A stretch of DNA of 43,126 nucleotides from Phycisphaerae bacterium (GTDB lineage: Bacteria; Planctomycetota; Phycisphaerae; Phycisphaerales; SM1A02), in assembly GCA_002689385.1 (NCBI GenBank), contig NZFX01000012.1, positions 1 to 43,126 of the forward strand, given 5' to 3'. The notes under the pieces are model-generated. The model was not told the origin of the DNA and ran no database searches. It saw nothing but the letters and a program-made list of their open reading frames with translations. Shown here piece after piece: positions 1 to 43,126 of this stretch. Numbering within the stretch: the stretch's first letter is position 1; each line of letters starts with the position of its first letter. A program made the position numbers and the translations under genes.

Positions 1-645
1 AGTGAAGTAATTAAACAGGTCATGGGATTATTCATGCTCGCAGCTGCAGCATACTTTTTAGGCGTCGGACTAAGTGGTCTTTTGCAACAAGAGGGCGCGC
101 CCCCTTCGCGTTTCTATCTTTGGATAGTGGCCGCCTGTGTTGCAGCATCTGGCATTTGGCTTGCATGGCGAACCCTACGAATTGCAAAAAACACATTACC
201 TAAGATTGTATTTGTCGTTATTGGATTGTTCATTACAGTGCTTTCTGTGTTTGGCGGGATACGATTAACCGAAGACGGTCCAATCGATTGGGAATATTAC
301 ACACCAGAAATTCTCGCTGAAAAACTCGCGGAGGGCGACGTTGTTGTACTGGAATTTACTGCAGAATGGTGCTTAAATTGCAAGGCGCTTGAATCAACCG
401 TATTGCATAGTTCTCGCGTAGTAGCGGCATTTGAAGCCGATGATGTCACGCCCATTAAGATTGATTTAACCGGAAACAATGTTTCTGGCAACGCATTGTT
501 GCATGACGTTGGTGGGCTTCGTATTCCGTTGCTCATCATCATGGGGCCAGACGGCGAAGAAGATTTCCGTGGTGACTTTTACACGGTCGACCAAGTGCTT
601 AAAGCTATCGAACAATCAAGGGCTGGTTCTGGGGTGAAGGAATGA
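1..645 (+). CDS. Thiol:disulfide interchange protein DsbD-like, C-terminal part (5' truncated)
   Basis: The frame is open from base 1, so the gene begins outside the window; the ATG at 22 is probably internal. What remains is the end of the membrane domain (about three hydrophobic segments in the first 80 codons) followed by a thioredoxin-like domain with the redox motif WCLNCK; its cysteines are residues 117 and 120 counted from the ATG at 22. This matches the C-terminal (gamma) domain of DsbD/ScsB proteins, which passes electrons from cytoplasmic thioredoxin across the inner membrane to periplasmic partners such as DsbC or cytochrome c maturation factors. The stop overlaps the next start by four bases (ATGA). 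The family call is firm; which DsbD subtype cannot be decided without the N-terminus. Confidence 0.85.
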   Translation, partial: SEVIKQVMGLFMLAAAAYFLGVGLSGLLQQEGAPPSRFYLWIVAACVAASGIWLAWRTLRIAKNTLPKIVFVVIGLFITVLSVFGGIRLTEDGPIDWEYYTPEILAEKLAEGDVVVLEFTAEWCLNCKALESTVLHSSRVVAAFEADDVTPIKIDLTGNNVSGNALLHDVGGLRIPLLIIMGPDGEEDFRGDFYTVDQVLKAIEQSRAGSGVKE

Positions 646-1244
646 AATCGATTGGTGTTTACTGTGCGTCTTCGCAAAACCTTGAACCATGTTTTCATGA
701 TGCTGCAAAAGTTATTGGAAGAGAACTTGCCACCAAAAATTTATCGCTTGTATACGGCGGTGGTTGCATTGGTTTGATGGGTGAAGTTGCAACGGTTGCA
801 GCGGAACATGGCGGCGAAGTTGTGGGTGTAATTACGCACAAGCTTGTAGCACACGAACAGGCGAATGAAAAATGTGATGAACTCATTGTCGTTGACACTA
901 TGCAAGAACGCCGAACGTTAATGATGCAAAGAAGCGACGGGTTTATTGTTTTACCGGGCGGGATTGGCACATACGAAGAATTTTTTGAGGTTCTCGTTGG
1001 CCGTCAACTTGGCGATCACACAAAACCTATTGGCATTGTAAATGTCGATGGCTACTTTGATCCACTGCTCGCCATGCTCGAGCACGGCATCGAACGCAAT
1101 TTTATGCGCCCTGCTTTGCGTCAGTTAATGTTCATCGACCAGTGCCCCGATGCGGTGCTCGATTACGTTGCTTCTGGTGCGACCGACCAGCCATCACCCG
1201 AAGACATTCTTCCGATGCACGGTACGGGGCCGTCCCCAAACTGA
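642..1244 (+). CDS. LOG-family protein (TIGR00730; cytokinin riboside monophosphate phosphoribohydrolase-like)
   Basis: A 200-residue Rossmann-fold protein with the two LOG-family hallmarks: YGGGCIGLMG near residues 39-48 and PGGIGTYEEFFE near residues 105-116, the nucleotide-binding and catalytic motif. Family members cleave nucleoside 5'-monophosphates to a base and ribose 5-phosphate and are often misnamed lysine decarboxylases. The start ATG overlaps the dsbD-like stop by four bases, so translation is probably coupled. The substrate in this organism is unknown and nothing in the neighbours points to cytokinin chemistry. Confidence 0.88.
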   Translation: MKSIGVYCASSQNLEPCFHDAAKVIGRELATKNLSLVYGGGCIGLMGEVATVAAEHGGEVVGVITHKLVAHEQANEKCDELIVVDTMQERRTLMMQRSDGFIVLPGGIGTYEEFFEVLVGRQLGDHTKPIGIVNVDGYFDPLLAMLEHGIERNFMRPALRQLMFIDQCPDAVLDYVASGATDQPSPEDILPMHGTGPSPN

Positions 1245-1321
1245 AAATGTAAGAAGTAAAGGTTGAACGTTCCTCCTAGAATTTGAAGATGCACGTGTAA
1301 CATAAAGGGGCTGTCCCACTT

Positions 1322-1335
1322 TTGCACTTGTGCAA
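1322..1335. repeat. Perfect 6+6 inverted repeat upstream of lpxI
   Basis: The 14 bases TTGCACTTGTGCAA form a perfect inverted repeat (6-base arms, 2-base centre) in the 182-base gap between the LOG gene and lpxI. It lies about 80 bases upstream of the lpxI -10 box. The shape fits an operator for a dimeric regulator, but no known consensus is recognised. The same gap holds two copies of AGAATTTGAAG (about 1278 and 1389), the second overlapping the possible lpxI -35. Confidence 0.35.
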
Positions 1336-1392
1336 CCTTAGGAGTAATTTCTCCAAAATAAACAATCCCGCGGGTCGTTTATTGCTCAGAAT

Positions 1393-1419
1393 TTGAAGTA
1401 TTGTCCTCTTGGGTATACT
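1393..1419 (+). promoter_or_regulatory. Putative lpxI promoter (TATACT -10, leaderless spacing)
   Basis: TATACT at 1414-1419 is followed by seven bases and then the lpxI ATG at 1427; transcription would start at or next to the A of the start codon. TTGAAG at 1393-1398 is a poor -35 with a short 15-base spacer. No Shine-Dalgarno sequence lies before the ATG. Confidence 0.45.
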
Positions 1420-1426
1420 GCAGACA

Positions 1427-2269
1427 ATGGCAAGCGAAAAACCAATCTTAGGCATGATTGCGGGCAATGGCATATTGCCAGTGCTTGTAGCAAGAGGAGC
1501 AAAAGCCGCGGGATACCGCGTCTGCTGTGTTGGTTTGCGCGACCAATACGATTCGGCACTGCCAAGTGAATGTGACTCATTTTCCACTGCCGGTATGGCG
1601 CGTGTCGGCCGTTGGATTCGCCTTCTTAAAAGATGGGGAGCGAGCGACGCCATTATGGTCGGTGGCGTTGGCAAAACTGCCATGCACAAAAAATTCGGCG
1701 TGCTGCGTTTAACGCCAGACCTCACCACCCTACTTCTTTGGTATCGTCGCCTGCGACATGACCGCAGGGATGCTACAGTTCTAGCAGCCATTTCAGATGC
1801 ACTGGAAAAATCAGGAGTCACTCTCATCGATTCAACTACACACATAGCAGATCACCTCGCAGAAATTGGCATCTTGGGGACTGTTTCGCCAACCGCAAAA
1901 CAAACCGCTGACATTGCTTTTTGTTGGCCGCTGCTTACGCAAAGTGCCAAGTTACACATCGGGCAATGCATGGCCGTGCGCGAAGGTGACGTGCTTGCAG
2001 TCGAAGCAATTGAAGGCACCGCTGCACTTATCGAACGTGCGGGTACGCTCTGTAAGAAAAAAGGATGGACGTTACTCAAGACCGCAGCAGACGACCATGA
2101 CATGCGAGCAGACGTTCCATCAATCGGAACAAAAACCATTGAACAAGTTGCACTAGCTGGATGCACATGTATTGCTGTTGGAAGCGGACGTGTCATTTTG
2201 CTTGACTCTCCCGCTGTTATCCAAGCAGCAAACAAATTGGGCGTAGCGCTTGTCGGCGTAGATGCCTAA
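1427..2269 (+). CDS. lpxI: UDP-2,3-diacylglucosamine pyrophosphatase LpxI
   Basis: A 280-residue protein of the LpxI (DUF1009) family. It begins with the family's typical N-terminus GMIAGNGILPVLVA and keeps the internal region with VGGVGKTAMHKK and LIDSTTH. LpxI hydrolyses UDP-2,3-diacylglucosamine to lipid X and UMP, the fourth step of lipid A synthesis, replacing LpxH. The ATG at 1427 is preferred over a TTG at 1409 because it puts the conserved GMIAGNG close to the N-terminus and sits just downstream of a -10 box. The C-terminal DHDMRADVPSIG region is characteristic of the family. A lipid A acyltransferase gene at 21328 supports lipid A synthesis in this organism. Confidence 0.9.
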   Translation: MASEKPILGMIAGNGILPVLVARGAKAAGYRVCCVGLRDQYDSALPSECDSFSTAGMARVGRWIRLLKRWGASDAIMVGGVGKTAMHKKFGVLRLTPDLTTLLLWYRRLRHDRRDATVLAAISDALEKSGVTLIDSTTHIADHLAEIGILGTVSPTAKQTADIAFCWPLLTQSAKLHIGQCMAVREGDVLAVEAIEGTAALIERAGTLCKKKGWTLLKTAADDHDMRADVPSIGTKTIEQVALAGCTCIAVGSGRVILLDSPAVIQAANKLGVALVGVDA

Positions 2270-2272
2270 CCG

Positions 2273-2881
2273 ATGGCCAGCAAACCAGACTCCTCATTTG
2301 TTTCACGCGCGGGTTTAAAACTTGAACACGCCCTGGACACATTTGATTTTGATGTAACAGGCATGCGATGTGCTGACCTTGGATGCAATGTCGGTGGGTT
2401 TACCGACTGCTTATTGCAACGTGGTGCAGCAAGTGTTTTTGCTGTTGATACAGGCTACGGAACGCTCGCTTGGAAATTGCGAAGCGATGAGCGCGTCACG
2501 ACTCTAGAGCGATCAAATGCCCTGCATCTTGAGCCACCTGAGCTTGTTGACCTTGTTGTCATCGACCTCGGTTGGACACCCCAAATACTCGCACTTCCTG
2601 CAGGTATGAAGTGGACGAATTGTGGACATATCATTTCGCTTATTAAGCCCCACTACGAGCTTACCACTGAAGAAAAGAACGTTGAAAAAGTCGGCGAAGG
2701 ACTTTCTGATGATGCTGTTTCACGCGTTATTGCCCGCACAAAAGTATTGTGCGAAGATTTATCGCTCGAGTTACTCGGGGAAACGCTGTCACCAATTCGA
2801 GGGAAAAAATCAAGTAAAAAAGGTGGTGGAAATAGCGAGTATCTAATGCTGTTTAAGACCACTTCTTTGATTAACGATTAA
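2273..2881 (+). CDS. TlyA-like FtsJ-type rRNA methyltransferase without S4 domain
   Basis: A 202-residue S-adenosylmethionine-dependent methyltransferase. FVSRAGLKLEHALD at residues 9-22 and ADLGCNVGGFTDCLLQRGA around residues 34-52 match the catalytic part of TlyA haemolysin/rRNA 2'-O-methyltransferases; VDTGYGTLAWKLR and VDLVVIDLG follow in order. Ordinary TlyA has an N-terminal S4 RNA-binding domain of about 60 residues. Here the protein starts just before the linker and only three bases separate it from the lpxI stop, so the S4 domain is truly missing rather than missed by start choice. Target RNA is therefore unclear. It may be co-transcribed with lpxI; gyrA follows after 49 bases. Confidence 0.82.
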   Translation: MASKPDSSFVSRAGLKLEHALDTFDFDVTGMRCADLGCNVGGFTDCLLQRGAASVFAVDTGYGTLAWKLRSDERVTTLERSNALHLEPPELVDLVVIDLGWTPQILALPAGMKWTNCGHIISLIKPHYELTTEEKNVEKVGEGLSDDAVSRVIARTKVLCEDLSLELLGETLSPIRGKKSSKKGGGNSEYLMLFKTTSLIND

Positions 2882-2900
2882 CCGTGGTAATTGCTTATTC

Positions 2901-2909
2901 TGGTACAAT
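2901..2909 (+). promoter_or_regulatory. Putative extended -10 promoter of gyrA
   Basis: TGGTACAAT is a TGn-extended -10 box 21 bases upstream of the gyrA ATG. No good -35 is seen at the usual distance, as is common for extended -10 promoters. A purine-rich AAAAGG at 2921-2926 sits four bases before the ATG and could be the ribosome binding site. Confidence 0.45.
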
Positions 2910-2930
2910 AATCATTCTAGAAAAGGCACT

Positions 2931-5531
2931 ATGAGCGAGACACCAGAACACAATTCCGAAGCGGAAAAAAATGAAGCATTTGGCAACATCGGAAACGTTG
3001 TTGACCAACTCATTGAACGTGAATTGCACGACAGTTACTTAACGTATGCAATGTCGACCATTATGGATCGTGCGTTGCCTGATGTGCGTGATGGTCTCAA
3101 GCCATCGCAACGAAGAATTCTTGTTGCAATGCACGACCTTAATCTTTCGCCTGGTCGCAAACATCGTAAGTGTGCAAAAATTGCTGGCGATACTTCGGGC
3201 AACTACCACCCACACGGTGAATCTGTCATCTATCCAACTTTGGTCAACATGGGACAAAACTGGAAGATGCGCGTCATGCTCGTCGACAAACAAGGTAACT
3301 TCGGTTCAATCGACGGCGATCCGCCTGCTGCAATGCGGTATACCGAAGCACGCATGACGCATGCTGCAGTTGCGATGCTTGACGATATCAAGTTAGACAC
3401 TGTCGACTTCAAGCCAAACTACGACGAAACACGTCAAGAACCAACCGTTTTACCTGGTCGCTTTCCTAACTTATTGGTAAACGGCTCAAGTGGTATTGCA
3501 GTTGGCATGTCATGCTCGATGCCACCACATAACGTGGGTGAAATTTGCGAAGCAATCATCGCAACCATCGACAACCCTGGCATGGACATTTCTGAGCTAC
3601 TTGCCATAGTTCCAGGGCCAGACTTCCCAACCGGTGGTCTTGTCGTTGGAAAACAAGGGCTCGCTGATGCGTACGCAACTGGACGTGGCAAATTACGCGT
3701 TCGGGGTCGCGTCCATCACGAAACAATTGGCAAACGCCAAGCAATCATCATTGATGAAATTCCATACCAACTTGTACAAAACAACTTAATTGAAAAAATT
3801 GTTGATTGTGCAAAAACGGGACGCATCGAAGACATTTCGGACATCAAAAACTTCTCCGGCAAAAAATGGCGCACGCGTATTGTTGTGTACTTGAAACGTG
3901 GCGCTGACCCAGATGTTGTTGAACGACAACTCTATAAATTTACGCCTTTGCAATCGACTGTTTCGGTCATCAATATTGCACTCGTTAATGGTCGTCCGCA
4001 AACACTCGGCATTCGCGCACTTATTGATTGTTGGGTAGAGCACCGCCAAGTTGTTGTTCGAAGGCGGACTGAACATTTACTTCGCGAAGCTTCAAAAGCA
4101 GCGCATCGTCTTGAGGGGTTGATTTACGCAGTTTGTGACATCGATGAAGTCATCGCACTTATCCGCGGAAGCCAAACTCGCGACGAAGCAATCGAAAAGT
4201 TAATGGCGCGCCAGTTCCATGTTCCCGCAGACCATGAATACACAAAGTTCATCGCAGATCGCCTCATCGAAAAAGCAAAAAACGGTGTTTCGCTTTCACG
4301 TTTGCAAGCAGACGCTATCGGTGCATTGCGGCTCATCCAACTTGTGGGTCTTGAAATTGAAAAACTTACAAGCGAATACGATGAGTTACTTGAAAAAATC
4401 GACGGATACGAAGCAATACTCTCTGACGAACAGCGTATTCTCAACATCATTCGCGAAGACTGCATTGAACTAAAAGAAAAATTCGCAACCGACCGAATCA
4501 CTGGATTCATTGAAGGCGAAGATGAAGATTACGATTACGGCGCACTCATTCCTGAGCACGACGTCTGCGTGACTATTTCACATCAAGGGTATGTAAAACG
4601 ACTGCCTATAGATACGTTTCGCGAACAAGGCAGAGGCGGTCGCGGCATTAAGGGCGGGGAAACAAAAGACGGCGACTTCATCGAACACATCTTTGTTGCC
4701 TCGACGCACGATGACCTGCTTTGTTTCACAGACACAGGCCGTGTGTTCAAAATGAAGGTGTATCAAATACCTGAAGCAACACGAACAAGCAAAGGTCGCG
4801 CAATTGTTAATCTTCTGAAGTTAAAAGAAGGCGAGACTATTGTCACGTTTAGAAACATCAAAGACTTCGACACTTGCCAAGACAATCTTGTCTTTTCAAC
4901 TTCACTTGGACGCGTAAAACGTACTGCTGTTGCTGAGTATAAAAATGTAAACCGCGCGGGTATCAACGCAATCAAGTTGAACGAAGGCGATTCGCTCATC
5001 GACGTGATAAAAACAAATGGCGAAAGCCATGTGCTTCTTGGAACAAAAACAGGCATGTCGATTCGATTCGTCGAAACAGACGCTCGGCTCATGGGACGAA
5101 CTGCTGCAGGAGTTAAGGGCATTTCACTTGCTGAAGGCGACCGAGTCGTTGGATGTGTTCTTGCCGAAGATGATGCAGATCTTATGACAATGACTGAAAA
5201 CGGCTATGGCAAACGAACACCAATGCTCGAGTACCTCGTACACAGCGAAGACGGATCCACACGCGCACAATCTCGCGGTGGAAAGGGGCGCCGCGATATC
5301 CAAACTGGCGACCGAAACGGCCTTGTTGCGGACATACGTGCCGTTCGAGACAGCGATAGCTTGATGTTCATCACCGCAAACGGCATGCTTGTTCGTATTT
5401 CAGCCAGCGACATCCGAACCATCGGCAGAAACACTAAGGGCGTCCGTGTTGTAAACCTCAAAGACGGTGACCGGCTCATTGCTGCTGCAAAAGTCGAAGG
5501 TGTCGAAGATACGGTATCCTCTCCCGCATGA
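2931..5531 (+). CDS. gyrA: DNA gyrase subunit A
   Basis: An 866-residue type IIA topoisomerase A subunit, the DNA breakage-reunion half of gyrase. The catalytic tyrosine is Tyr137 in AAMRYTEARM; the QRDR is HPHGESVIYP (93-102). The C-terminal beta-pinwheel carries a GyrA box QGRGGRG (566-572) in blade 1, which marks it as GyrA rather than ParC, plus a second box-like QSRGGKG at 780-786. In the QRDR the serine (E. coli Ser83) is kept as Ser98, but the acidic residue (Asp87) is proline, Pro102. The N-terminus has about 20 extra polar residues. Its TGA overlaps the next ATG by four bases. gyrB is not in the window. Confidence 0.96.
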   Translation: MSETPEHNSEAEKNEAFGNIGNVVDQLIERELHDSYLTYAMSTIMDRALPDVRDGLKPSQRRILVAMHDLNLSPGRKHRKCAKIAGDTSGNYHPHGESVIYPTLVNMGQNWKMRVMLVDKQGNFGSIDGDPPAAMRYTEARMTHAAVAMLDDIKLDTVDFKPNYDETRQEPTVLPGRFPNLLVNGSSGIAVGMSCSMPPHNVGEICEAIIATIDNPGMDISELLAIVPGPDFPTGGLVVGKQGLADAYATGRGKLRVRGRVHHETIGKRQAIIIDEIPYQLVQNNLIEKIVDCAKTGRIEDISDIKNFSGKKWRTRIVVYLKRGADPDVVERQLYKFTPLQSTVSVINIALVNGRPQTLGIRALIDCWVEHRQVVVRRRTEHLLREASKAAHRLEGLIYAVCDIDEVIALIRGSQTRDEAIEKLMARQFHVPADHEYTKFIADRLIEKAKNGVSLSRLQADAIGALRLIQLVGLEIEKLTSEYDELLEKIDGYEAILSDEQRILNIIREDCIELKEKFATDRITGFIEGEDEDYDYGALIPEHDVCVTISHQGYVKRLPIDTFREQGRGGRGIKGGETKDGDFIEHIFVASTHDDLLCFTDTGRVFKMKVYQIPEATRTSKGRAIVNLLKLKEGETIVTFRNIKDFDTCQDNLVFSTSLGRVKRTAVAEYKNVNRAGINAIKLNEGDSLIDVIKTNGESHVLLGTKTGMSIRFVETDARLMGRTAAGVKGISLAEGDRVVGCVLAEDDADLMTMTENGYGKRTPMLEYLVHSEDGSTRAQSRGGKGRRDIQTGDRNGLVADIRAVRDSDSLMFITANGMLVRISASDIRTIGRNTKGVRVVNLKDGDRLIAAAKVEGVEDTVSSPA

Positions 5532-5863
5532 CTTTGAATCAATGGGATGACAACATACTTATTCTTGAGCTCCTTGACGAGCCGGATTTTTCTGACGACA
5601 CAGATACATTGCTGACAAAACTTCGCGGAAACGATGATGCGTATTGCAATGTCATCATTGATTTACAAAATGTAGGCACGCTAAACTCTTCAAACTTAGG
5701 CGCTTTGATTGAAATCAAAAAATTGCTTGAGACCAAAGATAAGCGCATGGTGATTTGTAACATTTCGGACTCCATCTGGTCAACAATGCTTGCAACCGGC
5801 TTGGATCAAGTCTTCGAATTTATCGAAGATACCACTACCGCACTTTTACTCATCGGCTCATAA
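5528..5863 (+). CDS. STAS-domain protein (anti-sigma factor antagonist type)
   Basis: A 111-residue single STAS domain like SpoIIAA/RsbV. The segment VIIDLQNVGTLNSSNLGALI (about 42-61) aligns with the phosphorylation loop; Ser55 corresponds to the serine phosphorylated by SpoIIAB/RsbW-type kinases. Unphosphorylated proteins of this type release a sigma factor from its anti-sigma kinase. No HPK-type anti-sigma kinase or matching sigma factor is next to it, so the partner is unknown. It overlaps gyrA by four bases (ATGA) and the ExbD gene starts four bases after its stop, giving one tightly packed unit. Confidence 0.8.
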   Translation: MTLNQWDDNILILELLDEPDFSDDTDTLLTKLRGNDDAYCNVIIDLQNVGTLNSSNLGALIEIKKLLETKDKRMVICNISDSIWSTMLATGLDQVFEFIEDTTTALLLIGS

Positions 5864-5867
5864 TCAG

Positions 5868-6305
5868 ATGCGACCTATCCGTCGCACGGAACATGACACT
5901 CGAATCGAGATGATGCCGCTCATCGACGTCGTCTTTCTTTTACTCACCTTTTTTATCTATGCAATGGTACTGATGGTGCGTGCCGAAGTTTTACCCGTTC
6001 CACTGGAATCTTATGTTTCAGGAACCCAAGCAGAAACTCGAGCTTCCATTTCGGTCACGATTGCTGTCGACGGAAATATTTATGTTGGTAAAACAATCGT
6101 ACCTATTGAACAAGTAGCAACAACTGTTGCGCAACAACATGAAACTTCGCCTGATGCAGTTATTTATCTTGTTGTTGAAGACGGAGAAGCCGTTGTCGAT
6201 CGTGGCCCACTTCTTACAGGCACCTGGGACCAGTTGCGAAACGCGGGTCTTGAAATCTTTTTAGTCGGCGCTCCAACTGAAAAATCGGAAGCACATGCAG
6301 AATGA
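5868..6305 (+). CDS. ExbD/TolR-family biopolymer transport protein
   Basis: A 145-residue protein with a short cytoplasmic N-terminus, one membrane helix and a periplasmic domain. MMPLIDVVFLLLTFF contains the conserved proton-path aspartate (Asp20) of ExbD/TolR. The family forms the proton channel with ExbB/TolQ that drives TonB or TolA. The start at 5868 gives the usual family N-terminus. It overlaps the following TonB-like gene by 11 bases. No ExbB/TolQ gene is present nearby, so this subunit must use a partner encoded elsewhere. Confidence 0.85.
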   Translation: MRPIRRTEHDTRIEMMPLIDVVFLLLTFFIYAMVLMVRAEVLPVPLESYVSGTQAETRASISVTIAVDGNIYVGKTIVPIEQVATTVAQQHETSPDAVIYLVVEDGEAVVDRGPLLTGTWDQLRNAGLEIFLVGAPTEKSEAHAE

Positions 6306-7161
6306 CAATGTGGTCATTGCCGTTGCCGTCGGGCTTTCGATTGGCATCCACGCTACAGTCTTGCCACTTATTGCAATCTTGCCATCGCTTGCCCACTCAC
6401 CCGCGACAAAAGCCACACACCTTGAAACACCGCCGCTTGATATCAACGACATTGAGCTAGGTATTGACGAATCAAAAGAATCGACACTTACTTGGATTGG
6501 GTACGAGGAATACGAAGAACAGCGAGCGCGGTTTGCTGAAGTTGAGCAAGCCGAAATGCAATTTGAATCTAAAACCGCATCAAGCCCAATGTCCATTGAA
6601 ACATTTCGCGCGATAACAGAACCATTGACTGACCTTGCAAAAAAGCTGTCTAAAGCAATGCAAGCGTTCGCCATTGAATTCCCTGCTGGAAAAACTGAAC
6701 CCCAAGGTGCAAAAGTCGCTGTTAAAACAGAAGAGGCAGAGCAAGATACAGAACAGCCAGTTCAGCAACCTCCTCAAGAAGTCACTGAAGCATCGGCTCC
6801 GTCTCCAAAGATAAGCCCAGGCGACCGTGATTCACAACCAACTTCGGTCATGCATATCTCGCCAGAACAGTGGAAATCTGGAAAGCCACTTGCGGGCGAA
6901 GGCATAGTTTTGCGGCCACGTCGACCCTCTTTTACTGCAAATCAGTCTGTATCAAATGTTGCAGGCAATCTCGCAGCAGACCTCGTCATTGACAAAAGCG
7001 GGAAGCCTATCAACGTAGAAATACTTTTAAGTACAGGAAGTTACTCCATCGACAGGACCATAGAGTCAAGCTTGTATCGATGGAGAGCCTCCGGCGAAAA
7101 AGTCGAAACGTTGATGGGCGACGACACCATCCGAATCACCATCAACATCATGTTCCATTAA
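6295..7161 (+). CDS. TonB-like energy transducer
   Basis: A 288-residue protein with TonB architecture: an N-terminal hydrophobic helix (about residues 6-30), a long charged, proline- and glutamine-containing periplasmic spacer (about 110-190, with PVQQPPQE), and a C-terminal domain with GNLAADLVIDKSGKPINVEI resembling the TonB C-terminal beta-alpha-beta fold. It probably links proton flow through ExbD to an outer membrane receptor or an envelope task. Similarity is in layout more than exact motifs, so the TonB call is moderate. It is translationally coupled to exbD and ends 18 bases before the convergent surE stop. Confidence 0.7.
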   Translation: MQNDNVVIAVAVGLSIGIHATVLPLIAILPSLAHSPATKATHLETPPLDINDIELGIDESKESTLTWIGYEEYEEQRARFAEVEQAEMQFESKTASSPMSIETFRAITEPLTDLAKKLSKAMQAFAIEFPAGKTEPQGAKVAVKTEEAEQDTEQPVQQPPQEVTEASAPSPKISPGDRDSQPTSVMHISPEQWKSGKPLAGEGIVLRPRRPSFTANQSVSNVAGNLAADLVIDKSGKPINVEILLSTGSYSIDRTIESSLYRWRASGEKVETLMGDDTIRITINIMFH

Positions 7162-7179
7162 TAGTTGTGTGAGCAATGA

Positions 7180-7968
7180 TCAAGACTGAACGCGTTCACG
7201 CCATTTATCCATGCGCTCATCGTGTGTCAATACATAATCAAGTGGCGTAACTGTGGCGTACCCTTGTTTGAGAGCTTCGACATCACTACCTTCTGCAGTG
7301 TGCGCGAATGCCATACCATTACCCGCAGCCCAGTAATACGTCCTGCCATCAGGAGCAACACGTTTGTCGTAATGCCCAAGCACACTTGATGCATTCATGT
7401 CAACTACTTTAATCTCCGGCATGGGCATGTCTGGTGATTCGCAGGCTGGGACATTAATATTAATAACTTCGTGTGGAACAAGATCGTTTTCAAGGACCTT
7501 GTCAATGACACCCCGCGCAATTTCTGCCGCCCTATCGTAACATGTTGCTTCACGATTTTTAAGATGAAGACTCACTGCAATCGATGGAACTCCAAGAAAT
7601 GCGGATTCAATAGCTGCGCCAACAGTTCCCGAATAAATAATGTTTATGCCAACATTAGAACCGCTGTTCATTCCACTAATCGTCAGATCTGGTTTTGTGC
7701 CCTCACCAAAACGCTCCTCCCAGAGTGCTTCCATCGCAAGTTTGACGCAGTCCGCGGGGCGTCCATCAACTGCCGTTCCTGACATGCTATCTGTGACATC
7801 AATTTGTTGTGTCATGAGTGGTTTGGTATATGTAATGCCGTGACTTGTGGCGGACTGCACAGTCTCTGGTGCAAATACAACCAATTCCCCTAGCCCTTCG
7901 AGGGCTTTGTGAAGTGCGATTATGCCTGGAGCACGGATGCCATCGTCGTTTGTTACTAATATTTTCAT
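7180..7968 (-). CDS. surE: 5'-nucleotidase SurE
   Basis: A 262-residue SurE-family metal-dependent phosphatase for nucleoside 5'- and 3'-monophosphates. The N-terminal MKILVTNDDG gives the metal-binding Asp8-Asp9; SATSHGIT and SGMNSGSNVG supply the other active-site residues. Length and start are typical. It overlaps the upstream glycosyltransferase stop by four bases, so the two are one transcript. In many bacteria surE is a survival gene next to pcm; here it is not. Confidence 0.93.
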   Translation of the reverse strand: MKILVTNDDGIRAPGIIALHKALEGLGELVVFAPETVQSATSHGITYTKPLMTQQIDVTDSMSGTAVDGRPADCVKLAMEALWEERFGEGTKPDLTISGMNSGSNVGINIIYSGTVGAAIESAFLGVPSIAVSLHLKNREATCYDRAAEIARGVIDKVLENDLVPHEVININVPACESPDMPMPEIKVVDMNASSVLGHYDKRVAPDGRTYYWAAGNGMAFAHTAEGSDVEALKQGYATVTPLDYVLTHDERMDKWRERVQS

Positions 7969-9149
7969 TGCCTTGGTTCCAAAATGTATTCACGCCCACC
8001 CCACTTGATTGGCGTTCTGTTTTTCAACATAGTACTTGCATCGATAAATATTTTTGCCACAACTGCTGCGCCAATCGGCGCAAAGAGTGCGTATATCATT
8101 GGGGCATTATTTATTCGATAGAGCCACGCAATCACGATACTCGCAGATATAAGTGAGGCGATCGATGTCCAGAAAAGCGAAGGCGATATTTCCATGCCAA
8201 CAAAAATGCCTGCTACGCCCGCTAATGGAAACAGTACGCCCACAACAATTGCAAGCAGTGCACTTTGTTTTAAGTGTTTCACTTTTCGATTTGCTGCTTC
8301 GATGTAGATACGTTTCCAGCCATTCTGAAACGACTCAAATGTCGAGTACATTGAGCATTTCAACATGCCATCGGCAAACAACATTTGCACTTTGCCCGCT
8401 CCAGTTCGGACAATATGTTTTGCGAATGCAATGTCTTCAAGCAAATCATCTTTTACTGCGTTATGACCATCGATTGCCTCATACCCCCTTCGAGAGAACA
8501 ACAAAAATTGTCCGTTGGCAAAGGGCCGTGGCCTCTCTTCTCTGTTTATCCTGTCAAGAGGAAATTGCCGCACTAAAAACGTACTTGCAATTGGTTGCAC
8601 TATGCGTTCGAAATTTTTTGTAATAGTCAACGAACTTAAAATACTTAGCAAAGAAGCGCCGCGTTTTATCGCCGAAGCAACAGAAGAACGAACCAACTCC
8701 TTATGGAATTGCGTATCTGCATCGGTAAACAAAAGCCAATCACCTGTTGCTTTTGTTGCGCCCAAACGGGCTGCGTTGCATTTACCAGCCCAATCATCAG
8801 GGCAATTTTCATTTTCAACTATGCAAATACGGTCATCTTCTGCGGCGTGTTTTTTCAGAATTGAAAATGTGTTATCTGTACAACGGTCGAGTACAAAAAT
8901 GATCTGCAAGTCTTTGTGCGATTGTCCTCGAAGGGACGTTGCGCACTGGTCAATGACACGCTCTTCGTTGTGGGCGGGTACAACAATCGAAACAGATTCG
9001 CCCGAGGGGTTGGGTAAAGCGAGACCTTCCCGAACAACTGGCTTAGTCATTTTGATCTGCCAGAGACGGACTCCAAGGCCAATCCAAAGACCAAGGGAGC
9101 AAAAGATAATAATGCCTAAAAACCAAGATATAATTTCAATGAATTGCAT
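7965..9149 (-). CDS. Membrane-anchored family 2 glycosyltransferase
   Basis: A 394-residue inverting glycosyltransferase. An N-terminal membrane helix (about 3-27) precedes a GT-A domain with VSIVVPAHNEE (53-63), the metal-binding FTDADT (141-146) and an acceptor motif FQNGWKRIY; two or more membrane helices fill residues about 300-370. The layout resembles HpnB (hopanoid-associated) and CrtQ-like glycosyltransferases that act on lipids at the membrane. The sugar and lipid are unknown. A -10 box TAAAAT lies eight bases before the ATG with no Shine-Dalgarno sequence. Confidence 0.82.
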   Translation of the reverse strand: MQFIEIISWFLGIIIFCSLGLWIGLGVRLWQIKMTKPVVREGLALPNPSGESVSIVVPAHNEERVIDQCATSLRGQSHKDLQIIFVLDRCTDNTFSILKKHAAEDDRICIVENENCPDDWAGKCNAARLGATKATGDWLLFTDADTQFHKELVRSSVASAIKRGASLLSILSSLTITKNFERIVQPIASTFLVRQFPLDRINREERPRPFANGQFLLFSRRGYEAIDGHNAVKDDLLEDIAFAKHIVRTGAGKVQMLFADGMLKCSMYSTFESFQNGWKRIYIEAANRKVKHLKQSALLAIVVGVLFPLAGVAGIFVGMEISPSLFWTSIASLISASIVIAWLYRINNAPMIYALFAPIGAAVVAKIFIDASTMLKNRTPIKWGGREYILEPRQ

Positions 9150-9157
9150 TGGTTGGT

Positions 9158-9255
9158 ATTTTAACCGAGTATCAACTACCCCACCGTGCTGAATGCTGAA
9201 TAATACTCCGTTAATGGTTCAGTAAAAGTACGCACTTCCACCAACCTAGTACGAT
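9158..9255. promoter_or_regulatory. Divergent promoter region between glycosyltransferase and FtsX-type permease
   Basis: On the minus strand TAAAAT (9163 down to 9158) ends eight bases before the glycosyltransferase ATG at 9149. On the plus strand TACGAT (9250-9255) ends nine bases before the GTG at 9265. Neither gene has a recognisable Shine-Dalgarno sequence or a good -35, so both would be leaderless or nearly so. The boxes could also be chance matches. Confidence 0.35.
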
Positions 9256-9264
9256 GTATATTTC

Positions 9265-11070
9265 GTGTACCAAACTCTTCTTACAACTCGATATTTAACC
9301 AGCAGAGTCATTCCACTAATTGCTGTGGGTGCTGTTGCTCTTTGTGTTGCTCTGGTCATTGTGGTTGTTTCCGTTATGACAGGCTTCTTAGACATGGTGC
9401 AGTCCGCTGGCAGAACGCTCATGGGTGATGTCATCATTTCATACGGCATTTCTGGTCTACCCCACTACGGTGCGTTGCAAGAACAACTTGAAGCAGACCC
9501 AAATATTCTTGGCGCAACACCTATTGTTGACGGCTGGGGATTGTTGCGGATGCCGTACCCTGATTCAAAAGCCAAGCAAAGTGAAACCGTACAAGTTTGG
9601 GGCATAGAAACAGAATCTTTTTCCAAAGTTACTGACTTTAGCTCTTCGTTGCAATGGAAAACACCAACCGACAACCAGCGTGACTGGTTATTGCTCGATG
9701 CCATAAAAAAAAATGCTGACGAAGTACGTATTGGGATGGATGATGCGCAATGGAATGCTTTCGTAGAAACTGTTAACACTGCTTCTTCCACGTTAAATTT
9801 TGCAAACGCAAATCTTTGGGAAGACATTAAAACTTCCGTTACAGAAGAGCAATGGGAACAAATCCTTGCCCTCGATGAGCGACTTTCCCAACCCGAGCTT
9901 GTGCATAAACAAGGCCTCGCCTTAGAACGCAATGGCAAGCCGGGAATCGTTACCGGCTTGCACGTTTCCGATGGCAACGAGCGACAACGCGATGGGACAT
10001 ATAAAGTTATACGTAATGATTATTGGTGGCTTCCGCGGTTTGATGGAACGTTAACGATGCTTCCCGTTGATTCTCAAGGCGGAATCATTGAACCAGAATC
10101 TATAATTATGCCCTTTGTGAATGAATTCCAATCGGGTGTCTTTATGATCGATGAGTCAAGAATCTTTGTGCCTATTGCAACTGCACAATCGCTCTTGCAT
10201 CTTGATGCTGCCGAAATTATCGACGTCGATGACCCAACCGTTGTACTGGGCGTTGACCCCGCACGCGCAACCTCTATTCTCATCCGAGGTGTAGAAGGCA
10301 TTAATGCAATAGAACTGAGGAAAATCGTGCACGGAATCTATGACGAGTTTCGCGCAAGCATGCCTGATAACACCCTCGTGTTACCACCATCGCGGGGTGA
10401 CCCTGGACTATCCATCAATACGTGGGAGGAACAGCAACGAAGTTTTACCGGTCCTGTTGAAAAAGAACGCGAACTCATGCGCACGCTTTTTTCTATTGTG
10501 TACCTTGTCGTTGCAGCATTAATTCTTTCGATCTTTTGGTCAATCGTTTTTGAAAAAACCAGAGACATCGGAATCATGCGTTCCCTTGGCGCATCCCGCG
10601 CAGGCATCGTCTGGATTTTCTTACAATACAGTCTTGTCATTGGCATTCTGGGCTCGGCACTTGGCCTACTTTTAGGGTGGGCTATCACAAAAAACATTAA
10701 TGGTATTCATGAAGCGATGGGTAACCCGCCACTTGCCTTAGCAATCAGCGCGTTTGTTTTTGCAGGTGCAACTTGTGTGTACACCTTTGTCAGGGCTCGC
10801 TCTGGCATGATGTTACCAATCGTCCTTGGTTCAATCGGGCTTATCACTTTTGCCGGTATTGGCGGACTTGTTTTATTCATTCGATATATCGGTGGGCTCG
10901 TTATATGGGATGCTTCGGTGTACTACTTTGCTGTTATTCCGAACAATGTGGATTGGCCGTCCGCAATAGTTACGGTTTGTGGTGCTGTGCTGTTCTGCGT
11001 TCTTGGGGCGCTTATTCCTTCTGCAAAAGCGGCGGATACCGATCCAGTAAAGGCGCTTCGTCATGAGTGA
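9265..11070 (+). CDS. FtsX-type ABC permease, LolC/LolE-like
   Basis: A 601-residue permease of the LolC/LolE/MacB (FtsX) class. The start MYQTLLTTRYLTSR matches the family N-terminus and fixes the GTG at 9265. One membrane helix (about 14-40) is followed by a very long periplasmic domain (about 45-400), then helices near 408-430, 449-473, 489-506, 517-540 and 568-585. EKTRDIGIMRSLGAS after helix 2 and DPVKALRHE at the C-terminus are family signatures. Two more helices and a larger periplasmic domain than ordinary LolC/E are unusual. The ATPase gene overlaps it by eight bases. With only one permease gene the complex would be a homodimer. Role inferred: moving lipoproteins or another lipid out of the inner membrane. 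Confidence 0.85.
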   Translation: MYQTLLTTRYLTSRVIPLIAVGAVALCVALVIVVVSVMTGFLDMVQSAGRTLMGDVIISYGISGLPHYGALQEQLEADPNILGATPIVDGWGLLRMPYPDSKAKQSETVQVWGIETESFSKVTDFSSSLQWKTPTDNQRDWLLLDAIKKNADEVRIGMDDAQWNAFVETVNTASSTLNFANANLWEDIKTSVTEEQWEQILALDERLSQPELVHKQGLALERNGKPGIVTGLHVSDGNERQRDGTYKVIRNDYWWLPRFDGTLTMLPVDSQGGIIEPESIIMPFVNEFQSGVFMIDESRIFVPIATAQSLLHLDAAEIIDVDDPTVVLGVDPARATSILIRGVEGINAIELRKIVHGIYDEFRASMPDNTLVLPPSRGDPGLSINTWEEQQRSFTGPVEKERELMRTLFSIVYLVVAALILSIFWSIVFEKTRDIGIMRSLGASRAGIVWIFLQYSLVIGILGSALGLLLGWAITKNINGIHEAMGNPPLALAISAFVFAGATCVYTFVRARSGMMLPIVLGSIGLITFAGIGGLVLFIRYIGGLVIWDASVYYFAVIPNNVDWPSAIVTVCGAVLFCVLGALIPSAKAADTDPVKALRHE

Positions 11071-11755
11071 TACACCCATTCTTCAAGGCATTGACTTAAA
11101 GAAAACGTACCAACTAGGTCGTTTGGAAGTTCCTGTATTGCACGGTGCTTCTATACAAATACAAGCGCGCGCATGGACAACTATTCTTGGCACAAGTGGC
11201 TCGGGAAAATCGACACTCTTGCATCTTCTTGGTGGTCTTGATCGACCAGACAAAGACAGTGGCGATGTGTTGTTCAAAGGTGCGTCTGTTTGGAGTCGTA
11301 CGAATCGACAAATCAATCGTTACCGAAATCATGATATTGGCTTTGTGTTTCAGTTTTATCACTTGCTGCCTGAATTGAATATTTTTGAAAATACACTTCT
11401 GCCAACAATGATTGCGGGAAGTAAGTTACCAAAGGCCCAAAACAAGGCGAAAGCAACCAAACTGCTTGATCAGTTTGGACTTGGACATCGACTTTCGCAT
11501 AGACCTCGCGAATTGTCTGGCGGAGAACGTCAACGTGCCGCGATCGCTCGTGCCCTTGTCAATGACCCTGACGTTCTTCTAGCGGATGAACCAACTGGCA
11601 ACCTCGATGAGGAAACAGGTAACGAAATTCTCGATGTATTGAGCGAACTCTACGATGGTGGGCTCACGGTCGTCATGGTCACCCACAACAACGAAATAGC
11701 TTGTCGAGGCGATGTTGTCGTCAATCTCCGCGATGGACACATCCTCGAAAACTAA
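11063..11755 (+). CDS. ABC transporter ATPase, LolD-like
   Basis: A 230-residue ATPase with Walker A GTSGSGKST (43-51), signature LSGGERQ (151-157) and Walker B VLLADEPTGNLD (from 171). The DEPTGNLD form and the short length fit the LolD/MacB/FtsE subfamily. It overlaps the permease gene by eight bases and is surely its energy-coupling partner. No terminator is visible after it; a T-run follows in 11773-11780 without a clear stem. Confidence 0.92.
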   Translation: MSDTPILQGIDLKKTYQLGRLEVPVLHGASIQIQARAWTTILGTSGSGKSTLLHLLGGLDRPDKDSGDVLFKGASVWSRTNRQINRYRNHDIGFVFQFYHLLPELNIFENTLLPTMIAGSKLPKAQNKAKATKLLDQFGLGHRLSHRPRELSGGERQRAAIARALVNDPDVLLADEPTGNLDEETGNEILDVLSELYDGGLTVVMVTHNNEIACRGDVVVNLRDGHILEN

Positions 11756-11966
11756 ACCGTCCATTAAAGTGCTTTTTTTCGACCCTTTTGGTTGCTCTGA
11801 GTCAGTTAAAAAGGACAGCCACAATGGCATCATTGTGTACTTCTGATTGACAATAATGGTGAAGGTCGACGCTGATAAACGTTTTTTTTGGGTTATCTGA
11901 CGTTTTTTTCCATAATCCGAAGAAGTTCTCAAATGGAACGGGAGTTGCACCGATTGTACTAAAGGT

Positions 11967-12015
11967 GGGTGCTGTTTTTTGCACCCTAGAAAGCACATCC
12001 CGCATATCATGCGGG
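11967..12015 (+). promoter_or_regulatory. Tandem hairpins in the clpC leader
   Basis: Two inverted repeats stand in the 275-base gap before clpC. The first is GGGTGC (11967-11972) with GCACCC (11981-11986) around a T-rich 8-base loop. The second is CCCGCAT (11999-12005) with ATGCGGG (12009-12015) around a 3-base loop, ending four bases before the GGAG at 12017-12020, which is ten bases from the ATG. T-runs stand upstream (ACGTTTTTTT twice, near 11878 and 11900). No CIRCE or CtsR-type operator was seen. The second stem could affect ribosome access; the rest of 11756-11966 holds no convincing gene. Confidence 0.5.
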
Positions 12016-12030
12016 CGGAGAACCGAATTT

Positions 12031-14550
12031 ATGTTTGAACGTTTAACAGATCGCGCTAGAAAAGTCATGTCCCTTGCAAACCAAGAGGCCATGCGCTTTA
12101 ATCATGAGTATATCGGCACCGAGCACATCCTCCTTGGCCTCGTCAAGGAAGGGTCAGGCGTTGGCGCAAATGTCCTTAAACACCTAGATATTGACCTTCG
12201 GAAGGTACGGCTTGAAGTTGAAAAACTTGTCAAAAGCGGTCCTGATGTCGTCACAATGGGCAAATTGCCCCAAACACCACGTGCGAAAAAGGTCATCGAG
12301 TATGCGATTGAGGAAGCTCGCTCCCTCAACCACAACTATGTTGGCACTGAGCACCTTCTTCTTGGCTTGCTCCGTGAACAAGACGGCGTTGCTGCACAAG
12401 TGTTGATGAACCTTGGGCTCAAACTTGAAGATGTACGCGAAGAAGTACTGAATCTTTTGGGCGCTGGTGTTGGGCAACTTGAAGAAACAGATGAAGGTGA
12501 CATGGAGCCCCAAGGCGATGCGCCAAATCCAGCGCCTCGCCGGGGAAAAAGCAAAACTCCTGCGCTTGATAGTTTTGGTCGCGACCTAACAGAGCTCGCC
12601 AAGAAAGGCGAGCTTGATCCAGTCATTGGGCGGTTTAAAGAAATTGAACGCCTTGTCCAAATCCTCTGCCGCCGCACAAAAAACAACCCTGTTCTTATTG
12701 GCGAAGCTGGTGTTGGCAAAACTGCGATCATCGAAGGTCTTGCACAACGAATAGTCGAGCAAGAAGTTCCTGATCTTCTCCACGGCCAACGCGTTATCGT
12801 GCTTGACTTGGCGATGATGGTTGCTGGAACGAAGTATCGCGGACAATTCGAAGAACGCATTAAAGCAGTTATGAATGAGGTAAAGCGTGCGAAGAACATT
12901 CTCTTGTTCATCGACGAACTTCACACTCTTGTTGGCGCAGGTGGCGCAGAAGGCGCCATCGATGCCTCGAATGTATTGAAGCCAGCGCTATCTCGCGGTG
13001 AAATTCAATGCATCGGTGCAACTACTTTTGATGAGTATAGAAAATATATCGAAAAAGACAGCGCACTTGAACGACGGTTCCAATCAATCGTTGTTAATCC
13101 TCCGAGCAAGGAAGATACCATCGCGATCCTTACTGGGCTTAGTTCACGGTACGAAGATCACCACCGCGTGAAGTACACCAAAGAAGCAATTCTTGCTGCC
13201 GTTGAACTTTCGAATCGGTACATTGCCGACCGTGTGCAACCAGATAAATCTATCGATGTTATCGATGAGGCGGGCGCGCGTATTCGTTTGAAATCTATGA
13301 CTAAACCCCCCACAATGGCGGACTATGAAGAAGAACTAGAACTTCTTAAGGTCAAAAAGGACGAAGCGGTCAAAGGTGCTGATTATGAAGCAGCAGCAGC
13401 CCTTCGTGATGAGTCAGAAAAACTCCGTAAAAAGAAAGACGACATTCAAAAAGAATGGCGTGAAAAACTAAATGAAGTAACTGCAGTAGTTGATGAAAAC
13501 ATCATTGCTGAAGTTGTTTCAAGTATGACTGGTGTTCCACTTACACGTCTTGAAGAAGCAGAGTCACAACGACTCTTGCAACTTGAAGACGAACTGCACC
13601 GAACCGTCATCAGCCAGCACGACGGCATTACACAAATTGCGAAAGCAATTCGTAAATCCCGAAGTGGCCTTAAAGATCCAAACCGGCCGATGGGCTCCTT
13701 CTTATTCTTGGGTCCAACCGGTGTTGGTAAAACCTTGCTTGCGAAAGCACTCGCTGAATTTATGTTTGGTGATGCGGACTCACTAGTTCACCTTGACATG
13801 TCTGAATACATGGAGAAACATACCGTTTCACGATTAGTTGGCGCTCCTCCAGGATACGTCGGTTACGAAGAAGGCGGTCAGCTCACCGAAAAAATCCGCC
13901 GCAAGCCATACGCGGTTGTTCTTTTTGACGAAGTTGAAAAAGCACACGGTGACGTGTTTAACATGTTGCTCCAAATCATGGAAGAAGGTCGATTGACTGA
14001 CTCCTTCGGACGACATGTTGATTTTCGAAACACGGTCGTTATCTTGACATCCAACATTGGCTCCGACTTGATTAAAGGCGGACAATCCTTCGGCTTCGGC
14101 AAGAAGGAAGAAATCATGGATTACGAAAAACTTAAAAAGGGTGTTCTCGCGGAAACAGAAAAGTTCTTCCGTCCTGAATTTATCAACCGGCTTGATGATG
14201 TTATCGTTTTCCACCCACTCACTAAAGACGATCTCTACTCCATCATTGATATCGAGCTTTCAAAAATCATGTCACGACTTGGCGACAAGGGTATGACAAT
14301 GGCGCTTGATCAATCAGCGAAAGATTTCCTTATTGAAAAGGGATACAACCCTGACTTTGGTGCTCGTCCACTTCGCCGTGCGCTTGGCTCGTTCATCGAA
14401 GACCCACTTGCTGAATCATTGCTTGGTGGTGATTACACTTCTGGTGACCACATTGAAATCTCCTATAAAGATGGCGATGACCATTTGTTCTTCACGGTCA
14501 ATAATTCGAAAAAGACTGAAGAACCTGAACCTGAACCAGCGAAAAGTTAA
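12031..14550 (+). CDS. clpC: ATP-dependent Clp protease ATPase subunit ClpC
   Basis: An 839-residue Hsp100 unfoldase. Order: two Clp N-terminal repeats (about 1-145), AAA1 with Walker A GEAGVGKT (224-231), a UVR-type coiled linker (about 431-470), AAA2 with Walker A GPTGVGKT (561-568) and the C-terminal ClpB-D2-small domain. The linker UVR motif separates ClpC from ClpA and ClpB. It feeds unfolded proteins to ClpP, which is not in the window. The ATG at 12031 ([12 protein letters not shown], the standard ClpC start) has a GGCGGAG ribosome site; an in-frame upstream ATG at 11965 would read through the leader hairpins and is rejected. A strong terminator follows. Confidence 0.96.
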
Positions 14551-14570
14551 TACGCAATACGTTTACACAA

Positions 14571-14606
14571 AAACGGCACGAAACAAATGTTTTGTGCCGT
14601 TTTTTT
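14571..14606 (+). terminator. Rho-independent terminator after clpC
   Basis: A 14-base stem (14571-14584 with 14589-14602, one mismatch, core CGGCAC/GTGCCG) closes a 4-base AAAT loop and runs into T-residues to 14606. It lies 20 bases after the clpC stop. Confidence 0.9.
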
Positions 14607-14665
14607 ATTGCATTTTGAGCAAGATACATCAACCCAATAATAACTCTTTTATTAACGATCATTGG

Positions 14666-15334
14666 TTAAAACGGGCACTGCACGTCAAACTGCATCGGCA
14701 CCCCCATAGCGGGATGCGTAACCGTTATATCCAATGCGTGGAGCAGTAATCGTGGAGCCATGTCCTGAAGTTCTTGAGGTGCATATAAATCATCGCCAAG
14801 AATTGGGTGACCAATTTCTCGCAAATGAATGCGTAGTTGGTGCGACCGACCTGTAATAGGTTTTAATTCTAAGCGCGTTCGGTCATGCCCTCGATCAAGC
14901 ACTTTCCAGTGTGTTTGTGATGACTTGCCTTGTTCAAAATCCACACACTGACGTGGTGGATTATCGAAATCTTTTCGAATTGGAATATCAATGAGGCCAG
15001 CATCTTCTTGCACTATGCCCCCCACCACAGCAATATACGTTTTTGCAACTTCCCGGTCTTGAAACTGTCTGCTTAATTCTCGGTGGGTATCGGCGTCTCT
15101 TGCCATCAAAATCACACCGGACGTATCCATATCAAGCCGATGAACAATTCGGGCGCACTCAATTGCTGATGCCACGCGAACAGCGAGGCAATCAATCTTG
15201 TTTGGTCCAATACCCTTCACGCTTAAAAGCCCAGAGGGCTTATCAAGCGCAACTAAATAATCATCGTGGTAGATGACCGGAACTTCGTGCGGAAAGTGCT
15301 CAGGAGTCGTATGATGTATGGTTCGTTCATTCAA
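14666..15334 (-). CDS. rluA: RluA-type pseudouridine synthase
   Basis: A 222-residue enzyme close in length and motif order to E. coli RluA, which converts U746 of 23S rRNA and U32 of some tRNAs to pseudouridine. HRLDMDTSGV holds the catalytic aspartate (Asp68); LKPITGRSHQLRIHL and HPILGDDLYAP are the other family motifs. There is no S4 domain, as in RluA itself. The start must be TTG at 15334: no ATG or GTG lies before the conserved YHDDYLVALDKPSGLLSV, and a stop sits three codons upstream. The divergent TolB-like gene begins only 15 bases away. Confidence 0.88.
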   Translation of the reverse strand: MNERTIHHTTPEHFPHEVPVIYHDDYLVALDKPSGLLSVKGIGPNKIDCLAVRVASAIECARIVHRLDMDTSGVILMARDADTHRELSRQFQDREVAKTYIAVVGGIVQEDAGLIDIPIRKDFDNPPRQCVDFEQGKSSQTHWKVLDRGHDRTRLELKPITGRSHQLRIHLREIGHPILGDDLYAPQELQDMAPRLLLHALDITVTHPAMGVPMQFDVQCPF

Positions 15335-15348
15335 AAGGTATTACTCTT
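15335..15348. promoter_or_regulatory. 14-base divergent promoter shared by rluA and the TolB-like gene
   Basis: The space between the two start codons is 14 bases and contains GGTATTACT. Read forwards it gives TATTAC (15339-15344); read backwards it gives TAATAC (15343 down to 15338). Each lies a few bases from a start codon, so one near-symmetric -10 element could serve both genes as leaderless transcripts. Neither hexamer is a perfect TAnnnT box, so this is tentative. Confidence 0.35.
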
Positions 15349-16458
15349 ATGACATATTGTATTGCACTATTGGTATCGCTACTCGCCGGACAATCAACCC
15401 CCCTTCATCCAGATGAAGCTGGCGCAATTGGAACACCCGTCTTACTAACAGACCCAGGTTTTTTCCTCAAAGCAGGCGAGTCCTACTTTGACCCTGCAGG
15501 CAAACGGGTCATTTTTCAAGCAATTGAACACCCCACTCAAGGTGAAGAGCCAGATGACGATTATGGCATGTACCTTGGCGATCTTACCTTCGATGCCAAC
15601 GGTGCAATCTCTGGTCTAGAAAATATCATTCGGTTAAATAATGAGGGTTCTGCAAATACTTGTGGTTGGTTCCACCCAAAAAACGAAGACATCGTTATGT
15701 ATGCAACAACTACAACACCACTTGTTGATGCTGACATTCCTGGATACCAACGTGATTCTGAACGGTATCGCTGGGCATTCCCGCCAAAGATGAATATCAT
15801 TTCGCAAAATCTCAAAACAGGTGCGACGGAAGAACTTGTTACAGATGACGACTTTTATCTTGCTGAATGTTCGTGGAGCCCAGATGCAAGACACATCGTC
15901 TACTGCTCACTCGCAAGTGGTGCGGGCGATATTTACATCACCGATACCAAAACAGGCGTTGATCGACTCATAGTTGGCGACACTGGTTACGACGGCGGTC
16001 CATTCTTTTCACCAGATGGAAAGCGAATTGCCTATCGCTCGGATCGTAGGGGCAACGATTTACTGCAACTTTATGTCGCAGAGTTACAATTCGATGACGA
16101 TGGCGCAATCGTAGGCATCGAAAAAGAGTACCAACTCACAGACAATGAACATGTAAATTGGGGGCCATTCTGGCACTCAAATAACAGGTTCTTAATTTAC
16201 GCAACAAGCGCAGTAAGCCACCGTAACTATGAGTTATTCGTCTGCGATGCAGACAGTGGCAAAACAAGCGGCACAACAAGGTACGGGCTTAGAAGACGCC
16301 GCATAACGCACGCGGATGGTTTTGATGGTCTTCCTGTCTTCAACACAGAGGGCGACGTACTTATGTGGACAAGTAAACGAGAAACTGGAACAAGCCAGTT
16401 ATGGACGGCGCCCTTTATGTTTGACCTTGATGCTGGCCCTACTGTCATGAGTCACTAA
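15349..16458 (+). CDS. TolB-like beta-propeller (PD40 repeat) protein, probably exported
   Basis: A 369-residue protein with PD40/WD40-like TolB repeats: CSWSPDARHIVYCS and FFSPDGKRIAYRSDRRG are typical blades, and further degenerate blades surround them (FHPKNEDIVMYAT, NTEGDVLMWTS). The N-terminus has a short hydrophobic stretch suited to a signal sequence (ALLVSLLAGQS, about 6-16). Such propellers bind proteins or peptides in the periplasm. The next gene starts inside the stop (TAATG), so this and the lipoprotein are a pair; a shared envelope role is inferred, loosely like TolB with a lipoprotein. It is not tolB itself: no Pal or TolA is adjacent. Confidence 0.75.
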   Translation: MTYCIALLVSLLAGQSTPLHPDEAGAIGTPVLLTDPGFFLKAGESYFDPAGKRVIFQAIEHPTQGEEPDDDYGMYLGDLTFDANGAISGLENIIRLNNEGSANTCGWFHPKNEDIVMYATTTTPLVDADIPGYQRDSERYRWAFPPKMNIISQNLKTGATEELVTDDDFYLAECSWSPDARHIVYCSLASGAGDIYITDTKTGVDRLIVGDTGYDGGPFFSPDGKRIAYRSDRRGNDLLQLYVAELQFDDDGAIVGIEKEYQLTDNEHVNWGPFWHSNNRFLIYATSAVSHRNYELFVCDADSGKTSGTTRYGLRRRRITHADGFDGLPVFNTEGDVLMWTSKRETGTSQLWTAPFMFDLDAGPTVMSH

Positions 16459-17066
16459 TGCCTTTAGTTTGCCATGCTTTTCTGCTGTTACTACTCTTAG
16501 GAACTGTTTCCGGTTGCGCAACACAAAAAATAGAGTACCGAACAAGGCCATCATGGCACAACGCCATGGGTGGTAGTTTGCCACCAGAATCCGTGCGTGC
16601 TGATGGAACTATTGTTAAATATTCCAACGCAGCAAAACCAAAAAGTAGCGCACTTAACCAATACGTTAACTCAATTCAACTCGTTGAAACAGATAAGAAC
16701 ACTGGCGAAACGACATTGCGCGCTGTACTTCCCTCGCATATTTTTACCCAAACTTTAACGTGCCTTCGAGACAGAGACTGGGAATTACTCTTTAATCACG
16801 TCATTAGCAAAAAAACACAGTCGTATTATGCATCCCTGGATGATGAGCTAGAAACATTCAATACTTTTTTTCTAGAAAACCGGACAAACCTCGCGAAAAC
16901 GTTGCAACGTATGATGAGTGGAACGAACTCTGGTGATGTGTATGTTTCAACGCAAAAAAACAAAACGGTTTACACTTTTACGAAAAACGTTCGTACGTCC
17001 TACGTGTTTACAAGTGTAACACTCGTTCAAGAAGGCCCGTTATTAAAACTGCATTCGATTGATTAA
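16458..17066 (+). CDS. Putative lipoprotein of unknown function
   Basis: A 202-residue protein with a lipoprotein signal: a hydrophobic core (AFLLLLLLGTV) ending in the lipobox-like VSGC at about residue 20. The mature part has no motif I recognise. It starts with an Asn/Ser-rich linker, and its C-terminal half (LTCLRDRDWELLFNHVISKKT onward, split here for length) looks like a small mixed alpha/beta domain. The ATG overlaps the stop of the TolB-like gene by one base, so the two are made together. It ends one base before the convergent FIST gene stop. Confidence 0.7.
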   Translation: MPLVCHAFLLLLLLGTVSGCATQKIEYRTRPSWHNAMGGSLPPESVRADGTIVKYSNAAKPKSSALNQYVNSIQLVETDKNTGETTLRAVLPSHIFTQTLTCLRDRDWELLFNHVISKKTQSYYASLDDELETFNTFFLENRTNLAKTLQRMMSGTNSGDVYVSTQKNKTVYTFTKNVRTSYVFTSVTLVQEGPLLKLHSID

Positions 17067-17067
17067 C

Positions 17068-18246
17068 CTACTCTTGTTGCGCACGAAAAAGTGACAAGCA
17101 CGCGGTATGTCCATGTAAAAAAGACTTGCCGCCAATTGGGCCAATTTCACCAGCTGCAAAGAATCCCGCAATCGGCACTTCGCCAAGTCGTTCACGGATT
17201 ATTGTTAAATCATGATCTTCTTCGTGAAACAAACTTCTGCCGCGACCATTGCATGTTACTAACAATCCAGCGAAAGGTTGCGTGCCTAGTTGTTGAGCGT
17301 CTAAAAGCAATTGCAAGTCTTCTACAGCAGTTTGTGCATCACGCACATGAAATTGCACCGTTTTACCCAAGCGATAGAACTCGCCTGCGGCAATGCCTTT
17401 TCGCTTTCGGTCAATACCTAGAATGGATCTAACCAAAAAATCGCCGCGCCCAAAATAACTTTTGTGTTCATCGATAACACCGCCAAGAAGCAAGCCGCCT
17501 TGCAGAAAGTCGCGCTCTTTTGCCCCAACACTGCGTGCAAGATCTCGAAGCACGTCAAGAGCTGGTCGACCGCCTAGTTCAAGTACAACGTTGCCTTGAG
17601 TCTTTGTAACTCGGTAATGTTCGCCAATTGGCCTGCACCCCTGACTCACAATGCAGTCGAGTTCGATAGGGCCTGAAACTGTCAACCCAATTCCACCCTC
17701 TCGAATTGGCTTATCGTCAAGAAACAAACGGTTGTATCTTGCTTGCGATGCGCCGGATGCCATGCCACCAATAATCGGTAGTAGCCTGTCCTCTCCGCGA
17801 CAATGAACAAGGGCTGGAAGCAATCGAGTTATTGGAGTGGAAAACGGATCGGCAAAGAAAAACACTGCTTTTGTGTCGTCTTTCAATCCAATCCATTCTG
17901 GAATAGCTTCAGGCCTTGAAATAGGCACAGGGTTCTTTGGCGTCGTCGTCCACGCGTTGAGTTCAACTCCGGGAAGGTGCATAGCAATTGCAGAAAGTCC
18001 CGCCACACCTTCGAGTTCAAGGTCACAGCCAACAACCGATTCGGTCGTCACACCAATGATAGTTTTGGGCGCAAGCGTCCTGCGAATATCCGCAATAGCA
18101 AACTCGAGCGCTTCGCGGTGATGAAAACTCGCAAAGACAAAGACGACATCAGTCGGCCCTGCCATCGCGGTTTCAAGCAACTCTGCAACCTCAATACCCG
18201 CAGTACGAGTATCGAGATGCTCACTAATCGCCGCTGCACTTCGCAA
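17068..18246 (-). CDS. FIST-domain protein (FIST N and FIST C)
   Basis: A 392-residue protein covering the two halves of FIST sensory proteins. The N-half has VVFVFASFHHREALEFAI and IIGVTTESVVGCDLELEG; the C-half has GGMASGASQARYNRLFLD, then FQVRD-like FHVRDAQTAVEDL and the ending VPIAGFFAAGEIGPIGG. FIST domains are predicted small-ligand sensors, perhaps for amino acids, and normally sit in signalling proteins; here it stands alone. It starts at a TTG four bases after the lysine aminotransferase stop, so both are on one mRNA, hinting that it senses lysine or a product of that enzyme (inference). Confidence 0.82.
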   Translation of the reverse strand: MRSAAAISEHLDTRTAGIEVAELLETAMAGPTDVVFVFASFHHREALEFAIADIRRTLAPKTIIGVTTESVVGCDLELEGVAGLSAIAMHLPGVELNAWTTTPKNPVPISRPEAIPEWIGLKDDTKAVFFFADPFSTPITRLLPALVHCRGEDRLLPIIGGMASGASQARYNRLFLDDKPIREGGIGLTVSGPIELDCIVSQGCRPIGEHYRVTKTQGNVVLELGGRPALDVLRDLARSVGAKERDFLQGGLLLGGVIDEHKSYFGRGDFLVRSILGIDRKRKGIAAGEFYRLGKTVQFHVRDAQTAVEDLQLLLDAQQLGTQPFAGLLVTCNGRGRSLFHEEDHDLTIIRERLGEVPIAGFFAAGEIGPIGGKSFLHGHTACLSLFRAQQE

Positions 18247-18250
18247 TGTA

Positions 18251-19576
18251 TTACGCCGTTGCCATGCTACCTACTGCCATGCGTGTACGGTTGAGCAATT
18301 CGTCTGAATCTTCAATTGTCATAATCAAAGGTAATCGGAAACGAACTGAACGAACACCACATGGGAGTGCGATAACGCCTGCTTCCATCAACGAAGATAG
18401 CATTGCTGCTCTGTGCTCTTGGCTTGGAACAGTAAACGCAATGAGTGAACCCTTACCACGAACACTTGTAAAAGCGCCTGAATCTTTGCCTATATTTCGA
18501 AGACCTGCAAGAACGTGGTCACCCACTTTTGTTACAAGATCAGCAATGTTGTCGCGTTCAATAATTTTAATAAACTGTGTGCAACGAACCATGTCAACTA
18601 AGTTGCCTCCCCATGTTGAGTTGATTCGACTTGAGCGTTTAAACACGTTATCTGCAACTTCATCAACACGGCGATTTGCATAAATACCACATGTTTGTGT
18701 TTTCTTACCAAAACAAACGACGTCTGGACGAACTGTAGTGTGTTGCCAGAACCATGTTTTGCCAGAACCATAAAAGCCCGTTTGTACTTCGTCAAAGACA
18801 AGAAGTGCTTCACGCTCGTCAGCATATTGGCGTAGTTTTTCAAGGAATTCGTTGCGGAAATGATTGTCTCCGCCCTCGCCTTGCATAGGTTCAATAACAA
18901 TCGCGGCAATTCGGTTTGAATATTCTTCAAACGCTTTTTCAATCTCTGCGCACGTCTTTGCCTCTGCTGCTTCAATATCGTTCACGATGTTTCCATCGTT
19001 GTCGAACTCACAGAATGGTGTTGAAACGCGAGGCCAATTAAATTTAGGATACAGACCAACTTTGTCAGGAAGCGTATTAGTCAAACTCATTGTGTAACCA
19101 GAGCGACCGTGGAATGCTTGCTCAAAATGCAAAATGACTAAGTCATTTACGTCATCGTTAAAATTAGTACGGCCAAGTTTTCTCGCTTTCCAGTCAAACG
19201 CAGTTTTTAATGAATTTTCTACAGCAAGTGCACCGCCTGAAACCCAAAAGTGATGTGGGTAATCTTCAGGTGTCACTTTAGAACCAAACGCCTCAACAAA
19301 CTCTGCGAGTTCTGTTGTGTATAAATCAGAGTTGGCAATTTTATTTCGAGACACTTTGAGAATGTCTTCACTAAATGGTGCTGCCATCAATTCCGGATGA
19401 TTAAACCCAAGAGGCCAAGAAGCAAAGCAAGTAAAAGCGTCAAGGTAATCTTTGCCGGTTGCCGAATCGTGTATCCAAACACCGTTGGACTTATCAAGAT
19501 CAACAACCAAATCGTACCCATCGGTAAGTTGGTATTGCTTTAAAACGGAATGTACATTTTCAGGGGTCACAGTCAT
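18251..19576 (-). CDS. lat: L-lysine 6-aminotransferase
   Basis: A 441-residue class III PLP aminotransferase, closest in motif order to L-lysine epsilon-aminotransferase (Lat) of actinobacteria. FGKKTQTCG holds the PLP lysine (about 291-292); SRINSTWGGNLVDMVR and LLVFDEVQTGF are shared with that family. The reaction moves the epsilon amino group of lysine to 2-oxoglutarate, giving allysine, which cyclises to piperideine-6-carboxylate. The start at 19576 (MTVTPENVHSVL) has GAAAGG nine bases upstream; an in-frame upstream ATG at 19660 adds 28 residues without family support. An aldehyde dehydrogenase for the next step is not in the window. Confidence 0.86.
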   Translation of the reverse strand: MTVTPENVHSVLKQYQLTDGYDLVVDLDKSNGVWIHDSATGKDYLDAFTCFASWPLGFNHPELMAAPFSEDILKVSRNKIANSDLYTTELAEFVEAFGSKVTPEDYPHHFWVSGGALAVENSLKTAFDWKARKLGRTNFNDDVNDLVILHFEQAFHGRSGYTMSLTNTLPDKVGLYPKFNWPRVSTPFCEFDNDGNIVNDIEAAEAKTCAEIEKAFEEYSNRIAAIVIEPMQGEGGDNHFRNEFLEKLRQYADEREALLVFDEVQTGFYGSGKTWFWQHTTVRPDVVCFGKKTQTCGIYANRRVDEVADNVFKRSSRINSTWGGNLVDMVRCTQFIKIIERDNIADLVTKVGDHVLAGLRNIGKDSGAFTSVRGKGSLIAFTVPSQEHRAAMLSSLMEAGVIALPCGVRSVRFRLPLIMTIEDSDELLNRTRMAVGSMATA

Positions 19577-19635
19577 ATCTAATTGCCTTTCTTCTACTAC
19601 CTTGCGAATCACCATTTCATCGCTACAAACGTCCC

Positions 19636-19644
19636 ATGATACCA
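19636..19644 (-). promoter_or_regulatory. Putative extended -10 promoter of lat
   Basis: Minus-strand TGGTATCAT (19644 down to 19636) is an extended -10 box. TTTATG 16 bases further up is a weak -35. It predicts a leader of about 50 bases before the lat ATG. Confidence 0.4.
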
Positions 19645-19668
19645 ACACAAAGAAGGTCATAAAAGAAG

Positions 19669-19702
19669 CCTAAACACCTCGCAGGTTGCGCATCTGTTTA
19701 GG
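19669..19702. repeat. Perfect 8-base inverted repeat CCTAAACA/TGTTTAGG
   Basis: CCTAAACA (19669-19676) and TGTTTAGG (19695-19702) are exact complements separated by 18 bases. A T-run starts 14 bases later. It might be an operator between the two divergent genes or the stem of a short untranslated RNA; the sequence alone does not decide. Confidence 0.45.
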
Positions 19703-19725
19703 GACCTCTAAAACGATTTTTTTAT

Positions 19726-19774
19726 AAAAAACATGGTTTTTTTTTAGAAAGATTTAGCAAAAAACGATGTTTTT
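19726..19774. repeat. Two A-tract/T-tract inverted repeats
   Basis: AAAAAAC-ATG-GTTTTTT (19726-19742) and AAAAAC-GAT-GTTTTT (19760-19774) are perfect inverted repeats with 3-base centres, 34 bases apart start to start. About three helical turns separate them, so they face the same side of the DNA. Such tracts bend DNA and suit cooperative protein binding. Confidence 0.45.
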
Positions 19775-19807
19775 AGGTCAGAAAATGAATACTTGTCAAT
19801 AATGAAC

Positions 19808-19841
19808 TTGACGAAAAGCCCTTAACTACGGACACTGTCCG
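19808..19841 (+). promoter_or_regulatory. Putative promoter with overlapping palindrome, upstream of the coiled-coil gene
   Basis: TTGACG (19808-19813) is a good -35. At a 17-base spacer lies GACACT (19831-19836), a poor -10. That hexamer is inside the perfect inverted repeat CGGACACTGTCCG (19829-19841), so a repressor bound there would block the promoter. No matching known operator consensus is recognised. Confidence 0.4.
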
Positions 19842-19852
19842 ATCACCATATA

Positions 19853-19905
19853 GGGTTTTTGTGAAACCCCACTGACTGTCACGCGTTTGGCACTTTTAAA
19901 ACGCG
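19853..19905 (+). promoter_or_regulatory. Leader hairpins before the coiled-coil gene
   Basis: GGGTTT (19853-19858) pairs with AAACCC (19864-19869), and CGCGTTT (19882-19888) pairs with AAACGCG (19899-19905). The ribosome site GGAGAG (19912-19917) follows; its GAGA can pair with TCTC directly before the ATG, which could modestly mask it. Confidence 0.4.
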
Positions 19906-19924
19906 ATAATTGGAGAGTGTTCTC

Positions 19925-21298
19925 ATGGCTATTCGTAGCGGCGCTGGTACAGGCGTCATCGTATCATTGGTTGTCTTTGTCCTTGCGACTGTATTCTTAT
20001 TGGTTCTTAGCATTGTCTTTTATGTGGGCAACAGAGAACAACTTGAATCTGTACAAACTGCAGAAACTTCATTAAACGAGTACGCAACTTCAATTGAACG
20101 GTCTGGCGATTCCCTGCAACAAATTGCAGCACTTGCAAAAAGTTCTAACCAATCTGTTGCGGGCTACCTTAAAGGTGAACTTGACGAACGAAACAAATGG
20201 CTCAGCGGCAATCCAGAAACAACTGTAGCCGACCTCCAGTCACTCTTTGGTCCAAATATCAATTCAAACAACCCAGTCTCGTTGCTTGTTAAAAGTCTTA
20301 AGAGCAAAGTGAAATCAAGGCAACAAGAGCTAGATGCTCGTGTTGCAGACCTTGCAACAGCGCACGATACAATTGCTTCGCTTCAAGAGGAACTTAAATC
20401 GCAGGCACAAGCAAAGACTTCTGAAGTCCAGCTTGTCAAAAATGAATGGCAAGCCGTGCAAGATGAATCCTCTGATTTAAGCATCAAAGCATCGGACTAC
20501 TTTTCCGGTCGAGCGAACCGGCTCAATGACGTTCGCGAAGAAAACCTTGGGCAGATTAAGATGCTCACTGATGACGTAAATGTTCTTCGTCGAGAAAATG
20601 CTCGACTTGAAAGCACGATCTCTGACTTGCGAACCAAATTTGATTCTGGCCGCATGAACACAGTCGACCCAGCCCTACTTGTCGATGGTACAGTCCTTGA
20701 AATCGGCACTGGCAACGAAGTGTTTATCGATCGCGGGTCAGATGATCGCATTGTTTTAGGTATGCGTTTTGATATTTACGATTCATCCTCGCAACTTCGA
20801 CCAGACAGTGAAGGTAATTACCCAATGGGTAAAGCGAGCATTGAGGTTATCAAGGTTGGCAAGACCACTTCAACTGCGAAAATTATTCGTTCCAACTCAA
20901 GACAGCCGATTGTCCGTGACAACATTATTGTTAATCCAATCTACGATCCGAACTACAACTATTCATTTCTTGTGCACGGTAACTTTGATGCAGACGGCGA
21001 CGGAAATCCTGATGCTAGCAACAAGTTTATTGCTGACATCATTAACAACTGGGGCGGTGTTATAGTTGAAGATTCAGGTGAACTTCCTGGCGACCTAGAC
21101 TTCCTCGTTCTAGGCATTGCGCCAAAGAAGCCAATCCATAGACCGGGCAAGAACGCAACGATTGCAATGTACGACGAATATGCAAGACAACAAAAAGCAT
21201 ACAAGGATTACAAGCATCTTCTTGAGCAGGCGCAAACGGCGAAAATTCCTGTATTATCGCCAAATCGCCTTTTCGTCCTCACCGGCCAACGGCGATAA
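19925..21298 (+). CDS. Membrane-anchored coiled-coil protein with FlgT-C-like and BRCT-like segments
   Basis: A 457-residue protein I cannot assign to a named gene. An N-terminal helix (about 10-35) anchors it, leaving nearly all of it on one side, probably the periplasm. Residues about 40-245 are charged heptad-rich coiled coil. From 253, VDGTVLEIGTGNEVFIDRG resembles the FlgT C-terminal type beta-domain. From 348, FLVHGNFDADGDG includes an EF-hand/dockerin-like acidic loop (DADGDGNPDAS, 356-366) and is followed by a GGVIVEDSG ... DFLVLG pattern reminiscent of BRCT folds. The ATG at 19925 is chosen over TTG 19910 because GGAGAG precedes it. It ends 29 bases before the acyltransferase gene. 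Confidence 0.65.
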   Translation: MAIRSGAGTGVIVSLVVFVLATVFLLVLSIVFYVGNREQLESVQTAETSLNEYATSIERSGDSLQQIAALAKSSNQSVAGYLKGELDERNKWLSGNPETTVADLQSLFGPNINSNNPVSLLVKSLKSKVKSRQQELDARVADLATAHDTIASLQEELKSQAQAKTSEVQLVKNEWQAVQDESSDLSIKASDYFSGRANRLNDVREENLGQIKMLTDDVNVLRRENARLESTISDLRTKFDSGRMNTVDPALLVDGTVLEIGTGNEVFIDRGSDDRIVLGMRFDIYDSSSQLRPDSEGNYPMGKASIEVIKVGKTTSTAKIIRSNSRQPIVRDNIIVNPIYDPNYNYSFLVHGNFDADGDGNPDASNKFIADIINNWGGVIVEDSGELPGDLDFLVLGIAPKKPIHRPGKNATIAMYDEYARQQKAYKDYKHLLEQAQTAKIPVLSPNRLFVLTGQRR

Positions 21299-21327
21299 TT
21301 CGTAGAAGTTGCCAATCGTACATACGT

Positions 21328-22338
21328 ATGGCGAACAAAAAAACTACTTTTATTCAATGGTTGGAATACATACCCCTGCGTGTATTAGCGGGAATTGTTG
21401 GCTATTGTCCTATGAAGTTTAACATGTGGACGGCAAAGTGGCTGGGGCGTGGTTACTTTCGAACCAGTTCTCGCAGAAGAGAATTAGCGATTGCAAACAT
21501 ACAGTCTAGTTTCCCTCACTTTTCAGAAGCAGAATCTGCAAACCTCGCAAAAAAATCCATGGAGCATATGTTTCAGTTGTTTGTTGCTGAAGGTATAAAA
21601 ATGCCTTCGCTCATTACTCCAAAAACACATCAAAAACACATAACGTTTACTGGTCTTGAAAAAGTTGCAGAACGACTGAATCAAAATAAACCAACTATTT
21701 TTATTACTGGGCATTGTGGGAACTGGGAACTGCTTGGCTACGCCCTCTCTGTGCTTGGCTATCCAATTGCTGCCGTTGCAAGGCCGCTCGATAACGCGCT
21801 CCTTAACGACTGGGTCCTAGGCGTGCGTGAAAAATACGGTCTTCAGATTGTCACAAAATGGGGTGGTGTGCCTATTCTTCAAGAACTCATTGAGCAAAAT
21901 ACGAGTATTGGATTTATTGCCGATCAAAATGCTGGAGGTCGAGGAATTCAAGTTCCATTTTTTGGTCGGCTTGCTTCAACATACAAGTCTATTGGCCTTC
22001 TTGCAATGCGCTACAACATTCCGATTGTTGCGGTACACGCAAAACGTGTTTCTACTTCACTTGAATACGAAGTGAGCATTACCGATTTTATCGAACCAAG
22101 TCAATGGGAGGCCCAGCTAGACCCGCTGTACTACATCACCGCAAGGTATACAAAAGCTATTGAACAAATGATTCGAAACGCCCCTGAGCAATATCTTTGG
22201 CTTCACAGACGATGGAAAACCAGACCTAAATTTGAGCTTGAGGGCAAGCCAATGCCCAAAAAACTAACTAAGCAACTCGAATCATTACCTTGGATGACTG
22301 AAAATGAACTCAAGAACCTCGCAAGTGCTACTATCTAA
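21328..22338 (+). CDS. Lipid A biosynthesis acyltransferase, LpxL/HtrB family
   Basis: A 336-residue LpxL/HtrB-family acyltransferase. The catalytic H(x4)E motif is GHCGNWELLGYA with His129 and Glu134; DQNAGGRGIQVPFFGR and LWLHRRWKTRP are the other family blocks. A hydrophobic segment near 15-30 anchors it to the inner membrane, where it adds a secondary acyl chain to lipid A precursors. The chain length and site cannot be read from sequence. It lies in the same direction as the response regulator gene 10 bases downstream and pairs in function with lpxI at 1427. Confidence 0.88.
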   Translation: MANKKTTFIQWLEYIPLRVLAGIVGYCPMKFNMWTAKWLGRGYFRTSSRRRELAIANIQSSFPHFSEAESANLAKKSMEHMFQLFVAEGIKMPSLITPKTHQKHITFTGLEKVAERLNQNKPTIFITGHCGNWELLGYALSVLGYPIAAVARPLDNALLNDWVLGVREKYGLQIVTKWGGVPILQELIEQNTSIGFIADQNAGGRGIQVPFFGRLASTYKSIGLLAMRYNIPIVAVHAKRVSTSLEYEVSITDFIEPSQWEAQLDPLYYITARYTKAIEQMIRNAPEQYLWLHRRWKTRPKFELEGKPMPKKLTKQLESLPWMTENELKNLASATI

Positions 22339-22348
22339 CTAAGTAACT

Positions 22349-22732
22349 ATGCTTCGACTTGAAGGCCACACCATTTTAGTTGTTGACGATGACCCTGATA
22401 TCCTCCAGTCATTTGACTTAGCAATGCGTGCTGAGGGTGCGACAACCGTTACAGCAGAAGACGGCACAGATGCTGTTTCCGAAGCGATCAAAAGCCAGCC
22501 CGATGCGGTCATTCTCGACATGATGCTTCCCAAGCGCTCTGGTTTTCTAGTCCTCGAGGAACTCCTCAGCATGGACATTCCACCGGTGGTTGTCATGGTG
22601 ACTGCAAATGAAGGCAAACGCCACATGGCATACGCAAAGACCCTTGGCGTTTCAGCTTATTTAATCAAACCGGTGAGTCTTGATAAACTAATAGATACGG
22701 TATCCTGCCTACTTCAGGAACAAGAAGCGTAA
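22349..22732 (+). CDS. Single-domain response regulator (CheY-like receiver)
   Basis: A 127-residue receiver domain with no output domain. Acidic pocket Asp13-Asp14 in VVDDDPD, phospho-acceptor Asp57 in VILDMMLPKRSG, Thr85 in VMVTANEG and Lys107 in YLIKPVS complete the set of conserved residues, so it should be phosphorylatable. No histidine kinase is adjacent. Two bases separate it from the next gene, and the two start regions share the sequence GTAACTATG. Confidence 0.92.
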   Translation: MLRLEGHTILVVDDDPDILQSFDLAMRAEGATTVTAEDGTDAVSEAIKSQPDAVILDMMLPKRSGFLVLEELLSMDIPPVVVMVTANEGKRHMAYAKTLGVSAYLIKPVSLDKLIDTVSCLLQEQEA

Positions 22733-22734
22733 CT

Positions 22735-23040
22735 ATGAGTAAACAATTTGTCATTCAATCACGAACAGAAGAACAGGGTGGTCAGAGAACACCTCTTGGT
22801 ACTCGTGATGAAATAGTGCAAGAACTTGCGAAGTTCAACACGAGGGCAGAGGTCGATGGCGGAACCATGCTCTGGGGGCCGGGAATCCGAATTGAGCTCC
22901 CGCCGGAGGAAAATCCTGTTCGGCAAATGTTGCTTCATATAGTTGAAGAGGAAATTGCATGGCTACCCATCGTACGACTTGCAAAACAATTTGATTGGTC
23001 AGTCATGGACATCGAAACTGGTCGAGAATTACAGCCGTAA
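22735..23040 (+). CDS. Small protein of unknown function (101 aa)
   Basis: A 101-residue acidic soluble protein without signal or membrane segment. It has a compact pattern with TRDEIVQELAKFNT and WGPGIRIELPPEENPVRQML and looks like a folded domain, but I recognise no family. It starts two bases after the response regulator stop, so co-expression is likely and a role as partner of that regulator is possible (inference). Its stop codon abuts the stop of the convergent next gene with no spacer. Confidence 0.7.
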   Translation: MSKQFVIQSRTEEQGGQRTPLGTRDEIVQELAKFNTRAEVDGGTMLWGPGIRIELPPEENPVRQMLLHIVEEEIAWLPIVRLAKQFDWSVMDIETGRELQP

Positions 23041-23349
23041 TTAAAAACGAGTCATCGAGTTAGTCGAAAGTAAAACCTCATCCATTGACGCATCAAATCT
23101 TGAAGGACCATGATTAAAACAAACAGTTTGCACGCCCTGCGCAGCAATCGCGGTCATGTACATCGCCGCAGCATTTGTCGGTAGACCAACTACACGTATA
23201 TTTTCGCCATCCTCGATAACCGATTTTGCCACTTGGAGCGCGTGCTCAGGATTAGTGAAGACCATTGCAATAGGCTCATCCTGTTCAAACATAATCCATG
23301 GAACTGGACATGACTGTTGCCCACACTGAATAAAATAAAGAGTTGGCAT
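23041..23349 (-). CDS. Small protein of unknown function (102 aa)
   Basis: A 102-residue protein beginning MPTLYFIQCGQQSCPVPWIM, with cysteines at positions 9 and 14. It is cytoplasmic by appearance. GENIRVVGLPTNAAAMYMTAI suggests a small alpha/beta fold. The ATG at 23349 is preferred to longer in-frame extensions because upstream sequence reads as low-quality protein and TTATAT ends seven bases before it. No family is recognised. It is convergent with the 101-residue gene, the two stops touching. Confidence 0.6.
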   Translation of the reverse strand: MPTLYFIQCGQQSCPVPWIMFEQDEPIAMVFTNPEHALQVAKSVIEDGENIRVVGLPTNAAAMYMTAIAAQGVQTVCFNHGPSRFDASMDEVLLSTNSMTRF

Positions 23350-23747
23350 GGAGTTGATATAAATCCATACTTGCTTCCTCGATTGTGCTGTTTTTGTATT
23401 TATGTAATGTTCAACTGTTTGATTAAACGTTTTTTTGTAAATTCTTACCATGTGTGTAGCGCTCCAGCTTACGTGATTCCTGTTGCCTTCCAAGGCAGTT
23501 CCCCTATTGCCATAAACTTGCGGAGCGAGGATCAAGGAGCCTAAATATTTTCTAGAGGCCTGCTCAATGCTCAGTCCACAAGTCTAGTGGCACTTCACAT
23601 ACAACCCATACGGCACAAGGTTCCTTTCGGTTCTCGGACGTTTTTGTACCAATCCAAAAAAATACCCAAAACCACATTTTTAGCCCAAAATAAGTCTCTG
23701 AGGAATTAATCATTTTTTTGAAGGGGCACTGAAGCAGGTTTTTGTAC
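23350..23747. other. 398-base region without a supported gene
   Basis: It lies between the start of the 102-residue gene and the end of oppD, both on the minus strand. Next to 23349 is a possible -10 box (minus TTATAT, 23362 down to 23357). TGCCTT-CC-AAGGCA at 23484-23497 is a perfect inverted repeat. Several A-runs and T-runs occur in 23640-23720, but I see no stem-loop good enough to call a terminator for the opp transcript. Short open frames here look like chance. Confidence 0.5.
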
Positions 23748-24518
23748 TCAGCCAAGAGTTGGAATGCAAGAGACCAGTTCTTGGGTATACGCGTGTTTTG
23801 GGGCATGCAACACTTCACGAGCGATGCCCCGTTCAACCACCCTGCCATGTTGCATAACACAGACATCATCAGCAATTGAGGCAACTAATTTAAGGTCATG
23901 GGAGATAAAGAGCATGCTCATAGCGCGTTGCGTTTTTAATGCATGAAGTAGTTTCATGATTTGTCGTGAGGTTGTTGCATCAAGCGCAGTCGTTGGTTCA
24001 TCCGCAATCAATAACATCGGTTCACAAACAAGCGCCATCGCGATCATCACTCTCTGACGCATGCCGCCAGAAAATTCGTGTGGATACGATGAAAATCTTT
24101 TTGAAGAAATTCCCACTTCTTCCAGAGCAGACATCGAAACTTCTTTTGCTTGTTTCCGAGAAAGGTTCCGATGCAACCGAACGGTTTCTTCGATCTGCTC
24201 ACCTACAGTGAATACTGGGTTCAGTGATGTCATAGGTTCTTGGAATATCATCGCAATGTTATTTCCTCGAATAGTTCGAAGTAATGAAGCAGAAGCATTC
24301 TGTAACTCCACTCCTTCAAAAAAAATACTCCCTTGCACTTTTGTGCTCTTGGGCAACAATCCAAGAACAGCCATTGCTGTTACGCTTTTACCTGAACCTG
24401 ACTCACCCACAATTGCAAGCGTTTTTCCGCACTCCAAAGAAAGTGAAACATCGTGAAGAACTGTTTTTGAACCAAACGCAATGCATAAATCTTTTATGTG
24501 TAGAACTGCGTCCTGCAT
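23748..24518 (-). CDS. Oligopeptide/dipeptide ABC transporter ATPase, OppD-like
   Basis: A 256-residue ATPase with Walker A GESGSGKS (38-45), FQEPMTSLNPV, signature FSGGMRQR and Walker B LLIADEPTTALD, the pattern of OppD/DppD/NikD. It stops at HAYTQELVSCIPTLG and so lacks the C-terminal oligo_HPY extension of most OppD proteins; the length is nearer to NikD. The ATG at 24518 is one base after the oppC stop. No second ATPase (OppF), second permease (OppB) or binding protein lies in the window. Confidence 0.88.
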   Translation of the reverse strand: MQDAVLHIKDLCIAFGSKTVLHDVSLSLECGKTLAIVGESGSGKSVTAMAVLGLLPKSTKVQGSIFFEGVELQNASASLLRTIRGNNIAMIFQEPMTSLNPVFTVGEQIEETVRLHRNLSRKQAKEVSMSALEEVGISSKRFSSYPHEFSGGMRQRVMIAMALVCEPMLLIADEPTTALDATTSRQIMKLLHALKTQRAMSMLFISHDLKLVASIADDVCVMQHGRVVERGIAREVLHAPKHAYTQELVSCIPTLG

Positions 24519-24519
24519 T

Positions 24520-25446
24520 TTAACCTTGAGACCTCGGGTCAACGCGCTTGCGAAGTGATTGGCCAAACCAGTTCATTGCAACAAGCGTTACTGCTATACA
24601 GATGCAGGGCCAAAACAAAAGCCACCATCTTGAATGTACTGGGTTTAACTGCCCTAAGCCGTCAGCAGCAAGATTACCCCAACTTGGTAATGGTTCGCGT
24701 ATGCCGATACCCAAAAAACTTAAAAATGCTTCTGAAAGAATCGCCGTTGGAACCGTAAGTGTTGCGTATACAACAATTGTTCCGAGCAATGCAGGAATCA
24801 GGTGGTGCATGCATGTTCGAAGTGGTCCTACTCCGATTAGTTTGCAAGCATCCATTGCCGGCCGTTGCATCAGACTGCGCACCTGCCCTCTGATGACCCT
24901 TGACACTGTAAGCCAACTCACAATGCCAATCGCCGAAAGAAGCGCAACGACGTTCACGAACTCTTGCAACGCAGAAGATAATGACGGATTTCCTTGCACA
25001 AAACTGTTTGCAGCAACGGTTATCAACACTACGAGCATTATTGAAGGGAGCCCATATAAAATATCGACCCCCCGCATCATTGCAGCATCTATCTTCCCGC
25101 CTTGCATGCCAGCGATAGTTCCCCAAGCAGTTCCGATGAACACAGCGATAAATGCTGCAAACAACCCAACGCAGATACTTATTGCGCCACCAACGATACA
25201 GCGAGCGAGCAGGTCTCTGCCAAGTTGGTCCGTGCCAAAAAGCGCCATAGTGTCGCCATCACTTTCATTTGCAGCATCGCTCAACCATGTTGGTGGTAAG
25301 AGCGCATTGGATACGTTCGTTCGTTCGAACCGTCTACCGTCGCCGCTATCTGAAATCGCCCAAAAAAAAGATGTCGCAAATACTACGATGACCCCAAAGA
25401 GTGCAAAAATCAAAATTAGTTTTTTTGCGTTGCCCTTGCTTAGCAT
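24520..25446 (-). CDS. Oligopeptide/dipeptide ABC transporter permease, OppC-like
   Basis: A 308-residue inner membrane permease. An N-terminal helix is followed by a periplasmic stretch ending in LFGTDQLGRDLLARCIVGG, the OppC/DppC hallmark, then about five more helices; the cytoplasmic EAA-like loop is around DACKLIGVGPLRTCMHHLIP. LSEAFLSFLGIGIREPLPSWG is also typical. It would need an OppB-type partner to form a pore. Start: ATG at 25446 (a GTG two codons earlier is possible). It lies 19 bases after the secreted protein gene and is probably in the same transcript as the ECF sigma gene. Confidence 0.9.
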   Translation of the reverse strand: MLSKGNAKKLILIFALFGVIVVFATSFFWAISDSGDGRRFERTNVSNALLPPTWLSDAANESDGDTMALFGTDQLGRDLLARCIVGGAISICVGLFAAFIAVFIGTAWGTIAGMQGGKIDAAMMRGVDILYGLPSIMLVVLITVAANSFVQGNPSLSSALQEFVNVVALLSAIGIVSWLTVSRVIRGQVRSLMQRPAMDACKLIGVGPLRTCMHHLIPALLGTIVVYATLTVPTAILSEAFLSFLGIGIREPLPSWGNLAADGLGQLNPVHSRWWLLFWPCICIAVTLVAMNWFGQSLRKRVDPRSQG

Positions 25447-25465
25447 GCACACATGGTACGAAGAA

Positions 25466-26212
25466 TCACTCCGCCTGCGGTGAATTTGGTTTGTCGGTTT
25501 TTTTAATGCTCTGCAAAAGTTGGGTGACTCGTTCAGTTACAATTTCGTCAAAACGATCTGTCGTGTCTTGCAATTTATCTTGCAATCCTTGGATATGTTC
25601 TTCAAGTCGACCAAGGTGGAGTGTTTGTGCTCGTAGTGAGAGAGCAGTTCTTGCTCGGACTAATCCCTGAAGTGCTGCGATTTTAGCCTGTGTTTCTGCT
25701 TGTTCCGTGTCAAGACCGCGCAATCCTTCTGCCACTCTGTAAATTTCAGCGTCTGTTTTTAACTCTGTTACTTTTACTTCATAGAGTTCTGGGTCTGATT
25801 CGCGCAGACGAATCAGCGAACCGAGCCGCTTACCCTGCCTTCGGCAAATCTTTTGAAATGCGTCTGGGTCCGATTCGCATATAAGTGAAAGTTGTGCTGC
25901 AAGATCTGGATCAATCTCTTTTGCAACAGCCATGATGTGTTCGACCATGTCCGCAGGCATCAAAGGGGTGGGGCGGGTCAGGCGAAGAGCCGACGTCCCC
26001 TGTGACCGCATGCTACCAGAATCACGCGGGGTTTTTTTGTCCATACCGCCGGGAACCCGTGAGTGATCTGAACTCATTTTAGATGGTTGTAAACAGTTTA
26101 AAAACACGGGTGAAACGCAAAACGAAGAGAAGTGTGTACTCTCACTCGATGGCGCCATGCCCAAAGAAAATACTGTAAAAAATAAAGCACCAATTATTGC
26201 TGAGTGTTTCAT
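25466..26212 (-). CDS. Secreted helical protein of an ECF sigma locus, function unknown
   Basis: A 248-residue protein with a signal peptide (MKHSAIIGALFFTVFSLGMA, cut near 20). A Ser/Pro-rich, basic linker (about 25-85) leads into an almost wholly helical domain (about 85-240). Two copies of the motif ESDP(D/E)xxx occur 33 residues apart (CESDPDAFQ and RESDPELYE). The layout recalls periplasmic sensor or chaperone proteins such as Spy/CnrX, but I see no motif that proves it. GGAG lies seven bases before the ATG. Its position directly after the anti-sigma gene suggests it is a partner or target of the sigma system. Confidence 0.65.
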   Translation of the reverse strand: MKHSAIIGALFFTVFSLGMAPSSESTHFSSFCVSPVFLNCLQPSKMSSDHSRVPGGMDKKTPRDSGSMRSQGTSALRLTRPTPLMPADMVEHIMAVAKEIDPDLAAQLSLICESDPDAFQKICRRQGKRLGSLIRLRESDPELYEVKVTELKTDAEIYRVAEGLRGLDTEQAETQAKIAALQGLVRARTALSLRAQTLHLGRLEEHIQGLQDKLQDTTDRFDEIVTERVTQLLQSIKKTDKPNSPQAE

Positions 26213-26240
26213 GTTGTGACTCCGTGCCTTCACAAAAGTG

Positions 26241-26783
26241 TTACTCGGTGAGTAAACCATACTGCCATAGTTCGACATCATTGCGAAGACTGTTCAAACT
26301 TTCCGCGACTTCTGCATACGCCAATTCGCGTGTGCCAGATAAGTAATCGTATTCTTCTAACTGCAGGTCTTCAAGAAGGAGGCCTTCTTCCTCAACAGTG
26401 AGCACCTGGGCTACTACTTTGTTTGGCGATGTCGATTGCTGGACCGCGCCAAAGCGAATTGCGACAAGTACCGCAAACACAACGCACGCTGCAAGTGCAA
26501 CTTGTCGCCACATAACCGTGTGTGTTATTCGACCGATAATTTCTCGTGGTTGTTGTAATGACGAAACAGATGCGGCAAAAACATTATCAGTGAGATTTTT
26601 CGGTGCGTGCACTTTAAGTGCTTGGTCAAGTTGACCCTCAAGGAGTGCATCGACAGAAGCTGCAGCGACTCGGCTTGCAAGCCCACTTGGAGCATCAATA
26701 TGCATTGCCTCAGAAAGAAGCGATTCCACCTGCCGTTCCTCATTGGTCAGTTTTGAATAAAATTGTTGGTTTTCATGCTTCAT
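26241..26783 (-). CDS. Membrane anti-sigma factor (probable)
   Basis: A 180-residue protein with a cytoplasmic N-terminal part, one membrane helix (about 92-111) and an acidic periplasmic tail of about 70 residues. It has no HxxxCxxC zinc motif, so it is not of the ZAS class. The cytoplasmic part contains a duplicated motif: APSGLASRVAAASVDALL (31-48) and APKNLTDNVFAASVSSLQ (60-77). It starts with GGAG six bases upstream of the ATG and lies 26 bases after the ECF sigma gene, the standard place for a cognate anti-sigma factor. Function is inferred from context and topology. Confidence 0.75.
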   Translation of the reverse strand: MKHENQQFYSKLTNEERQVESLLSEAMHIDAPSGLASRVAAASVDALLEGQLDQALKVHAPKNLTDNVFAASVSSLQQPREIIGRITHTVMWRQVALAACVVFAVLVAIRFGAVQQSTSPNKVVAQVLTVEEEGLLLEDLQLEEYDYLSGTRELAYAEVAESLNSLRNDVELWQYGLLTE

Positions 26784-26809
26784 ACTGTGCTCCTTGGATA
26801 ACGCGGGAC

Positions 26810-27409
26810 TTAGCCATCGATTGCCCCTTTGTTTGTGCTTCTTTGAAGATAACCATCACAATCCATAAGGCTTCTCAATTTTCCCAATGCACGGTGCTGG
26901 CGGGCCAAAACCGTGCCCATAGGCTCGCCAAGCACGTCTGCAATCTGTTTGTAGCTCATGCCTGCACTGTGGCGCATGTGAATGATGTCTTGATCAGAAC
27001 TCGAAAGCTGGCAAACGGCGTTTCTGAGCCGCTGGACTTGTTTCGCGGTTTCCTCTTCATTCCGCTCGTCAATCACGCCTGGGGCGAGCACGCCTATCAT
27101 TTCGTTCTCCATTGGGACTGCATGCCGTTTTCGCCGGCGCATTTCGTCCCGCATTCGATTCATCGCTATTCTGAAAATCCACGCTTCAAATTTACCTGTT
27201 TCGGTATACGTCGCGAGTTTTTGCGCAATTGTGCAAAAAGTAGATTGTGTTATTTCTTCGGCAAGGTCTTCGTTCCCGCATTTTGACCGTATCAATGCAA
27301 AAACACGGTAGGAATAGTACTTAACGAGGTACCCCCACGCGACCTCGTCACCGTTTGCAGCAGCAACAATGTTATCGTGAAGTTCTTGTTTCTCTTGGCT
27401 ATTTGTCAT
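26810..27409 (-). CDS. ECF-type RNA polymerase sigma factor
   Basis: A 199-residue group IV sigma factor. Region 2 covers about residues 20-95 (GNEDLAEEITQSTFCTIAQK and FEAWIFRIAMNRMRDEMRR); region 4 covers about 125-180 with the helix-turn-helix MSYKQIADVLGEPMGTVLAR. No region 3 is present. It would direct transcription of its own operon, most likely including the anti-sigma and secreted-protein genes. Its promoter faces the exchanger gene on the other strand across 111 bases; no clear ECF-type -35/-10 pair was identified. Confidence 0.92.
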   Translation of the reverse strand: MTNSQEKQELHDNIVAAANGDEVAWGYLVKYYSYRVFALIRSKCGNEDLAEEITQSTFCTIAQKLATYTETGKFEAWIFRIAMNRMRDEMRRRKRHAVPMENEMIGVLAPGVIDERNEEETAKQVQRLRNAVCQLSSSDQDIIHMRHSAGMSYKQIADVLGEPMGTVLARQHRALGKLRSLMDCDGYLQRSTNKGAIDG

Positions 27410-27503
27410 ATCTCTGGGTACACAAGCGTGCCCGCAAGTAGTGTAACGAAAGAAAACTATCTAGATTGCAGGTGTGCGTGTCTACATTCATCGACAGTAT
27501 CCT

Positions 27504-27509
27504 TACAAT
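27504..27509 (+). promoter_or_regulatory. Putative -10 box of the Na+/Ca2+ exchanger gene
   Basis: TACAAT lies eleven bases before the ATG at 27521. No -35 or Shine-Dalgarno sequence is evident, so the leader would be about five bases. Confidence 0.35.
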
Positions 27510-27520
27510 CCAACCCACAG

Positions 27521-28486
27521 ATGGACGTCATAACAACATTCGCACAAAATTGGTATATAGCTACTCTTCTCTTGGGTGTAATCATGCTTATTTGGGGTGG
27601 CCACCTGCTCGTTGAGGGTAGCGTTGCAATTGCCACAAAACTTGGAGTCAGCAAGCTCGTTATTGGACTCACTATTGTTGCATTCAGCACGAGTTCACCG
27701 GAACTTGCGCTAAATGCAATCGCTTCACTAAATGGACATGGTGAATTATGCCTTGGTAATATTTTCGGTTCAAACATTGCAAATATTGGTTTAGTGTTAG
27801 GCATTGGTGCACTTATCTGCAAGTTACCCGTCACGGGTAGAGTTATCAAAATTGAGTTTCCATGGCTCGTGTTTGCCACATTTCTCGTTGGTGGGGCTAC
27901 GCTGTTTTCCACACTAAATATATATTGGGCATTTATTTTTCTTTTGTTATTTTGTTTCCTTATGTGGCAATGGTTCCATATTGGCAATGAGGATGCATCT
28001 CAGAATGGACCACAAAGTGAAGCGTTCGCTTCCGATGTGCATTGTTCAACAATAAGCGCATGGACGATGTTACTTGCAGGCCTTGTGTTGCTTGGTTTCG
28101 GAGGGAAAGCGACTGAAATTGGCGCAGTCACAGGCGCCCTCGCGCTTGGGATGAATAAAATTGTCGTTGGCGGAACAGTCATCGCCATCGCAACAAGTTT
28201 GCCAGAAGTTGTAACCACAATAATCGCTGCTAAAAAGGGACACCCCGACCTTGCCGTTGGAAACGTTGTCGGGTCAAACATATTTAACATTTTGTTTGTG
28301 CTCCCCATCACCATACTTATACAACCCATACAAGCACCAAGCGGTGCATGGGTCTATGTATCTGTGATGTTTGGCATCACGCTCATTGCTTGGTTTCTCA
28401 CTATGGATAAACGTATCAAACTCAAAGAAGGAATTATCCTCGTTAGTTTATATGTTTCGTTTTTACTCTGGGTTTCGCTGTTTTAA
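27521..28486 (+). CDS. Calcium/sodium antiporter, CaCA family (YrbG-like)
   Basis: A 321-residue integral membrane protein with about ten helices and the two alpha-repeats of the Ca2+:cation antiporter family: GLTIVAFSTSSPELALNAIA with GNIFGSNIANI in the first half, and VIAIATSLPEVVTTIIAA with GNVVGSNIFNI in the second. The glutamates in SSPE and SLPE bind the ion. The ATG at 27521 is chosen because the 48 codons before it (from 27377) run into the ECF gene's leader and read poorly. Its stop overlaps the convergent dnaB stop in the four bases TTAA. Confidence 0.9.
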   Translation: MDVITTFAQNWYIATLLLGVIMLIWGGHLLVEGSVAIATKLGVSKLVIGLTIVAFSTSSPELALNAIASLNGHGELCLGNIFGSNIANIGLVLGIGALICKLPVTGRVIKIEFPWLVFATFLVGGATLFSTLNIYWAFIFLLLFCFLMWQWFHIGNEDASQNGPQSEAFASDVHCSTISAWTMLLAGLVLLGFGGKATEIGAVTGALALGMNKIVVGGTVIAIATSLPEVVTTIIAAKKGHPDLAVGNVVGSNIFNILFVLPITILIQPIQAPSGAWVYVSVMFGITLIAWFLTMDKRIKLKEGIILVSLYVSFLLWVSLF

Positions 28487-29973
28487 ATAGCAAGGTCATC
28501 AAAACTATCGTTTGAAAACGGGTCGTCGCCCTGGGGAATTGCTGCAGCCATACCGCTACCGCCGGGTGGCGTAATGCTTGAGCCATCATGAAAACGCGTA
28601 CATGTATTATCCCAGACCAACGGCACATTGCCCGTTGGACCATTACGTTGTTTCGCAATGATGAGCTCCGCAAGGTTTTCCTTCTCGGCGTTTGCTTCAA
28701 GCCACGCTGGGTCGTTAACGTGATAATACGATTCACGATGCAACATCGCAACAACGTCTGCGTCCTGCTCGATTGAACCTGACTCACGCAGATCGCTCAT
28801 GCGTGGGCGATGTCCTTCACGTTGTTCTGCACCACGATTTAACTGGCTCAAACAAATAACAGGGACATCAAGTTCACGGGCGAGTGCCTTCACGCCCCGA
28901 CTAATCTCACTTACTTCTTGCTGCCTTGACTCGGCACGTTTTCCACTTGTCATCAATTGCAGATAGTCAATCAAAATGACACCGATATCGTGTTGCTGTT
29001 TAAGTCGGCGAGCTTTTGCCCGCAGTTGGGTAATAGACAAACTTGGCGTATCGTCAATAAATAGCGGACGCTGCATAAGGTCATCTGCTGCCTGAATGAT
29101 TGACGCCATGTCACGATCGCTCAGTGAGTTGCGACGAATGTTGTGACCTGAAACTGAAGCACGAGAACTAAGGAGTCGCTGAACAAGCTGTTGCCGGCTC
29201 ATCTCAAGACTGAACAGTGCCACTGGAACATCGCGCATCGCCATGTTTTCTGCCATGTTTAGCGCGAATGCTGTTTTACCCATTGAAGGACGCGCTGCAA
29301 TGATTACCATCTCGCCACGCTGAAGTCCGCTTGTCATTTCGTCAAGGTCAGAATACCCAGTTGAAATGCCCGTAATTAATCTGCCATCGTTTTCTTCAAG
29401 TTGTTGTATGGCAGCGTTCAATAAATCGTCAAGTTTTTCTGCATGCCGAAGCTCTCGCTGTTGCGCGATACTGAAAATCCTTCGCTCTGCGTCTTCTAAA
29501 ATTTCCTCTGGATCTTCTGGCTTTGTATACGCATCTTGGAGAATTTCTCCTGCAGCGCCAATGAGTTGGCGAATAGTCGATTTCTCCTTCACTAAGCGTG
29601 CATAGTGCGCCGCACTAGCAGCACTCGGGACAGCGTGCGCCACCTTGATGAGATATTCCACACCGCCGACTGCATCAAGCACATCTCTGTCTTTTGCTAC
29701 TTGCTGTAATTGGACTAGGTCGACAGTCTCATACTTGTCGTACAACTCTGCCATCAATGTGTAAATAGTGCCATTAGCCTTCTTAAAGAAATCATCCGGC
29801 CCACGAAGAATTAACTGCACGTCATTCAGAACCGTTGGGTCAATGACAATTGCGCCAAGGAGGCTTTCCTCTGCTTCAAGTGCGTGAGGAGGCATCGCTT
29901 CCATCAACCGAGAAATCGATTGTGGGTTTGCGCCGTCCATCCCATGCGTGTGTTTTTTTTGTTCGTTGCTCAT
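28483..29973 (-). CDS. dnaB: Replicative DNA helicase DnaB
   Basis: A 496-residue hexameric replicative helicase. An N-terminal DnaB domain (PPHALEAEESLLGAI onward) is followed by the RecA-like motor with Walker A ARPSMGKTAF, Walker B GVILIDYLQLM and the arginine-finger region LRESGSIEQDADVV. No intein or insertion is seen. The ATG at 29973 has AAGG directly before it; an upstream in-frame GTG (29985) is less likely. It may share a transcript with the HU gene 76 bases upstream. A Gly/Asp-rich tail ends the protein. Confidence 0.95.
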   Translation of the reverse strand: MSNEQKKHTHGMDGANPQSISRLMEAMPPHALEAEESLLGAIVIDPTVLNDVQLILRGPDDFFKKANGTIYTLMAELYDKYETVDLVQLQQVAKDRDVLDAVGGVEYLIKVAHAVPSAASAAHYARLVKEKSTIRQLIGAAGEILQDAYTKPEDPEEILEDAERRIFSIAQQRELRHAEKLDDLLNAAIQQLEENDGRLITGISTGYSDLDEMTSGLQRGEMVIIAARPSMGKTAFALNMAENMAMRDVPVALFSLEMSRQQLVQRLLSSRASVSGHNIRRNSLSDRDMASIIQAADDLMQRPLFIDDTPSLSITQLRAKARRLKQQHDIGVILIDYLQLMTSGKRAESRQQEVSEISRGVKALARELDVPVICLSQLNRGAEQREGHRPRMSDLRESGSIEQDADVVAMLHRESYYHVNDPAWLEANAEKENLAELIIAKQRNGPTGNVPLVWDNTCTRFHDGSSITPPGGSGMAAAIPQGDDPFSNDSFDDLAI

Positions 29974-30049
29974 CCTTGAGCACACCTTACTACTAAATGC
30001 CTTGGCGTGAGATGAAACGACAGGTCATCCACCAAGTATTACCAAAGAA

Positions 30050-30430
30050 TTACACGCCCACTGGTTCTTCTACATTAATAGCGGCAGTTGTCGTTTCAAC
30101 TACGGGCATTTCGGTTGTGTTCATTGCTTCATTCGCGTCCACCTGGATTGCTTCAACAGCATTTTTCATGAGGCGCCCAACTTTAAACTTAACGACTTTC
30201 TTTTTATCCACTCGCACTGGCTCAAGTGTCTTTGGATTTTGAGCCATGCGTGGCTCGCGTGTTCGAATTTCAAAAACACCAAAATTACGAAGTTCTATTC
30301 TGTTGCCTTTCCCGAGCTCTTCAACAATATGATCAAAAAGTGAATTAACAACCTTTCCCACGACTGCTTTTTTGTAATTCGTATTTTCGGCAATTCGATC
30401 AATCAAAACTTTCTTAGTAATTGTTGGCAT
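30050..30430 (-). CDS. HU/IHF-family DNA-binding protein with acidic C-terminal tail
   Basis: A 126-residue HU-like nucleoid protein. Residues 1-92 are the usual fold: ITKKVLIDRIAENTNYKK, IELRNFGVFEIRTREPRMAQNPKTLEP (split for reading as the saddle and beta-arm) and KKVVKFKVGRLMK. The remaining 34 residues are an unusual Thr/Glu/Val-rich, acidic tail. The arm tip has RMAQNP in place of the common RxGRNP, keeping the intercalating proline. It binds and bends DNA. No Shine-Dalgarno sequence precedes the ATG. Confidence 0.9.
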   Translation of the reverse strand: MPTITKKVLIDRIAENTNYKKAVVGKVVNSLFDHIVEELGKGNRIELRNFGVFEIRTREPRMAQNPKTLEPVRVDKKKVVKFKVGRLMKNAVEAIQVDANEAMNTTEMPVVETTTAAINVEEPVGV

Positions 30431-30876
30431 CGTCCAAACTTTCTGTTCTTGCGAACTTCTCTTGGAGATTGACTAGATGTGCTGGGTTCTCCCTCCAGCA
30501 ACAGCCTCTCTCTGTTTCTCTCGTATTTCCATACTCGTTTTTCTCTCTAAAACGAACACTCTTTGCTAAACATTTACGGCACATAAGACAGTGCCTGTGC
30601 AAAACTTGTAAGCACTATAAATCAGTATGGTAAGTTGAAGGGCAATCGTCAAGAACCTTTTTCTAACTCTGCGAATAAATCCGCCAGAAAATAAATTTTT
30701 TCCCACATTGCAACATTGAGTCGTACAGTTTTTTTGCCTCGTGCCTGTATGCACAACCCCTTATTTTAGGCCCTCAGGGCATTCTAGCGAAAAAATATAC
30801 AGTATTTGTTTGGTTTTACCTGTATAGCGAGTATCATTCCCGCCCAACCATCTAGTCGATGAATGGAAGAATAGCC
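30431..30876. other. 446-base divergent region between the HU gene and trkA
   Basis: No convincing gene. Minus strand: TATAGT (30619 down to 30614) is a possible -10 for the HU gene with a leader of about 180 bases, in which TGCTGG/CCAGCA (30480-30500) and GGCAC/GTGCC (30578-30595) can form hairpins. Plus strand: the trkA promoter and ribosome site. GCCCT-C-AGGGC at 30770-30780 and the A/T palindrome around ATACAGTAT (about 30796-30805) are possible protein sites. Confidence 0.5.
30810..30837 (+). promoter_or_regulatory. Putative trkA promoter
   Basis: TTGGTT (30810-30815) and TATCAT (30832-30837) are spaced by 16 bases. A leader of about 33 bases follows, ending with GGAAGA (30865-30870) six bases before the trkA ATG; this gene is thus of the leadered type. 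Confidence 0.5.
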
Positions 30877-32217
30877 ATGAATATACTAATTTGCGGCGCC
30901 GGAAAAACTGGCGCACATGCAACAGAAATCTTAGCCAACGACGGCGCGAACGTCACAGTCATTGACGACAACCAAGCTGCCCTTGATGCGCTCGCTGACT
31001 CGTTCGATGTGGCAACGCTTCTTGGCGAGCCAGCAACTGCAAAAAACCTCGTCACAGCTGGCGTCGAAGACGCTGACGTTGTCATTGCGGCGACAGAAAT
31101 TGATGAAGTCAATTTGCTCTGCGCTTCGACTGCTTCTTATCTTGGTGCGGACCGCACGTTTGCAATGGTGACCCACAGCACTTACCTCAATCGAGACATC
31201 TTAGATTATTCAAAAATCTTTTCGATTGATAGTTTGATTTGCCCTTCATTTTCAACAGCGCGCGCAATCGCTTCACATTTACGAAACCCCGCAGCGATGA
31301 AAGTCGAACGACTCGCAGGCCATACGATTGAAGTCCAACAGTTTGAAGTAACCAAAGGTGCACCTGGAATTGGCAGACATTTATCCGACGTGAAACTTCC
31401 TGGTGGTGCTCGGATCGCTGCAATAACTCGCGAAGGCACTACGTATTTGCCAAGCGGTATAAGCACCGTCGATGTTGGTGATGAAGTTCTACTCGTTGCA
31501 AATACAGATGTTTTTCACGATGCGCGCCGCGTGTTCCGCACCAAAGATTCTGGTCGACGAAGTGTTGTCATTATGGGCGGTTCACCTGTTGCTGTTTGGC
31601 TTTGCCGTGCACTTAAAAACCGTGGATTTTCAATCCGGCTTTTTGAAACCGATCCAGAACGTGCCGGGGAACTAGCTGAAAAACTTTCATGGGTAACGGT
31701 CATTCAATCTGACCCAACAGACACAAATGTTTTTACCGATGAACACATCGAAAATGCCGATGCGTTCGTTGCTCTTACAAATGACGAGCACAACATTCTC
31801 AGCTGTGCGTGGGCTGCCGGCCTTGGTGTTGAAGAAACCTACCCAGTGGTTTCAAGAACCGACTACGCACCGTTTGTCAAAGCGATGGGGCTAACGCATA
31901 CGTTTAGCCCAAGCGAACTTGCTGTAGCTGAAATTCAAAAACGCTTAAAGCGAAAACAATTAACAAAAATAGCATCGCTAACTGGCGACGAAATGGCAAT
32001 TTATAGGGTTCGAGTTGGCAAGAACGCACCTGTAATTGGAAAACCGCTGTCAGAACTTCAACTCATGCCTAACTGCATGGTGATCGTTCTCGAGCACGAT
32101 GAGCACTCGGGCACTGTTCCATCGGCGCATGAAATACTTGAAGAACAGGATGTCGTATTCGTTGTTGTACGTCAAGATTTTGTTGACGAATTGCGACTGC
32201 TTTTTGCGGTAAAGTAA
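30877..32217 (+). CDS. trkA: Trk potassium uptake regulatory protein TrkA
   Basis: A 446-residue cytoplasmic subunit with two RCK units, each a Rossmann (TrkA-N) domain plus a TrkA-C domain. The first dinucleotide site is GAGKTG at 7-12. The second reads MGGSPVAVWLCRALK and lacks the GxGxxG pattern, so NAD(H) binding there may be weak or lost. It gates TrkH. ATG 30877 is preferred to 30859 because GGAAGA lies six bases upstream and the protein then begins MNILICGAGKTG, as in the family. trkH starts four bases after its stop. Confidence 0.93.
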   Translation: MNILICGAGKTGAHATEILANDGANVTVIDDNQAALDALADSFDVATLLGEPATAKNLVTAGVEDADVVIAATEIDEVNLLCASTASYLGADRTFAMVTHSTYLNRDILDYSKIFSIDSLICPSFSTARAIASHLRNPAAMKVERLAGHTIEVQQFEVTKGAPGIGRHLSDVKLPGGARIAAITREGTTYLPSGISTVDVGDEVLLVANTDVFHDARRVFRTKDSGRRSVVIMGGSPVAVWLCRALKNRGFSIRLFETDPERAGELAEKLSWVTVIQSDPTDTNVFTDEHIENADAFVALTNDEHNILSCAWAAGLGVEETYPVVSRTDYAPFVKAMGLTHTFSPSELAVAEIQKRLKRKQLTKIASLTGDEMAIYRVRVGKNAPVIGKPLSELQLMPNCMVIVLEHDEHSGTVPSAHEILEEQDVVFVVVRQDFVDELRLLFAVK

Positions 32218-32221
32218 TCGT

Positions 32222-33766
32222 ATGAATTTTCGACTGATTATACGACAGCTTGGTTTACTCGTTCTTGTCCTAAGCGCAGTCCTTTTTTGCATTTGGCTTT
32301 GGTCAGCCATCGCTTACGATTTTTCTGATAATGCCGTTTTTGCTCTTCTCTGGTCAACGTGCATTGGGGTTATTTTAGGTCTTGCATTGTGTATCATTGG
32401 CGGAAGTAAAAAAAGCAGACAAGGCACTGGCACGATGGGAAGACGCGAAGCGTTACTACTGGTTTCTACAAGTTGGCTCGTGGGAGCAGTTGTTGCAGCT
32501 ATGCCGTTTTTAATCTGGGCGCGAAGCGTTGACAATGAACACCACGCCTTTCGCTCCGTTGTTAATTGTTTTTTTGAAGCAATGAGCGGGCTCACCACAA
32601 CAGGTGCAACCATTCTTTCTGACATTGGCACTGTTCCTGCGCCGCTCCTTTTTTGGCGCTCGATGATTCAGTGGCTCGGCGGACTTGGCATTGTCGTATT
32701 GTTTGTTGCCGTACTTCCAAGTTTAGGAGCCGGCGGGAAAAAAATATTTAAAGTCGAAGCGCCGGGTCCCGAACCCGAAGGTGTCCGGCCACATATTGGT
32801 GAAACGGCTCGCATCCTTTGGCTCATTTATGTTTGCCTGACGGGTGTTGAGATTATTGCGTATTGGCTAGCGGGTATGACGTGGTTCGATGCGAGTAACC
32901 ACGCGCTTACAACACTCGCAACTGGTGGTTTCAGCACGCAAAACGCAAGCATCGGTGCCTACAACTCGCGAACTATAGACATCATTACAATCATTTTTAT
33001 GGTGCTCGCAGGTGCAAACTTCGGCTTGTACTACGCGGCAGTCAAAGGAAAACTGCGCGTTATTTGGTCCGATGTTGAGTTTCGGTTTTATTTATTCTTG
33101 CTTACTGCTGGTTCCATTGTTGTTATTTCCTCGCTGCTTGGAAGCGGCCAACCTTTAACTTCAACAACCGGTGCAGTGGAACCACTTTCAATTGGCGATG
33201 CCGTTACACAAGGTGTATTCGAAGTTGTTTCTCAACAAACAACCACAGGGTACGCTACTTCTAACTTTGACACGTGGCCATTTATGGCGAAAGCAGTTTT
33301 ATTGATGTTGATGTTTGTTGGCGGGTGCGCTGGCTCAACGGGCGGTGGTATTAAAGTTATTCGAATATGGATTGCGTTCAAAGTCATGCTTAGTGAGCTT
33401 GAACGGTCCTTTCGACCGAACGTTGTTCGTCCGTTGAAGGTTGGGAAATCTTCAATCGATCCAGAGTTAAAACTTGCAACCATTGCGTACGTGCTTGGTG
33501 TGCTCGTACTGTTCGCAGCCGGTACTGGTTCTATTATGATTTTGGAGTCTGGTAACCCAGAATGCACAATGACGACTGCTGCGACTGCTTCAATTGCAAC
33601 CATTTGCACAGTCGGCCCTGGCCTTGCAAAAGTTGGTGCTATTGAAAATTATGGTTGGTTTACCGATGCATCCAAACTGATGCTTTGTGTCTTAATGGCA
33701 ATTGGACGACTTGAAGTGTTTGCAGTGCTCGTTTTAGTAACTCCGCGTTTTTGGCGAAGTTCGTGA
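32222..33766 (+). CDS. trkH: Trk potassium uptake protein TrkH
   Basis: A 514-residue K+ channel-like transporter. The four selectivity-filter P-loops are visible in order: GLTTTGATI, LATGGFSTQ, QTTTGYATS and CTVGPGLA. About ten membrane helices. It forms a membrane dimer bound to the TrkA ring and takes up K+. The last bases overlap the next gene's probable start (GTGA), so a third protein is made with it. Confidence 0.94.
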   Translation: MNFRLIIRQLGLLVLVLSAVLFCIWLWSAIAYDFSDNAVFALLWSTCIGVILGLALCIIGGSKKSRQGTGTMGRREALLLVSTSWLVGAVVAAMPFLIWARSVDNEHHAFRSVVNCFFEAMSGLTTTGATILSDIGTVPAPLLFWRSMIQWLGGLGIVVLFVAVLPSLGAGGKKIFKVEAPGPEPEGVRPHIGETARILWLIYVCLTGVEIIAYWLAGMTWFDASNHALTTLATGGFSTQNASIGAYNSRTIDIITIIFMVLAGANFGLYYAAVKGKLRVIWSDVEFRFYLFLLTAGSIVVISSLLGSGQPLTSTTGAVEPLSIGDAVTQGVFEVVSQQTTTGYATSNFDTWPFMAKAVLLMLMFVGGCAGSTGGGIKVIRIWIAFKVMLSELERSFRPNVVRPLKVGKSSIDPELKLATIAYVLGVLVLFAAGTGSIMILESGNPECTMTTAATASIATICTVGPGLAKVGAIENYGWFTDASKLMLCVLMAIGRLEVFAVLVLVTPRFWRSS

Positions 33767-34203
33767 ATAAAAAAAATGTCTCGAGGGTGCTAATTTTTTT
33801 GGCACTTGCCATTACCGCCTTCCCTTTTATTCTCGAATACCTTTGCAAAACTAATCCCGTATATTTTTTAAGACCTATTGGCATCAAATTTATGCTTGAC
33901 CAGTATTGGTTTTTTGTTTCGGCTGGGTTATTGTTTTTAGCTTTTTACTTTCAGTTTCCCTTTAAAGAAGAAGAAGCATGGCACTGCTCTTGTGGGTACG
34001 ACCTTTCCTATATGAATAAGACCTCAGATAAGTGTCCAGAATGCGGGCAAGATGCAAAGCTCGAATGGTCTGTAACTATCGGTGGCTATTCCGGGCCAAC
34101 GAAAAAAAGATTGCTTTGGGCAATCTTTTTATTTGTGGGAAGTTTTTTTCTACTTGCCGTCGGCTTGTTAATACGATTTATACGTCAGGTTGCAAGCGTT
34201 TAG
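33763..34203 (+). CDS. Membrane protein with planctomycete-type zinc ribbon
   Basis: A 146-residue protein with membrane helices near residues 6-25, 45-62 and about 117-140. Between them is a cytoplasmic zinc ribbon, CSCGYDL then CPECG, with four cysteines able to bind one zinc. The CGYDL...CPECG pattern is very frequent in planctomycete membrane proteins of unknown function. The start GTG at 33763 overlaps the trkH stop (GTGA); a TTG at 33751 is the alternative. Its place at the end of trkAH suggests a link with K+ transport, which is inference. Confidence 0.7.
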   Translation: MNKKNVSRVLIFLALAITAFPFILEYLCKTNPVYFLRPIGIKFMLDQYWFFVSAGLLFLAFYFQFPFKEEEAWHCSCGYDLSYMNKTSDKCPECGQDAKLEWSVTIGGYSGPTKKRLLWAIFLFVGSFFLLAVGLLIRFIRQVASV

Positions 34204-34761
34204 TTACATCGGCTTGTCGCCGACTGTCTTGTCGTACACGGTCAATAGTTTTTCCTTATCGAAAATCATCTCTTCGCGAGAGTGCCCAACGATTTCATAA
34301 CGCGGAGTAAGTTCAATTGCATCACACGGGCATGCGTCTTCGCACATGCCACAGAAAATACATTTCAACTCATCAATTTCAAATGAGACCGGGTATTTTT
34401 CTCGGTCTACCCATGGCGCTTCGCCAGCAACGATCTCTATACAGTTTGCGGGACACGCAGTTGAGCACATAAAACACGCAACGCATTTCACACGCCCTTC
34501 GATGTCGCGATTTAAACGGTGTACACCTCGAAACGTTGAGCGCTCTTGACCACCATCAAGCACGTCCCGATCATCCCGTTTTTGTTCTGGATACTGCACA
34601 ACCCAGACGTTTTTCTTGTTCGAACCGCCCCGCCCCATATTGCCAAGGCAATGACGCAAAGTTGTTCCAAGACCCCGAAGAACGGCTGGAACGAAAAAAT
34701 AATCCGATGCGGCCATGGGCTTTGGGGTGACGTCAATGATGTACTCTTTGTCTTGGGGCAT
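34204..34761 (-). CDS. nuoI: NADH-quinone oxidoreductase subunit I (NuoI-like 4Fe-4S protein)
   Basis: A 185-residue protein with two 8-iron ferredoxin motifs: CVACFMCSTACP (cysteines 93, 96, 99, 103) and CIFCGMCEDACP (134, 137, 140, 144). The flanking sequence (amphipathic N-terminal helix, ELTPRYEI after cluster 2) matches NuoI/Nqo9, which carries clusters N6a and N6b in complex I. The gene stands alone with no other nuo gene in the window. The start ATG at 34761 is preferred; the frame stays open back to a GTG at 34803 that lies inside a palindromic repeat. Confidence 0.88.
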   Translation of the reverse strand: MPQDKEYIIDVTPKPMAASDYFFVPAVLRGLGTTLRHCLGNMGRGGSNKKNVWVVQYPEQKRDDRDVLDGGQERSTFRGVHRLNRDIEGRVKCVACFMCSTACPANCIEIVAGEAPWVDREKYPVSFEIDELKCIFCGMCEDACPCDAIELTPRYEIVGHSREEMIFDKEKLLTVYDKTVGDKPM

Positions 34762-34770
34762 AGCCACGTA

Positions 34771-34776
34771 ATTATA
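34771..34776 (-). promoter_or_regulatory. Consensus -10 box of nuoI beside a palindromic repeat
   Basis: Minus-strand TATAAT (34776 down to 34771) is a perfect -10. It ends nine bases before the nuoI ATG, so the mRNA leader would be two or three bases. The palindromic element at 34778-34804 begins one base upstream, so any -35 would be inside it. Confidence 0.5.
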
Positions 34777-34777
34777 G

Positions 34778-34804
34778 GGTGTCTGACCCCAGGAGTCAGA
34801 CACC
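34778..34804. repeat. REP-like palindromic element A
   Basis: GGTGTCTGAC (34778-34787) and GTCAGACACC (34795-34804) are perfect 10-base complements around a CCCAGGA centre. A related element lies 63 bases away. The GC-rich palindrome, copied nearby and placed between genes, resembles REP elements moved by RAYT transposases (inference). Confidence 0.65.
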
Positions 34805-34867
34805 GCCCAAAAAAAGGTATTGAGTGTTGATTTACAAATGAGTATGCAGAACCCTCAGCGCTAGGAG

Positions 34868-34908
34868 GGTGCCTGACCCCAGGAGTTAGACACTGGGGGT
34901 CAGACACC
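34868..34908. repeat. REP-like palindromic element B (decayed copy plus an extra arm)
   Basis: GGTGCCTGACCCC (34868-34880) pairs with GGGGTCAGACACC (34896-34908) over 13 bases with one mismatch. Between them is AGGAGTTAGACAC, a decayed version of the right arm of element A. So B looks like one A-type unit plus the right arm of another. Element A's GGTGTCTGACCCCAGGAG is matched by B with one change over 18 bases. Confidence 0.65.
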
Positions 34909-34910
34909 TG

Positions 34911-34916
34911 TACAAT
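34911..34916 (+). promoter_or_regulatory. Putative -10 box of the ATP synthase operon, leaderless spacing
   Basis: TACAAT ends six bases before the first ATG of the operon (34923), placing the transcription start on the start codon. It follows element B by two bases. TTAGAC (34886-34891), inside element B, is a possible -35 with a long 19-base spacer. No Shine-Dalgarno sequence is present. Confidence 0.45.
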
Positions 34917-34922
34917 GCCTCG

Positions 34923-35153
34923 ATGGCAAAAGATGCACAATCAGGTCGACTCTGGCGATTATCCGCAATGGGATTCACCTTCGTCTCTATGATTCTTGCT
35001 GGTGGATTACTCGGGTGGTTTGTATGTTGGATTCTGGGCCAAACAAGCAATGAGCGAGTTTTCATCGTGTCGGGCGCTGTGTTTGGCATCGTCTACGGAA
35101 TGATTGATTTTATTCGAGATGCACTCAAAGCAGTCAACGAGGATGCGCAATGA
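34923..35153 (+). CDS. AtpZ/AtpI-type ATP synthase accessory protein
   Basis: A 76-residue protein with two membrane helices (about 15-38 and 45-65) and charged ends. The glycine-rich helices and the ending MIDFIRDALKA fit the F0F1-ATPase gene 1 (AtpZ/AtpI) family, thought to help ion supply or c-ring assembly. It is the first gene of the ATP synthase cluster and overlaps the next by four bases (ATGA). Confidence 0.75.
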   Translation: MAKDAQSGRLWRLSAMGFTFVSMILAGGLLGWFVCWILGQTSNERVFIVSGAVFGIVYGMIDFIRDALKAVNEDAQ

Positions 35154-35569
35154 AAACACCTGAAATAGCCCTCTCTTTTCGCCAATTAGCCCTCGCCCAA
35201 TGCGGAGCAACGATAGCCGCGGCTGCTCTTTGGTGGTTCGGCGCAATCGTTGGAGGTTTTGGCATGAAAAATGCCACCGTAGGAGCCGCAGAAGCGGGCA
35301 TACTTTTGGTCGTTTCCCTCATAATTTTAGTCCTCTTCTCCCCAGCAAAAAAACGTCCAATTGCAACAATCGCAACCCTCTGGTCAGCGACCTCGTTTGT
35401 TCGATTCTTGACTGCACTTGGAGCGTCTACTTTGCTATACTACGTGGCTCAATTTGAGCTACGCTCAATGATGTTTTCGTTCCTTTTGGCTGCTGTATTT
35501 CTGCTTGTTGCAGAGACAAAAATCCTTGCAAATACCCTCTCAGAATACAACACAACAACGCACGATTAA
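35150..35569 (+). CDS. atpI: ATP synthase subunit I-like membrane protein
   Basis: A 139-residue protein with four membrane helices (near 17-36, 45-66, 76-100 and 105-125). Position between the gene 1-type protein and atpB, size and topology match AtpI, the c-ring assembly factor; sequence signatures are weak, so the name rests mostly on context. It starts within the previous stop (ATGA). Confidence 0.6.
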   Translation: MKTPEIALSFRQLALAQCGATIAAAALWWFGAIVGGFGMKNATVGAAEAGILLVVSLIILVLFSPAKKRPIATIATLWSATSFVRFLTALGASTLLYYVAQFELRSMMFSFLLAAVFLLVAETKILANTLSEYNTTTHD

Positions 35570-35577
35570 GAACTACT

Positions 35578-35583
35578 TTATAT
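35578..35583 (+). promoter_or_regulatory. Possible internal -10 box before atpB
   Basis: TTATAT ends seven bases before the atpB ATG, the same spacing as in the probable leaderless promoters of this window. No Shine-Dalgarno sequence precedes atpB. It might be a chance AT-rich match inside the operon. Confidence 0.25.
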
Positions 35584-35590
35584 ACACACT

Positions 35591-36502
35591 ATGTTTCCTT
35601 TATTAGCAAGCAACAACCCAATACACCACATTCTCGACAAGCCAATCTCGGGAACGGAACACTTGACGCTGTTAGGCAAGCCCATGTTCACTATGCATAT
35701 GGCTTCACTTCTGATTGCAGCGGTTGTTACATTTCTGATTCTACGAACTGCTGCCAGGCGCATTGCGGTTGGGCATGAATCCGAGGGCACAGACCGGTAT
35801 CTCACCAAAGGTCGGTTACCGCAACTCGTCGAAGTGATTTCACTCTACCTACGCGACACTGTCATCAAGCCAGTCCTCGGCACGGATACAACGAAATTTC
35901 TCCCGTACTTGCTCTCTCTCTTTTTCTTTATATTGACTTGTAACATTTTGGGTATGATTCCATTTGCAGATATTCAAACCGTTGTTGGAAAAGCAACAAT
36001 TGGCAGTGAAATACAGGGCTGGGCTGTCTTTGGCGGTACTGCGACAAGTAACCTTGCAGTCACAGGTGGTCTTGCCATCGTTTCATTTTTCGTGATTCAA
36101 ATGCATGCATTTAAATCACTCGGCATCGGCGGTTGGGCACATCACCTCACTGGTGGCGCGCCGCTTTACTTACTCCCAATTATGCTCCCAATTGAATTTA
36201 TGGGCATGTTTATCAAGCCAGCAGCACTTGCCATTCGTTTGTTCGCAAACATGGTCGCGGGTCACACAATGCTTGCCGTTCTTACAATGTTCGGCATGAT
36301 GGCGTTTGAAGGAACCCAAAACTGGCTCCTTACGGGCTCAGTCGAGGTAGTTTCTACGATCGCTGCGGTTTGTATTAGCTTCCTTGAATTGTTCGTCGCT
36401 TTCTTGCAAGCGTTTATCTTCATGTTCTTAACCACAGTGTTTATTGGGCAAATGTCCCACCATGGTGAGCATGAAGAACACGCCGAAACAGCGACGAGTT
36501 AG
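35591..36502 (+). CDS. atpB: ATP synthase F0 subunit a
   Basis: A 303-residue membrane protein, the stator part of the proton channel. The essential arginine is in LAIRLFANMVAGHTML, and FLQAFIFMFLTTVFIGQM is the typical last helix. The N-terminal part is long and soluble-looking, with a first helix near residues 36-55. A His/Glu-rich tail ends the protein. Next is atpE, after a 105-base gap that carries a hairpin. Confidence 0.95.
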   Translation: MFPLLASNNPIHHILDKPISGTEHLTLLGKPMFTMHMASLLIAAVVTFLILRTAARRIAVGHESEGTDRYLTKGRLPQLVEVISLYLRDTVIKPVLGTDTTKFLPYLLSLFFFILTCNILGMIPFADIQTVVGKATIGSEIQGWAVFGGTATSNLAVTGGLAIVSFFVIQMHAFKSLGIGGWAHHLTGGAPLYLLPIMLPIEFMGMFIKPAALAIRLFANMVAGHTMLAVLTMFGMMAFEGTQNWLLTGSVEVVSTIAAVCISFLELFVAFLQAFIFMFLTTVFIGQMSHHGEHEEHAETATS

Positions 36503-36524
36503 ATCCAGAATTTTGGTTCACGTG

Positions 36525-36607
36525 GGATGAACCTTTAATGTTTTCTTTTCTGAAGTGCTCCCACGGCACTTGCAAATGAGTCACTTTTTGACGAATTGGA
36601 TGAACCT
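36525..36607 (+). repeat. atpB-atpE gap: repeated GGATGAACCT and a hairpin
   Basis: GGATGAACCT occurs at 36525-36534 and 36598-36607, 73 bases apart; the second copy directly precedes the atpE ATG and its GGA may serve as ribosome site. Between them AAGTGC (36553-36558) pairs with GCACTT (36566-36571). The duplicated start-region sequence may be a remnant of a small duplication or a translation signal. Confidence 0.45.
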
Positions 36608-36931
36608 ATGAAAAAGCTTGTTGCTTTCACTGCTCTGGCCACTGTCGGCCTCATGATGTTTGACGTAAATGCTGCTCAGGCTGCTGACGGTGCCGAAGGC
36701 GCTGTATCTGCCGCTTCTGGCCTCAAAGGTATTGGTGGTGGTCTCGCTGCTGGCCTTGGTGCTATAGCTGCTGGTCTTGGTATTGGTCGTATTGGCGGTA
36801 GTGCTGTTGAATCAATCGCACGCCAACCAGAAATGGCTGGATCAATCGGTACCAACATGATTATTACTGCTGCACTTGTTGAAGGCGTTGCCCTCTTTGC
36901 AGTTGTTGTTGGCCTACTCGGCATTCTCTAA
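36608..36931 (+). CDS. atpE: ATP synthase F0 subunit c with N-terminal signal-like extension
   Basis: A 107-residue c-subunit: two glycine/alanine-rich helices joined by the RQPE loop. The carboxylate is the glutamate in AALVEGVALFAV; it is followed by Gly-Val, not the Ser/Thr needed for Na+ binding, which points to H+ coupling. The first 27 residues (MKKLVAFTALATVGLMMF to AAQAA) look like a cleavable signal peptide, making the protein about 30 residues longer than usual. A 12-base hairpin follows it. Confidence 0.93.
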   Translation: MKKLVAFTALATVGLMMFDVNAAQAADGAEGAVSAASGLKGIGGGLAAGLGAIAAGLGIGRIGGSAVESIARQPEMAGSIGTNMIITAALVEGVALFAVVVGLLGIL

Positions 36932-36947
36932 ATTTGGGCTATTTGTT

Positions 36948-36975
36948 CAACGGGCTTGTGCAAACAAGCCCGTTG
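36948..36975 (+). other. Intercistronic hairpin between atpE and atpF
   Basis: CAACGGGCTTGT (36948-36959) pairs perfectly with ACAAGCCCGTTG (36964-36975) around a GCAA (GNRA-type) tetraloop. No T-run follows, so it is not a classic terminator. It may stabilise the 3' end of atpE mRNA, of which many copies are needed, or slow read-through into atpF. Confidence 0.7.
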
Positions 36976-37013
36976 GATTCCCAGATTAACCCCTTTTGGA
37001 AGGACCGCCTTAG

Positions 37014-37535
37014 ATGATCCCCTTCATTGCATCTGAATCTGCCTCTCCTGTAGATGTGCAGTTACTCACACTAGGAACCACGATTGTTGTTTTCGTTATC
37101 TTTTTATTGCTCGCAATGAAATTTGTCTGGCCACAGATCCTTAAAGGCCTTGATGAACGCGAAGCAAAATTACGCGACGACCTCGATTCCGCAGAAGAAG
37201 CACGTGCGCAAGCAAAAGCTGCTTTAACGGAGTACGAAGACGAACTCAAAAAAGCACGCACCGAAGCCGGCGAAATGATTGCGCAAGCAAGACTCGATGC
37301 TAAGGCTGCTGCTGAAGAACTTCGCTCAAGCAACACTCGCGAACTCGCGGAAATGAAAACTGCTGCAACTGCTGACATCAATGCTGCCAAAAAAGCTGCC
37401 ATTGGTGAATTACACCGCGAAGCAAGTACACTTGCTGTCGCGATTGCAAGCCGTATTCTTGACCGCGAAATTTCTGCTGACGACCAGCAAGCACTGCTCT
37501 CAGAATCACTTGCTGAATTGGGACAAACAAAGTGA
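37014..37535 (+). CDS. atpF: ATP synthase F0 subunit b
   Basis: A 173-residue protein with one membrane helix (about 19-37) and a long charged helix rich in Ala, Glu and Lys that forms the peripheral stalk. KFVWPQILKGLDEREAKLRDDL right after the membrane is the family signature (given in part). GGAAGGA lies nine bases before the ATG. Only one b-type gene is present. It overlaps atpH by four bases (GTGA). Confidence 0.92.
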   Translation: MIPFIASESASPVDVQLLTLGTTIVVFVIFLLLAMKFVWPQILKGLDEREAKLRDDLDSAEEARAQAKAALTEYEDELKKARTEAGEMIAQARLDAKAAAEELRSSNTRELAEMKTAATADINAAKKAAIGELHREASTLAVAIASRILDREISADDQQALLSESLAELGQTK

Positions 37536-38134
37536 CTTGCCAAACCGACGCACTCGCTACTGTCTATGCGAAAAGTTTGTTTGAACTTGCTTCAGACGCT
37601 GGTGGCAATGATAAGATTGTTGAAATTGCAGGCGAACTTGAACAAATTTGCGAGCTGGCACGTGACAAGGATGACGTTCGAAACTTTTTTTCATCCCCTA
37701 TTATTGATGGTGCAAAACGTGGCGAAGCGCTATCTGCAATTTTCACAAATCGCGTGACTGATTTAACACTTCGCTTTCTTCTTGTGCTCAATGCGAAGGG
37801 TCGACTAAGCCACATTGAACCAATCAATGTTGCGTTTGACTTGCTTGTGCAAGAAGCATTTGGTCGCGTGGAAGTCGATGTGTTCACGCCACAAGACCTT
37901 GATGAAAACGCAATCCGGTCCATCAAGGAAAAAGTGCAAGCGATGCTTAACAAAGAGCCCGTATTGCACACCTATGTTGACAAAGCTATGCTTGGTGGAC
38001 TCAAACTTCGCATCGGCGATCAATTGATTGATGGCTCGGTGCAAACAAAATTACGACGACTCTCTGAATCAATTAAGAACAGTGGCGGTACTGCCATCAG
38101 AGAAAATTATGAAACGTATCTGGAAGATAACTAA
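37532..38134 (+). CDS. atpH: ATP synthase F1 subunit delta
   Basis: A 200-residue OSCP/delta subunit linking the stalk to the F1 head. YAKSLFELA near the N-terminus and the ending [17 protein letters not shown] are family motifs. It starts with GTG in the overlap with atpF. GAGGAA before atpA follows 20 bases after its stop. Confidence 0.93.
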
Positions 38135-38169
38135 TTAGAAAAGCCCTTTTTTTAAAGGCGAGGAATATC

Positions 38170-39717
38170 GTGAAGATTAAAACAGACGAAATTACATCAG
38201 TCATCAAGCAAGAAATTGAACAGTTCAGTAGTGAACTTGAAATTTCTGAAGTCGGCCAAGTTGTCGAGGTTGGTGACGGAATTGCACGAATTTATGGCCT
38301 TTCTGGCTGCATGGCTGGCGAGTTACTTGAATTCGAAACATCGCGCGGTACTGTCATGGGACAGGCCATGAACCTTGAAGAAGACACCGTGGGTGCAATC
38401 ATTTACGGCGACTACCTTGCAGTTGAAGAAGGCAACACCGTTCGTACCACGAAGCGACTTCTTGAAGTTCCAACCGGACCAGAACTACTTGGCCGAGTTG
38501 TTGACCCTCTTGGTAACCCGATTGATGGCGGTCCACCAATCAACGCATCGTCCACTTCAAAGTTGGACATCGTTGCTCCGGGTATTGCTGCGCGCCAACC
38601 TGTTGTCGAACCAATGCAAACTGGTATCAAAGCGGTTGACTCCATGATTCCAATTGGTCGTGGCCAACGTGAACTCATCATCGGTGACCGTAAAACTGGT
38701 AAGACTGCAGTTGCAATTGATGCAATCATCAACCAAAAACAATACTGGGGCACCGACGAAGCTGTTGTTTGTGTCTACGTCGCTGTTGGTCAAAAAGACT
38801 CGACAGTTGCCGGTGTTATTGACACACTGAAGAAAAATGGCGCGATGGAATACACCATTGTTGTTGTCGCGAGTTCATCCACGGCTGCGCCGCTTCAGTA
38901 CATCGCACCGTACGCCGGTTGCGCGATGGGCGAATACTTCATGTGGCAAGGCAAAGAGGGCAAAATGCCTAAGCATGCACTTTGTGTGTACGACGACCTT
39001 TCCAAACAAGCGACTGCGTATCGCCAGTTATCACTTCTTCTTCGTCGCCCTCCAGGACGCGAAGCATTCCCTGGCGACGTGTTCTACCTGCATAGCCGTT
39101 TGCTTGAACGTGCTACGAAACTTTCTGATGCCAATGGTGGTGGTTCACTTACTGCGCTTCCAATTATTGAAACGCAAGAAGGTGATGTTTCCGCGTACAT
39201 TCCAACTAATGTGATTTCCATTACTGATGGTCAAATTTACTTGCAACCAGAGTTGTTCGCTTCAGGCGTTCGCCCTGCAATTAACGTGGGTATTTCTGTA
39301 AGCCGTGTTGGTGGTAACGCTCAGATCAAAGCAATGAAAGAAGTCGCGGGTTCACTTCGACTTGACCTCGCTGCATTCCGTGAACTTGAAGCATTTGCGC
39401 AACTTGGTACTGAACTTGATGCTGCATCACAGCAACAATTAAACCGCGGTGCTCGCCTTGTTGAATTGCTCAAGCAAGGCCAGTACGCACCGTACATGGC
39501 GATTGACCAATCCATATCCATCTACGCTGCATCCAAGGGCTTCCTTGATGATGTTGATCTTGACAAAGTACATGCATTTGAAGAAGGCCTCATCGAATAC
39601 ATGAGCACAACTGCAAAATCCACGAAGGACAAGCTCGTCGAAGCAAAATCCTTCAAGGGTCTTGACGATGATTTCAAGAAAGCGATTGGTGAGTTCAAGT
39701 CCACGTTCGCTGGCTAA
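38170..39717 (+). CDS. atpA: ATP synthase F1 subunit alpha
   Basis: A 515-residue alpha subunit of normal length with P-loop GDRKTGKT, the [14 protein letters not shown] beta-barrel start and [15 protein letters not shown] near the C-terminal part. It forms the non-catalytic sites of F1. GTG start with GAGGAA six bases upstream. A strong terminator follows 26 bases after its stop; gamma (atpG), beta (atpD) and epsilon (atpC), which normally come next, are absent. Confidence 0.97.
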
Positions 39718-39743
39718 GAACATCAAGCTAATTTGATTCGTAC

Positions 39744-39776
39744 AAACACCCTCGGCTGTGCCGAGGGTGTTTTTTT
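39744..39776 (+). terminator. Rho-independent terminator after atpA
   Basis: A perfect stem of 13 bases (39744-39756 with 39760-39772; core CCCTCGGC/GCCGAGGG) has a TGT loop and runs directly into T-residues to 39776. It is one of the best terminators in the window and ends the ATP synthase transcript. Confidence 0.93.
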
Positions 39777-39788
39777 GCAACATCGTTC

Positions 39789-39823
39789 AGCGTTCATGAA
39801 GGAACGCCTATTCGATGAACGCT
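39789..39823. repeat. Overlapping inverted repeats upstream of the SAL1-like gene
   Basis: AGCGTTCAT (39789-39797) is a perfect 9-base complement of ATGAACGCT (39815-39823). The same left arm GCGTTC (39790-39795) also pairs with GAACGC at 39802-39807, so two hairpins exclude each other. As it lies between the terminator and the probable promoter at 39894, it could be an operator, or a leader switch if transcription starts further up. Confidence 0.45.
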
Positions 39824-39893
39824 TAGCAATAAATGCAATGAATGCCACCGCTGCAAAGAGATTCGATGGGCAATACGCGCCTTTTTAGCCGAT

Positions 39894-39899
39894 TAAAGT
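39894..39899 (+). promoter_or_regulatory. Possible -10 box of the SAL1-like gene
   Basis: TAAAGT ends seven bases before the ATG at 39907. AGGA at 39900-39903 is only three bases from the ATG, too near for a normal ribosome site. Confidence 0.3.
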
Positions 39900-39906
39900 A
39901 GGAATT

Positions 39907-40932
39907 ATGTGTGAATTACAAACCCAGCATCGTCTTATTCCAGCCGCCCTTGAAGCTGTCAGCACCGCTTGTGCCGTCTCTAGAGCGGTTCAATCCAATT
40001 TAGCGCAACTCTGCGAAGTAACGAAGGACGACAGAAGCCCCGTCACAGTCGCAGATTTTGCGGTACAAGCGATTGTTTCGCTGAGCTTAGCGGACTCTCT
40101 CGATGAAAAAGACCGTTTTATTGTGGGTGAAGAAGATGCCGAAGTCCTCCGTGCCGATGATTCGGTGCTTATCCGCAAAGCAGTGCTCGAAGCAGTCCAA
40201 TCGTGGCGACCGCAAGTCACCGAAGCCCAAATGCTCGACGCCATCGACGCGTGCAATCATGACGGTAGCGGAAATGGTTTTTGGGCACTTGACCCCATCG
40301 ACGGCACAAAAGGATTTTTACGTGGGCAACATTACGCAATCGCTCTTGGTCGAATTGAAAATGGTGAAGTTGTAGTTGGCGTCATGGGATGCCCGAACCT
40401 TTCTATAGATCAAGCGTTTCCACTGAACACAAACGACGCTCAAGGTGTGATGTACGGCGCCTCCACTGGCGCTGGATCGTGGGAATTTGCTGGCTGCAAT
40501 GCAACCGCATCGCCGATGCGAATTATGGCGCAACAATACGAAGAATCAAGACCCCTTCGTTTTTGCGAGTCCGCAGAAAAAGGACACTCCAACCGAGGTG
40601 ATAGCGGAAGAATTATTGACGCAATCGGTACCGAGGGCGAGCCGGCTCGTTTAGATAGCCAATGCAAATATTCACTGGTAGCTCGAGGGCAAGCAGATGG
40701 ATACTTGCGTTTGCCAACAAGTAAAACATACGTCGAGAAAATTTGGGACCACGCCGCAGGATTATGTATCGCAACTGAAGCGGGTGCAATCGTCAGCGAC
40801 GTTTCGGGTAAACCGCTCGACTTTACACACGGCGCGCGCCTTGAAAAGAATCGCGGTATTATCTGCGCAACAAACGGACTTCATCAACGGATTATCGCGG
40901 CGATTAATGACCTCGCGATTGCACAGGAATAG
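39907..40932 (+). CDS. 3'(2'),5'-bisphosphate nucleotidase, SAL1/HAL2-like
   Basis: A 341-residue Mg2+-dependent, Li+-sensitive type phosphatase of the inositol monophosphatase superfamily. DDRSPVTVADFAVQAIV, Glu75-Glu76 in GEEDAEVL, DPIDGTKGF (129-137) and IWDHAAG (around 279-285) are the metal- and substrate-site motifs; the GTKGFLRG variant separates SAL1/HAL2 from plain IMPase and SuhB. It removes the 3'-phosphate of PAP, a by-product of sulfate assimilation, and may act on PAPS. The length and motif forms are nearer to eukaryotic SAL1 than to short bacterial CysQ. The permease gene follows after six bases. Confidence 0.88.
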   Translation: MCELQTQHRLIPAALEAVSTACAVSRAVQSNLAQLCEVTKDDRSPVTVADFAVQAIVSLSLADSLDEKDRFIVGEEDAEVLRADDSVLIRKAVLEAVQSWRPQVTEAQMLDAIDACNHDGSGNGFWALDPIDGTKGFLRGQHYAIALGRIENGEVVVGVMGCPNLSIDQAFPLNTNDAQGVMYGASTGAGSWEFAGCNATASPMRIMAQQYEESRPLRFCESAEKGHSNRGDSGRIIDAIGTEGEPARLDSQCKYSLVARGQADGYLRLPTSKTYVEKIWDHAAGLCIATEAGAIVSDVSGKPLDFTHGARLEKNRGIICATNGLHQRIIAAINDLAIAQE

Positions 40933-40938
40933 CGCACC

Positions 40939-42774
40939 ATGACGACGGATGCATGGCTCACATTACTTGCGATTGCACTTGTCATCGGCGGGCTTGTACA
41001 CAAAAAAAGAATTGGTCCCGACCTTGTCATGGCAAGTGGATTAGTTTTTCTCATGGTGACAGGTGTCGTCAAGTTTGAAGAAGCAACTGCTGGCTTTTCT
41101 GGGCGTCCCCTCCTCATGATTGCAGGTCTTTTTATAGTCGCTGGTGCCCTGCAAGAGACTGGTGGCATTGAGCTCATCGGCAAAAGACTTCTTGGAAATC
41201 CTAAAAAGTTAGCAACAGCGCAAGCAAGAATGATGGCGCCAGTTGCAATCATGTCTGCATTTATGAACACCACGCCAATAGTTGCGATGTACCTTCCGAT
41301 GGTCAACAACTGGGCAAAGAAGTTAAAGATACCACCATCAAAACTTTTTATGCCTCTAAGTTTTGCAGGCATCCTTGGTGGGCAAGGCACGATGATTGGT
41401 ACAGGGTCCAACCTCATCATTATGGGTTTGTTTATTGGGTGGTGGGACTCGCCACCCCAGTGGGTACAGGATTTGCACATTGGTCCACCGAGCGATGTTG
41501 TTGCGATGTGGGGCGCTGCATGGATTGGCATACCAGTAGCAATTATCGGCATGATTTTCATCCTCCTAACTTCAAAATGGTTGCTTCCAAATAGAACTCC
41601 ACTCGAAGAAACTATCAAGAACATTCGAGATTATGAAATTAAACTCTCAATCGCAAAAGGCGCAACCATTGTTGGAAAAACAATTGCATCTGCTGGTCTT
41701 CGTCATTTGCCTGGCGTCTTTTTAAATGCAATCGTACGTAACGATGTTCTTATAACAAGCGTTGCCCCGCAAGAAATTCTTCAGCAAGATGACAAACTTA
41801 TTTTTGTTGGGGATGTTGATTCTGTCGTTGACCTTCGTAAAATGCGTGGTTTAATTCCATCCAATGATGCCGTTAATGAAATTAACGGGCGAGTGTTTGC
41901 TCGAAAAATGGTGGAAGCGGTAATCTCTGGAAGGTCGCCGCTCGCTGGACAATCTATTCGAGATGCACAGTTCCGGACCATGTACAACGCTGCTGTTCTT
42001 GCTGTGCACCGCAAGGGCAAGCATATTGAGGGGAAAGTGGGCGATATCGTTCTTCAACCAGGCGATACATTGCTCATCGAAGCCAGTGATGATTTTTTAA
42101 CAACTTGGAGGCACAGTCCCGATTTTTATCTAATCTCTGAACTGCAAAACTCTATGCCAAAATTGCACGACAAGGCAATTGTCTCGCTTGGCATTTTGGG
42201 TTTGCTTATCTTTTTACTCACAAGCGGTTTTGTTGATCGCGTGGCATCCATTTGGCTATGCGGATTGCTGATGGTGGCGACAAGATGTATCAGTGGCCCC
42301 CTTGCAAAGAAGACCATTAACTTGCAAGTGCTTATTGTCATTGGCGCGGCTATGGGAATTGGCAATGCTGTTCAATCCAGTGGGCTTGCGCAAACAGCAA
42401 GCGACGCACTCCTCGACTTTGCCCATAGTGCAAACATCGGAAACTACGGAACACTCTTTCTTGTTTTCATTATGACTAGTATCGCGGCGCAGTTGATGAC
42501 AAATTTTGGCGCTGCAGTCATCATGTTCCCCATCGTCATTGGCGCGGCACAAGGTATCGGTGTTTCTCCTTATCCATTTGTGTTCACCATGATGGCGGCA
42601 GCTGGTTGTAACTTCTTGACCCCAGTGAGTTACCAAACTAACTTGATGATTTATGGACCCGGTGGATACAAGTTCATGGACTTTCCAAGACTTGGTGTAC
42701 CGCTGACTTTACTTGTTGCTGTACTTGCTACCTTTATCGCACCGATGGTTTTCCCATTCGTTCCAACCATATGA
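40939..42774 (+). CDS. SLC13-type permease with two RCK_C domains (sulfate transporter-like)
   Basis: A 611-residue transporter of the DASS/SLC13 superfamily. N-terminal helices carry AFMNTTPIVAMYLP and GGQGTMIGTGSNLIIMG; the C-terminal half repeats this with QLMTNFGAAVIMFPI and FLTPVSYQTNLMIYGPGGY, the two re-entrant substrate sites. Between the halves lie two TrkA-C/RCK_C domains (about 227-294 and 320-386). This layout is shared with SAC1/SLT sulfate transporters of algae and many bacterial relatives. The upstream SAL1-like gene supports sulfate as the substrate (inference); di-/tricarboxylates are the alternative. It overlaps the next gene by four bases. Confidence 0.85.
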   Translation: MTTDAWLTLLAIALVIGGLVHKKRIGPDLVMASGLVFLMVTGVVKFEEATAGFSGRPLLMIAGLFIVAGALQETGGIELIGKRLLGNPKKLATAQARMMAPVAIMSAFMNTTPIVAMYLPMVNNWAKKLKIPPSKLFMPLSFAGILGGQGTMIGTGSNLIIMGLFIGWWDSPPQWVQDLHIGPPSDVVAMWGAAWIGIPVAIIGMIFILLTSKWLLPNRTPLEETIKNIRDYEIKLSIAKGATIVGKTIASAGLRHLPGVFLNAIVRNDVLITSVAPQEILQQDDKLIFVGDVDSVVDLRKMRGLIPSNDAVNEINGRVFARKMVEAVISGRSPLAGQSIRDAQFRTMYNAAVLAVHRKGKHIEGKVGDIVLQPGDTLLIEASDDFLTTWRHSPDFYLISELQNSMPKLHDKAIVSLGILGLLIFLLTSGFVDRVASIWLCGLLMVATRCISGPLAKKTINLQVLIVIGAAMGIGNAVQSSGLAQTASDALLDFAHSANIGNYGTLFLVFIMTSIAAQLMTNFGAAVIMFPIVIGAAQGIGVSPYPFVFTMMAAAGCNFLTPVSYQTNLMIYGPGGYKFMDFPRLGVPLTLLVAVLATFIAPMVFPFVPTI

Positions 42775-43126
42775 AGTGGATTGCCACACTCATTGCTGTA
42801 CTAACGTTTGCCGTTATTGATTGCTGGGTCGTTGGAATAGTCACAACAGACAGGTGGGCATGGAGCCAGTGGCCTGCATGGATTCCTACGCAAGTCGTTC
42901 TCGCGATTCTTCTTTTGGCATTGGGCATTGTTTCAATTGCAAAAATAAAAAAATTCATATTCGTGTTTACCGCACTATTTATAGGTGTGAGTATCTGGTT
43001 TGTTTTTGTAGAGAATGCTTTCTTTGCAGAGCAGAACAAAACGAAAGGTCTTCGGGTTGTCTGCTGGACCATGAGCCATCCTAAAGAAAAAGTTTCTAAG
43101 GAATCTGCAGACAAACTCATTTCATA
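42771..43126 (+). CDS. Membrane protein, possible endonuclease/exonuclease/phosphatase family (3' truncated by window end)
   Basis: Starts with an ATGA overlap of the permease stop and stays open to the last base, giving 118 codons of a longer gene. Three membrane helices fill about residues 4-25, 38-58 and 61-80. After them comes LRVVCWTMSHPK, which recalls the RVLTWNV-type first strand of EEP nucleases/phosphatases that follow such membrane anchors. The catalytic residues would lie beyond the window, so the family call is a guess; the gene itself is well supported by coupling and reading quality. Confidence 0.5.
   Translation, partial: MKWIATLIAVLTFAVIDCWVVGIVTTDRWAWSQWPAWIPTQVVLAILLLALGIVSIAKIKKFIFVFTALFIGVSIWFVFVENAFFAEQNKTKGLRVVCWTMSHPKEKVSKESADKLIS

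Follow-up and report, generated by a model that had tools for sequence, protein, structure and literature searches.

REP-type repeats, probably of the Y1 transposase class, between the divergent nuoI-like and ATP synthase promoters of a Phycisphaerae bacterium

In a Phycisphaerae bacterium (assembly GCA_002689385.1, contig NZFX01000012.1), the gap between a nuoI-like gene and the divergent ATP synthase genes holds two GC-rich palindromes, which raises the question of whether they control two respiratory genes or are mobile DNA that landed there. We analysed the 43,126 nucleotide stretch that carries this gap (hereafter the window), the draft genome it belongs to (1.94 Mb in 87 contigs, 97.9% complete, 2.8% contamination) and related genomes. 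A preliminary description of the window had proposed that the palindromes resemble REP units moved by RAYT transposases and may have become part of the promoters. The likeness to REP units was supported, as the motif is dispersed in the genome and, in sister species, the unit adjoins Y1 (RAYT-type) transposase genes. The features of the locus, in window positions, are listed below.

34204..34761, minus strand: nuoI-like ferredoxin gene (ATG at 34761), best NCBIfam models NuoI, below their cut-offs
34771..34776, minus strand: -10 box TATAAT for the nuoI-like gene (same sequence in 10 of 12 genus genomes, TATATA in G004, TACAAT in G003)
34778..34804, no strand: element A, two inverted 13-nt units of probable REP type with a 1-nt spacer
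34805..34867, no strand: A-B spacer of 63 nt; A, spacer and B together measure 131 nt, the layout of a REP doublet
34868..34908, no strand: element B, made of 13-nt units at 34868, 34882 and 34896, the second of the three being decayed
34911..34916, plus strand: -10 box TACAAT for the atp side, followed by the ATG after 6 nt, a leaderless spacing; box present in 12 of 12 genomes
34923..35153, plus strand: gene for a 76-amino-acid protein that opens the ATP synthase side and is atpI-like in its position only

Direct reading of the sequence confirmed two related palindromes between divergent promoters. Element A is GGTGTCTGACCCC-A-GGAGTCAGACACC (34778-34804), its 13-nt arms being 92% complementary with 1 nt between them, and element B is GGTGCCTGACCCC-A-GGAGTTAGACACT-G-GGGGTCAGACACC (34868-34908). 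The distances first given were also right, with A 1 base from the nuoI-side TATAAT and B 2 bases before the atp-side TACAAT. The 18-base match noted between A and B is present, but it is the core of a longer one, found by a repeat search as 28-nt direct repeats of 93% identity that pair A with the first two units of B (34776-34803 and 34866-34893). B had been called a larger, decayed element; it is indeed larger, but it consists of three units and the decay lies in the middle one. The units start at offsets 0, 14, 90, 104 and 118 over a total of 131 nt, a layout by which A and B are probably one decayed, REPIN-like doublet. As for the flanking genes, the name nuoI is likely but not certain because the NuoI models, which do score best, fall under their NCBIfam cut-offs (106.1 of 212 bits, and 104.7 of 113.05 for TIGR01971). 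The 76-amino-acid protein gave zero family matches in Pfam and NCBIfam scans, and the ATP synthase a and alpha genes lie downstream of it.

When positions 34778-34908 were folded as single-stranded DNA, we obtained -24.4 kcal/mol against -14.84 (sd 2.65) for shuffled sequences (z -3.61, with 1 of 200 shuffles folding as well). Hairpins of this strength are what intrinsic terminators or insulators between two divergent units would offer, a reading that we regard as very improbable given that the palindromes lie upstream of both genes, that A on the plus strand is followed by GCCCAAAAAAA and not by a T run, and that the Rfam matches are far below their gathering scores (mir-378, 26.4 of 80 bits; SECIS_4, 18.2 of 38). 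Terminators were discarded on position and the absent T run, and a curated RNA on these scores.

Within the window, a 12-mer searched at up to 2 mismatches had 5 matches against 1.98 expected, and 9 of 100 shuffles gave as many, which is weak evidence of repetition, while the genome-wide count is strong. There, as the preliminary description had suggested counting, GTGTCTGACCCC with at most 1 mismatch had 41 matches against 2 for the reversed control, and exact 13-nt units numbered 26 against 0. From units with at most 3 mismatches, in steps of at most 18 nt, we assembled 29 elements (16 of two units, 7 of one, 4 of three and 2 of four); they include A and B of the window and a weaker unit from an extra stretch (L037:10719), and leave out one of the 41 matches, C53:27775, with two mismatches in its 13-mer. 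Units occur in both orientations and follow each other with a period of 14 nt in 28 of the 30 steps, the other two being 15 nt. Judged by crude ORF calls, the flanking ORFs are divergent for 16 elements, tandem for 9 and convergent for 3, and 1 is unclear. Five of the 29 overlap a called ORF, in three cases a long one (435, 283 and 354 codons), so that not every copy is surely intergenic. The genome nonetheless holds many dispersed and mostly intergenic copies of one palindrome.

We consider it very probable that the two palindromes are REP-type repeats which belong to the RAYT/TIRYT class (that of the Y1 HUH transposases) and landed between two divergent promoters, A and B together probably forming a single decayed doublet. 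The class would be RAYT/TIRYT in the broad sense rather than canonical GTAG REP, because the motif fits but the GTAG/CGTC tag is absent, as is the HTH of subclass 2.1 from the six congener proteins scanned. The units GGGGTCAG and GGGGACAG fit the motif GGGGWSAS (GGGG[AT][CG]A[CG]), which the accounts of Di Nocera (2013, PMC3733652) and Quentin (2018, PMC6006769) give for many repeats beside TIRYT Y1 transposase genes. In contrast, the GTAG tag (GT[AG]G at the hairpin foot) was found in 3 of 29 elements against 2.4 expected, and CGTC in 0 of 29 against 0.9 expected; an identity as GTAG/CGTC REPs was rejected on this absence. Six exact unit strings are absent from the text of the literature searched.

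As in TIRtron/TIRYT systems, then, the units fit GGGGWSAS and repeats flank Y1 genes; some TIRtron/TIRYT repeats are described as dispersed families with dimers and clusters (PMC3733652; PMC6006769). TIRYT corresponds to TnpAY1 subclass 2.1 in the classification of Quentin (2018), where that subclass has a C-terminal HTH (PMC6006769), unlike the six proteins from congeners discussed below. The GTAG/CGTC REPs described by Di Nocera (2013) lie mostly between tandem and convergent ORFs, mainly downstream of genes (PMC3733652), whereas 16 of our 29 elements are between divergent ORFs. With the REP/REPIN and RAYT system, as presented by Bertels and Rainey (2011, PMC3116915), our repeats share dispersed intergenic palindromes, a cognate transposase beside the repeats in relatives and inverted doublets (104 or 105 nt in the congener G006 and, by layout, 131 nt here), but they differ in lacking GTAG, in their 13-nt units with a 14-nt period, in their low copy number and in that no transposase was found with them. 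The BIME/REPtron of E. coli, in the description of Corneloup (2021, PMC8266576), likewise has arrays of REP and inverted REP and an HUH transposase gene adjoining its cognate repeats; the repeats here, however, lack GTAG and are short perfect or near-perfect palindromes in place of the long bulged stems of E. coli.

A Y1 gene, which the preliminary description had proposed to look for, was not found in this genome with PF01797, NF047646 (E up to 1) or a profile built from six congener proteins (E up to 1), the search being one of a draft assembly (97.9% complete, 87 contigs) in which the gene may hide in a gap; at three sites where sister species carry a transposase gene the assembly is continuous. 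The genus, on the other hand, has ten Y1_Tnp genes, in 4 of 12 congeners (G006, G007, G008 and G011). Our unit, at up to 1 mismatch, lies near four of them (L124, L125, L126 and L133) and is absent at that threshold from the flanks of the other six. Among those six, L134 has a sister unit, GGGGACTGTCCCC, on both sides, while by inspection L127, L139 and L141 adjoin other palindromes and L132 and L135 other repeats. Palindromes of the form AAACTCACC..GGTGAGTTT, seen beside L141 in G008, also occur in several stretches of G011 (L094, L096 and L097).

All six congener proteins scanned have the Y1_Tnp domain, and none has an HTH domain at E up to 0.001 (two stray matches were to other domains). 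In an NCBIfam scan, four congener proteins reached 71-80 bits with REP_Tyr_transpos, whose cut-off is 80, and two proteins from other phyla 70.1 and 66.8 bits, so that this is the best family for all six, at 66.8-79.7 bits and under its cut-off. Outside the phylum, in the genomes picked out by a two-unit pattern described below, the unit flanks both sides of 2 of 15 Y1 genes (L137 of Pseudoduganella and L143 of Aquibacillus) and, at up to 1 mismatch, is missing from the flanks of the other 13. Unit counts there were 163 in Aquibacillus, 97 in an actinobacterial MAG, 44 in Pseudoduganella, 12 in an acidobacterium and 6 in Duganella, and the acidobacterium had units and zero Y1 matches. In a tree of 22 Y1 proteins from the 25 loci (L123, L144 and L145 left out) the genes with the unit in common did not come together, and the idea of one transposase clade per repeat sequence was abandoned.

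Exact units occur at least once in 87 of 392 genomes of the phylum and at least 10 times in 9, this genome among them; others with many units are G113 (147), G116 (77), G067 (65) and G396 (39), the last from the same family. A wider pattern, GGNGWCWGWCNCC, was counted across the genus, where its reversed control gave 0-4. Genomes with Y1 genes had 115 (G006), 107 (G008), 31 (G011) and 5 (G007) matches, and those without had 31 (this genome), 15 (G004), 8 (G009) and 0-7 (the other six). Gene presence and copy number are thus loosely linked: this genome ties with G011, and G007 combines Y1 genes with few units. In a collection of genome contigs, from which this or near genomes may be left out, the exact A-type palindrome had 0 matches and a degenerate two-unit pattern was found in 6 stretches of 5 genomes; viral contigs gave 0 matches. 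We also observed units of the type GGGGTCAGACCCC, several in 26-nt steps, in the first 60-210 bases of the G011 contigs C15, C58, C60, C73 and C89, so that arrays of REPs may break these assemblies.

The transposase-bearing G006 has 109 GGGGACWGTCCCC units (control 0), and 8 of its 17 elements examined are doublets of 104 or 105 nt, that is, two 27-nt palindromes about 50 nt apart. An inverted doublet, the candidate unit of movement, is thus seen in these eight elements of G006 and, in this genome, in the A-B layout only. A comparison of the A-B spacer with the eight G006 doublet spacers gave no clear similarity (z -1.7 to 2.4), and a shared origin of the spacers is not supported.

The comparisons between species cover draft genomes of one genus, in which ORFs and promoters were called crudely. 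This genome and 11 congeners have the nuoI-like and atp-side genes in divergent orientation, G008 being without a nuoI match, and both -10 boxes (searched as ATTGTA on the atp side and as TATAAT, TATATA or TACAAT on the nuoI side) are present in 12 of 12 genomes with the gene pair, 26 to 134 bp apart. What lies between them varies. G006 has two pairs of GGGGAC units adjoining both boxes, the doublet of another family; G009 and G001 combine the two families, with some of the units decayed; a single GTC-type unit is present in G012 and, in decayed form, in G004; G003 has arms of the type GTACAGGTGTACC and G011 GGCTC/GAGCC arms; G002 and G005 have weak TTGAC-like repeats only; and in the 26 bp of G007 and G010 no clear palindrome was seen. 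The promoter pair does not seem to need the palindromes, since the boxes persist while the intervening DNA varies or is free of palindromes. The motif is dispersed and its site at this locus is not conserved in relatives, the reverse of what the preliminary description had expected of an operator, and an operator of some regulator was rejected.

The -35 candidate that had been pointed out in B, TAGACA at spacer 18, lacks conservation among the 12 genomes, in which -35 scores at the two promoters were not above shuffled expectation (3.0 against 2.8, and 2.8 against 2.8), and no -35 is visible in 17 repeat-free promoters of this genome. ATG starts cluster 6 nt after TAnAAT-like boxes in the loci of this genome (22 counts at a gap of 6 nt, in a tally that includes overlapping loci), a leaderless spacing.

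A palindrome abutting a -10 box could still have been co-opted to supply the missing -35 function or an operator, and hence be found in many promoters. Element edges are indeed nearer to -10 boxes than expected: 10 lie within 5 nt against 6.1 expected (p 0.02), 12 within 8 nt against 8.2 (p 0.03) and 15 within 12 nt against 10.1 (p 0.008), with each element placed at random inside its own gap, gap length kept, for the 19 of 29 elements that have a promoter call on at least one side (the other ten left out). Moreover, divergent settings are in excess among the elements (16 of 29, against 6 of 22 gaps in the window; binomial p 0.0014), and B does offer TAGACA at a spacer of 18. The adjacency is mild, however, and mostly explained by short gaps; 3 of 29 elements lie between convergent ORFs; no -35 signal rises above expectation in the 12 genomes or shows in the 17 repeat-free promoters; and sister species replace or lack the palindrome here while the -10 boxes stay. 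We therefore find co-option improbable, and the earlier suggestion that the palindromes became promoter parts was not upheld. In G006, only 4 edges, contributed by 3 of the 17 elements, come within 8 nt of a -10 call. Given such few edges and the mild excess in this genome, insertion targeted at -10 boxes is not claimed.

Comparison between species gives the repeats the appearance of mobile DNA that uses common landing places, rather than of switches controlling the two respiratory genes. We compared four sites of this genome in six congeners, and the nuoI-atpI gap in more. C22:17289 is occupied in G006 by a GGGGAC doublet of four units and in G009 by units of both families. G001 and G004 carry GTC-type units there, G002 and G012 palindromes of the GGTGCC type, and G011 the transposase gene L132; a second G001 contig has no repeat at this place. 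At C22:26510, transposase genes are found in G006 (L134) and in G008 (L124, where the contig ends and the left flank alone aligns well), with a decayed unit in G004 and none clear in G001, G009, G002 and G012. C22:32996 has GTC-like units, mostly decayed, in G004, G009 and G001 and none in G006 and G012, G002 being unalignable and so outside the comparison. At C21:31465, G007 carries the transposase gene L133.

When elements were picked in G006 blind to this genome (the 12 with listed places, from the 109 units), 3 of 12 (on C3, C7 and C21) fell at repeat sites of this genome and 9 matched none; congener transposase genes did so in 4 of 10 cases, at 3 sites, and 6 did not. With 28 sites among 1080 gaps (the window scales to 988), chance would give such sharing with p 0.003 for 3 of 12 elements and p 0.001 for 3 of 9 transposase sites; with 540 eligible gaps the values are 0.02 and 0.009, and with 270 gaps 0.12 and 0.06. 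The sharing of sites between species is likely real, but its significance depends on the number of gaps able to take an insertion.

One tentative possibility, which we would put at somewhat over one chance in three, is that RAYT-class transposases in the genus share a limited number of intergenic landing pads, often between divergent -10-only promoters, and that one site thus comes to hold different REP families, or the transposase gene, in different species; the enzyme would perhaps target REPs already in place or DNA that is single-stranded in open promoters. Another version of the REP reading, which we hold to be less likely than not, is that the sites are ancient and vertically inherited, with repeats rewritten in place (concerted turnover), for instance by transposase-directed conversion, when the transposase of a lineage changes the unit it prefers, which would leave different families at one site in different species. 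The two pairs of GGGGAC-type units by both -10 boxes in the G006 nuoI-atpI gap, again at C22:17289, would suit such rewriting, as would GGGGACAGTCCCC and GGGGTCAGACCCC, which differ by one compensating base pair, so that the hairpin is kept. Both families nevertheless stand side by side in the nuoI-atpI gap of G009 and G001 and at C22:17289 in G009, as if one had been inserted later next to an older repeat, an arrangement that would favour repeated insertion over rewriting; the spacers cannot be aligned, and repeated insertion at a favoured site explains the data equally well. In G006, L197 (C21) and L120 (C48) are the same locus with a GGGGAC doublet in one and a GGTGTCAGACACC unit in the other, reflecting strain mixture or duplication.

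Under the preferred reading, that of REP-type repeats landed between two promoters, a Y1 transposase would have copied single-stranded REP hairpins into gaps. The lineage would then have lost the enzyme, or the draft assembly misses its gene, and the remaining copies, as orphan repeats, would now be decaying. Insertion may have been tolerated because the promoters look -10-only and often leaderless, needing little just upstream, and the repeat most likely has no part in the expression of nuoI or atp. The mechanism of REP dissemination is called unresolved by Corneloup (PMC8266576). If the same gaps hold different REP families and RAYT genes, comparison by itself would suffice to test target choice, and REPs that persist where their transposase is missing show the fate of repeats after its loss. 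The case also cautions against taking such palindromes beside -10 boxes for operators.

Two further observations concern the window. A second dispersed intergenic motif, CTCTGAGGAAT-like, occurs at 23536-23747 and at L027, L030 and L036; it resembles the AGTCTCAGAGG repeats adjoining the Y1 gene L135 of G008 and is possibly another orphan REP family. At 1220-1335 we noted GGGGCCGTCCCC and GGGGCTGTCCC, perhaps decayed kin of the GGGGACTGTCCCC unit of G006.
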